A stretch of DNA of 40,844 nucleotides from a virus: positions 1 to 40,844 of IMG/VR virus record IMGVR_UViG_3300042864_000780. One strand, 5' to 3'. The number at the start of each line of letters is the position of its first letter. Positions within the stretch are counted from its first letter, which is position 1. Of this stretch, positions 1 through 40,844 are shown one piece after another. The translations under genes and the position numbers were made by a program. The notes beneath the pieces are model-generated. The model did not search any database and was not told where the DNA came from. It saw only the letters and a program-made list of their open reading frames with translations.

Positions 1-3000
1 TCTACTTTTACTTTATCGTCTCCATAGATTTGATTAGCGTACAAGGCTTCTATAGGGCTTCCTTTAAATAAATCCGTAGCAATTGCTCTAGAAAACTGGT
101 TTAAATCCATGGCTTGAATTTGTTCAGCGGTATATTGAGATAAGCCTAATATTTGGCCAATAGCATTCCACAATTCTTGTAACCAAGACTTAGTTTTAGT
201 GCTATTTTCCTGCACAAGTTTTGCCCCGTTATCCCCAATTGTTTGAGCTAATACTTCTTCTAAAAATGCATCACTGTCAACTTTTAGATCAGGCTGAGTT
301 TCCATTACATATTGTCTATAAGGCTCTGCTTCTTCAGATTTAGCTAATTCTAAACCTCTTTGATAGATTTCCTCAAGATTATTTTTAGCCCAAGATAACC
401 ATAAATGTCCGAATTCATGGATTGGAGTGTCAAGATTCATCTTATCCATGTTTAAGTAAACATCTCCATTATAAACAAATCCCGCTGTTATAAAAGTAAC
501 ATTATCTGTTCCTAATTCAACCAATTTCTCTTCAATTTCTTCATTAGACATTTCAAAAACTTCGTTAGCTAATCCTGTTTCTTTTAATCTTCCTACAATA
601 CTGCTCATAAACTCAGATCCTGCTCCAATGAGAGATTCTTCTTGCATAGCGGTTATTGTTGATATTAAATCTCTAGCCTCCTCAATTCTTCCTTGTACTT
701 TTTCAGGAAGATTTGCTACCATTGTTTCAAATTGATCATTGGTAGGAATTCTTCCATATATTCTTAAATTTTGTGCAATATGATAACCCTTGCTATAATC
801 TTGCACATCACCTCTGGCACCTTCAAACTCTTTAGCTATTTCTATTAAAGATCTTAAAGCTATTATTCTAGCCTTTAAAGGATGTTCTATTTCTTTATCA
901 GTAGCTTTTTTATAAGTTAAAGTTTCTGGTACTAAAGGCACTATAGCATCCGCTCTCATAGCTGGGCCCGTAATAGGCTCACCAGCAGGGTCATAATACC
1001 AAGTACCCACAGCCATTTTATACCCATCTTCAGCGGCCATTTTAACCATTTCTTTCTTTATATTAGCCTCTCTAAATGGAGTATTTTCTGGAATTATGGT
1101 TTCTGCCATACTTCTATACCCATTAGGATCGGTATTCATTGGGTATACTTCTCTCTTTGGAACTTTTACTGTATACACAGTTCCTCCCACCATTCTTTCT
1201 TCATCAGTAGGTAAAGTGTAGTAAGAAGCTACCCCATACTGAGTGGCTTTTTCTTCTTTTGATGTTCTTAGAGAATAGAATTTTCTTGAATCTATACCTG
1301 CATTAATTTCTGCTACAGGTGCATTAGATTTATGGAAAAATACATAGTTTTCTCCATCTTCTGTTTCAGTTAAGAAAGATTCATAATAAGTGTCTTTTAC
1401 TAAATCAGTATTTTTATTCTTGGTTACCGCAGAAAGAAGTACTTGTTTTTTAGGCACTGGCTTAGATTTCACGTTATCCAATACTAAAGCATTGTCTGCA
1501 AAAAGTATATTAGGATTCACTCCTATTTTGTGACTTCCTAAAGTATCCTCATTCATAGTGATAATTCTATCTAAAAGAAAGCTTATTAAAATACCATCAT
1601 TTAAATCTTGATTTCCATCAGTATAAGGAAGAATTGAATCTAACTTATCTATCTGAGATTGTGTAGAAGAAGCTCTTAAATCTAGTTTTCTACCCCCTAA
1701 TTCACTAGAAAGTAAATACTGTAAGTTTACTAATTTAGGGTTTTTTAATTTGTTATTTTTAACAAGTGCATCTAACTCCGCTATAAAATTTGGATAAATA
1801 TCCACTCCATCAACATTGTTTGCAGTAAGTTTATTTCTGTCAATTAAATCAAGAACTGCTTTTAAGTCTTGAGAGCTATAACCTAATTCTGATAACTTAG
1901 GAGTTACCATAGGTATGATAATATTCTTATTAGGAAAATTAGTCATAAAAAGATAGGATGCCCCTAGCGGTGCATTGGTTGGTACCTTTCCAGGCACTAC
2001 CACTCCGTTTTGATTTTTAAACACACGTTGTTTGTCCTCAACACCCACATAAACCATTTCATATTCTCCTGGAACCAATACTCCAGATGCTATTGCATTT
2101 TTCTCCCAATCAGCAAAAGATTGAAGAGGGGCTCTATTGAAGTCGTTAAACTGTATATCCTTTATTCTAGCTTTTGTAGGTTGTAGTCTATTAAATCCTT
2201 TTTTATTAGAAATTTTTAGAGTTTCTCTTAAAGGAGAATTTGGAGCAACCATTCCTATTTTTTCTCCATTTGCATTTACTATAGACAGAGAAGCTTTGTT
2301 TTTGAAGTCTTTTTGTACCTCATCAGTATCATTATACCCCATTTCATTGTTCTCTACTATTTCTACTTCTGTACCAATAATATCAGCAGCTACTGCAATA
2401 TCATTAACTACTTCTACGAATCCATTAGGTTGTACAAATTCAATATAATTTTTAGACAATACTGGAGTTTGTGTATCAGCATTTAGTACTTGATACGTTC
2501 CTTTGCCTTCAAAAGATTTTGGCATAAGCCAATTATTGAATTTATAAACAGCTTTCAAGTCTTCTAAAGTCATTCTTTTTTTACCATATTTATTTGCAAG
2601 AACATTGTCTCCAAATATTTTAATAGTATAAAAAGCTCCTTTATGATCGTCAACTTGAATATATAATCCTTTTCCTAACCCAGCCATAAATACTTGGGTG
2701 TCTTCTTTCATTGCTTTTTTAGAAGTAGTCTTAGTGGCTTTATTTTTATCCTCTACTTTCATGTCTTCTTCGGTAGCTTCTATTTCAGGCTGAATCACAG
2801 TTACTTCTGTTTCTTGAACAGGAATATCTGATTCCAATACTACTAAAGAATCTTCTTTCAAATTATCTGCAGTTGTTGCAGGAGTGTCTTCTTCGTCTAA
2901 AGGAATCTCATCAAATGATTCTACTTCTTCTTGAGTTAGTAACCCCTCTTCTTCTAAAGTAGTTAATACAGGATCACTAGTGGTAAGTTGTAATAATGTT

Positions 3001-6000
3001 CTACTAAGAGTATTATCATTATTATTAATTTCATTAAAACTATTTTTAACAATACTCAAATTAGTTAAACCGTTTTCAGTTGTAGAAGTATTGTTCACTC
3101 TAATAGGTAAAACATTTATAGAAGCTACTGTTATTCCATTATCTTGAAAAATAGCTTGTATTTCAGTTAGATCGTTAGACCAACCTGAAGCTGCGGCAGC
3201 ATAGTTACCTGCTGAAAAAGATTTAAAATCAATTAAGTGTACACTTCCTTCAGTATCAACTACTGTTAATATAGGAGTGGTAGCAATGCCTTCATATCCT
3301 CTTCCTTCATCTTCGGAAAGTTTTGAAGTTACTACTTCATCATTAAACTTATACGCAAATCCTTTAGCATCTAAATCTGATTTTAATGCTAATATTGTTT
3401 CTGCTATAAATTGTAAACTTCTATTATCAATACCTACTTCTGTATCAAACCCAGACTCAATAATAACTTTATTGATTATCTGAGATACATTATAAGGAGT
3501 TAATAATAATGAGTTGTTAAATACTTGTTTAGCTATTTCACTAATAACCGCATTTGTCAATACCGTATTTCTCTCTTCTTGAGTCATCATAGTTGGAGAA
3601 ACACTATATCCTGTAGGTTTGTATAAGTTGCCATCAACCTCAAACATAGGATTACCGTTCACTTGTGTAATGATTTTCTCGACAAAAATACCTGATATAC
3701 CCTCTAAACGAGTCTCATCCTGGGCAGATAATTGTTTATTTAGATAGGTTTTTACTGCTTTTTTTGTTTGAGCATAAGACTTTTTATTTTCAAACCCTAG
3801 TCTTTTTGCGTATTCATATACTTGTTCTTTGTCTTCTAAAATAGTCTTTATGTCTTCCTTATTTTTAGGAGTAATAATTTGAGATCTTTCTGAAGATTTT
3901 TTTACACCTGTAGTATATTCAAGTTCTATAAGCCTTTCTACATCTCCTAAAGTACCTTTATTTTCAGATAATTTTTTAGTAGTAGCGTTTTTTTCTTTAA
4001 TATTATTCTTTGAAGCTTGGAATTCTTCCAAACTCATAGGAGTAAATTTAGAATCAAAAACTTCCACTCCATATTCTTTTTTCAAGACGGAGTTTGATTT
4101 CTTTAATGCTTTAAATGCGTCTAAATAATCAGCATAAGCTTCGTCAATTTCGTTTTGATCTATCTCTTCATCAGTGGCATCTACAACTGCTAAAGATTGT
4201 ATTTTTTCCCTTAAAACTATATCCGCAGTTCTAAAATCATTATATCTATCAACAGTTTCTTGTTGGGTATCAAATCTACCTGCTTTATATTGCTTTTTAA
4301 GAGTAGCTATAGTCTTATCACTAGCTTTTATAGTTTTTTCTAAAGTTTGTTTTTGTACTTCTAACTCTTTAGTATCTGCCCCCTCTATTTTAGCTGTTTC
4401 TATATTGGAGTTTACCTCTTCCAATTGACTCATGGCCATTTGTTTGTCCATAATAGCATTGCTTGCCGCTTTATATGCAAAATTACCTTCCTTGTTATTT
4501 TTTGCTCTTATAAGGTCTGGGGCTTCAGAAGTTACTTGATTTAACTCTTGTATATATTGTTTTTGTACAGGCTTAGTTTCTTTGTTAAAAGTATCTATGA
4601 ATGTAGTTAAATTATTATTACTTAATTGTAACTGCTCGTAATCAGAAATTTGTTTTGATAACTCTTCAGTAAGAGGATTGCTACCTACTGTTCTATAGGT
4701 ACCTTCAGGAGAAACAGAGATATTTCCCTTTCCTACTTCTTCATCTAAAGCAATTTTCTTTTCAGCTAATTCTCTTTCATTTAAACTTTGTCTGATAATA
4801 GCGTTGTCAAAAGTTCTACCACTATTAAGTTTATTTAAACTTTCTTCTGTCAATCCAATTGTATTTGCAAATCCTTTTATTACAGGATTTGCAAAGTTTA
4901 AAGTAGCTAAAGCATCATCATTGACTCCAAGTTCTGTTTTTCTTGCATTATAAGAATCTCTTAATGCTTTATAATCAGACATCATTTTTACTTGATCTGT
5001 TTCAGAAAATTTATTATCACTATTCTGAGTCATAATATCTACCATAGAAGTAAAAGTAGGTTCATTTTCAAAAGCTGTCTTTAAATAATCTTCTTTTGCA
5101 AAAGGAGCTTTAGTTGACATAGATTTAACTAAATCCATACCTGAAGATAATGTACCACCTGTCAAAGCAGAAGTTATTGCTACATCTGGATCTAAAAATC
5201 CTAGATCTTTTAAGGTTTCTTGATTATATGCTTTATCTCCAGTTATTTTTTCATTAATAAAATTTGCTCCTGCATTAATAAGAGGTTCTAATATAACTTC
5301 TTCAGCAGCTTCTTGTCCACCAGATATTGCAACATCTTTTAATACTTTCCCCGTTGAAGACATAATATTTTGAAACATTACTTTTCTAATAGCAGCATTA
5401 GACAATTTCTCCCTTAAAGCAACATTAGGGATTTTAGCAAATTCTTTTCTAATAGCTTTCATTGCTTGCATTGAAGATTCGATAGCATTAGGCATTATGA
5501 CTTTATTTATATCATCCCCTGTTAATCCTATTGCTTTACTTTGTAAATGAGAAGTGAGCAATGTACCAAAAGCTAAGGCACCCGAAGTAACTAATGCAGG
5601 AAAAGGATTTTCTTTATCCTGTGCAGCTTCTTGGTATTTCTTGTATATTGAAGGATACTGTTCTGTCATATTGCTGGAAACATTAATCATAAAATTAGCT
5701 CCTTGAGCTAATCTTCTCTCATTAGCAGCTCCTTTTATTAATGCTCCTGCAACTTTACCTGCCCCTGCTCCAACTACTAAAGAAGGCATCTCCTCTACTA
5801 TTTCTTTATAAGTAGTATTCCAGGCATTTTCTAAAAATACTTCTTTTCCTCCTTCAGTATCCCATAAAGAAGTTCCATTTTTTAAAATTTCTTCTTTGTT
5901 TGCCTCAAAATCATTTGCAAGAAATTGCATTATTTCTGGGTTATTGATTGTATACTCCAATCCTCCTCCAAAAGCATTTATTATTTGACCTTTAGGATCA

Positions 6001-7844
6001 TACTGAACCTTTACCTTTTCTCCTGTAGGTAATATTCTATCTATATATTTATCATCTTTAAAGACAGATAATTTAAAGTGACTGTCTTCTTGAGCTAAAT
6101 TGTCAAATAAATCACTATTATTTAATATATTTTTTGTCCACTCAGGAGTATAAGCTTCCCCCCCTCTAAAAGGAGCTGTAGCCAATTGAGTACCTATTTG
6201 AGCTGCAGCCGCTGTACTGGTTGTAGTAAAATCATTAATTTTTGTAGCAGTCCAAGCAGTTCCATATAACATTTTATCAAAACCTGCTTTAGATAGTATT
6301 CCCTGCTCTTCTACATTTTTATCTAATATAGCTGAACGTACTGCTTCTTTTCTCCCTATATTTTCTACTTGATTTACAGTGCCAAATGCATTAGATTTTT
6401 CTTGATTATAAAGATCAATATTGGCCATAGATAGCAATCTTTTTTTACCGTCAAGTATTTGAGTAGTAGCAGTTTTACCATAAGTATCTGCTATATTTCT
6501 AAAACTAGGATTAGTAAATAGTTTTTTTTCATTTTCTGATAATTGACTATTATCTATATATAATCCAGAATCGTAATCGTTTTTTAAATTTAAAAATTTA
6601 TCTATTGTTCCAACTACTTCTGACTTAGGTATACCAAGATCCGATTGTATTTTATCATAATCGTTAGTTAATTTACTGTCTATGCTTTTTGCATACCCTC
6701 TATAAGATTTTTCTAAAGCTGTTCTTTCAAATTGCTCTGATGTTAAGTTTTTAAAAGATTTTAATTGTATAAACTGATCTATAAAAGGAACTAAAGCAAC
6801 ACTTTTAGTGTCTTCTCTTTTTTTAGCAGTAGGCATTATAATAGTAGAGAATTCTCCCAATTCCTCTCTTGCTTTTTTAGACTCAGAAGCTATAGAAGGG
6901 TCAATCAATGACATTTGTTTTTTTAACTCTTCTCCGTTATTAGGGTCTACATTTTTAATAGGATCTACACCTTTTTTAGTATATTTTAAAAATCCTTCAG
7001 CATATTTTTTATCTGTTTCTGCTTGTGCAATATTTTCATCTACTTGTGAATTATTATCCCATGTGTTTTTAACTGTTTTAATTACATTAGTCAAACTTGC
7101 AAAAGGATTGTCAGTAATTTCTGTTTTACTTAATTCATCTAAATAACTCTTTTTTTCTTTAGATAATTCCTGTATTTTTGTTTTATTTTTATTAATATTA
7201 TCTGTATAATAAGCAGTACTTACAATTTGTTCTTGTGGAGTTAAATTTTTACCCTGTCTTTTAAGTTTTTCTGCGTTTAAGTTCAGTATTTCTGCCTCTT
7301 TTTGTCCAGTATAATCTACTTTATATGTTTTTACTAATGGATCGGCACCAAATATAGCAAACCTACTCGGTACATAAGCCGAGTAATTACTAGGGTCTTC
7401 CTGTAACTTATTATACTTATCTTCTACCGCTTTTATTTTTTGATCATATTCTTTATCTAGTAAAGTTATTGGACTAGGTTTAGTAAACTTATAAGGTGTT
7501 TCTGGTTTTTGCTCTACAAATTTTTCACTAATAAGTTCAGCTTTAGGGGCTTTTTTCTCATCTCCTAAAAAGAAACTTTTAACTCCTTCAAAAAAACCAG
7601 GCTCTTCTTGTTGAGGAGTAACCTTTGGTGCAACATTGGTTTGCTGAACAGGGGTTTGTTTTTTTGCACCTAATAAATCAGATTCAAAAGTACTATAATC
7701 CACTTTATTTTGTAAACCTGCTTTATTATAAGAAGCTTGTCTAGCAGCAGGATTATTTATAAAATCACTTTTAAAAGTATTAAAATCAACTTTATTTTTT
7801 AAATTTAACCTATTGTATAAAGCTAATATTGCTTGTTCATTCAT
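1..7844 (-). CDS. Giant multidomain virion/ejection (cargo) protein, partial at left edge
   Basis: The frame opens with ATG at 7844 behind an A-rich leader and has no stop in the 2,614 codons to the edge. The N-terminus has two copies of a module ending in KVD-x-x-TF-x-SD (about residues 17-57). A Gly/Ala-rich helical region lies near 685-760 and long charged coiled-coil-like helices near 1015-1335. A PD-(D/E)xK-like site follows, with D1530 and D1539-F-K1541 in the stretch VVDTEGSVHLIDFK. An acidic low-complexity linker spans about 1630-1715. Near the visible C-terminus is a zincin site HEFGH (2476-2480) with E2529/E2530 as possible third ligand. Position after the muzzle and cargo genes fits the huge internal proteins of crAss-like phages, some of which carry the virion RNA polymerase. 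I found no DxDxD polymerase motif here, but the missing part could hold one. Cargo role is inferred; the enzyme sites are motif-level calls. Confidence 0.8.
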   Translation of the reverse strand, partial: MNEQAILALYNRLNLKNKVDFNTFKSDFINNPAARQASYNKAGLQNKVDYSTFESDLLGAKKQTPVQQTNVAPKVTPQQEEPGFFEGVKSFFLGDEKKAPKAELISEKFVEQKPETPYKFTKPSPITLLDKEYDQKIKAVEDKYNKLQEDPSNYSAYVPSRFAIFGADPLVKTYKVDYTGQKEAEILNLNAEKLKRQGKNLTPQEQIVSTAYYTDNINKNKTKIQELSKEKKSYLDELSKTEITDNPFASLTNVIKTVKNTWDNNSQVDENIAQAETDKKYAEGFLKYTKKGVDPIKNVDPNNGEELKKQMSLIDPSIASESKKAREELGEFSTIIMPTAKKREDTKSVALVPFIDQFIQLKSFKNLTSEQFERTALEKSYRGYAKSIDSKLTNDYDKIQSDLGIPKSEVVGTIDKFLNLKNDYDSGLYIDNSQLSENEKKLFTNPSFRNIADTYGKTATTQILDGKKRLLSMANIDLYNQEKSNAFGTVNQVENIGRKEAVRSAILDKNVEEQGILSKAGFDKMLYGTAWTATKINDFTTTSTAAAAQIGTQLATAPFRGGEAYTPEWTKNILNNSDLFDNLAQEDSHFKLSVFKDDKYIDRILPTGEKVKVQYDPKGQIINAFGGGLEYTINNPEIMQFLANDFEANKEEILKNGTSLWDTEGGKEVFLENAWNTTYKEIVEEMPSLVVGAGAGKVAGALIKGAANERRLAQGANFMINVSSNMTEQYPSIYKKYQEAAQDKENPFPALVTSGALAFGTLLTSHLQSKAIGLTGDDINKVIMPNAIESSMQAMKAIRKEFAKIPNVALREKLSNAAIRKVMFQNIMSSTGKVLKDVAISGGQEAAEEVILEPLINAGANFINEKITGDKAYNQETLKDLGFLDPDVAITSALTGGTLSSGMDLVKSMSTKAPFAKEDYLKTAFENEPTFTSMVDIMTQNSDNKFSETDQVKMMSDYKALRDSYNARKTELGVNDDALATLNFANPVIKGFANTIGLTEESLNKLNSGRTFDNAIIRQSLNERELAEKKIALDEEVGKGNISVSPEGTYRTVGSNPLTEELSKQISDYEQLQLSNNNLTTFIDTFNKETKPVQKQYIQELNQVTSEAPDLIRAKNNKEGNFAYKAASNAIMDKQMAMSQLEEVNSNIETAKIEGADTKELEVQKQTLEKTIKASDKTIATLKKQYKAGRFDTQQETVDRYNDFRTADIVLREKIQSLAVVDATDEEIDQNEIDEAYADYLDAFKALKKSNSVLKKEYGVEVFDSKFTPMSLEEFQASKNNIKEKNATTKKLSENKGTLGDVERLIELEYTTGVKKSSERSQIITPKNKEDIKTILEDKEQVYEYAKRLGFENKKSYAQTKKAVKTYLNKQLSAQDETRLEGISGIFVEKIITQVNGNPMFEVDGNLYKPTGYSVSPTMMTQEERNTVLTNAVISEIAKQVFNNSLLLTPYNVSQIINKVIIESGFDTEVGIDNRSLQFIAETILALKSDLDAKGFAYKFNDEVVTSKLSEDEGRGYEGIATTPILTVVDTEGSVHLIDFKSFSAGNYAAAASGWSNDLTEIQAIFQDNGITVASINVLPIRVNNTSTTENGLTNLSIVKNSFNEINNNDNTLSRTLLQLTTSDPVLTTLEEEGLLTQEEVESFDEIPLDEEDTPATTADNLKEDSLVVLESDIPVQETEVTVIQPEIEATEEDMKVEDKNKATKTTSKKAMKEDTQVFMAGLGKGLYIQVDDHKGAFYTIKIFGDNVLANKYGKKRMTLEDLKAVYKFNNWLMPKSFEGKGTYQVLNADTQTPVLSKNYIEFVQPNGFVEVVNDIAVAADIIGTEVEIVENNEMGYNDTDEVQKDFKNKASLSIVNANGEKIGMVAPNSPLRETLKISNKKGFNRLQPTKARIKDIQFNDFNRAPLQSFADWEKNAIASGVLVPGEYEMVYVGVEDKQRVFKNQNGVVVPGKVPTNAPLGASYLFMTNFPNKNIIIPMVTPKLSELGYSSQDLKAVLDLIDRNKLTANNVDGVDIYPNFIAELDALVKNNKLKNPKLVNLQYLLSSELGGRKLDLRASSTQSQIDKLDSILPYTDGNQDLNDGILISFLLDRIITMNEDTLGSHKIGVNPNILFADNALVLDNVKSKPVPKKQVLLSAVTKNKNTDLVKDTYYESFLTETEDGENYVFFHKSNAPVAEINAGIDSRKFYSLRTSKEEKATQYGVASYYTLPTDEERMVGGTVYTVKVPKREVYPMNTDPNGYRSMAETIIPENTPFREANIKKEMVKMAAEDGYKMAVGTWYYDPAGEPITGPAMRADAIVPLVPETLTYKKATDKEIEHPLKARIIALRSLIEIAKEFEGARGDVQDYSKGYHIAQNLRIYGRIPTNDQFETMVANLPEKVQGRIEEARDLISTITAMQEESLIGAGSEFMSSIVGRLKETGLANEVFEMSNEEIEEKLVELGTDNVTFITAGFVYNGDVYLNMDKMNLDTPIHEFGHLWLSWAKNNLEEIYQRGLELAKSEEAEPYRQYVMETQPDLKVDSDAFLEEVLAQTIGDNGAKLVQENSTKTKSWLQELWNAIGQILGLSQYTAEQIQAMDLNQFSRAIATDLFKGSPIEALYANQIYGDDKVKV

Positions 7845-7851
7845 GTTTTAA

Positions 7852-9228
7852 TTATTTAGTTTCTAAATAAGAAGGTACTGTTCCAGTAGGGGTAACAATG
7901 TTTCCTGTTATTGAGTTTTCAAAATTAGTTTTAAGGGCTTTAATTTCTCCTGTTTTTCCTGTTTTACTTTCCACTATAATAGAAACTGTACCATCCATAT
8001 TGTCTCTAAAGTTTCCTGTAGGAGTATATCCAGAAGAATATTCTTCTGCTTTATAAGTTATTTCATTTCCTTTTGCATCTATTCCTTTTAAATTAGTTAT
8101 TTTTGGTTTACTAGTAATTGTTTTTCCTGTTTTATCCTTAGTCATACTGACTGCTTTAGTTAAGTAATTAGAGAGGGCATTTATTTTTTCACCCTGTTCC
8201 ATTTTGTCCCCATTCTTTACAAAAGAAGTGTTAGAATAATCTACAAGGGATGGTTTAGGTCCTTTTGTAGTACCTTTTGAGCTAGGAAATCCTGCAGACT
8301 GTTCAGCATTAAATCTAGCTTGTGCCCTAGCGTTTTCCGAAAGTTGTATCCCAGTACTAATATCAACATCTTCTCTAGGCATTCCGACTTTTACTGTAGG
8401 AGTTGTTGTTCCATATTTAGCAGCAGAAGACTTAAACATATTGTTAATAACATCGTCAATAGAGCTTCCTCTAGTTTTCTCATAGTTTCCTCTTCTATTA
8501 TACCAAGACTGGAATTCAGGATCTTGCATTAACCCTTGTTTAAATGAATTGAAAGCTGTTAATAGTTTACCTGCAGATTTATCCTCTATAGCTTTTTCTT
8601 GTAATCCATACAATCCGTATTTAACAATAGCATTTTGTACATCAGCGGGAACCGCCTTAGCAAACTCATCTGCTTTTGTTTGTAAATCGTATTCCTTATA
8701 AATAGGATTAAAAGTAAAATCGTTAGTTTCCCCTCTTAAAAATTTTTGATAATTTCCTTCATTTGCATTATTCCAAGGTTGTTCTGCAATCTCAGGTTTT
8801 TCAAATTTCATTTTTTCATAGCTCATAGCATCCTGAGAAGCTTGGACAGCTCCTTGTAAAACAGGGTCATTTTTAGCCTTTATTAAACTAGTATTCAATG
8901 AAGTGAAGTTTGCAGAGTCAGATAGCTGAAGCTGTCCCATATTGTCTATAATAGCCCCTAATTTATTATCTAACTGACCTTGTAAATCATCAAATCTTTT
9001 ATGTAACTTTACTTTTTCTAAAATTGCATCTCTTTGTTTTAATACTTCGTCTAAACGCTTATTAGCTACTTCTTGAGCAAACTGAGCGTTTTGATTTATA
9101 AGCCCCATATTTAATCCCTGGAAATCAGCAAAATCTATATCGGCCCATTCGGGGCTATACATTATTTGCTGGCCTATACCTGCAGAAGAAGGGGAAAAAC
9201 CCCCTGATGGATTTCTTTGTCTAGCCAT
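7852..9228 (-). CDS. Probable internal virion (cargo) protein, 458 aa
   Basis: Start is ATG at 9228, two bases after the stop of the preceding large cargo gene, and the stop lies seven bases before the giant gene, so the three are surely co-transcribed. The protein has no signal peptide or membrane segment. Residues about 45-110 are helical and charged, the middle is mixed, and the C-terminal third is rich in Lys, Gly and Thr like a flexible or beta-rich tail. I recognise no catalytic motif. Its place between two giant virion proteins is the usual position of a conserved medium-sized cargo protein in crAss-like phages; that role is inferred from context only. Confidence 0.75.
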   Translation of the reverse strand: MARQRNPSGGFSPSSAGIGQQIMYSPEWADIDFADFQGLNMGLINQNAQFAQEVANKRLDEVLKQRDAILEKVKLHKRFDDLQGQLDNKLGAIIDNMGQLQLSDSANFTSLNTSLIKAKNDPVLQGAVQASQDAMSYEKMKFEKPEIAEQPWNNANEGNYQKFLRGETNDFTFNPIYKEYDLQTKADEFAKAVPADVQNAIVKYGLYGLQEKAIEDKSAGKLLTAFNSFKQGLMQDPEFQSWYNRRGNYEKTRGSSIDDVINNMFKSSAAKYGTTTPTVKVGMPREDVDISTGIQLSENARAQARFNAEQSAGFPSSKGTTKGPKPSLVDYSNTSFVKNGDKMEQGEKINALSNYLTKAVSMTKDKTGKTITSKPKITNLKGIDAKGNEITYKAEEYSSGYTPTGNFRDNMDGTVSIIVESKTGKTGEIKALKTNFENSITGNIVTPTGTVPSYLETK

Positions 9229-9230
9229 AA

Positions 9231-12200
9231 TTATCTTTTATATCTGTTAAACGAAAAAATATTATCTATTAAAGTTCCTGCAAAAGGATTATTATAAGTT
9301 CCTGTATTGCCTAAAACTTGGTTTGCAAACATCTGACCTTGTTCTCCTTTAAACATATCTGGTTTAGATGCCATAATATTTAACATTTCCATTTTTTGAT
9401 TTTGTTCTTTTTGAGCATTTTCTGACATACTTTTAGCATATTCTGAATAGATCTCTGAATCTTTAACAGCTTTTTGTCCAAATAAGTTCCTTTTAAAGTT
9501 CAACATATTTTGCATATTAGTTAAATTCTGGTTTCTAACCCCCATATTACTACCTAATAAATCTTGTTGAAGTCCTTGGGTTTCATTATATAGAGCTACA
9601 TTTGTCTGGTTTAACTTACTTAAAGTATCTCCAAGTTGGTTATAAGCTTGAGCCCCTGCATTTGCAATATTACCTGCTAATGTACTCCAGTCTCCTGTTT
9701 GGTTTGCTAAAGCATTTGCAGTGTTTCTTTGAGCTCTTTCAATATTATATAAAATATTTCCTACAGGTATTTCGTTCTTTCTACTTCTGATATAAGTATC
9801 AGGAGTTTCCATTATATATAATGGATTTTGTGCAAGACCTGCCTCAAGTACAGCTTGGTTAGCTCCCAGTCCTCTACCTAATTGACCTTCAAGTAGACCA
9901 AAGTTAAATCTATTTTGCATAGGAACTCTTGCCGCAGGGCTTATTGGAGTATTTGCCGCTAATTGTAGAGCAGCTGCTTTTTCTGCAGGAGTTTGCGGAG
10001 TTGTAACTGCGGCAGTTTGCTCAGGGGTAGGAAGTAATTTGTAATCCTGATATTTATTCATTTCGTCTCTAGCAACTTGTTCTTCTTCTGGAGAAAGTAA
10101 ACCTTTACCTACTGCTTGAGAAAGAAAGGATATACCTTCTTTATTTAATCTATCTGTAGTTTCTTTAGAAAAAAGAGGAAACTGAAATCCACTTCTAGTA
10201 GAAGTAAATTGTCCCATTTTCTTGTCATATAATTTTGCAGAAGGATCTTTAGCGTTATTAAATTTAAGAGCTGATTTTAAAGTATTTATTTGTTCAGGCT
10301 TATATTGCCCTTCTAATTTAGAAGTCATATTGTCAACATACTTATCAAAGTCTTGTTGAAAAGCCAGGGTATTTTCTTTAGTTGGAGGTAGATAGTTTCC
10401 TTGGTTATCTTTTTTAAAGTATTTACTTGCTAACCCAGGTATAATACTTTCATACTGTCTCATTCTATTATTAAAGGTATTATAATCTATTCCAAATAAA
10501 TTTTTAGAAGCATCAACTGTTCTTTGCAAAGGATAGTCTATAATTCCTGATGGATTTGCATTTAAAATATTAGAAAATGTATTCAGTACGTCAGCTTGAC
10601 TTGTTAAAGGAACTGCAACTCTTTCTTCAGGTTTTTTTACCCCACCTTTAGGAGTTCCTTTTGCATACTGAGGAATCATTCCTCCCCAAGCCATCATTTG
10701 TTCTTCAAGCATAGCTCCTTCTGCTAATTCTTTGCCTGACTTAATTAAATCATTCATTTGTATACTCAAGTCTAAGTAGGATTTTTTATTTCCTTCTTTT
10801 AATTTGTCAGTATCAAAAGCATTTGGAGTAGATTTATTTTGATATTTATTCTTAGCATACTCAGAAATATCTGCAGGAGATAATTTTTTACCGTTTTTCT
10901 TTCCGTATTTACTTTGATATACTTGTGCTAGTTTTTTAATATCTTGCTCTGCATTTTCAGGTTTAAACATCTGCATCAATTGTACATACTGGTCAGGAGT
11001 AAGTTTATTACGAGCACTTTGAATGTGTGATCCTCCAGGTAATAAATCTGTTACTTCTCCATCTGACATATTTTCGTGAGATGTAGTAGCTTCTACTGAC
11101 TTAATTGTGCCATCAGGAAGAGCAACTTGTTCTGCCTGTCCTTCAAAAGTTTCTGTCTGTACAGGAATACCTTCTGTCATGCTATTTAACATACCCCCTT
11201 CTTCATATATTCTACCTCCCATAGCTTTCTTCCATCCTGCAGCGTTCTTTGCAAAATTAGCCATTTTTACTACGTCAGCAGTATATTTACTTCTATTAGC
11301 CATTACTTTATTAGCAGCTTCTTGAACAGTCATTCCTCGTTTAGCAGCCCATTCAGTAAACTTACCTTCATTGGCAGGGTTAATATTAATTCCTCCGCCC
11401 ATAGCATACATAAAATCATCTTCTTCATACCCCATCATAGGACCTGCTATCATGCCGCCTCCTGGGTACATTGTAGGATAATTGTAATCTGCTTGATAAT
11501 CCATCATATCACTTCCTACCATACCACCCCCAGGGTAATACGTTGGATATTCTACATATCCACCCATATTATAAGGATTCTGACCTGCAAGCATTAATTG
11601 TTCTACTTCAGGAAGGATTCCTCCATCGGCCCAAGTGCCAAATCTTTTGTGCCAATATAATGGAGAAAACGGATCCCTTGCTTTTGCTGAATCTTTTCCT
11701 CCCATTCTTGACCAAAAATTATCTCTTCTTTTTTCAGACTTATGTTGTTTGAAATCTTGCATTCCTCTCCATCCGCCTTGAACTACTTTATATTTATCGT
11801 CTTTTTTAGCTAAGACTTTCCATTTATGTTTTCCGTCACCTTGTTTCTTTTGACCCACTTTGGTGAATCCCATATTCTTATATCTCTGAGGGATTCCTCC
11901 TCCATCTGCATACTCCTCTACTTCCCCGCCCATAGACATGTTAGAGATTATATTTTCTTGGACAGCTTTTGGTAAAGCTTTAAATCCTTCATTATTAATT
12001 CCGCCTCCGTTATAATAACTGTCTACCATACCACCCATAGCCATATTAGCTATTATGTTTTCTTGTACAGATTTAGGAAGTGCTTTAAATCCAGGATTAT
12101 CAATGCCTCCGCCCTCAGCATATTCATCTACATATCCCCCCATTGCAGCTTTTTTCCATTTACCACCTTTTTCTTTATACCATTTAGCAGCAAAACCATT

Positions 12201-12500
12201 TGCATACGCTGAAGGGTAAACATCATATTTTGATTTAGCAGCAGCTTTAGCCTTACTCCATAATGAAGGATTGGTAGGAACATTTCCTCCATTTGCCATT
12301 TCTTCTACCTCCATTTCTTCCATATCAGATTCCTCATCTTCGTTTTCTTGTTGTTGGTATTTAGCAATAATTTCTTTGGCTTCAGGATGAGCTTTGAAAA
12401 ATGTTTCCTTATTTGGAAACTTTTTGTAAAATTCAGCCTCTGTCTTTACACCTGCTATTTTTAATAATAATTCTTTCATATTAATTTTTTTAAATTTCAT
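9231..12500 (-). CDS. Large cargo/virion protein with MGG-type repeats, 1089 aa
   Basis: Residues 1-50 are helical and followed by a Glu-rich stretch (50-68). A segment around 78-117 (PSLWSKAKAAAKSKYDVYPS) and another at about 226-290 (including NFWSRMGGKDSAKARDPFSP) are recurrent modules of large Bacteroidota-phage virion proteins. Between and after them lie about ten short MGG/DGG motifs followed by a hydrophobic residue, often a Tyr, and a second Gly pair, including a 35-residue tandem repeat at 120-189. The C-terminal 600 residues are Gln/Asn/Ala-rich and helical. The first ATG overlaps the upstream gene by 11 bases; the ATG at 12479 (M8) has the better A-rich leader and may be the true start. 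Position after the muzzle gene supports a DNA-accompanying cargo role; function is not shown directly. Confidence 0.8.
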   Translation of the reverse strand: MKFKKINMKELLLKIAGVKTEAEFYKKFPNKETFFKAHPEAKEIIAKYQQQENEDEESDMEEMEVEEMANGGNVPTNPSLWSKAKAAAKSKYDVYPSAYANGFAAKWYKEKGGKWKKAAMGGYVDEYAEGGGIDNPGFKALPKSVQENIIANMAMGGMVDSYYNGGGINNEGFKALPKAVQENIISNMSMGGEVEEYADGGGIPQRYKNMGFTKVGQKKQGDGKHKWKVLAKKDDKYKVVQGGWRGMQDFKQHKSEKRRDNFWSRMGGKDSAKARDPFSPLYWHKRFGTWADGGILPEVEQLMLAGQNPYNMGGYVEYPTYYPGGGMVGSDMMDYQADYNYPTMYPGGGMIAGPMMGYEEDDFMYAMGGGININPANEGKFTEWAAKRGMTVQEAANKVMANRSKYTADVVKMANFAKNAAGWKKAMGGRIYEEGGMLNSMTEGIPVQTETFEGQAEQVALPDGTIKSVEATTSHENMSDGEVTDLLPGGSHIQSARNKLTPDQYVQLMQMFKPENAEQDIKKLAQVYQSKYGKKNGKKLSPADISEYAKNKYQNKSTPNAFDTDKLKEGNKKSYLDLSIQMNDLIKSGKELAEGAMLEEQMMAWGGMIPQYAKGTPKGGVKKPEERVAVPLTSQADVLNTFSNILNANPSGIIDYPLQRTVDASKNLFGIDYNTFNNRMRQYESIIPGLASKYFKKDNQGNYLPPTKENTLAFQQDFDKYVDNMTSKLEGQYKPEQINTLKSALKFNNAKDPSAKLYDKKMGQFTSTRSGFQFPLFSKETTDRLNKEGISFLSQAVGKGLLSPEEEQVARDEMNKYQDYKLLPTPEQTAAVTTPQTPAEKAAALQLAANTPISPAARVPMQNRFNFGLLEGQLGRGLGANQAVLEAGLAQNPLYIMETPDTYIRSRKNEIPVGNILYNIERAQRNTANALANQTGDWSTLAGNIANAGAQAYNQLGDTLSKLNQTNVALYNETQGLQQDLLGSNMGVRNQNLTNMQNMLNFKRNLFGQKAVKDSEIYSEYAKSMSENAQKEQNQKMEMLNIMASKPDMFKGEQGQMFANQVLGNTGTYNNPFAGTLIDNIFSFNRYKR
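11934..12143 (-). repeat. 35-codon tandem repeat, two full copies plus a partial third
   Basis: Within the 1089-residue cargo gene, residues 120-154 and 155-189 are near-identical units. Each begins MGG, continues through Y-x-x-GGGI-x-N, and ends with GFKALPK-x-VQENII-x-NM. A third copy begins at residue 190 (MGGEVEEYADGGGI) and then diverges. The spacing is exactly 105 bases, pointing to duplication of one unit. Confidence 0.9.
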
Positions 12501-15207
12501 CTAGCCATCCACCGCTAGTTTTTTTCTGGGATGATATGTAACCAAAATATTTTCTTTGTTTGTCTGTTGTAAAACTCTTATCGTGCAACATTTTTTTAGC
12601 CTTAGTAGGAGTTAATCCTCCTTTACCGAATTCTTGTATATCTTCATTCATATAATCAATCATACCTCCGTCTTGGAATCCTATTCCAGACAAGCTACTC
12701 ATAATATTTCCAAATCCTTTCATACCTGTTGCCCCTCCTTTCATATTACCCATCATTCCTTTTAAGCCTCCCATATTTTTAGCCATTCCTACTCCGCCTT
12801 TAATGTTTCCAAATAAACCTGAAGCAGTATCCATCATATTACCAAAATCTTGCGAAGCATTAACCATTCTATTACCTGAAATATATCCTGATTTATCATA
12901 ATTAGATAAAGCATCTTTTGCCTGAAAAGTTCCAACTGTACTACCTACTCCTTCTCCTACATCTCCTATACCTTGGCCAACCATTCCTACATTTCCTGTA
13001 GCAACTCCGCCAATAACTTTTGCGGCACCACTTGTTACATTACCTACACCTCTACCCACAGTATAGCCACCCGTTCTAGTTAAGAATGAATCTCCTACAA
13101 TATCTTTTGTAACATCTCCTAAAATTGGAACTGTACTCATAATACCTAAATAAGCACCAACAGGTTCTTTTAAAAAGTTAAATGCACCCCAATCTACTTT
13201 ATCATCTTGAAAAGATTGTCTATCTTTTCTTACTTTTGTATTTAAAAAATCGTTTGCATTGGCAGCCTGTAAATCAGCTAAAGAAGCTCTATTACTACTA
13301 GCGTTAAATACTCTAGGAGAATTATTTACATTACCATAACTATCTCCATATATTCCAGCCAATCCTCCTCCATATTGATATTTTCCAATTCTACCCCCAT
13401 TCATATTCACTAAATCATTTAGATTAACTCCCATATCATAAGGAGTAGTATCGTCAGTAAAATGCACTCTAGGAACTGGATTATAGTTTTCGTGAAATAC
13501 ATTACTTTTATGAATATATTCAGGGTCCCCTACTGGTAACATATCCATACTTCCACCATCTTGATATTTACTTAAATATCCTCCATTTTTTTGACTTAAT
13601 AAAGACATTCCTTGTAAAATACCTTTACTTCCTGCTCCCCCTGGCAGTCCTCCAAAAACTTGACCAGTTCCATCTCCACTCATTCCTCCAGATATTCTAC
13701 CAGCTATTGATTCTAAATCTGTATCAAAAAGATTTGAACCAGTTTTACCCTCTGCAAAATTTAAAAGTTTATTATAATCAAACATCTTTTTAGCGTCATC
13801 ACTCAAACCCTCATAGCCTGTCTTAGGCATACCCATATTGCTCATCAACCCTGTTATCTGGTTAACACCTTGATTTACAGAACCTAATATATTATTAATT
13901 CCTGAAAATACACTTGGTTGGTTAATTTGTTCTTCCATGTTTTCAATAGTATCAGGCATAACAGATCTAAAGTAACTGTTATCTTGATACAATTCAGGAC
14001 CTACACCAAAGCCTTTATAACCTTCTTGATAATCAAGGTAGCCTCCTGCTGGATATTTTTTAAATTTATTTTTCATATCATTGTATATTAATCCCCCGTC
14101 TTCTTTTTTGTGATTATAATCTATTCTTTCAGATGAAGTTTTTTCTCTTTTAAATTTTGCTTTTTCTGCGCTGCTTAATTCCGATGCAGTTTTAGGGGTA
14201 TCACTACTTATTCTTTTAGAAGGTCTACAAGCGGGGTACCCTTTTCTTTTTTCTCCTTTTTGTCTACCACATTCCTTACCTGTTTTAACGTCTACCCATT
14301 TTTCAGCAAACCATCTATCTAATCCTCCATGGTTTCCACCATCTTTCATTATAGGTATTTCTGTTACTTGGTCTACAAAAAAGTTGTCATTTACTTCTCC
14401 TCCCATTTCAAATTTTTTTAAAAGTGGAGCTGGTCCCCAAGATTTTAACTCTATATCACTATACACAGGTACAGGATCTTTAGAGTTATACATAGTATTT
14501 AAATATTTTACATATTCTGGGTTTTGATTTAATACATTATCCCTTAAATCCATTACTTGCTTTCCATACAAAGGATTTTTTTTCATGTTTATTCCTGTAT
14601 TTGGAACAGGCACTCCATAGATTTTTTTCATTTTAAATCCATGATAACCTTGTTCTGTACTAGGTTTTACTACTCCAAGACCGTTGTATACTTGCAACCT
14701 AGTGGCATCATCTTTTATACCTAACCTATCTGCTTCCTTCATTTTAGTTATATAAGCATTAGTTAATGCCTCTAAATCACTTCTTGAAGTTAAATCTTCT
14801 AATACATGACCAAGATTTTCATCCTCTTTCCCAAACTTAGTTTCTTGAAAAGCTATAGCTGCTAAATTTTTAACATCTTCTATTGGTAGTTTTTTTCTTT
14901 TAGCAGATTCTATTATTCCTTTTAAAACTTCTAAATCATATTCTCCAGACGTTATGTCAACATTTGGCCTTATTGGCTGCCCACTTGTAGCTAAAACTTT
15001 TCTTTTGTCTTCAATTTTAAATGTTTTAGGGCTACTTTTTGCAGGGGTAGATTTAGGTTTTGGTTTATTAATTGTTTCAGTAAAAAACTCTTTTATTGCA
15101 TCAACAATCCCTCCATCAGCATATTCACTAATAGAAAATTCCTCAGAGTAGTTATCTAACCACCCTGAAGAATTAGTTTTATTAAGATTAGTCTTCTTTT
15201 TAGCCAT
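12490..15207 (-). CDS. Large cargo/virion protein with lysozyme-like and DUF5872-like segments, 905 aa
   Basis: The ATG at 15207 shares its first base with the stop of the muzzle gene (TAATG). Residues about 90-235 resemble a lytic-transglycosylase-type fold: LAAIAFQETKFG around 115-126 with candidate catalytic E122, and YNGLG at 174-178. Residues about 297-366 (DRWFAEKWVDV, then CGRQKGEKR and ACRPSKR) match a segment I associate with DUF5872-type phage proteins. Between and after these are many D/M-GG motifs, then a Gly/Met-rich hydrophobic stretch (about 690-850). The last 40 residues carry LTPTKAKKMLHDKSFTTDKQ, a tail seen in many phage virion proteins. GWLD occurs at both ends (residues 15-18 and near the C-terminus). 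A peptidoglycan-opening internal protein is plausible; the enzymatic call is motif-level. Confidence 0.8.
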   Translation of the reverse strand: MAKKKTNLNKTNSSGWLDNYSEEFSISEYADGGIVDAIKEFFTETINKPKPKSTPAKSSPKTFKIEDKRKVLATSGQPIRPNVDITSGEYDLEVLKGIIESAKRKKLPIEDVKNLAAIAFQETKFGKEDENLGHVLEDLTSRSDLEALTNAYITKMKEADRLGIKDDATRLQVYNGLGVVKPSTEQGYHGFKMKKIYGVPVPNTGINMKKNPLYGKQVMDLRDNVLNQNPEYVKYLNTMYNSKDPVPVYSDIELKSWGPAPLLKKFEMGGEVNDNFFVDQVTEIPIMKDGGNHGGLDRWFAEKWVDVKTGKECGRQKGEKRKGYPACRPSKRISSDTPKTASELSSAEKAKFKREKTSSERIDYNHKKEDGGLIYNDMKNKFKKYPAGGYLDYQEGYKGFGVGPELYQDNSYFRSVMPDTIENMEEQINQPSVFSGINNILGSVNQGVNQITGLMSNMGMPKTGYEGLSDDAKKMFDYNKLLNFAEGKTGSNLFDTDLESIAGRISGGMSGDGTGQVFGGLPGGAGSKGILQGMSLLSQKNGGYLSKYQDGGSMDMLPVGDPEYIHKSNVFHENYNPVPRVHFTDDTTPYDMGVNLNDLVNMNGGRIGKYQYGGGLAGIYGDSYGNVNNSPRVFNASSNRASLADLQAANANDFLNTKVRKDRQSFQDDKVDWGAFNFLKEPVGAYLGIMSTVPILGDVTKDIVGDSFLTRTGGYTVGRGVGNVTSGAAKVIGGVATGNVGMVGQGIGDVGEGVGSTVGTFQAKDALSNYDKSGYISGNRMVNASQDFGNMMDTASGLFGNIKGGVGMAKNMGGLKGMMGNMKGGATGMKGFGNIMSSLSGIGFQDGGMIDYMNEDIQEFGKGGLTPTKAKKMLHDKSFTTDKQRKYFGYISSQKKTSGGWLDEI

Positions 15208-18200
15208 TAACGCATGGATATGTTATAGTTAAGGACTGTAAATTTAAGTATAAATTTTAAATTTTCTAAATCTTTATTATCTATATTGACTCTATAGTTA
15301 AAGAAATTATTCTCAAGCCTATCTACTTGGGTCCAATCCTTAGCAAAACTTACATTAGCATTAGGGACTGGAAAAATATCTCCATCCACAAAATTAATAG
15401 TATCATCTAATACATAATTAGCTAAATTATTGCAATATACAATACCATTTATTATACTGTGTGGCTCATTGCTTAGTACAACATTTTTCATATAATCCTT
15501 ATCAATAGGAGTTTTTAAGAAAATTTCTCCACTATGTTGTCTACTAGTCCAAACCTGTAAGCTTGTAGGTACTTCATTGGTAATTAATAGTTGTCCGTTA
15601 ACATTTTTATACGCATCTATTTTCATACCAACATTGTTAAGGGTTGTGTACAATAATGGATGATAAGTAAACACCCCGTCAACTAAAGAAGGGTAATTAA
15701 CTCCATAAAATTTTCTATAAGAATTAAAGTTATCTTCATGTATATAAAGATTATAATTGTCATCTTGGGTAAAGAAAGTGTCTCTATTCTGAATATATGC
15801 CATTGGTAAATACGAATGGAAAGAATAAAAGGCCTTATCTTCTGGATAATAACTGAGGGTAAACCCGTTTGTTTTATCTGTTAGTAAAACTCTCCTATGT
15901 CTATAATCATATCCAAAATAAATTTCCACTGTAGATAAATCTGGATTTGATTGAGGTATAATAGGTAAGTTAGTGTTTGTAGAAGCCCCATAAGAATTAA
16001 AATAATTATTCCATTGATCCTTAAAGAAACTGTTCATACCATAAGTAGAAATTGCATCTAATTTTCCGCCAGACATTAGATTTAATGTTTGGTTTTTTAA
16101 GTCTGCAAAGAAATATCCAGTATTATTTTGAAACCTAAACCTTTTATCTTGCAATCCCATATAGCCTTCATTAGAAGCAAATAACTCCAATTGTTGAGCA
16201 CTTAGAAAATCATTTGTACCTAAATACACTAGACTATTATCTGCCTGTAATTTTGACTCAAGAGTCAATAGTCTCCAAATATTATCTGTAGTATGTGCAT
16301 ATAAAATTTGACTCTCTTTAAATAAGTTTGTTATTTTTCCTTCTTTATGAGGAAGAGTTACAAAACTATTTTTAAGGAACTTACTGTAATTTAATCTTCC
16401 CACTGCTTCATTATCAGCGACTGATATAGCTATTCGGTTGTCATATTCTGCATCACAATCACAAGTTTTATAATCTTTATTTATAGGTTTAAAGAAATTA
16501 AATCTCATTCCATTTAACTCATTGTAATCGTTATTTAGATTTATTTTATTATCATGGAAGTTTTTATAAGCATCATTATATTCTACCTCATCATAATTAG
16601 TTGAGGTACAATTATCGTTTTGATCTCTACAAATCAACTCGTAAAAATAAGTATTTAAGAAGCAGTCTTCCGCATATTCATTTTTTCTATTAGAAAATAA
16701 ATAGTATTTACCATTAGATAATTTAGGGTAGTACACTTCATTAAAGTTAGGCCCTTCATATCTTAAATCTAAGTTTACATCTGACTCTGTAACAGTATTT
16801 ATTAAAGTTACATTTGCTTTTTGAGCAAGATATAAATTTAATAAATAAGAGTCTTTATTTCTTCCTATTATTGATTGAATTGTATATGTAGGGTCTCCTC
16901 TATCCATCCAAGCAGCACTATTATCATCTATATAAGAATCTTCTAGCATACCCGTTACCCCTGTTCTTACAAAAGAAAAAGTATTAATATAACTATCACC
17001 ATAAAACCCTGTCAAAGTACTTTGACCCGCACATCCTTTTAATCCTGTATCAATAAAAAACATTTCCTCAATACTTCCATATTGTCTTGATAAATTATTT
17101 TTTATAGATCCATAATAAATATAACCAATGTTACATTCATCTAATATTCCTGGCGCAGTGGTATTATCCAAATAATCATCAAAATAAGAAACCCCTGATG
17201 GAACAAAAGGAGCAGTAGCTGTAACAAAAACATCCGAACTACCTACAGTAAGAGGGGGCCCTCCAGTTCTAGTTAAAGTAGTGCTATTAGTAACAATAAA
17301 TGTATTTGAATTAGATATTACTGATGGAACAGTAGAATTACTTACAATAATTGTAGTACCTACAGGATAGTTGTTGGTGTAACTAACTAAAGTTGTTGAA
17401 GTTGCTGTAAATGTTTGTTCTGCTGCATAGTTAGGTATTTTTTGCAACCATAAAAAATTAAATATAGATCCTATTGATGAAACAGGAAAAGTACCTGAGT
17501 TTATTTTTGTAAGTTCTACAAATTGTTGTGGAGGAAACCCAGAAATAGGGCCAAGATTTGTAACTTCAAACTCATCTCCTGGTAATAAAGGAGAAAAGAC
17601 TCCTGGGCTATAAACAAAATATTTTTCATTTAAAATATAATTACCTGGAGATTGAGCATTAAGTCTTATTTTATTACCAGATATTATATTATAACTAATT
17701 ACTGAAAACCAATCAAATGGAAGAGAACTTCCTCCTGCGCCCGTATAACATTTCTTACTACTTGTATCTGAGTTGAAAAATTCTAAGTTTTTATTAAAAG
17801 ACAAATCTGACTTTAATTGATAATCTAAATAAACCCCGCTCTCTCTGTAAAAATTAACTAAAGAATATTCAGAGTTTAATATCTTATTTAAGATTACATT
17901 ATCATTTACATAAGAGTAATTGTCTATACAAATATTTTTAAAGTTATACTTTAAAGATCTATTTTTATAACCATTAGTTCTATCAATAGATCCGTCTGTA
18001 TTTTGCACATAACCATAATCATAAAAGTTATATATTTGAACTGCAGCAGATCTCAGTCTACCGTCTTTATCTTTAAAGGTAGAAGGGTCTATTACTGGTT
18101 CCCCACTATTAGAATTTGTAGTATTTACCCCATTTATAGAGTCTATATAATATCCTACGGTATTGTATTGTTGCTCTATCTTAACATAGTTTACGTTTAA

Positions 18201-20210
18201 TCCTTGTTGAGCAAACATAGTATTTCCCCCATAAAACATAATACCATTATCATAATGTGTACCATATCCACAGTTTGCAACAAAGTCTTGAATAGGACTA
18301 GAAGTTTCTATAGTTTTATCTCTAAGATTGGAAAAATAATCCCATTTAGCTGCGGCATTAACATTATGTTTAGGGTATATAAAATCTTGTCCATTAAGAT
18401 TGTTTTTGAACATTTCAACAAACCAACCTTTATCTTGTACTGATTTATTAAAAGTATCTCTTCTTACATATACTACTCTATATCCTGTAACTTTAACTCC
18501 TCCCGTTTCTTCTAAAGTAGGCATTACTACCCCTTCTAATTTTATACCTAAAGGATAAATCTCTAAACTATCATATTTACTATCATATCTATTTTTATTG
18601 TCCTCAATAGCAAAATCATCTGTAATATTATTATGAAAAGGCTCAATAGTTGAGTCTGGCATTTTAAATAAAGTAATATTTTTTCCTGTAACTTTTTTAG
18701 TAATAGGATCAATATCTACAGGATACATATATCCACTTTGTTGTTCTGGGTTGCCTGCACATCTAGGTATAACAGGGTATTTTTCTTCTGACTCAAAGTA
18801 GCCTAAATATCCTTCAGATCTAATATTGTTAGAATCATTATCAATCGTTCCTGAACAAAAATCTGTCACACTAAGATCTCCTGCAAATTCATTATATGCA
18901 GTTCTTTTTGCTGTATTAACCTCTTTCCAATATTTTCTATCATCTGTACAACAAAGAACAGTATCATTAGTTTGAGGGTTTTCTATATTCCAGTCGGGAA
19001 AAGGAGTATATTTTTTATTAATCAAAGGAAATACAGGAGATTCTGACATATCTTCAAATTCCAATACAATTCCTATCATATAATTTTCATCCCTCATCCA
19101 AGATTTGTGATGAATAACATGCTCAGGGTTTTTATATCCTTTTGTTCTACTTAAATTTATTCTTCCTGTAACATATTTTACAGATATATCATTAGCATAA
19201 GGCTGGTAATCAACATTTTTAATTCCTCTTACTCCTGCAATTAAAAGTTTGTTATTATAAATCAAACCATGTTTTGCTGATACATAAAAAGCTCTTTTAT
19301 TTAAAACTTCTGCCAAATCTACAGTTTCAGTAAAAGTAATATCTCCCCCGTAAGTAACTGTAATATTTTGTGAGACAGGTTGCAGTCTTTTAAATATAAA
19401 AGAAGTAGATACACCATTAACTGTTTTTATGAACCCTACGTTCATATAAGGGTATTTAGTATCTACATTTTCAAATAATAATACAATACTTTTATTTAAA
19501 ATTTTAGAAGGATTACCATCAATATATTGAAATGTACCTGAAACACTGTCTTCTATTAAAGGAATATTCTCATTAATAATATAATAGTTAGTAGTATTGC
19601 CATCAGTATCTTCATACTGAATAAAAGGTCTGTATACTCCTGCATCTACATTATATGCAGAGTTTTCAATAAAGCTTACATCTGCTAAATTAATGCAAGT
19701 TTCAGCAGTTTTAAATAACTCTAATTCTTCTATATTTCCAGAACCAGGCCCCTCTTTAAGATACTTAGTTACATTAATATTTCGCACTCTGTTTTTACCA
19801 TCCCAAAAAATTAATACAATATCTTCACACTCTGTTTTTGTAAAAGAAACTGATTCTAAATATATATTAAAATCTAACCCTGGGTCCGAATACAAGAGGG
19901 TGTAAGTATTTAAATTAGGATCATATAATCCTATTTCATTTGTATGTAAAAATACTACAACTTGATTGAGTTGTTTAATTAGATTAGAATGTAAAACTTT
20001 CCCAGGCAACTTGATTCTAAATGCGTTAGAATATTCTGTGGTGAGAAAATTTTCATCCCCTTCAGAAGATTCTTTCACCATATTCAAAGCTGCTCTATAG
20101 GTATCTGCAGGTTGTGCTTCTGGAGAGGCATCTACATTTATACCCTTAGTAAAGGTATAATTTTTTATATCTTGAAAACTTCTTGTTTTATTACTATTTT
20201 GCTCTGCCAT
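15207..20210 (-). CDS. Muzzle-type tail protein of crAss-like phages, 1667 aa
   Basis: The protein begins with an extended segment (FTKGINVDASPEAQPADTYR within residues 18-40) followed by ALNMVKE and then a beta-rich body of about 1,600 residues full of Tyr, Asn and aromatic/Gly turns, with no membrane segment. Length, beta-rich composition and position right after the hub and IHF-like genes match the muzzle (also called tail stabilisation) protein that forms the distal end of the crAss-like tail barrel. The start is 12 bases after the hub gene's stop, and the stop overlaps the next ATG by one base. A Ser/Thr/Val-rich stretch near residues 930-1010 looks like inserted beta repeats. Assignment rests on family resemblance and synteny; the fold itself is not visible. 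Confidence 0.8.
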   Translation of the reverse strand: MAEQNSNKTRSFQDIKNYTFTKGINVDASPEAQPADTYRAALNMVKESSEGDENFLTTEYSNAFRIKLPGKVLHSNLIKQLNQVVVFLHTNEIGLYDPNLNTYTLLYSDPGLDFNIYLESVSFTKTECEDIVLIFWDGKNRVRNINVTKYLKEGPGSGNIEELELFKTAETCINLADVSFIENSAYNVDAGVYRPFIQYEDTDGNTTNYYIINENIPLIEDSVSGTFQYIDGNPSKILNKSIVLLFENVDTKYPYMNVGFIKTVNGVSTSFIFKRLQPVSQNITVTYGGDITFTETVDLAEVLNKRAFYVSAKHGLIYNNKLLIAGVRGIKNVDYQPYANDISVKYVTGRINLSRTKGYKNPEHVIHHKSWMRDENYMIGIVLEFEDMSESPVFPLINKKYTPFPDWNIENPQTNDTVLCCTDDRKYWKEVNTAKRTAYNEFAGDLSVTDFCSGTIDNDSNNIRSEGYLGYFESEEKYPVIPRCAGNPEQQSGYMYPVDIDPITKKVTGKNITLFKMPDSTIEPFHNNITDDFAIEDNKNRYDSKYDSLEIYPLGIKLEGVVMPTLEETGGVKVTGYRVVYVRRDTFNKSVQDKGWFVEMFKNNLNGQDFIYPKHNVNAAAKWDYFSNLRDKTIETSSPIQDFVANCGYGTHYDNGIMFYGGNTMFAQQGLNVNYVKIEQQYNTVGYYIDSINGVNTTNSNSGEPVIDPSTFKDKDGRLRSAAVQIYNFYDYGYVQNTDGSIDRTNGYKNRSLKYNFKNICIDNYSYVNDNVILNKILNSEYSLVNFYRESGVYLDYQLKSDLSFNKNLEFFNSDTSSKKCYTGAGGSSLPFDWFSVISYNIISGNKIRLNAQSPGNYILNEKYFVYSPGVFSPLLPGDEFEVTNLGPISGFPPQQFVELTKINSGTFPVSSIGSIFNFLWLQKIPNYAAEQTFTATSTTLVSYTNNYPVGTTIIVSNSTVPSVISNSNTFIVTNSTTLTRTGGPPLTVGSSDVFVTATAPFVPSGVSYFDDYLDNTTAPGILDECNIGYIYYGSIKNNLSRQYGSIEEMFFIDTGLKGCAGQSTLTGFYGDSYINTFSFVRTGVTGMLEDSYIDDNSAAWMDRGDPTYTIQSIIGRNKDSYLLNLYLAQKANVTLINTVTESDVNLDLRYEGPNFNEVYYPKLSNGKYYLFSNRKNEYAEDCFLNTYFYELICRDQNDNCTSTNYDEVEYNDAYKNFHDNKINLNNDYNELNGMRFNFFKPINKDYKTCDCDAEYDNRIAISVADNEAVGRLNYSKFLKNSFVTLPHKEGKITNLFKESQILYAHTTDNIWRLLTLESKLQADNSLVYLGTNDFLSAQQLELFASNEGYMGLQDKRFRFQNNTGYFFADLKNQTLNLMSGGKLDAISTYGMNSFFKDQWNNYFNSYGASTNTNLPIIPQSNPDLSTVEIYFGYDYRHRRVLLTDKTNGFTLSYYPEDKAFYSFHSYLPMAYIQNRDTFFTQDDNYNLYIHEDNFNSYRKFYGVNYPSLVDGVFTYHPLLYTTLNNVGMKIDAYKNVNGQLLITNEVPTSLQVWTSRQHSGEIFLKTPIDKDYMKNVVLSNEPHSIINGIVYCNNLANYVLDDTINFVDGDIFPVPNANVSFAKDWTQVDRLENNFFNYRVNIDNKDLENLKFILKFTVLNYNISMR

Positions 20211-20221
20211 AGCTTAACTTA

Positions 20222-21172
20222 TTAATATCTTGTAAAACCGTTATTTATTTTTTGTGATTTTCTCTGGTCTAAGCCATGATATTGATTAGGCACCAAAAAT
20301 TGATTTGTAGCTTCACCCATAGCCCACATTTCTTCAAATGTTTGAGCATTCATGTCTTCTCTCGCTTTAATTTTCCATTTTGAATATTCTCTATCAGCTA
20401 GTTGGAAAAAGTTTAAATCAGCACCACTTCTGCTCTTTCTATATTGTATATAAGCAAACTTTCTTTCTAGTGCTGCAATTAAAGCATTTGTATAACTTCC
20501 CATATTTGGAACTAACGGAAGTCCATCTTCTCCAATTGGCATTCCCAAATACCCAATTAATAAATCCGCTTCTTTAAAGTCTGTTATAATATATCCATTA
20601 TCTATGGTAAAAAAATGTGAAGGGTGTAAATGAATCCCCAATTCTCTATAATTTAAAAGCGATACTTCATTTTTTTGAGGTTGTAATACTATCCATCTTC
20701 TTGGGTCCGTAGTGTACCATTGTGTAAAATCTTGTACTGTTGCAAACTTGAAACCCTTTGCTTGCTCTAGATTATTGATAAATAAATATCCTGCAGTTTC
20801 TATGTAGTTTTGTTCACAATTACAATGTTTATCTTCAGGGCATTTACAAACTCTTTTATACTCCCATGTACAGTTTTCATTACCAGGCTCTTGTCTAATG
20901 TACTCTGTCAAGAAAAAAGTTTCTTCTTGAGGTCGTATAGGTTGTGCTAATACATATAAAGACTGTCTAAATCCGCAAGGAAGCTGTGCTTTATAATTTC
21001 TTATTTTAAGCTTCTGTACTCGTTCTTTATATTGCTTATAAGTCCCAATATCGTTATAAGCATCTAAGATCCACTCAGTGAGTAGATCTTCGTTAAAGTT
21101 TAATTCTGATACTGCAATTTGTTTCCAGTTTTCAATTACAGTGCTTATAGGTACTAATTCTATATTAATCAT
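20222..21172 (-). CDS. Tail hub/head-tail connector protein of the crAss-like block, 316 aa
   Basis: The ATG at 21172 lies inside the end of the IHF-like gene, an 8-base overlap suggesting coupled translation. The N-terminal helix pair (about residues 24-60, ILDAYNDIGTYKQYKERV) leads into a beta-rich core. A cluster of five Cys (101, 109, 111, 117, 119) could bind metal or form disulfides. The segment IITDFKEADLLIGYLGMPIG and the C-terminal amphipathic helices resemble connector proteins related to P22 gp4-type tail accessory factors. Together with the muzzle gene immediately downstream this points to the tail hub or a ring of the crAss-like portal-tail complex. Whether it is hub or ring cannot be decided by eye. 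Confidence 0.7.
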   Translation of the reverse strand: MINIELVPISTVIENWKQIAVSELNFNEDLLTEWILDAYNDIGTYKQYKERVQKLKIRNYKAQLPCGFRQSLYVLAQPIRPQEETFFLTEYIRQEPGNENCTWEYKRVCKCPEDKHCNCEQNYIETAGYLFINNLEQAKGFKFATVQDFTQWYTTDPRRWIVLQPQKNEVSLLNYRELGIHLHPSHFFTIDNGYIITDFKEADLLIGYLGMPIGEDGLPLVPNMGSYTNALIAALERKFAYIQYRKSRSGADLNFFQLADREYSKWKIKAREDMNAQTFEEMWAMGEATNQFLVPNQYHGLDQRKSQKINNGFTRY

Positions 21173-21548
21173 CGTTTATTATTTTTTTAGCTAATTCTCT
21201 ATTTAAAAATCTATATGGTTTAAAGCTATAATACTTTGTTCTTATGCTTTTTCCCCAAGATATTCTATATCTAACTCTATTTGAATGAAAATTTGTATAG
21301 TAGATAGTTTTACCTAATTTTTTTGTCATTCCAAAATCTACTAATTTCTTATCAGATTTATAAGCAGTTAAATAAAATATCCCCAATCCAGAAAGACTCA
21401 CTCTGTTTCTATAGATGAGTCTTTGTCCAGCAACTTTAAATATTTCTTCTACAACTCTTTTATATGTTTGCTTATCCTCAAATTTGCTATCCTTTGCCGC
21501 TTGAGTTAGAGAATAAAAAGGTTTTGGTTTATTACTTACCCTTCGCAT
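21165..21548 (-). CDS. IHF/HU-like small virion protein, 127 aa
   Basis: A short basic protein. The central part (TYKRVVEEIFKVAGQRLIYR then VSLSGLGIFYLTAYKS, about residues 28-66) has the helix pair plus beta hairpin of the HU/IHF fold. The C-terminal half is rich in Arg, Lys and Tyr (YYTNFHSNRVRYRISWGKS), suiting nucleic-acid contact or packing in a ring. crAss-like phages are known to carry IHF-like genes in their structural block, and this gene sits where one is expected, between a ring-like gene and the hub gene, overlapping both (17 and 8 bases). It may be a virion component rather than a chromosome-type DNA binder. The similarity is weak by eye. Confidence 0.6.
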   Translation of the reverse strand: MRRVSNKPKPFYSLTQAAKDSKFEDKQTYKRVVEEIFKVAGQRLIYRNRVSLSGLGIFYLTAYKSDKKLVDFGMTKKLGKTIYYTNFHSNRVRYRISWGKSIRTKYYSFKPYRFLNRELAKKIINDD

Positions 21549-22203
21549 TATTTAAAGTATCGTCAGTTGTACTATCATTTGTAACATCCTTCTTAAAGTA
21601 AGGATATACTTTCATTATCATTTCATTCATAATAGAATACATAGTTGTAACTAGTCTGCTATCTAAAGGAAACTCTGTGTCTAATAAATCACAAACTGGG
21701 CCACATGTAGCTTTAATTACTTCGTCATCATAAAATAATCCTTCAATTTTTATCCATTTAGGACTATTTAAATCTGGTACAAATAAATAGTTGTTTTTAA
21801 TCAAATATTTAAAATCACTTTCTTCAATAAAAGAATATCTTTTAAATGAGTTAGAAGACTCCGATAGTATTCTATTGTAAGTATCTCCCCTATCATTATA
21901 CACTTTGTTAATCATGTTATTGATAGTTTCAGGGATAGGGTTTTTTGATTTCAACCACTTGCATCCTGAAGGAAGCTTTTCACAACATTCGTTAGTATCT
22001 GCTAATTGAAGCTCAACACATTCTAAAGTTTGTAAAGCTAAATTATAATTAAACCTAGGGTCATTTAATCTATCATATATTAATCTAGCTCTAGCTAATT
22101 TCATTAAATGATAGATATATTTTGTAGGAAAATCTGTGTCATCTGTAGGAAGACCATGATCTATAGGCACCCTATACCCACTTATAATTTCTCTTATTGT
22201 CAT
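21532..22203 (-). CDS. Ring/tail structural protein of the crAss-like block, 223 aa
   Basis: A soluble, mainly helical protein. The N-terminus (IREIISGYRVPIDHGLPTDD) is followed by a helical segment ending in a Cys-rich turn (CVELQLADTNECCEKLPSGC around residues 62-81), and the C-terminal helix contains MNEMIMKVYPYFKKDV. No catalytic motif is visible. The stop overlaps the IHF-like gene start by 17 bases, and the gene is upstream of the hub and muzzle genes, where crAss-like phages keep a conserved connector or ring protein. I assign it by order and general character, not by a recognisable signature. Confidence 0.6.
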   Translation of the reverse strand: MTIREIISGYRVPIDHGLPTDDTDFPTKYIYHLMKLARARLIYDRLNDPRFNYNLALQTLECVELQLADTNECCEKLPSGCKWLKSKNPIPETINNMINKVYNDRGDTYNRILSESSNSFKRYSFIEESDFKYLIKNNYLFVPDLNSPKWIKIEGLFYDDEVIKATCGPVCDLLDTEFPLDSRLVTTMYSIMNEMIMKVYPYFKKDVTNDSTTDDTLNNAKGK

Positions 22204-22215
22204 AATGTTTTATTT

Positions 22216-22410
22216 TTAATTATACTGTGCTTCTAGCCAATTTGTATAACTTGTTAAAAAAATTTGATAAGGCATATTTCTAAATTTGCATAAAGGGTGA
22301 GAAATAAAATACCTATAAATTTCTACTAAACTTATAGTGTTTTCTCCCATATCAACATTGACTTGGTTATTATTTATATTTCCTCCTGTAGAATAAAAAA
22401 AAGTTCTCAT
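22216..22410 (-). CDS. Small protein of unknown function, 64 aa
   Basis: The ORF exactly fills the gap between the metallophosphoesterase stop (22415) and the next structural gene (22203). It has no signal peptide or membrane segment. The C-terminal half (EIYRYFISHPLCKFRNMPYQ and on) looks like a folded helical unit rather than random sequence. Tight spacing on both sides argues for a real translated gene of the virion operon. No family recognised. Confidence 0.6.
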   Translation of the reverse strand: MRTFFYSTGGNINNNQVNVDMGENTISLVEIYRYFISHPLCKFRNMPYQIFLTSYTNWLEAQYN

Positions 22411-22414
22411 ACTA

Positions 22415-23632
22415 CTATATAAATATGTGAGTTAACCTTGCCACTTGTCCAAACTCTTTATGGTGAATAAATCCTTCTATCGCCTTTGGTACTCCTGTAT
22501 ACCCATTTCTATGATGCCAGCTATCTGAAGCACTAGGACTTCTTAAACTTTCAATTGTTACTCCTATATGGTCCTTAGAGGTCTTGTGGTGTACATGGTG
22601 AGTATAAATATATCTATGCTTGCATTCACTCCATTCTTTTGATTCGTGGGCCATTAACAAAGGCAAATCATTTTGTTTTGCTCCATCTCCGTGAGTTGTT
22701 CCTATTAGATTATTATGATATTTATAATACTTTCTATGTGCAATAGAGCAATCAAAAGTAATATTATCACAGTTTCTAAACCAAGTCTTAATCACATCTG
22801 CTAAGAAAAAGCCGTTAGTATAGTCATGGTTCGATGGGTTGAATGTAAAATGAACATCTGCCACTGGTATTAACATCATTAACACATCTACATACAACTG
22901 CTTGGCTACCAAGAAATTAGAATACCACATACCATCTGTATCTTGTGGAGTACCACTTGTTGTAGTCCTCCTTGGATTATCAGTGTGCAAAATATCATTT
23001 CCTGCTACAAAAATAATTTGGTCAATATTAAACCCTGATGTTTTATCCAAAATACCTTGTACCCCTTTTAAAACTCTTTCTACCGCAATATTTACATTAT
23101 ATTCATCTCCTGTTTCAAAAGCCATAGCTAATTTACCTATATGAATATCCGCAGGATCTATTATCAATAGATGGCCCTCACTACTAGGGGTTCTTTTTAT
23201 TACAGGAAAAGAAGGAGAAAAACTTTGTAAATCTTCTATTAGTTCATTATAGAATCCATCTTCTTCTTTTTTCTTGTATAAAGGATTAGTAAAGAACATT
23301 GAAGCATCTTGTGTTTTTAACCACCCATGCTTTACATCTTCTACAGGCAATCCTAGTTTTTTACTTTCTTGGTAGATAGCATTTAATTCTTTAACAGTAT
23401 CTACCATCTCTGTAGGAACCCATACATTAGTCCCTTCATTTATTTTTTCTTTTACAAAGGAATTTTTTCCTGATTGTTTCAGTAAGAAATTTAATTCTTC
23501 TGGACATAGGTTAAACCCTTCTCTGTTTAGTCTTTTAAGTAAAGTTTTTTTACTCGGTCTTCCAAATTGTAGATAATTTTGATTGTTTTCTCTCCAATTT
23601 AAAAATTTATTTATTGTTTTTTGTGCTATCAT
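22415..23632 (-). CDS. Calcineurin-like metallophosphoesterase, 405 aa
   Basis: The C-terminal 250 residues carry the ordered metal-binding motifs of the family: D162-x-H164 (ADIHIGK), G211-N-D, N268-H-D, GTTHGD at 311-316 and the final His cluster HHVHH at 345-349. Such enzymes hydrolyse phosphomono- or diesters with two metal ions; related genes are frequent in crAss-like phages, but the substrate here is unknown. The N-terminal 150 residues are basic and helical and may contact DNA (FGRPSKKTLLKRLNREG near 23-39). It is the first gene after a 650-base gap and has its own promoter (-7 box 23649-23656), so it opens the connector-muzzle-cargo operon. It ends with tandem TAG codons, unlike the TAA stops of the other genes checked. 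Confidence 0.92.
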   Translation of the reverse strand: MIAQKTINKFLNWRENNQNYLQFGRPSKKTLLKRLNREGFNLCPEELNFLLKQSGKNSFVKEKINEGTNVWVPTEMVDTVKELNAIYQESKKLGLPVEDVKHGWLKTQDASMFFTNPLYKKKEEDGFYNELIEDLQSFSPSFPVIKRTPSSEGHLLIIDPADIHIGKLAMAFETGDEYNVNIAVERVLKGVQGILDKTSGFNIDQIIFVAGNDILHTDNPRRTTTSGTPQDTDGMWYSNFLVAKQLYVDVLMMLIPVADVHFTFNPSNHDYTNGFFLADVIKTWFRNCDNITFDCSIAHRKYYKYHNNLIGTTHGDGAKQNDLPLLMAHESKEWSECKHRYIYTHHVHHKTSKDHIGVTIESLRSPSASDSWHHRNGYTGVPKAIEGFIHHKEFGQVARLTHIFI

Positions 23633-23648
23633 TATTATAATTTTTATG

Positions 23649-23679
23649 CAAAAGTAATACTTTTTTTATTTATCGCACA
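23649..23679 (-). promoter_or_regulatory. Bacteroidota-type promoter for the metallophosphoesterase-muzzle-cargo operon
   Basis: On the minus strand TGTG (23679-23676), a 19-base spacer and TACTTTTG (23656-23649) match the Bacteroidota sigma consensus TTTG-N19-TAnnTTTG. The start codon at 23632 follows after an A/T-rich leader. A second TACTTTTG box lies at 23697-23690 and could be an alternative start. Confidence 0.65.
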
Positions 23680-23727
23680 TATTTTTTTACAAAAGTAAAA
23701 AAAAATTATGATTTTATTAGTTTTTAT

Positions 23728-23768
23728 AAAAAAAATACCCCTTGCTTAAAGGGAATCAGCAAGGGGTA
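23728..23768 (-). terminator. Strong intrinsic terminator
   Basis: On the minus strand an 11-bp perfect stem (TACCCCTTGCT paired with AGCAAGGGGTA, loop 23747-23757) is followed by eight T residues (23735-23728). It should end transcripts arriving from the lysis region and from the promoter at 23806, and it isolates the downstream operon, which has its own promoter. Confidence 0.92.
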
Positions 23769-23799
23769 TCCGATAGAATTGCTCTATCTTTATATTTAT
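23728..23799 (-). ncRNA. Candidate small RNA of about 70 nt between a promoter and a terminator
   Basis: A TAnnTTTG box (23813-23806) would start transcription near 23799. The transcript would contain a hairpin with stem GATAGA/TCTATC (23788-23772), then the terminator hairpin and U-run ending at about 23728. No start codon with a meaningful ORF fits. A promoter, hairpin, terminator arrangement within 90 bases is typical of an independently made small RNA. The start site and target are unknown; the -33 element is weak. Confidence 0.55.
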
Positions 23800-23805
23800 C
23801 TCACG

Positions 23806-23813
23806 CAAAGATA
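23806..23813 (-). promoter_or_regulatory. Promoter -7 box (TATCTTTG) ahead of the small RNA
   Basis: TATCTTTG on the minus strand matches TAnnTTTG exactly. The region 19 bases upstream is T-rich (TTTTTTTCTT) without a clear TTG, so the -33 element is poor. Its only product before the terminator is the short RNA. Confidence 0.5.
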
Positions 23814-23909
23814 CTACTTTTTTTTTAATTAGAAGAAAAAAATGTATTTTTTGTGATTTTTTAACATAATTATGGCATATTACTAGAACATAAGTTATAG
23901 TATATATAT

Positions 23910-24005
23910 TTAGAAAATAAAAGGTTCTCCCGAGAAAAAATCTAGGCAATTTGAATACTTTGCAATAAACGCATCTATCTTGTTTCTATTGGTAAGTTCG
24001 TTCAT
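23910..24005 (-). CDS. Possible 31-residue small protein
   Basis: An ATG at 24005, preceded by GGAG eight bases upstream (unusual in this A-rich-leader genome), opens a 31-codon ORF ending TAA. The product begins MNELTNRNKIDAFIAKYSNC and ends in a hydrophobic FSGEPFIF. It is the only plausible ORF in the 650-base gap and lies about 235 bases downstream of the promoter at 24247. Composition looks protein-like, but the length allows chance. No family recognised. Confidence 0.35.
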   Translation of the reverse strand: MNELTNRNKIDAFIAKYSNCLDFFSGEPFIF

Positions 24006-24240
24006 AAAACTCCATATACATTTCTGTACTTAGGAATATTTACTATCGTGTATTTTATAGGAAACTGGGAAGCCCAATTCTTACGTCTTTTGATCCTATT
24101 TTTTCCTCTCCTTCCCTAAAGGTATCTAAATTGTTAATCCTCGGAGGTCCTTACTTATTTAAAACTATCTAGTGAAATCTTATGAACCAGGGTTTCCCCT
24201 CAAACGTCAGGCACCAGAAATTTGTCTCAGTGAGATAAAT
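24006..24240 (-). other. Long untranslated, possibly structured leader or RNA
   Basis: About 235 transcribed bases follow the promoter at 24247 without a credible ORF. The G+C content is locally higher than in neighbouring spacers. A nested hairpin is visible at 24057-24099: outer stem ATAGGA/TCCTAT and inner 7-bp stem AATTGGG/CCCAGTT. Other short complementary blocks occur (for example around CCTCCGAGG, near 24139). It could be a regulatory leader for the small ORF or a noncoding RNA. Known riboswitch classes were not recognised. Confidence 0.4.
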
Positions 24241-24246
24241 ATTCTG

Positions 24247-24276
24247 CAAATATACCTCTTTTATTTTATTTGTCAA
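24247..24276 (-). promoter_or_regulatory. Bacteroidota-type promoter after the lysis cassette
   Basis: On the minus strand TTG (24276-24274), exactly 19 bases, then TATATTTG (24254-24247), a perfect match to TTG-N19-TAnnTTTG. It lies just after the spanin-like gene stop and drives the noncoding/small-ORF region toward the terminator at 23728. Confidence 0.7.
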
Positions 24277-24281
24277 TAGTT

Positions 24282-24743
24282 TTATTTTATTTTTATTCCA
24301 AAAGCAATACCAACACCAGGCTGTATACCTTGTGGGGTAAAGGATAGAGTTGGACCAGCTATTAAAGAAAATTTATTTCTTGCCTGCAAATATTGTATAT
24401 GTTTCACTCTAACTGTATCCCTTACAAGCATTGTTTTGATTAAAGTATCTGATTTAACTATTACTTTATCACAGTTTGTAAGGGATGTTTTTAGGGCTAC
24501 CACTAAGCTGTCACAAACAGAATCTTTGCCTGCAACATATCTTTCATCTATCTTATATACAATCTCTTTGGATTTAATGTAATGATCTTTCACCACCTCT
24601 CTTTCCACTATCAATGTGTCAACTTTTCTAGACAAACTGTCTTCTAGTCTTTGTATAATAGCTTCATCTTTGGCAATAGTGTCTTTTGAAATCCACATAT
24701 ATACTCCTAGTAAAACAATAAGAATTATAAATAAATATTTCAT
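24282..24743 (-). CDS. Spanin-like membrane-anchored coiled-coil protein, 153 aa
   Basis: One N-terminal transmembrane segment (YLFIILIVLLGVYMWI, residues 3-18) is followed by a charged helical, coiled-coil-like region (about 25-120) and a Gly-rich hydrophobic beta C-terminus (SLIAGPTLSFTPQG). There is no lipobox. The ATG shares one base with the stop of the upstream small membrane protein (TAATG). Last position in the lysis cassette, after holin and endopeptidase, fits an Rz-type or unimolecular spanin that disrupts the outer membrane. Spanins are too diverse for a firm call; a structural membrane protein is the alternative. Confidence 0.55.
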   Translation of the reverse strand: MKYLFIILIVLLGVYMWISKDTIAKDEAIIQRLEDSLSRKVDTLIVEREVVKDHYIKSKEIVYKIDERYVAGKDSVCDSLVVALKTSLTNCDKVIVKSDTLIKTMLVRDTVRVKHIQYLQARNKFSLIAGPTLSFTPQGIQPGVGIAFGIKIK

Positions 24744-25003
24744 TATTCTGCTTCGTTTTCTTCGTTTTTATTAGATTTTATAATGCTTGTAATTTTTTCT
24801 GTAGCTGCAATACCAAATGAACCTAACACTAGCACTTCAAAAGCATTGAATATAAATTCATTTACAACAAGCTCTTTTCCTAAATATCCTGTAACAATAT
24901 CTACAATTGCGAATAAGGACATCATAATAAATGCCAGGAATCCAATAACAGATTTCTCATTAATTGAATTATCATCGCTAAACATTTCTCTAAAAAATTT
25001 CAT
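24743..25003 (-). CDS. Small two-helix membrane protein, holin-like, 86 aa
   Basis: After a short charged N-terminus, two hydrophobic segments (about residues 19-41, GFLAFIMMSLFAIVDIVTGY; and 49-67, IFNAFEVLVLGSFGIAATE) form a hairpin, ending in an acidic/basic tail. Size and topology fit a class II holin or antiholin. It sits between the M15 endopeptidase and the spanin-like gene. Since a larger holin-family gene is encoded upstream (26442-26873), this one may modulate lysis timing; that is inference. Confidence 0.6.
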   Translation of the reverse strand: MKFFREMFSDDNSINEKSVIGFLAFIMMSLFAIVDIVTGYLGKELVVNEFIFNAFEVLVLGSFGIAATEKITSIIKSNKNEENEAE

Positions 25004-25035
25004 AGTTTTATTTTTTAAGTTTTTGTAGTTTTAAT

Positions 25036-25503
25036 TTATTTATAAGGAACATAACTTGTTTTACCGTTAACTTTTACGGCTTTAAGTATTTGGTTTCTTT
25101 GTTTACCAGTTGATTCATAAGAAACATGAACCCAATCAGGATTTTTATCTGTACCAAATTCCCAAATCATTTGGTCAAAATTCAAGTTATCTTTAATGTA
25201 ATGGAATACTTGAGCATTAGTAACTCCGCTTGAGCTACCATCCATATCAATATCAATTGCTTCACCTTGGCAATGTTGTGAGGTTAAACTCCCGCCAATA
25301 GCTTGGTTTAGAGCTTTGCTTCTATATCCACTAGATATAAAAATAGGAACATTAAAATGCTCTCTAATAGGCTCGAATATTTTTTCAGCCAATAATTTAA
25401 AGTTTTCAATGTGTTCTGGAGTTGGCATATTACTAACTCCTTTTCTTTTTGCAGTCTCTGATCTAGTAACTTCTGCTAGATCTAAATGTTTTGATAATTT
25501 CAT
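25036..25503 (-). CDS. Endolysin: M15-type zinc metallopeptidase, 155 aa
   Basis: The protein has the compact M15 (VanY/Peptidase_M15_3-like) layout: SGYRS at 58-62, SQHCQGEAIDID (75-86) giving zinc ligands H77 and D84, WEFG at 114-117 as the catalytic acidic region, and DWVHVSY (123-129) giving the third ligand H126. Family members cut peptide cross-links of peptidoglycan. There is no signal peptide, so export should depend on the holin. The length is typical for a single-domain phage endopeptidase. It lies between a fibre gene and the small membrane protein in the lysis cassette. Confidence 0.92.
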   Translation of the reverse strand: MKLSKHLDLAEVTRSETAKRKGVSNMPTPEHIENFKLLAEKIFEPIREHFNVPIFISSGYRSKALNQAIGGSLTSQHCQGEAIDIDMDGSSSGVTNAQVFHYIKDNLNFDQMIWEFGTDKNPDWVHVSYESTGKQRNQILKAVKVNGKTSYVPYK

Positions 25504-25523
25504 GGTTTTATATTTTAAAAGTT

Positions 25524-26438
25524 TTAATTTATTTGATTAATTGTTAATATTGCTGAATAAGAACTAGGTGTAGGGTTAACTGCTTCGTAAGATTTCATAC
25601 TTATAGTTTCAGAATTTGTTGTGGCCCATACAAGTTGAAAATAATCATTTGCAATAGCTTCTACAAAATAGTTAAATGATACTGTATTACGACCATTTAT
25701 TTCATTATATTTAACGGGTATTGTTATATAACGAGCAGTTCCTGCTATATCAGCAATAGAGTCTTCTCCATTTTTTCTTAGCCAAATAGACACATCGTTA
25801 AATTCTGTACTTATATTTTCAAATTGACAACTAAACTGTATATTATATTTTCCAGGATTTAAAAACCTAATAAGAGTTTTATTTCCTAATAAATCAAGTT
25901 CTATATTAATCCCCTGTTCTGAAATATCTGCCGTATTAAATTTAATTCCATATCCTTCAGTATTAGTAGCCGCAAATTGACTTTCTTCATTTTTCCAAGA
26001 ACCATAAGACTTTGAAATTGCACCTGTAATATAATTATACACCGCACTTGTGCTTGGATAGCTTACATCACTTATTTCTTCGGGAATTATTACAGTAACT
26101 TTATTTGCTACATTCTCTGGTGTATATCCTAGTGCGTAAGTAACATCCCCGCTTTCTAGATATACATCTCCTTGTCTTTCATTAAAAGAATTTACTCCAC
26201 TTGATGTTCCAGGTATTTTATTAATCCATTTTTGAGTAGTACTATCATAAGATAATACATCGCCTTCTTCTAAATTATCAAAAGAAATTCCTTCTACATC
26301 ATTTAAATTAGGAGTGGATAAATTATAAAATCTATTATTTTGAAAATCCCATCCATAAAATTTACCTTCTGGATTTAGATAATAAATAGTATCATTAAAC
26401 CCTTGATTAGGTAAAAAATTTAAATAAGTAATTGTCAT
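25524..26438 (-). CDS. Fibre/adhesin-type protein with jelly-roll-like C-terminus, 304 aa
   Basis: The N-terminal 75 residues carry a short Tyr/Asn-rich attachment segment and LSYDSTTQKWINK, a phrase typical of phage fibres. NSFNERQGDVYLESGDVTYA (about 83-102) with ALGYTPEN is a common fibre-shaft module. The C-terminal 160 residues (FLNPGKYNIQFSCQFEN, WLRKNGEDS, FNYFVEAIANDYFQLVWATT) read like the TNF/C1q-like beta domain found at fibre tips. It probably contributes to receptor binding or capsid decoration. Its position inside the lysis cassette, between holin and endopeptidase, is unusual. No chaperone or protease motif is seen. Confidence 0.8.
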   Translation of the reverse strand: MTITYLNFLPNQGFNDTIYYLNPEGKFYGWDFQNNRFYNLSTPNLNDVEGISFDNLEEGDVLSYDSTTQKWINKIPGTSSGVNSFNERQGDVYLESGDVTYALGYTPENVANKVTVIIPEEISDVSYPSTSAVYNYITGAISKSYGSWKNEESQFAATNTEGYGIKFNTADISEQGINIELDLLGNKTLIRFLNPGKYNIQFSCQFENISTEFNDVSIWLRKNGEDSIADIAGTARYITIPVKYNEINGRNTVSFNYFVEAIANDYFQLVWATTNSETISMKSYEAVNPTPSSYSAILTINQIN

Positions 26439-26441
26439 TAA

Positions 26442-26873
26442 TTATTTATTTTTTGTAGTTTTCTTTATTTCTTGAGTTCTTATTAAAACTTCTTTTAAGT
26501 TTGTCCAAATGGAAAAACCAAAGATAGCTTTTATATTTTCATCAATACTTTTCGCCTCAACAAAGCACAAAGACAATGTTATGAATTTAGTTAGTAAATA
26601 ATCATTCTGATAGTGTGCCTTAGTGAACTCATTTATCAAATTGTAGTCTATTATAAAGAATGTTATTACTGTTAATTGATATAGTAAAAACTTGCTTATA
26701 ATAACACTTGCTCTTCTAGACGTGACAGACTCCCATCCTTCTTGTTTAATTGCTTTTGTAATGCCCAATATAGTATCTAGAGCAATCATAGCTCCTACCG
26801 CTAATAATAAACCCGCTATCGGAGAAAAAAACGTAATTATGGACATTATGAATGCATTAAAATACTTTCCCAT
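26442..26873 (-). CDS. Holin, phage-holin-4/toxin-secretion-like family, 143 aa
   Basis: Three or four hydrophobic segments are visible: about residues 7-35 (including PIAGLLLAVGAMIALDTILG), 63-80 and 92-107. The loop around ITKAIKQEGWESVTSRRAS and the later E-A-K-SIDENI followed by FGFSIW match the pattern of the Bacteroidota phage holin family. Its ATG overlaps the stop of the upstream 37-residue ORF by one base (TAATG). It opens the lysis block and should form the inner-membrane lesion that releases the M15 enzyme. Confidence 0.82.
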   Translation of the reverse strand: MGKYFNAFIMSIITFFSPIAGLLLAVGAMIALDTILGITKAIKQEGWESVTSRRASVIISKFLLYQLTVITFFIIDYNLINEFTKAHYQNDYLLTKFITLSLCFVEAKSIDENIKAIFGFSIWTNLKEVLIRTQEIKKTTKNK

Positions 26874-26986
26874 TATTTCTTAGTTATAAGATTAAATACT
26901 TTTAACGCTGCAGCATCATTATCCTTTAAATAAGCATACTTTGCTTTTAAGAACTCTAACAAACTTTCTTCTGTAAATTTACTCAT
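26873..26986 (-). CDS. Small helical protein of unknown function, 37 aa
   Basis: ATG at 26986 lies two bases after the preceding fibre gene's stop, and the stop overlaps the holin ATG (TAATG). The 37 residues, starting MSKFTEESLLEFLKAKYAYL, form an amphipathic helix rich in Leu, Lys and Ala, with no membrane segment. Its perfect fit and translational coupling to the holin support a real gene; a role in controlling holin expression or function is possible but unproved. Confidence 0.65.
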   Translation of the reverse strand: MSKFTEESLLEFLKAKYAYLKDNDAAALKVFNLITKK

Positions 26987-26988
26987 AA

Positions 26989-27441
26989 TTAATTATATTT
27001 TCTTATATCTAAAATTGTAGGTATAGTGCTCCCAATAACATCGTCTGAAGGAATTCCGTTCTTATATGAAGTAATTAGAATTGAATTAATAAAAGTAGGG
27101 ACTACTTGGACTAAAAAAGTATCAGCTCCATTAGTAAAAGTGCCTCCTAATATTGTAGCATAATCTGAGGGGCTATTAAAAATAGGTTTGTCAAACACCA
27201 CTGCATACTCTCCAGGATTTATATAACTATATGTTGCTGTTACTTGTAAACCATTACTAAATAAAACTTCTACTGTAGGTTCAGATCCTATGCCAAATTG
27301 TTTTAATGAAACTGTGTAAGAAGTAAAATTGTCTAATCCACAACATTTATATATTAAGTTATACAGTCTTGTACCAGCAGTTCTCCCAAATAAAATAAAG
27401 AGGTCTTTTTTGCTTAATAATTTTTTTTCTAAAAATGCCAT
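26989..27441 (-). CDS. Short fibre-associated protein with LFG-AG-LYN anchor, 150 aa
   Basis: Residues about 10-35 (KKDLFILFGRTAGTRLYNLI followed by YKCCG) share a motif with the N-terminus of the adjacent collagen-like fibre (EAIVKLFGYKAGRKLYNLLY). The remaining 110 residues are beta-rich (FSNGLQVTATYSYINPGEYA), like a small beta sandwich. I infer a baseplate or fibre component sharing an attachment site with the collagen-like protein. No known domain recognised. Confidence 0.65.
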   Translation of the reverse strand: MAFLEKKLLSKKDLFILFGRTAGTRLYNLIYKCCGLDNFTSYTVSLKQFGIGSEPTVEVLFSNGLQVTATYSYINPGEYAVVFDKPIFNSPSDYATILGGTFTNGADTFLVQVVPTFINSILITSYKNGIPSDDVIGSTIPTILDIRKYN

Positions 27442-27460
27442 TATCTATTTATTTATTTGT

Positions 27461-28456
27461 CTAATATGTTTTGTTTAGTATAAAAATATCACTGTAGATA
27501 TTATTTGTTGCATTGTTACTTCCCCATTGTATAGTGACATCTAAAGTATTATTTATTGTAGTATTAAAAGTTGTATTATTAATTACATTAAATGCAAACC
27601 CTTGAACAGAAGCATTAGAAGTTTTAGTATAATGAAAACTTCCCAAAGAAACTATAGAGGCTACACCAGCAGCACCAAGTTGTCTAATAGTAAAATCAAT
27701 ATTTAAAGAAAAAACATCAGCTACAACAGCACTTCCGAGATTTTGTAAACCACTATCTAACAATAAAGCACCATTTGATCTAACTCTTATTCTTATAGTT
27801 TGGTTATTAGCAGCATTTATAACCCCTCCAAATACTGCTCTAAAACTATCGCCAACTTGGAATCCATTTGCAGGTACACTCAAAGTTCCAACGCCTCCGT
27901 TTATTAATGTAGTTTCAACTGTAGTTCCTGTTATAGGAGTTGAATTTCCTGTCTGAGCAAATAATCCTGGCATACCTACAGGTCCTGGTATACCCTGTAT
28001 TCCTTGAATACCTTGAATTCCTTGAGGACCTTGAATACCTTGTGGTCCTTGTAAATCTCCTACATCTTCCCAAGCATTAGTTGCTGTATTCCATACATAT
28101 AATGAACCATCAGATTCTATAATCCAAGCTTCTCCTGGGTTTCCTGGGCTTCCCCCTGCACCTGCATAAAATGCAGCAAGGTCTGGGTAAGACCCTAATA
28201 CTGTAAGAGCTGCTCCTTGTGGGCCAGGTACTCCTTGAATTCCTTGGATACCCTGTGGACCCTGTGGTCCTTGAGGTCCTGTAGTAGCACTCCAATCTCC
28301 TTGTTGATTTAAATACAATGTAGGACTTCCTGAAGAACTAATTCCAAGACAATCTTTAACTATGCAACAGAAATTATTACAACTACTATATAGTAAGTTA
28401 TATAATTTTCTCCCTGCTTTATACCCAAAAAGTTTTACAATTGCTTCTCTTGTCAT
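27461..28456 (-). CDS. Collagen-like tail or head fibre protein, 331 aa
   Basis: The protein consists of an N-terminal anchor with the LFG-x-x-AG-x-x-LYN motif (residues 9-21) and a Cys-rich turn (26-36), a first G-x-y tract (60-81), a globular insert (about 83-136), a second G-x-y tract (137-164, mostly GIQ and GPQ triplets) and a 165-residue beta-rich tip (SVPANGFQVGDSFRAVFGG onward) resembling a trimeric C1q/TNF-like head. Gly-x-y tracts form trimeric rods in many phage fibres. It should trimerise and project from the particle for adhesion. Confidence 0.88.
   Translation of the reverse strand: MTREAIVKLFGYKAGRKLYNLLYSSCNNFCCIVKDCLGISSSGSPTLYLNQQGDWSATTGPQGPQGPQGIQGIQGVPGPQGAALTVLGSYPDLAAFYAGAGGSPGNPGEAWIIESDGSLYVWNTATNAWEDVGDLQGPQGIQGPQGIQGIQGIQGIPGPVGMPGLFAQTGNSTPITGTTVETTLINGGVGTLSVPANGFQVGDSFRAVFGGVINAANNQTIRIRVRSNGALLLDSGLQNLGSAVVADVFSLNIDFTIRQLGAAGVASIVSLGSFHYTKTSNASVQGFAFNVINNTTFNTTINNTLDVTIQWGSNNATNNIYSDIFILNKTY
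27965..28048 (-). repeat. Collagen-like G-x-y tract, distal
   Basis: Codons 137-164 of the collagen-like fibre encode uninterrupted Gly-x-y triplets, dominated by GIQ and GPQ. A shorter proximal tract occupies 28214-28279 (codons 60-81). The DNA is a degenerate nine-base periodic repeat that may be prone to length change. Confidence 0.88.
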
Positions 28457-28468
28457 TTTTATTTATTT

Positions 28469-28975
28469 TTAACCAATAGGAGCGGTATAATGATTAAAAT
28501 TAGGTACTTCTATTTTTAATAAAGGGTACCCTTCATCTTGAAATTCGCTTTTAATTTCTTGCCAAGTTTTTAAAACTTGTTGAGGTTGAAATACTGGGTC
28601 TACACTTATATTTCCTGCATCACCTGTAGGGATAAATAATGGTATTTGTTGAGTTTTATAAAGATACTGTACATAATCCCCAGGTACATGATAAAAATCA
28701 TATAATTGTACTAATGTAGGATTATTTGCATCATCTGATAAGTTTTGGTAAATTACACTACTTAAAATATAGTTATTAAAGGTAAACATATCAAAAGGCA
28801 TATTAGAAGAATATGCTTTAATAGTATCACTTAAAATAGCATTATCATTATTTAGAGATGATACTCTTTTAATCATTAACACTGTTGAACTATCTTGTCC
28901 AGGCAAAACTATGTCTTGATTTGTAAATTGATATTGAAAACTTATATTATCTGTATAGACTTTTATTTGTATCAT
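28469..28975 (-). CDS. Probable virion protein of unknown function, 168 aa
   Basis: A soluble, beta-rich protein without Cys, signal peptide or membrane segment. It begins with an amphipathic strand pair (IQIKVYTDNISFQYQFTNQD) and contains PGDYVQYLYKTQQIPLFIPT. It lies between two fibre genes with short A-rich spacers, so it probably serves the same structure (a fibre connector or baseplate piece). No family recognised. Confidence 0.6.
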   Translation of the reverse strand: MIQIKVYTDNISFQYQFTNQDIVLPGQDSSTVLMIKRVSSLNNDNAILSDTIKAYSSNMPFDMFTFNNYILSSVIYQNLSDDANNPTLVQLYDFYHVPGDYVQYLYKTQQIPLFIPTGDAGNISVDPVFQPQQVLKTWQEIKSEFQDEGYPLLKIEVPNFNHYTAPIG

Positions 28976-29009
28976 TTTAATTATTTTTTTTTAATTTATT
29001 ATAAAGTAA

Positions 29010-30650
29010 TTATAAAATTACTGGAGAAGTATTTGACCAACCTGACATAGTTACAAACCCCAAATCGTAAGAAAAAGGTTTAGTTAAAACACCCGTACTT
29101 AATTGATTTGTTATTAATGGGTTTTTAATAAAAATATTGCTAAGTACATTAGAACTTGAAGTTAGATTCCAGCCATGAGCTACTTGCCCAACATATCCAT
29201 TATATACATAAGCTAAATCTGTATAAATACTTGCAAAAGATGATATTATTGCATTTCTATCTATAGAAGCTGCTCTTACAAACGCTTCAAAATAACATAA
29301 AGAAGCTACTATCTTAGAGTTACTTCCTGAAACAAATACTGAGTTACCTTCCCAAGATAAAACATTTCCAGCAATATCAACATACTGAACATTTGGAGCA
29401 TATAAACTAACATTTTTAACTCTTAAATTTGAAACTACTATATTAGAGTTATTACCTGAATAAAATACTGTCCCAGATGCACTATAATTAACTGTATTTT
29501 CATAACCTGTAGGATTATTTCCTAAATCAAAATTATTATCTCCTGATATATAAATACTAGAATTATTTACTGAAACAAAGGCTTCTTTATAAATATTAGC
29601 AAATTGAATATTACCAAAATAACTAGAAGAACTTAAATCATTTACACAAATTGTTGAAAAATTATTAAATTTACAATTATCTGCCCTTAAAGATGCAAAA
29701 GTGCTAACATAAAATGGACATTTAGTTTTAGTAACATCTAATGCAGTATTAAATTCTAAATTATCTAATTGAAGTTCTGCTTTTTCACTTATAGAAATAT
29801 AATAATAATTATTATTTGTAGTTTGAGTTGGTAAAAATATAGTACAATTAGTTATTAAACATTTTGAAAGGTTACCAACTTGTAATCCTGATAAATTATC
29901 TACTGCAGAAGTTAAAGTTAAATTAAGCATTCTGAAAACTGCTTGATTTGTAACTACTATAGAGGACAATCCAGTATTTATTGTAACATCATTTTTATTT
30001 CCTGATTGACTTGTAAATATTAAATTATACTGGAATTTATTTGTAATTAACAAATCAGAACTTAAATTATAAGTACCAGTTTGCAATGAAATAATAACTT
30101 GTTCTGTAGCAAAATGATATTTAGCTATTTCGTCTAAAGCAGTTGGTAAAGTATTAAAAGGAGCAGGTTGAGATGGTCCAACTAATATTGTATTGCTTAG
30201 TTTCCAAACAGGTTGTTTGTCACTTATTAGTTCTTCTAAATCAGTATACCAGCATTTAACTGCATTCCAAATATTATTTAGAGCGACAGTTAAAGAGGAT
30301 CCTGTAGCAACAATGGTTGCAGTATTGTCACAGTTTCTTATATTTGCCCCATCATATTCTACTGTATTAGTAGTAGGGGTTGCCGCACATTTAACAGTAT
30401 CCCAAAGTTGAGATAAGAAAGTGTTAAAGTTAGTTCCTCTAAATATATAATCATTGTCTGCACAATCTTTTAGATTGTCTCCTGTATATATTAAACAGTT
30501 AGTAGATTGTAATCCACAAGGACATTCTTCTGTAAATTGTTCAGTAGTACAAGTACAAGTAGTTGTGCAATTACAAGTAGGAGTTACTTGAGTACAACTT
30601 TGGCACGGGGAACAACTTGAGCAATTACAGTTTGGATAATTATTACACAT
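29010..30650 (-). CDS. Cys-rich beta-helix fibre/tailspike-like protein, 546 aa
   Basis: The first 45 residues hold 12 Cys in CxC and CxxC spacing. Two copies of a module follow (about residues 49-89 and 94-133), each with Y-x-G-x-x-(L/I)-x-x-C and ending in a (L/I)W(D/N)-x-VKC helix. From about 150 on, the sequence is a long Ser/Asn/Thr-rich array of short strands (LITNCTIFLP, LRADNCKFNNFST, YISGDNNFDLGNN) typical of a right-handed parallel beta-helix, as in pectate-lyase-like phage spikes. It may bind or degrade a surface polysaccharide, but no catalytic acid pair can be identified. The next fibre upstream shares the N-terminal module. Confidence 0.8.
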   Translation of the reverse strand: MCNNYPNCNCSSCSPCQSCTQVTPTCNCTTTCTCTTEQFTEECPCGLQSTNCLIYTGDNLKDCADNDYIFRGTNFNTFLSQLWDTVKCAATPTTNTVEYDGANIRNCDNTATIVATGSSLTVALNNIWNAVKCWYTDLEELISDKQPVWKLSNTILVGPSQPAPFNTLPTALDEIAKYHFATEQVIISLQTGTYNLSSDLLITNKFQYNLIFTSQSGNKNDVTINTGLSSIVVTNQAVFRMLNLTLTSAVDNLSGLQVGNLSKCLITNCTIFLPTQTTNNNYYYISISEKAELQLDNLEFNTALDVTKTKCPFYVSTFASLRADNCKFNNFSTICVNDLSSSSYFGNIQFANIYKEAFVSVNNSSIYISGDNNFDLGNNPTGYENTVNYSASGTVFYSGNNSNIVVSNLRVKNVSLYAPNVQYVDIAGNVLSWEGNSVFVSGSNSKIVASLCYFEAFVRAASIDRNAIISSFASIYTDLAYVYNGYVGQVAHGWNLTSSSNVLSNIFIKNPLITNQLSTGVLTKPFSYDLGFVTMSGWSNTSPVIL

Positions 30651-30676
30651 ATTATTATTTTTTTTTATTATTTATT

Positions 30677-31681
30677 TTAACAACCAACAAATTGGATGGG
30701 AATAGCTTGAATATGAACAGGTTGGGTGTTTATGGATTGAACACTAGAATTTATAGTACTTCCTGTAAATGACCCTGTAGCACTTCCTGTAAATGTATGG
30801 AAGTGCAATCCTGAAGATCCTATTAATTTGGAGGAAGTATGACAAGCCCCACTTGCTAAACCCTCTTGATCTATACCCGCATTTCCCCCACAAAAATCAT
30901 CATTACCAAAAGGAATACCGTCAGTACAATTTCCACAAAAATTATCCTCGTCTGCATCATTAAAAATCATTCTATGCTTATGATTACCCGCCTCATTTGT
31001 AGTACCTGTTACGGTAAAATTAGCATTGGTGGTAAAAGATACTGGGGGAATATTTGTAGAATTTAATAAAACTGAATTATTACCACTAGGAGTTGTAATA
31101 GCTGAAGGCCCATATTTTATAAAATTATTTAAAGCATTTATAGTTCCATTATTACCATTTGCAATTGCCCAACCTGCCGTAGCAGTATTAGGTATTCCTA
31201 ATCCTGATGGATAAAAATCTGTAGGTAATCCAAAATAAGGTAAAATTGTTTTTGGGGGAACAAGCCCATTTACTTTAAAAGTTTTTAAACTAGGTGTTTC
31301 AGTTAAAGTAACTCTACTTGGATCACAAGCGGTAACTGTAACAGGTTTTGTTAATGCTAAATTATTTACTTGATTTTGTAAAGCAGTTAATTGAGTATTT
31401 AATATTTGTAATTGAGTACAATAAGCAGACTCAGTATCTAATATACTTTGTAATACTGTTAATAAAGAAGTTTTAGTTAAATTAATACAAGGACTATTTT
31501 CTACTAAACTTGACATATCTAATTGACTTTGTAGTAATCCAATACAATTATCAAACTTAGCAATTACAGATGTAAGCAACTCTCCATTAGTAATAGTATT
31601 ACCATTACAAATAATTAAATCTGGACCTGAATATTGAATTAATCCAGTGTTACTTTCTAAAGGGTTACAATCTACACACAT
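30677..31681 (-). CDS. Tail-collar-like fibre with two HxH motifs, 334 aa
   Basis: The N-terminal module (IQYSGPDLIICNG, residues 15-27, ending FDNC) matches that of the Cys-rich beta-helix fibre. A coiled-coil-like segment follows (about 75-112). Residues about 145-190 (ILPYFG, GWAIANGNNGTINALNNFIK) resemble the phage tail collar domain. The tip carries GNHKHRM (HxH at 234-236) and GLHFHTF (HxH at 293-295), like T4-type fibre tips in which paired HxH motifs hold metal ions along a trimer, and ends with NTQPVHIQAIPIQF, a typical collar-protein C-terminus. It is a likely receptor-binding fibre. Confidence 0.85.
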   Translation of the reverse strand: MCVDCNPLESNTGLIQYSGPDLIICNGNTITNGELLTSVIAKFDNCIGLLQSQLDMSSLVENSPCINLTKTSLLTVLQSILDTESAYCTQLQILNTQLTALQNQVNNLALTKPVTVTACDPSRVTLTETPSLKTFKVNGLVPPKTILPYFGLPTDFYPSGLGIPNTATAGWAIANGNNGTINALNNFIKYGPSAITTPSGNNSVLLNSTNIPPVSFTTNANFTVTGTTNEAGNHKHRMIFNDADEDNFCGNCTDGIPFGNDDFCGGNAGIDQEGLASGACHTSSKLIGSSGLHFHTFTGSATGSFTGSTINSSVQSINTQPVHIQAIPIQFVGC

Positions 31682-31699
31682 ATTGTTTTAATTAATTTA

Positions 31700-31707
31700 C
31701 AAACTTA
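31700..31707 (-). promoter_or_regulatory. Possible promoter -7 box for the fibre genes
   Basis: TAAGTTTG on the minus strand matches TAnnTTTG and lies in the 44-base gap before the collar-like fibre gene. The upstream -33 region has no clear TTG, so this could be chance in AT-rich DNA. Confidence 0.35.
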
Positions 31708-31725
31708 TAAATAAATTTTATCTTT

Positions 31726-32334
31726 TTAACTATTGTTTTCTATTAAATGAGTAATTGGTTTTAAGTTTAGACATTGCAAAGTAGAAAATACATCAAAAAA
31801 AACATATTCATAAGCAAAGGTTTCAGTATACAAATAAGATTCATTAGAAAAAATTTCATTATTAATAGCATCATACTGGAAATTAAAAAATCCTAAATAG
31901 TTTGCTTTTTCTAATATTTCTAATACTTTTGCTACATCTGCTACAGTATTTATTTGACAATTTATCCATAAAGAATAAATATAAAATCCTTCTGTATTAG
32001 GTATTGGAGGTAATTCAAATCTAAATTCTTTTGAAGTGTCAACAGTTTTAGTAATTGTTTTCACTATTAACTCAACTTTATTACCAACAATCTTATTGAA
32101 TCTTTTTATAGTTTTAATGGTACCATCTTCATTGCTAGTACAACTAAAAAATAACTTACTCATTTCTGGTAAGTTAAAGTTATTTTCTAGTAATTGCTTT
32201 ATGTAAATTAACTTTTGTAGTTTATCCTTACAAACTTTATATCCGTAAGTTTCTGATCTACAGAAAGATTGCACTAATTTTGAAATTTGAGCATCTAAAT
32301 TACACAATAAATCTTTATAAGTACTTAATGTCAT
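31726..32334 (-). CDS. Unknown protein of the fibre region, 202 aa
   Basis: I start the gene at ATG 32334. A longer frame would need a TTG at 32358 inside the previous gene, whereas the ATG has the normal A-rich leader (AAATAAATAAAAAG). The N-terminus is helical with regularly spaced Cys and Leu (YKDLLCNLDAQISKLVQSFC), and the C-terminal half is beta-rich with Phe/Tyr (YLYTETFAYEYVFFDVF). No enzyme motif or membrane segment is seen. It lies next to another Cys-containing unknown and precedes the fibre genes; a fibre assembly or chaperone role is possible, not shown. Confidence 0.65.
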   Translation of the reverse strand: MTLSTYKDLLCNLDAQISKLVQSFCRSETYGYKVCKDKLQKLIYIKQLLENNFNLPEMSKLFFSCTSNEDGTIKTIKRFNKIVGNKVELIVKTITKTVDTSKEFRFELPPIPNTEGFYIYSLWINCQINTVADVAKVLEILEKANYLGFFNFQYDAINNEIFSNESYLYTETFAYEYVFFDVFSTLQCLNLKPITHLIENNS

Positions 32335-32342
32335 CTTTTTAT

Positions 32343-32909
32343 TTATTTGCAGCCACAATCAATGTTTAGCACCTCTAATTTGTATTGAAGGCATTCATAT
32401 ATTTCCGTGGCAGTTTCTTTTTTACAAAGACTGGCAGAAGATTTTAATCCTTCTCTATATAGTTTCAAAGTCTCAATATCTCTTGTTTCTTGTCTTAATT
32501 TACCTGTACAATCATTTTCATTGCAACATTTATTTTGTAAAAGATCTAAGGTTCTTTTATCAATAGTACAGTCTAATTGGCATGTATTAAAATAGCAAAA
32601 AGTTTCGCTATTAGTTACAATAGGGCTATTAGGATCTAATTGCTGCTCAACCACTAATTCTAAAGTATAATAGCCTTCTGCTATATCTTGTAAATATTTA
32701 CTAAGATTAGTTTGTTGGCCTAGATTTTTAGCATTTAAAATAAGCTGGCCTTCAAAAGGAATTAATAATTTTATAGTTTCAGTTTGACCTGGAACTAATA
32801 TATTAACATAGGTAGATACAATATTGCCTAATGTCAAATCGTACTCAGAAGTATTATTTACATAAATATACTTGCAACTATGCTGACTAAATTCTAAATT
32901 TAAATTCAT
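32343..32909 (-). CDS. Cys-rich protein of unknown function, 188 aa
   Basis: The N-terminal 100 residues are beta-rich (LGNIVSTYVNILVPGQTETI) like a small beta sandwich. The C-terminal part is helical with many Cys (CTIDKRTLDLLQNKCCNEND and a final DCGCK). It starts one base after the PhoH-like gene's stop. No catalytic motif or membrane segment. The beta-sandwich start suggests a virion or decoration protein, at low certainty. Confidence 0.65.
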   Translation of the reverse strand: MNLNLEFSQHSCKYIYVNNTSEYDLTLGNIVSTYVNILVPGQTETIKLLIPFEGQLILNAKNLGQQTNLSKYLQDIAEGYYTLELVVEQQLDPNSPIVTNSETFCYFNTCQLDCTIDKRTLDLLQNKCCNENDCTGKLRQETRDIETLKLYREGLKSSASLCKKETATEIYECLQYKLEVLNIDCGCK

Positions 32910-32910
32910 T

Positions 32911-33579
32911 TTATTTATTTTTGAAACTTTCGTATAAGTTTAATATTTCTTCTACAATTGGATCTCTATGGTTAGTTTTTAAAACAATTTTACTAAATTT
33001 TTTCAACCCTTGTTCTTGTAAAAATTCTAAAAATTTTATTCCTGATGTTACTCCTTTACTTAAATCTATTTGATTAACGTCTCCACATAACATCATCTTG
33101 CTTCCTTTACCCAATCTCTCCATCACCATTTTTACTTGGCTTTCAGTAGTATTTTGCACTTCATCCACTATAATTACAGCTTCACAAAATGTACTTCCCC
33201 TCATATACGCAAAAGGTTTTATTTGTATAGACCCTTCCTTTATCATGTTATCTATCTTATCTTTTTTATACAAAGCATAAAAATTTTGATAAATAGCTTG
33301 CACATAAGGATCTAATTTATCTTCTAACCCTCCTGGCAAAAAACCTAGTTTTTCTCCTGCTTCTAAAGCGGGCCTTGTTATTATAATGTGCTTAACTTGT
33401 TTCTTAAAAAACAAATCTAAGGCTACTTGACAAGATACTAAAGTCTTTCCACTTCCTGCTTTTCCTGCAATATATGTTATACTATTTTCTAGTATAACAG
33501 ATTTTGCTTGTTTTTGTTCCTCATTTAAACTAACTTGGAACCTTATATTTTTTTCTCTTTCATTTGCAAAGTCTGGCAT
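32911..33579 (-). CDS. phoH: PhoH-like P-loop ATPase, 222 aa
   Basis: Walker A GKAGSGKT (39-46), ITRPALEAGEKLGFLPG (67-83), Walker B VIIVDE (135-140) and the CGDVNQID motif (165-172) are in the canonical PhoH order, ending with KTNHRDPIV. The length equals the bare PhoH core without extra RNA-binding domains. PhoH-like ATPases are common auxiliary phage genes, with suggested roles in RNA metabolism. Here it lies among fibre genes rather than with replication genes. A weak promoter-like box (33601-33608) precedes it, so it may have separate expression. Confidence 0.93.
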   Translation of the reverse strand: MPDFANEREKNIRFQVSLNEEQKQAKSVILENSITYIAGKAGSGKTLVSCQVALDLFFKKQVKHIIITRPALEAGEKLGFLPGGLEDKLDPYVQAIYQNFYALYKKDKIDNMIKEGSIQIKPFAYMRGSTFCEAVIIVDEVQNTTESQVKMVMERLGKGSKMMLCGDVNQIDLSKGVTSGIKFLEFLQEQGLKKFSKIVLKTNHRDPIVEEILNLYESFKNK

Positions 33580-33600
33580 AAATATAATTTAGATGTATTG

Positions 33601-33608
33601 CAAATATG
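33601..33608 (-). promoter_or_regulatory. Weak promoter-like -7 box upstream of the PhoH-like gene
   Basis: CATATTTG on the minus strand has one mismatch to TAnnTTTG and sits in a 66-base spacer, about 20 bases before the start codon. The -33 region (TTTATTC) is only loosely similar. Kept as a low-confidence candidate because the spacer is longer than its neighbours. Confidence 0.3.
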
Positions 33609-33645
33609 AGAATTAATTTTGAGTTTACTGAATAAAAGTTTTTAA

Positions 33646-33978
33646 TTAAAATCTAATTTGTTTATGCTCTCCACTAACTCTACAGTTAAGGATACCATTT
33701 ATTTTTCCTTCAGAAATCAAAGCATTCATAGCAATTAGTTGGTAAGTTTGTCCTTCTTCTAAAGTAGGTTTAATTTCCTCATATTTAGTTTGAGCTATTT
33801 CAGCATCTTCCTGTGAAGCAGGTTGTTCTCTTTCAGCTTTAATTTCTAGGATAAGAGCTTCTTTAGCTTCTTTATCTGACTCTTCTTTAGACATTAAAAG
33901 AGTTGTTTGTTCTTCTGTTAATTGAACTTGTATTAATTCTATCCAAGTTCCTTCTATTATTGATTGTATATTTTTCAT
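33646..33978 (-). CDS. Small acidic protein of unknown function, 110 aa
   Basis: A Glu/Lys-rich helical central region (about 18-72, with EESDKEAKEALILEIKAERE) is flanked by short beta segments; the C-terminus contains NCRVSGEHKQIRF. No signal peptide or membrane segment. It follows the repeat-built beta-helix gene with an A-rich spacer and is probably co-transcribed. A chaperone or small virion protein is possible; nothing specific is recognised. Confidence 0.6.
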   Translation of the reverse strand: MKNIQSIIEGTWIELIQVQLTEEQTTLLMSKEESDKEAKEALILEIKAEREQPASQEDAEIAQTKYEEIKPTLEEGQTYQLIAMNALISEGKINGILNCRVSGEHKQIRF

Positions 33979-33996
33979 ATTTTTTATATTTTACTA

Positions 33997-35337
33997 TTAC
34001 AAGTTATTTTGAGGTGCAAATCCTTGATTATTAGGGTCTCCATTTCCATCTACACAATATACAGTTTTACCTGCCCCAGTTACTGTCTGGAATGTTCCAG
34101 AAGTTAAACGACAAAAATATAATTGTCCTGAAATAGAAGGACCCATATTAGTTCCAAATGAATTTGAGCCTGCTATACATTTATTGTATGTACCATCTGC
34201 AAGATTACTTGCCCCAAATGAATAATCTCCTGCCTCACAATTTGTAAATGTTCCTGTACCACTGCCAAATGAGTCACTACCTGCTTTACAATATGTAAAA
34301 ATTCCTGTAGCATTTACGCCTCCTCCTGGACCAAAAGAATAATTTCCTGCTTTACAATTTGTATAAATGCCTGAAGCAACCTTACCCGAAGATGAAAAAG
34401 AATAATCTCCTGACTCACAATTATTAAAAACTCCAGAAGTGTCTCCTCCAAATGAGTTAAATCCTCCGTTGCAGTTTGTAAATGTTCCTGCCAATATACT
34501 AGATTGACCTCCTCCAAAAGACCCTGGACCTGCACTACAATTAGTAAATAATCCTGAAAGTGTTGTACCCCCCATTATAAATTGGTCATTTCCAAAAGAA
34601 CTAGAGCCTGCTTTACAATTTGTAAATGTTCCTGTTAAATTATTTGCTCCAGTCATAACTGTATAATTTCCAAATGAGTTAGAGCCTGCCTCACAATTTA
34701 TAAATATTCCTCCTATATTACCTGTACCTAAATCAGTAATTCCCATTGGAGGTGTAGTAGTAGTAACAGAAGCAAAAGACCCACTACCTCCAATACAGTT
34801 TATAAATGTACCATCTACATTACCTCCCCATCCAAATGAATAATTTCCTCCAATACAGTTTTCTATTTTCTGATTTGGTTTGCTATCTATTAAATTAAAT
34901 CCTGCTTGAACTCCCCCTAAACTTATAGCTTCTGAAGTATTCATTCCTTTAATGTAAGAAAGTCCTCCTACAGAAATACCACTTAAAAATACATCAGGAT
35001 TTCCTGTCAATGATACTACATCAACATAATCTGTTGAAAATTCAAATTGACCGTCTGCCAATGGAAATACTGCTGGTGAAGCATTATAATATTTTCCTGG
35101 TGCTACAAGAACTGTAAACCTATTAGTATTAGATAATCCTTGGCCAAAAGGAGTAGTGGTTTTAGCATAATCGTATTTATTAATTAATTCAACTCCATTT
35201 TGGGCTATATCTGTATTATTTCCATAAACAACTATATAGTTTTCTCCTCTTAATTGTTCTTGAGCATTTAATTTTAAAGGACTTCCTGAAATCTCCAAAA
35301 AAGCCCCTATATCTGTGCTTGTTATTACTGTTGCCAT
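33997..35337 (-). CDS. Repeat-built parallel beta-helix virion protein, 446 aa
   Basis: The N-terminal 150 residues look like a virion attachment plus beta-helix cap (FTVLVAPGKYYNASPAV, the phrase that starts many pectate-lyase-like spikes). Residues 159-418 contain 11 clear copies and one degenerate copy of a unit with core G-x-F-x-NC-x-(A/G)G-x-x-SFG, spaced about 18-34 residues. Stacked turns would put the Cys, Phe and Asn into ladders inside the helix. No catalytic residues are apparent, so I favour a structural or receptor-binding spike. It lies between the paralogous pair and a small acidic gene. Confidence 0.85.
   Translation of the reverse strand: MATVITSTDIGAFLEISGSPLKLNAQEQLRGENYIVVYGNNTDIAQNGVELINKYDYAKTTTPFGQGLSNTNRFTVLVAPGKYYNASPAVFPLADGQFEFSTDYVDVVSLTGNPDVFLSGISVGGLSYIKGMNTSEAISLGGVQAGFNLIDSKPNQKIENCIGGNYSFGWGGNVDGTFINCIGGSGSFASVTTTTPPMGITDLGTGNIGGIFINCEAGSNSFGNYTVMTGANNLTGTFTNCKAGSSSFGNDQFIMGGTTLSGLFTNCSAGPGSFGGGQSSILAGTFTNCNGGFNSFGGDTSGVFNNCESGDYSFSSSGKVASGIYTNCKAGNYSFGPGGGVNATGIFTYCKAGSDSFGSGTGTFTNCEAGDYSFGASNLADGTYNKCIAGSNSFGTNMGPSISGQLYFCRLTSGTFQTVTGAGKTVYCVDGNGDPNNQGFAPQNNL
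34084..34863 (-). repeat. Array of 11-12 imperfect NC-AG-SFG repeats
   Basis: Within the beta-helix gene, the cores NCIGG, NCEAG, NCKAG, NCSAG, NCNGG, NCESG and so on, each followed by an SFG-like triplet, recur from codon 159 to 418. At DNA level this reads on the plus strand as repeated variants of ccaaatga, tcctgc and acaatttgtaaa. Spacing varies from 18 to 34 codons. Confidence 0.88.
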
Positions 35338-35359
35338 TTATATTTTTATTTTATTATTA

Positions 35360-35953
35360 TTAATATGCCCATCCTAGGGTGTTTCCTGCTAAATCTTTTA
35401 TTTCCACTGTGGTTCCATTTGTGTTAGTTGGTAGAATATATCCCAGTAAATTTCCTGCTAAATCATTTATGGGTACTAAGGTTTCGGTACAAACAATATC
35501 ATTAGGAAAGATATATGCAATATGATTGCCTGCTAAATCTAATAAATCAACTGTTGCATTTGCTAAACCACAGCCGCCACAAGATACTAATCCACAACAA
35601 GTTAGTAAATTTACAACTATCTTGTCAAAGTTTAAAGTTTCAATAGTGGCTTTTGGTCTAATTTGGCCTCCATCTATCCACCATTGAAAATCAGTTGAAT
35701 CTACACAAAGAGAAGTACCTGCCTTGCAATTATATATATCTAATATAAGCTTTGTAAGAGAAATAAATTTATTCTTAGGCCTTTTATTAGATTTTATAAT
35801 ATATGCTTTCTTAATATAAGTATTTGTAGTAGCATCACAAGTTAGATTGTAACAATTAAATATATCACACAATATAGAACTAAAACTAGTATAGCCACCT
35901 AATTTGGCAGCTTTACCTTGTCCCTTAAAAATTGCTTCTGATATTATGTACAT
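35360..35953 (-). CDS. Paralogue B: virion-associated protein with DLAGN repeats, 197 aa
   Basis: Residues 1-125 match the N-terminus of the next gene upstream. Shared features are IISE-x-I-KGQ, DIFNC, a SLTKLILDIYNC-like helix, QWWI at 90-93, IRPKATIETLNF and a terminal CCG. The C-terminal 70 residues differ and hold three copies of DLAGN (139-143, 164-168, 187-191), the first two followed by YI-x-P. Eleven Cys suggest metal binding or disulfides. A modular virion surface protein with a conserved anchor is my inference; no family is recognised. Confidence 0.7.
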   Translation of the reverse strand: MYIISEAIFKGQGKAAKLGGYTSFSSILCDIFNCYNLTCDATTNTYIKKAYIIKSNKRPKNKFISLTKLILDIYNCKAGTSLCVDSTDFQWWIDGGQIRPKATIETLNFDKIVVNLLTCCGLVSCGGCGLANATVDLLDLAGNHIAYIFPNDIVCTETLVPINDLAGNLLGYILPTNTNGTTVEIKDLAGNTLGWAY

Positions 35954-35965
35954 GCAGTCTATTTA

Positions 35966-36802
35966 TTAAAAAGTAACAGTGTTTACATCTGCAGTTAAAT
36001 CTGCCTGAACACCCGCACTAGGTTGGTCAGAAGATAATTGGCTTGAACTATCCCAATAACTCTTAGGTAAAGTACCTTGTAAGAATAATCCTCCTAAAAT
36101 ATCTAAACTATCGGTATTAAACGCTTGCCCAGAAACATCTATATAAGAAGTTTCTATAGGTAGAGTAGTTATTAAATTTAACTCAGAAGAAGGAGTTAAG
36201 AATGTAAAGTCTAGTATTTCTGCTCCTGAAATAGATGCTGCAAGATAATTTTTCAGTGTTCCTACATTCGATGATAATGAAAAATTACTTACAACTGGAG
36301 TGCCATTACCCATAGCAATTAGTAATGCTAAGAAATCAGCTTCATTAGATATTCCTGCTGCTACCCAATCTTCCTGATAAGCTCTAAAGTTTATAGGAAT
36401 ACATGTGTTGATAATGCCACAACAATCTAATACTTTTTCTATAATCGGGGTAAAGTTGATAGTTTCAACAGTTTTTCTTGGTCTAATAACATCAGTGGTA
36501 ATCCACCATTGTTCGCTTCTTGACCCTGGACATAATGTTGTACCTGTAAAACAGTTATAAACATCTAACACTAATTTGTTTAGAGATTGCCAGTTAGCTC
36601 CTGGTTTTTTTCTTCCGTAAAGTAAAGAGGATTTTCTTAAAAAATAATCTGATTTGCTGGCAAGTAACCCATTACAACAAGTTATACCAAAACAAGAGAA
36701 TATGTCTCCCATCAAGTCTGACATATTGATAAAGGCACCTTGATTTACAAGTTTGTGTTGTCCTTTATAAATTGTCTCTGAAATAATATTAATTCTTTTC
36801 AT
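35966..36802 (-). CDS. Paralogue A: virion-associated protein with LRR-like tail, 278 aa
   Basis: Residues 1-130 are the same domain as in paralogue B (IISETIYKGQ, DIFSCFGITCC, SLNKLVLDVYNC, QWWI at 98-101, TVETINFTPI, CCG). The C-terminal 140 residues are different: Leu/Ser/Asn-rich with IETSYIDVSGQAFNTDSLDI, resembling irregular leucine-rich or beta-solenoid turns. It is the first gene after a terminator and has its own promoter (-7 box 36824-36831). Function unknown; the pair resembles a shared attachment domain with exchangeable tips. Confidence 0.7.
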   Translation of the reverse strand: MKRINIISETIYKGQHKLVNQGAFINMSDLMGDIFSCFGITCCNGLLASKSDYFLRKSSLLYGRKKPGANWQSLNKLVLDVYNCFTGTTLCPGSRSEQWWITTDVIRPRKTVETINFTPIIEKVLDCCGIINTCIPINFRAYQEDWVAAGISNEADFLALLIAMGNGTPVVSNFSLSSNVGTLKNYLAASISGAEILDFTFLTPSSELNLITTLPIETSYIDVSGQAFNTDSLDILGGLFLQGTLPKSYWDSSSQLSSDQPSAGVQADLTADVNTVTF

Positions 36803-36823
36803 GTATATTTATATTTTATTTAA

Positions 36824-36831
36824 CAAAAGTA
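36824..36831 (-). promoter_or_regulatory. Promoter -7 box (TACTTTTG) of the fibre/accessory operon
   Basis: TACTTTTG on the minus strand matches TAnnTTTG and lies 22 bases before the start codon at 36802 and just after the terminator at 36872-36907. The -33 region is T/A-rich without a clean TTG. The same octamer occurs ahead of the metallophosphoesterase operon. Confidence 0.55.
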
Positions 36832-36871
36832 AGTATTAATTTTTATATTATAAAATTTATGTTATATGTAT

Positions 36872-36907
36872 AAAAAAAAATAGGCGGCAAAGTTTCCTCT
36901 GCCACCT
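36872..36907 (-). terminator. Intrinsic terminator after the abundant virion protein gene
   Basis: On the minus strand AGGTGGCA pairs with TGCCGCCT (8 bp including one G-U), loop of ten bases, followed after one A by nine T residues (36880-36872). It separates the capsid-side operon from the fibre operon. Confidence 0.88.
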
Positions 36908-36956
36908 ACTCCACACACAAAACAATATATTAATTAATTTTACTTAATAATATTTT

Positions 36957-38132
36957 TTATATACAATTTAGGCTAATTGTTTTACCACAAGGCCCTGTAG
37001 TAACAAAAGCATTCAAAGTAGCTTCTACTGCTGTTTGAGTAGTAGTATGTGCTTCTGGAACTAGAATAGTTGTGATAAAGTTTGGATGCCAGTTCATACT
37101 GTTTGCATTCTCATTTGGAGAAACTGTATGGTATCCTAGTACATATTGGCAATATGATTGATTACAGTCAACTAGCAAGTTTTTAGTTCTTGATACGTTC
37201 AATTGAGCATAGTAAGGAGCTCCTGTAGTTTCAACTTCGCTGTTCAAACCATCAAAGCCTGTACCGCCTGGCATTTCAAGATACTCTTCCCACTGCAATT
37301 TAGCACCGTGACCTTCTGGTAATCTCATTCCTGTATTATCTACAGAAACACTTGTAGAATTTGGAGCCCATGCTGAACCTAAGATAACTTGGATAGCTCC
37401 AATAGTGTATCTATCAACAATAGCTTCTGCTGGAGGGAAACATCCACAATCTGCAGTGTTTACTTTGAAAGTAACTTCGATTGCACAAGAGAAACCTGCC
37501 GCTGGAGTAATTGGAGAAACTGGGTCTGCAGAAGTTCTTACTTCTTGAACATATTTAGACAACAACTCGTTTCCTTCAATTTCTGCTTTCAATTTCAAAG
37601 CAACTTCTTCACAGTCATGGGTATAATTACAATCACCATCGCAAGAAGGACACTCTTCTGATTGAACAGAAATCAATTCTACATGGTATCTGTTTTCTGG
37701 GTAGAAAAAGTTCAATGTAGGATCGTTAATTCTGATTCCAATAGAATAGTTTTGTGAACAATCTGTACAAGAGAAGTTAAACTTCGCTTTGTTAGACTGT
37801 CCAGTTTGAGGAGCTTTTACACTTGCATCATCCATTGAACAAGATGTAATAGTCTCACCTGAAGCCAATCTTACATTGTCTGAACTTGTTTTAGAAAGAT
37901 TTTTATCTACTCCAATTGCAATAAAAATAGATTTTACTCCTACAATAGTAGTAGCATCTACCGCTGTATTGGTTTCAGCGTTGTAAAAACCAATTTGACC
38001 TGGTCTTAGTAAGTATTGTTTAGTAGTAGCATTGTAAAATGCAGTACCCGTTGCAACAATACCGTATCCTGTCGCACTACCTGCTACTGCGGCAGTTGGA
38101 AGGAACATTTGTTTTTGAATTCTTGATCTCAT
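36957..38132 (-). CDS. Abundant virion protein, possibly auxiliary capsid/head protein, 391 aa
   Basis: A soluble beta-rich protein starting MRSRIQKQMFLPTAAVAGSA. It contains paired-Cys stretches (SEECPSCDGDCNYTHDCEE, NTADCGCFPP, DCNQSYCQY). No enzyme motif or membrane segment. Codon use is enriched in C-ending codons (AAC, TTC, TAC) and TTG relative to its neighbours, a pattern shared only with the major capsid protein here, which suggests very high expression. Together with a terminator right behind it, this supports an abundant capsid-associated protein, perhaps an auxiliary or decoration protein. The exact role is inferred. Confidence 0.7.
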   Translation of the reverse strand: MRSRIQKQMFLPTAAVAGSATGYGIVATGTAFYNATTKQYLLRPGQIGFYNAETNTAVDATTIVGVKSIFIAIGVDKNLSKTSSDNVRLASGETITSCSMDDASVKAPQTGQSNKAKFNFSCTDCSQNYSIGIRINDPTLNFFYPENRYHVELISVQSEECPSCDGDCNYTHDCEEVALKLKAEIEGNELLSKYVQEVRTSADPVSPITPAAGFSCAIEVTFKVNTADCGCFPPAEAIVDRYTIGAIQVILGSAWAPNSTSVSVDNTGMRLPEGHGAKLQWEEYLEMPGGTGFDGLNSEVETTGAPYYAQLNVSRTKNLLVDCNQSYCQYVLGYHTVSPNENANSMNWHPNFITTILVPEAHTTTQTAVEATLNAFVTTGPCGKTISLNCI

Positions 38133-38154
38133 TTTTAAATTTATTTAAGGTTTG

Positions 38155-38859
38155 TTAAATTTTTGATATGTTTAAAATTTTATTTAATTGTGATTCAAAA
38201 TCTATAGTATTACCTACATCTCTCATTGCGATTAATACTGCAATATCTATAATTTTGTTTGCTTGGAAAGTTGAGTTTATTTCTATATCTCTTTGAACCG
38301 CAGGTGTACCATCAGGAAGGTTATATTGCCCTCCTCCATAGGTAAAATCTTGAGGATTTCCAGGTCTTAAAGGTTTTCTAATATAAGAAAGAAATATTTT
38401 TTCTATATCGAAGCCTTCATAGTATAAGTATAACTTATTTCCAGACATGTCCATGTTTACTCTTTCAAAAACATAGGAAGAATTAAACATAGGATCATTT
38501 GTGTAAATATCATCCTTTTGTATGAAAAAATTCTTAATAGTTTTTTTAGGGCATTTATCTGTAAAGCATACAGAATAGGACTCTAAATATCTATAATAAT
38601 CTGCTGGGAGATCCGCAGTGTAATAGTCTTCGTTTACCTTAGTGACTGGGAGTGGAAAATTTTTTATTTCCAGCTCCCTTATGTCATCTCTTCTTTTTTG
38701 GTTTATCTCTAATTGCTCACAAATGTTTTCAATATAAATTATGTAAGCTTCAAAAAGGTATTCGTCTATCTGAGGTATAAGAAAGTTAGCGTTTCTTAAC
38801 CCATCTACCTTGTTTGCATGTTGTTTAAATTTATAATGGGCTTCTTTTATTGAAAACAT
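38155..38859 (-). CDS. Ring/head-tail connector protein of crAss-like phages, 234 aa
   Basis: The N-terminal helical part (about 1-65) leads to ADLPADYYRYLESYSVCF (about 84-101), then a beta-rich middle (KLYLYYEGFDIEKIFLSYIR, KPLRPGNP) and a C-terminal helix (IDIAVLIAMRDVGNTIDF). This arrangement resembles the stacked ring or connector proteins under the crAss-like portal. The ATG overlaps the previous stop by one base (TAATG), so it is coupled to the preceding virion gene. Which ring it forms cannot be told by eye. Confidence 0.65.
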   Translation of the reverse strand: MFSIKEAHYKFKQHANKVDGLRNANFLIPQIDEYLFEAYIIYIENICEQLEINQKRRDDIRELEIKNFPLPVTKVNEDYYTADLPADYYRYLESYSVCFTDKCPKKTIKNFFIQKDDIYTNDPMFNSSYVFERVNMDMSGNKLYLYYEGFDIEKIFLSYIRKPLRPGNPQDFTYGGGQYNLPDGTPAVQRDIEINSTFQANKIIDIAVLIAMRDVGNTIDFESQLNKILNISKI

Positions 38860-39770
38860 TATTTCATTTTAGCTTTTAAAGCCTCTTCTAGGCTTAAATA
38901 TAGTGATGAATTTTCTGGTTTTTGTAAGAAATCAATAATATTCATAGTATCTGTTTGAAGTTGCTCTCCATTGAAGAATACTTTTATATTTTCTTTTCTT
39001 AACACTGCGTATTGGTACATTTTCTCAACATTGATAGTAACTTCCAATTTTGCTTTATTTTTAGAATCTGACAACTCAATAAATAAATCTTGAATAGCTG
39101 CCAAAGTTTCTTTATTACTATTTTCGGTAATTTTAGAATACAACAAGTCTTCTATAATTACTTCCTTCTCATCTCCTGTCAATTTAATACCTAGTGCGGT
39201 ACACATGTCTCTTTTTTGAGATAGGGTGAGTTTATTGTATCTTTCGTGTAATTTACTTGTTTTTTCACGCTTAGATTCTCTCACAGTAGCGTCTGCTATT
39301 TCATCTTCAATGATCCACTCTGCAGCAGGATGTTTAGAAAGAGAAGTCTCTCCTATTACTGTCATTGAATCTGCCGACATAATTGCATAAATCAATTCTT
39401 CTGTCGGTTTATTTAGGTCAAGAACTTGAATATCTCTTCCTAATTTAGCCCTGCATTTACTATGAGTAAAGAAAGGGTCCTTTCTATTAGAAGGATCTGC
39501 TGAAGTTATTTTTTGATTAGTATACTCGTCATTTAATGCAAGTTTTTTTACTAATTCATTTATTTGTTCATCAGTATATCTACTATTGGTAGGGCCTAGA
39601 TGGTATCTGTAAGCATTCTCGTCAAATTGTGGTCTAAATGTGTTAGCATTAGCCAAAAACGCATAGCTTTCAGAAGCTTGTCTATAAGCAGGGTCAATAT
39701 TTACTTGCCAATGCTTATTCTTTTTAATGTTTGGGTAAATTTTTACCTTCTTGTTTGTTAGTGTACTCAT
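38859..39770 (-). CDS. Conserved virion-region protein downstream of the capsid gene, 303 aa
   Basis: A Lys/Glu-rich soluble protein. After a basic start (KKVKIYPNIKKNKHWQVNID) there is a Tyr/Asn-rich segment, then TFRPQFDENAYRYHLGPTN. The region LTLSQKRDMCTALGIKLTGD (about 187-206) looks like a small helix-extended-loop (SAP- or LEM-like) unit. The C-terminus is beta then helical (VFFNGEQLQTDTMNIIDF). It is the first protein gene after the capsid gene and the tRNA-like element and is coupled to the ring gene. A head-completion or capsid-assembly role is possible; no family is recognised with confidence. Confidence 0.65.
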   Translation of the reverse strand: MSTLTNKKVKIYPNIKKNKHWQVNIDPAYRQASESYAFLANANTFRPQFDENAYRYHLGPTNSRYTDEQINELVKKLALNDEYTNQKITSADPSNRKDPFFTHSKCRAKLGRDIQVLDLNKPTEELIYAIMSADSMTVIGETSLSKHPAAEWIIEDEIADATVRESKREKTSKLHERYNKLTLSQKRDMCTALGIKLTGDEKEVIIEDLLYSKITENSNKETLAAIQDLFIELSDSKNKAKLEVTINVEKMYQYAVLRKENIKVFFNGEQLQTDTMNIIDFLQKPENSSLYLSLEEALKAKMK

Positions 39771-39801
39771 TGTTTTGTTGTTTGTGTGATTAATAAAAAT
39801 A

Positions 39802-39875
39802 GTAGCAACGACTCAGACTCGAACTGGTTAAACTGGCTTATGAGACCAGAGAGATCCATACCTCCCTCCTGCTAT
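39802..39875 (-). tRNA. tRNA-like element with CAU (Met) anticodon, possibly degenerate
   Basis: Minus-strand reading: acceptor ATAGCAG pairs with TTGCTAC at six of seven positions. The D arm is GGGA/TCTC with GGTATGGA loop. The anticodon arm is CTGGT/GCCAG around loop CTCATAA, anticodon CAT at 39842-39840. The T loop is TTCGAGT. Against a good tRNA: the T stem pairs poorly (ACCAG/CTGAG), three extra bases separate it from the acceptor, and no CCA is encoded. It follows a terminator and precedes a virion gene. It may be a diverged tRNA-Met or a tRNA remnant. Confidence 0.5.
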
Positions 39876-39892
39876 CCTCTATCCAATGATAG

Positions 39893-39924
39893 AAAAAAGG
39901 GTATGATTAGAGGGCTCATACCCT
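39893..39924 (-). terminator. Intrinsic terminator after the major capsid gene
   Basis: Minus strand: AGGGTATGA pairs perfectly with TCATACCCT (9 bp) around a 9-base loop, followed by TTTTTT (39898-39893). It lies 17 bases after the capsid gene stop and should end or attenuate the capsid transcript before the tRNA-like element. Confidence 0.9.
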
Positions 39925-39940
39925 AAGGCCTATAAAGGTT

Positions 39941-40844
39941 TTATTTTCCTCTTAATACTGCTGGAATCAACTCACCGCATTTTGTAACATCTTTTACCAT
40001 GATACCTGCGTATTCCATTCTATGTACTGTCCAGAAGTCACCTGCGTGAGACATCAATGAACCTTGGTTGTTACCGTAAGGATTTGACAATCCACCTTCG
40101 AAACCATAAGCTACATCTCTCTTAGATTTCAAGTAAGAAATGTTTTTACCAAAACCATCTCCCAATCCGTAGTTAACGAATGTAAATCTTGAAGACTCTG
40201 CTGGATAACCATTCTCATCTAGGATAGTGTTGAATGTTACGTCATCATAAGCTTTCATGTGCATAACTGTCAATGAACCCCCAAATTTCAATTTGTATTG
40301 AGTATATGGAGTTTCAGTGTAAGACAATCCTGTTGGTCCACCTGGTACCAATGAAGCACCATCTGTTTTAATGAAATAATCTTTCATATCTTTGAAGAAA
40401 CCTTGAGTTATTTGGTTGATAGCCTCATCAAACAATCTCAATCCAATCTCTCCAGTCCACATTACAACATTTCTTTGATCGTAAGCAACTCTTCCGAAGA
40501 ATATATCTTGTAAGAAGTCTTTGATAAGACCAATAGAGAAAGTGTTATAGAATTCTCTGTATCCATCTTCCAAAATCTCTTGAAGACCTGGTCCTTGGTT
40601 TACAAAGTATCCTGTAGACTCGTCAATAACTGTAGAAGTACTTCTTTGATACATCAAGTGAAGTTCTTTTTCCATTTCAAATTCTTTGTTGAATTTAACC
40701 TCAGCAACTGAAGTGATATACATGTTACCTGTATTTTTCTTGCTCAATGCGTTAGCAATTCTTGTTTGGAAAGCTTGTTGGCTCTCACCTGCTTTTCTTC
40801 CTGCCAAGATCAACAAATCTGCCTCAGACAAGTTACCGTTCAAT
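39941..40844 (-). CDS. Major capsid protein, C-terminal part, partial at right edge
   Basis: About 300 in-frame codons reach the window edge without a start that must be real; the first possible start is only a TTG at 40843, so the gene almost surely continues outside (crAss-like capsid proteins are near 500 residues). The sequence (EILEDGYREFYNTFSIGLIK, VVMWTGEIGLRLFDEAI, late GDFWTVHRMEYAGIMVKDV) reads as the HK97-fold capsid protein of crAss-like phages. Codon use is biased to TTG, AAC, GGT and TTC, unlike most neighbours, as expected for the most abundant virion protein. It stops with TAA and a terminator follows at once. Confidence 0.88.
   Translation of the reverse strand, partial: LNGNLSEADLLILAGRKAGESQQAFQTRIANALSKKNTGNMYITSVAEVKFNKEFEMEKELHLMYQRSTSTVIDESTGYFVNQGPGLQEILEDGYREFYNTFSIGLIKDFLQDIFFGRVAYDQRNVVMWTGEIGLRLFDEAINQITQGFFKDMKDYFIKTDGASLVPGGPTGLSYTETPYTQYKLKFGGSLTVMHMKAYDDVTFNTILDENGYPAESSRFTFVNYGLGDGFGKNISYLKSKRDVAYGFEGGLSNPYGNNQGSLMSHAGDFWTVHRMEYAGIMVKDVTKCGELIPAVLRGK

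Follow-up and report, generated by a model that had tools for sequence, protein, structure and literature searches.

The two large proteins encoded directly after the muzzle-position gene of this virus carry a short glycine-glycine unit, approximately [FYM]-A-x-GG-x-[VIL], which sits where protein modules start and stop and which recurs although the modules themselves differ. These units are probably the joints between the modules of a cassette-built cargo protein that is organized like beads on a string. The window analysed here is the whole IMG/VR record IMGVR_UViG_3300042864_000780 (positions 1 to 40,844; 40,844 nt). Its main genes lie on the minus strand and use the standard code, under which the reading frames were open, and recoding was thereby ruled out.

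Genes for the ring proteins CrAss_Ring_1 (PF24228, E 7e-23) and CrAss_Ring_2 (PF25702, E 4e-19) are located directly upstream of the muzzle-position gene, so that ring proteins adjoin the muzzle gene as in a Crassvirales-type locus. The series then continues with genes for proteins of 905, 1089 and 458 aa and with a 2614-aa open frame at the RNA-polymerase position, which runs past the window edge. The corresponding series in crAss001 is gp44 (muzzle), gp45 (cargo C1), gp46 (cargo C2) and gp47 (RNA-polymerase subunit), and gp45, gp46, gp47, gp49 and gp50 were detected in virions by mass spectrometry (PMC10172136, in the part used here). Two genes occupy the C1 position in the window, directly after the muzzle and before the gp46- and RNA-polymerase-position genes, whereas crAss001 has a single one; the labels C1a (905 aa) and C1b (1089 aa) were assigned by gene position.

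15207..20210, minus strand: muzzle-position protein, 1667 aa
12490..15207, minus strand: C1a, cargo-position protein, 905 aa, first gene after the muzzle-position gene
9231..12500, minus strand: C1b, cargo-position protein, 1089 aa
7852..9228, minus strand: 458-aa protein at the gp46 position, no motif
405..419, minus strand: HEFGH in the 2614-aa RNA-polymerase-position protein, motif only

At the sequence level, the locus was linked to crAss001 by the ring proteins and by one gp45 module in common. The muzzle-position protein gave no significant match to gp44 (pairwise BLASTP, E 0.083) and matched a virion structural protein of Flavobacterium phage Fpv1 (27%), and no similarity was detected between the 458-aa protein and gp46. 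Gene position suggests a crAss001-like placement of C1a and C1b in the virion.

A previous inspection of this DNA, hereafter the sequence-only reading, had reported about 18 copies of a GG motif in the 1089- and 905-residue proteins. The eight strings it quoted were all present, the recurrence was far above that in shuffled sequences, and the number of copies turned out to be fair but low. A doubled form, GG-x-[VIL]-(xx)-[YF]-xx-GG, is frequent. C1b contains 20 GG runs (shuffle mean 8.6) and C1a contains 21 (shuffle mean 13.9); this plain count in C1a was indecisive by itself, since the maximum among 500 shuffles was 21 as well. The pattern [YFW]..GG occurred 11 times in C1b and seven times in C1a (shuffle means 0.89 and 1.45), and [MDNEKA]GG.[VIL] 12 and seven times (0.56 and 0.97), while the remaining 28 of the 30 window ORFs together held six and one copies of these patterns, respectively. 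A combined rule counted 14 copies in C1b and 11 in C1a, exceeding all 200 shuffles in both proteins, and a profile trained without the window phage and its close relative G001 accepted 15 of the 20 GG runs in C1b and 13 of the 21 in C1a. Some GG runs are not joints: GG 112 and GG 267 of C1b fell below the profile threshold, and GG 242 passes as a joint yet sits inside the match to phrog_7595. The 458-aa neighbour showed one GG run and no unit, in agreement with the earlier statement that it lacks the motif. Strict double units, defined as GG.[VILM](..)?[YFW]..GG, numbered four in C1b and two in C1a. The three best-looking copies (C1b residues 121-202) derive from an old 105-nt tandem duplication with 71% DNA identity, whose module weakly matched YqbF_HeH (E 0.0015, under its cut-off).

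12105..12140, minus strand: double joint GGYVDEYAEGGG, C1b residues 121-132
12000..12035, minus strand: double joint GGMVDSYYNGGG, C1b residues 156-167
11895..11930, minus strand: double joint GGEVEEYADGGG, C1b residues 191-202
11193..11219, minus strand: double joint GGRIYEEGG, C1b residues 428-436, aligning with GGWLNTQGG (427-435) of crAss001 gp45
13552..13584, minus strand: double joint GGYLSKYQDGG, C1a residues 542-552
13363..13398, minus strand: double joint GGRIGKYQYGGG, C1a residues 604-615
11893..12102, minus strand: joint and GFKALPKxVQENIIxNM module duplicated in tandem, two copies of 105 nt, 71% identity
15154..15165, minus strand: GWLD near the C1a N-terminus, residues 15-18
12493..12513, minus strand: GGWLDEI at the C1a C-terminus, residues 899-905

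The distribution of the motif was analysed in eight phage records, window included, with C1 taken to mean the gene, or the two genes, that follow the muzzle gene. A profile of GG contexts was built with each record left out in turn (the window and G001 together), its training retaining orthologs from the other records. C1-position genes were ranked first in seven of the eight records. Their two genes took 15 and 13 of 30 hits in the window, 15 and 13 of 31 in G001, 12 and 4 of 18 in G003, 10 and 7 of 20 in G004, and 11 and 8 of 31 in G005. In G006 they took 4 and 4 of 19 hits (6.9 expected), and the signal in crAss001 was small (gp45 4 of 8, gp47 2; 5.5 expected genome-wide from shuffles). The exception was G007: one C1 gene led with 9 of 17 hits, and the other, with 2 hits, shared third place with a 1470-aa gene behind an 853-aa gene. 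The motif is concentrated in genes at the C1 cargo position. All 22 strict double units in the eight records fell within C1 genes (shuffle mean 0.42), none of them in crAss001, G006 or G007; six are G001 copies of those in the window, G001 having a muzzle nearly identical to that of the window, and 16 remain without it. By a cruder count rule applied to the eight records, gp45 was not singled out in crAss001 and gp47 was named instead, no C1 gene was named in G006 (two other small genes were), and 1470-aa and 473-aa genes were named beside one C1 gene in G007.

The core pattern also recurred in the pooled C1-position proteins of 16 annotated crass-like phages, a set from gut bacteria, feces, wastewater or sewage; a looser unit was present in six of these 16 proteins. 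[FYMWH]A-x-GG was found in 53 of 320 GG contexts of the IMG/VR set and 25 of 218 of the annotated set; the comparison figures were 8 of 814 for other proteins and 12 of 1367 for shuffled sequences, orthologous contexts being non-independent and the p-values accordingly optimistic. The core amino-acid pattern is thus common to the group of the window and the annotated crass-like phages. A tyrosine at +5 was a feature of the IMG/VR set only (annotated set 8 of 218). In the IMG/VR set, the distance from one GG to the next peaked at 9, with 24 distinct cases (1.6 expected), and at 8, with 16 (2.0 expected); the annotated set had its peaks at 7, with 15 cases (1.6 expected), and at 9, with nine (1.3 expected).

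The ORF sets of Pelagibacter phage HTVC027P and Roseobacter phage CRP-207 contained no enriched gene and no strict unit; the former omitted an annotated 112-aa protein bearing GGAMYKKGG, and the latter scan covered 50,000 of 54,895 bases. In the cultured phage Fpv1, none of the eight GG contexts of the C1-position protein, presumably cargo, scored with the profile, the four hits genome-wide (4.0 expected) all lying outside that position. The C1b ortholog of L006 is depleted of modules and has two GG runs and no unit, and YxxGG was absent from 11 of 12 gp46-position proteins beside a Steigviridae-type C1, that of DAC17 having one. The sequence-only reading had offered a packaging tag or an ejection signal. 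A universal one, on which all cargo proteins would depend, is disfavoured because these module-less C1-position proteins, as well as the 11 gp46-position proteins, do without the motif.

The stretches between the joints hold the following modules.

12342..12479, minus strand: N-terminal helical module of C1b, residues 8-53, pLDDT 73-85 over 11-50
12156..12278, minus strand: module A, C1b residues 75-115, phrog_27331 (E 2.8e-5, residues 81-114)
11643..11882, minus strand: module at C1b residues 207-286, phrog_7595 (E 0.003)
11247..11372, minus strand: KFTEW module, C1b residues 377-418, phrog_20603 (E 2.7e-4), pLDDT 72-84
10635..11225, minus strand: conserved C1b core, residues 426-622
14488..15033, minus strand: predicted lysozyme-type module, C1a residues 59-240, between GG 32 and GG 269
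14101..14322, minus strand: module B, C1a residues 296-369, between GG 294 and GG 371

Module A is 68% identical to a 57-aa ORF of phage C72C1 and is a standalone small gene in C72C1, Prochlorococcus phage P-SCSP2, HTVC027P and CRP-207. Module B matched the second half of Pfam DUF5872 (positions 52-110, E 1.4e-14) and forms a separate gene in C72C1, P-SCSP2 (70% identity) and HTVC027P, with tblastn matches in CRP-207, CRP-2 and CRP-7. Both genes lie between those for the scaffolding and major capsid proteins in P-SCSP2, and a relative of module A in L021 weakly matched the first half of DUF5872 (positions 1-45, E 0.004, under cut-off). Four modules of the window matched PHROGs 50-96 positions long (E 2.8e-5 to 0.003), among them phrog_23735 at C1a residues 294-351 (E 0.001); a fifth match in C1b, phrog_2310 (E 0.035), was left out of the count. 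Residues 219-266 of C1b matched DUF5754 slightly below its cut-off.

Whole-model fold searches with both proteins returned no E of 0.001 or below. The only segment with a coherent list was C1a residues 59-234, whose rows 1-17 (Z 5.8-7.1) were lysozymes, GH23 chitinase, MltF and cell-wall hydrolases, the first unrelated entry having Z 4.7. A Z below 8 can reflect a common arrangement, the block has pLDDT 32-77, and Foldseek gave E 0.97 or worse; on these models, residues 59-240 probably have a lysozyme-type fold. A Phage_lysozyme2 match was found in the C1 protein of Bajarodcaudo virus 1 (E 7e-7), which, together with that of cr85, matched the same part of a tape-measure PHROG. Pfam detected neither known polyvalent domains nor a metallopeptidase in the C1 proteins of the window; relative L012 has an HELVH cassette.

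In order to determine the position of the joints relative to the modules, the ends of shared modules were compared with the GG positions in a set of 46 proteins, of which 43 contributed; L004_15004, a near copy of C1a, was excluded beforehand, and L006_10098 was skipped, as it has fewer than three GG. Among 677 clustered ends, 54.9% lay within 10 residues of a GG versus 28% under the null, and none of 2000 circular shifts was as high; BLAST ends near joints are pulled toward them because joints resemble one another. Taken separately, the IMG/VR set gave 61% against 27%, and the annotated set a weaker 46% against 29%. When each of the 29 clusters was represented by a single protein (27 of them usable), a GG was near 157 of 333 ends (47.1%; 28.6% expected), and 23 of the 27 proteins exceeded their own null (p 3e-7), four not being above it. 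GG ranked first of 258 dipeptides close to module ends.

Individual rearrangements pointed in the same direction. The C1a-position proteins analysed here range from 432 to 2008 aa and their common blocks occur in differing contexts. Near-identical joints flank unrelated cassettes: the window has FEMGGEVN, module B and EDGGLIYNDM, and L012 has YEEGGEVN, the HELVH cassette and KNGGEIYNDM. In L006, which lacks the cassette, the YPAGG joint follows the N-terminus directly, and the modules that separate the N-terminal domain from the core have been lost from its C1b ortholog. The KFTEW module is absent or duplicated among relatives, occurring twice in L011, and DAC17 has two copies of a KFTAY/KFTEY module, each with joints on both sides. 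The AlphaFold models were both poor (mean pLDDT 46 and 36). Within residues 1-640 of C1b, 18 GG blocks had a mean pLDDT of 31 versus 48 for the other 46 (p 1.6e-4), a contrast that is weak evidence because the alignment is thin and because the model also fails to render module A, which is a real module. The earlier observation that the motif separates otherwise unrelated modules was upheld by the module-end counts and the cassette exchange, and it is the best-supported of the roles proposed.

A direct comparison was possible with gp45 of crAss001 (PDB 7qog and others; PF25725, crAss_CARG1), which likewise follows the muzzle gene and contains the motif. C1b and gp45 have in common a KFTEW/KFTAY module and both of its flanking joints (pairwise E 2e-5), the module being followed in each by GG-x-[IL]-xxx-GG at the corresponding place. 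No CARG1 domain was detected by sequence in the window proteins: Pfam gave no crAss_CARG1 hit at E 1, and profile comparison of the conserved C1b core with crAss_CARG1 was non-significant (probability 1.7%, E 0.011), the model being too poor for fold comparison. According to the available part of PMC10172136, residues 425-552 of gp45 are portal-bound, resolved and described as one compact domain, and residues 214-245 contact the tail barrel about 420 angstrom away, with 179 residues between. The portal-bound domain begins at the GGWLN joint (GG 427) and also holds GG 434 and GG 447; the stretch between the contacts contains three joints (263, 332, 373) and a pair of repeated modules (about 266-329 and 376-424). 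If both modules were folded, the span is estimated at only about 280 angstrom (some 66 linker residues of 3.5 angstrom each and two beads each about 25 angstrom across). This is short of 420 angstrom, and therefore at least one gp45 bead would be unfolded in the stored state, which fits a string whose beads are small, can be drawn out straight and fold again.

Under the reading of the GG units as joints, the cargo string would be stored in the virion as crAss001 gp45 is, part in the capsid and part in the tail, and would exit ahead of the DNA into the bacterium. The joints would act as flexible hinges, letting modules thread singly through portal and tail and refold outside; the beads would comprise small modules, about 20-80 residues long, and larger domains, of which the lysozyme-type module is an example, and a joint would let the string tolerate insertion, loss or exchange of a cassette. 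The conserved [FYM]A and [VIL] positions are unexplained by a plain linker. Because these residues exceed what a bare linker needs, a weak second role of the joint, for instance in contacts to the tail lumen or among copies, appears likely. An extended form of this idea, in which the unit is a bipartite hinge and sticker that works as a cargo code setting the order of module storage in the tail and of release, is speculative and rather unlikely.

Slightly less probable still is that the GG unit binds a repeated site on the portal, the ring proteins or the muzzle and so holds the string in tail and capsid. The conservation of [FYMWH]A-x-GG over other proteins and the GGWLN joint that opens the portal-bound domain of gp45 are in line with such docking, as is the presence of GWL[DN] at both ends of seven of the eight complete C1a ORFs of the group of the window and of L025. 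However, the terminal GWL[DN] is missing from six other C1a proteins, the two module-less C1-position proteins (L006, Fpv1) lack the motif, and in the cited part of PMC10172136 the tail-barrel contact of gp45 (214-245) is without GG and joints 263, 332 and 373 fall in the stretch between the contacts that was not resolved.

Processing of the string as a polyprotein, cut at GG after ejection to release the modules, perhaps by a zincin-type protease of the RNA-polymerase-position protein, is improbable. The HEFGH of the 2614-aa protein, which we take to be a zincin-type metal site, has a counterpart in HEAFH of crAss001 gp47, and the Carjivirus gp45 annotation is an RNAP-associated protein fused to a zincin protease; embedded peptidases have also been proposed to release polyvalent proteins (PMC5512222, in the portion consulted). 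Against this, HExxH was not found in G005 or G006 proteins longer than 400 aa, and, in the text of PMC10172136 that was available, the quoted gp45 peptide ranges are without GG and the compact domain 425-552 is present in virions with GG 427, 434 and 447 apparently uncut.

Joints kept solely as recombination sites in the DNA for cassette exchange, with no role in the protein, would account for the coincidence of module ends and joints, but this is very improbable: all four glycine codons are used at GG, as under selection at the protein level, joint DNA copies found by a repeat finder are 68-84% alike over 22-25 nt, and distant phages have the core amino-acid pattern in common. A low-complexity artefact of glycine-rich composition and one tandem duplication is hardly credible, given that, although three copies stem from the 105-nt duplication and C1a (13% Gly) has a plain GG count inside the shuffle range, the motif counts exceeded all 200 shuffles in both proteins and 16 of 22 strict units persist without G001.

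The ejection proteins of phages T7 and P22 leave before the DNA and may include a cell-wall hydrolase. Their likeness to the cargo of the window is one of mode of working, and this comparison has also been made in PMC10172136 (part used here). In polyvalent proteins, too, a single phage polypeptide combines many unrelated, shuffled domains, and its entry into the host has been proposed (PMC5512222). The C1 proteins are multidomain phage proteins with shuffled domains in this sense; however, none of the polyvalent-protein domains was identified in the window proteins, and the examined portion of that text mentions neither glycine nor linker. The families DUF5872 and DUF5754 have entries from a giant virus as well; they form small separate genes in CpV-BQ1 (from the part of the source available) and in the phages named above for modules A and B, whereas the window proteins contain them as beads flanked by GG joints. 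What was known before comprises the C1 position, its cargo role and the notion of injected proteins with several domains. In the open-licence PMC literature, as far as its searched text extends, we found no description of the joint motif or of its coincidence with cassette seams, and one may be in print elsewhere.

The joints provide a parsing rule for hypothetical proteins, which can be cut at the joints and their beads identified; they connect small uncharacterised proteins of phages and a giant virus to likely ejected cargo, and they predict which parts of gp45 act as hinges. The matter bears on how crassviruses store megadaltons of protein and eject them through a narrow tail. If the cargo code were true, free-standing small modules of phages and giant viruses would have been spliced onto one injected string, and the joints would predict which domains of hypothetical proteins get ejected into the host.

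The 905-aa cargo-position protein C1a of the window carries a GWLD motif near each end:
window 15154-15165, GWLD close to the N-terminus of C1a
window 12493-12513, second GWLD, at the C-terminus of C1a

Within the window's group, GWL[DN] was found at both the N- and C-terminal ends in seven of the eight complete C1a ORFs, the exception being that of L014, from which the C-terminal copy was absent. Both ends were also marked in the C1a of L025, in the form GWLD/NWLD, and none of the six C1a proteins of L020, L021, L022, L023, L024 and L026 had GWL[DN] at both ends. It is possible that these terminal motifs of C1a are end caps or docking peptides.

The C1a-position proteins of other records carry further cassettes:
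L012 14986-18162, C1a protein
L009 15021-20894, L010 15292-20346 and L022 9827-15853, large C1a-position proteins

In L012, an HELVH cassette was observed at the place occupied in the window by module B (C1a residues 296-369), between near-identical flanking joints (the repeated GG motif). The L009, L010 and L022 proteins (1684 to 2008 aa) gave no Pfam match at E 0.01, and we read them as carrying large uncharacterised cassettes on the string.

Two other window proteins contained recognizable motifs:
window 27461-28456, collagen-like repeats (PF01391, E 4.5e-8) in a protein of 331 aa that may be a fibre
window 405-419, HEFGH close to the C-terminal end of the RNA-polymerase-position protein (2614 aa); crAss001 gp47 (RNA-polymerase subunit) contains HEAFH

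Two versions of C1b (the 1089-aa protein of the window) occur in the 119,980-base record G002, and a small-gene neighbourhood was located in Pelagibacter phage HTVC027P:
G002 2570-5308 and 110563-113160, two C1b copies
L083 (HTVC027P) 4200-5267, small GG protein, module A and module B

The G002 copies differ from each other and share 86% and 75% identity with the window C1b over about residues 820-1085, the pair representing either a paralogue or a mixed assembly. HTVC027P encodes a small GG protein that contains GGAMYKKGG, and close to it in the genome lie module A (C1b residues 75-115 in the window) and module B, as if the same kit were present in unfused form.
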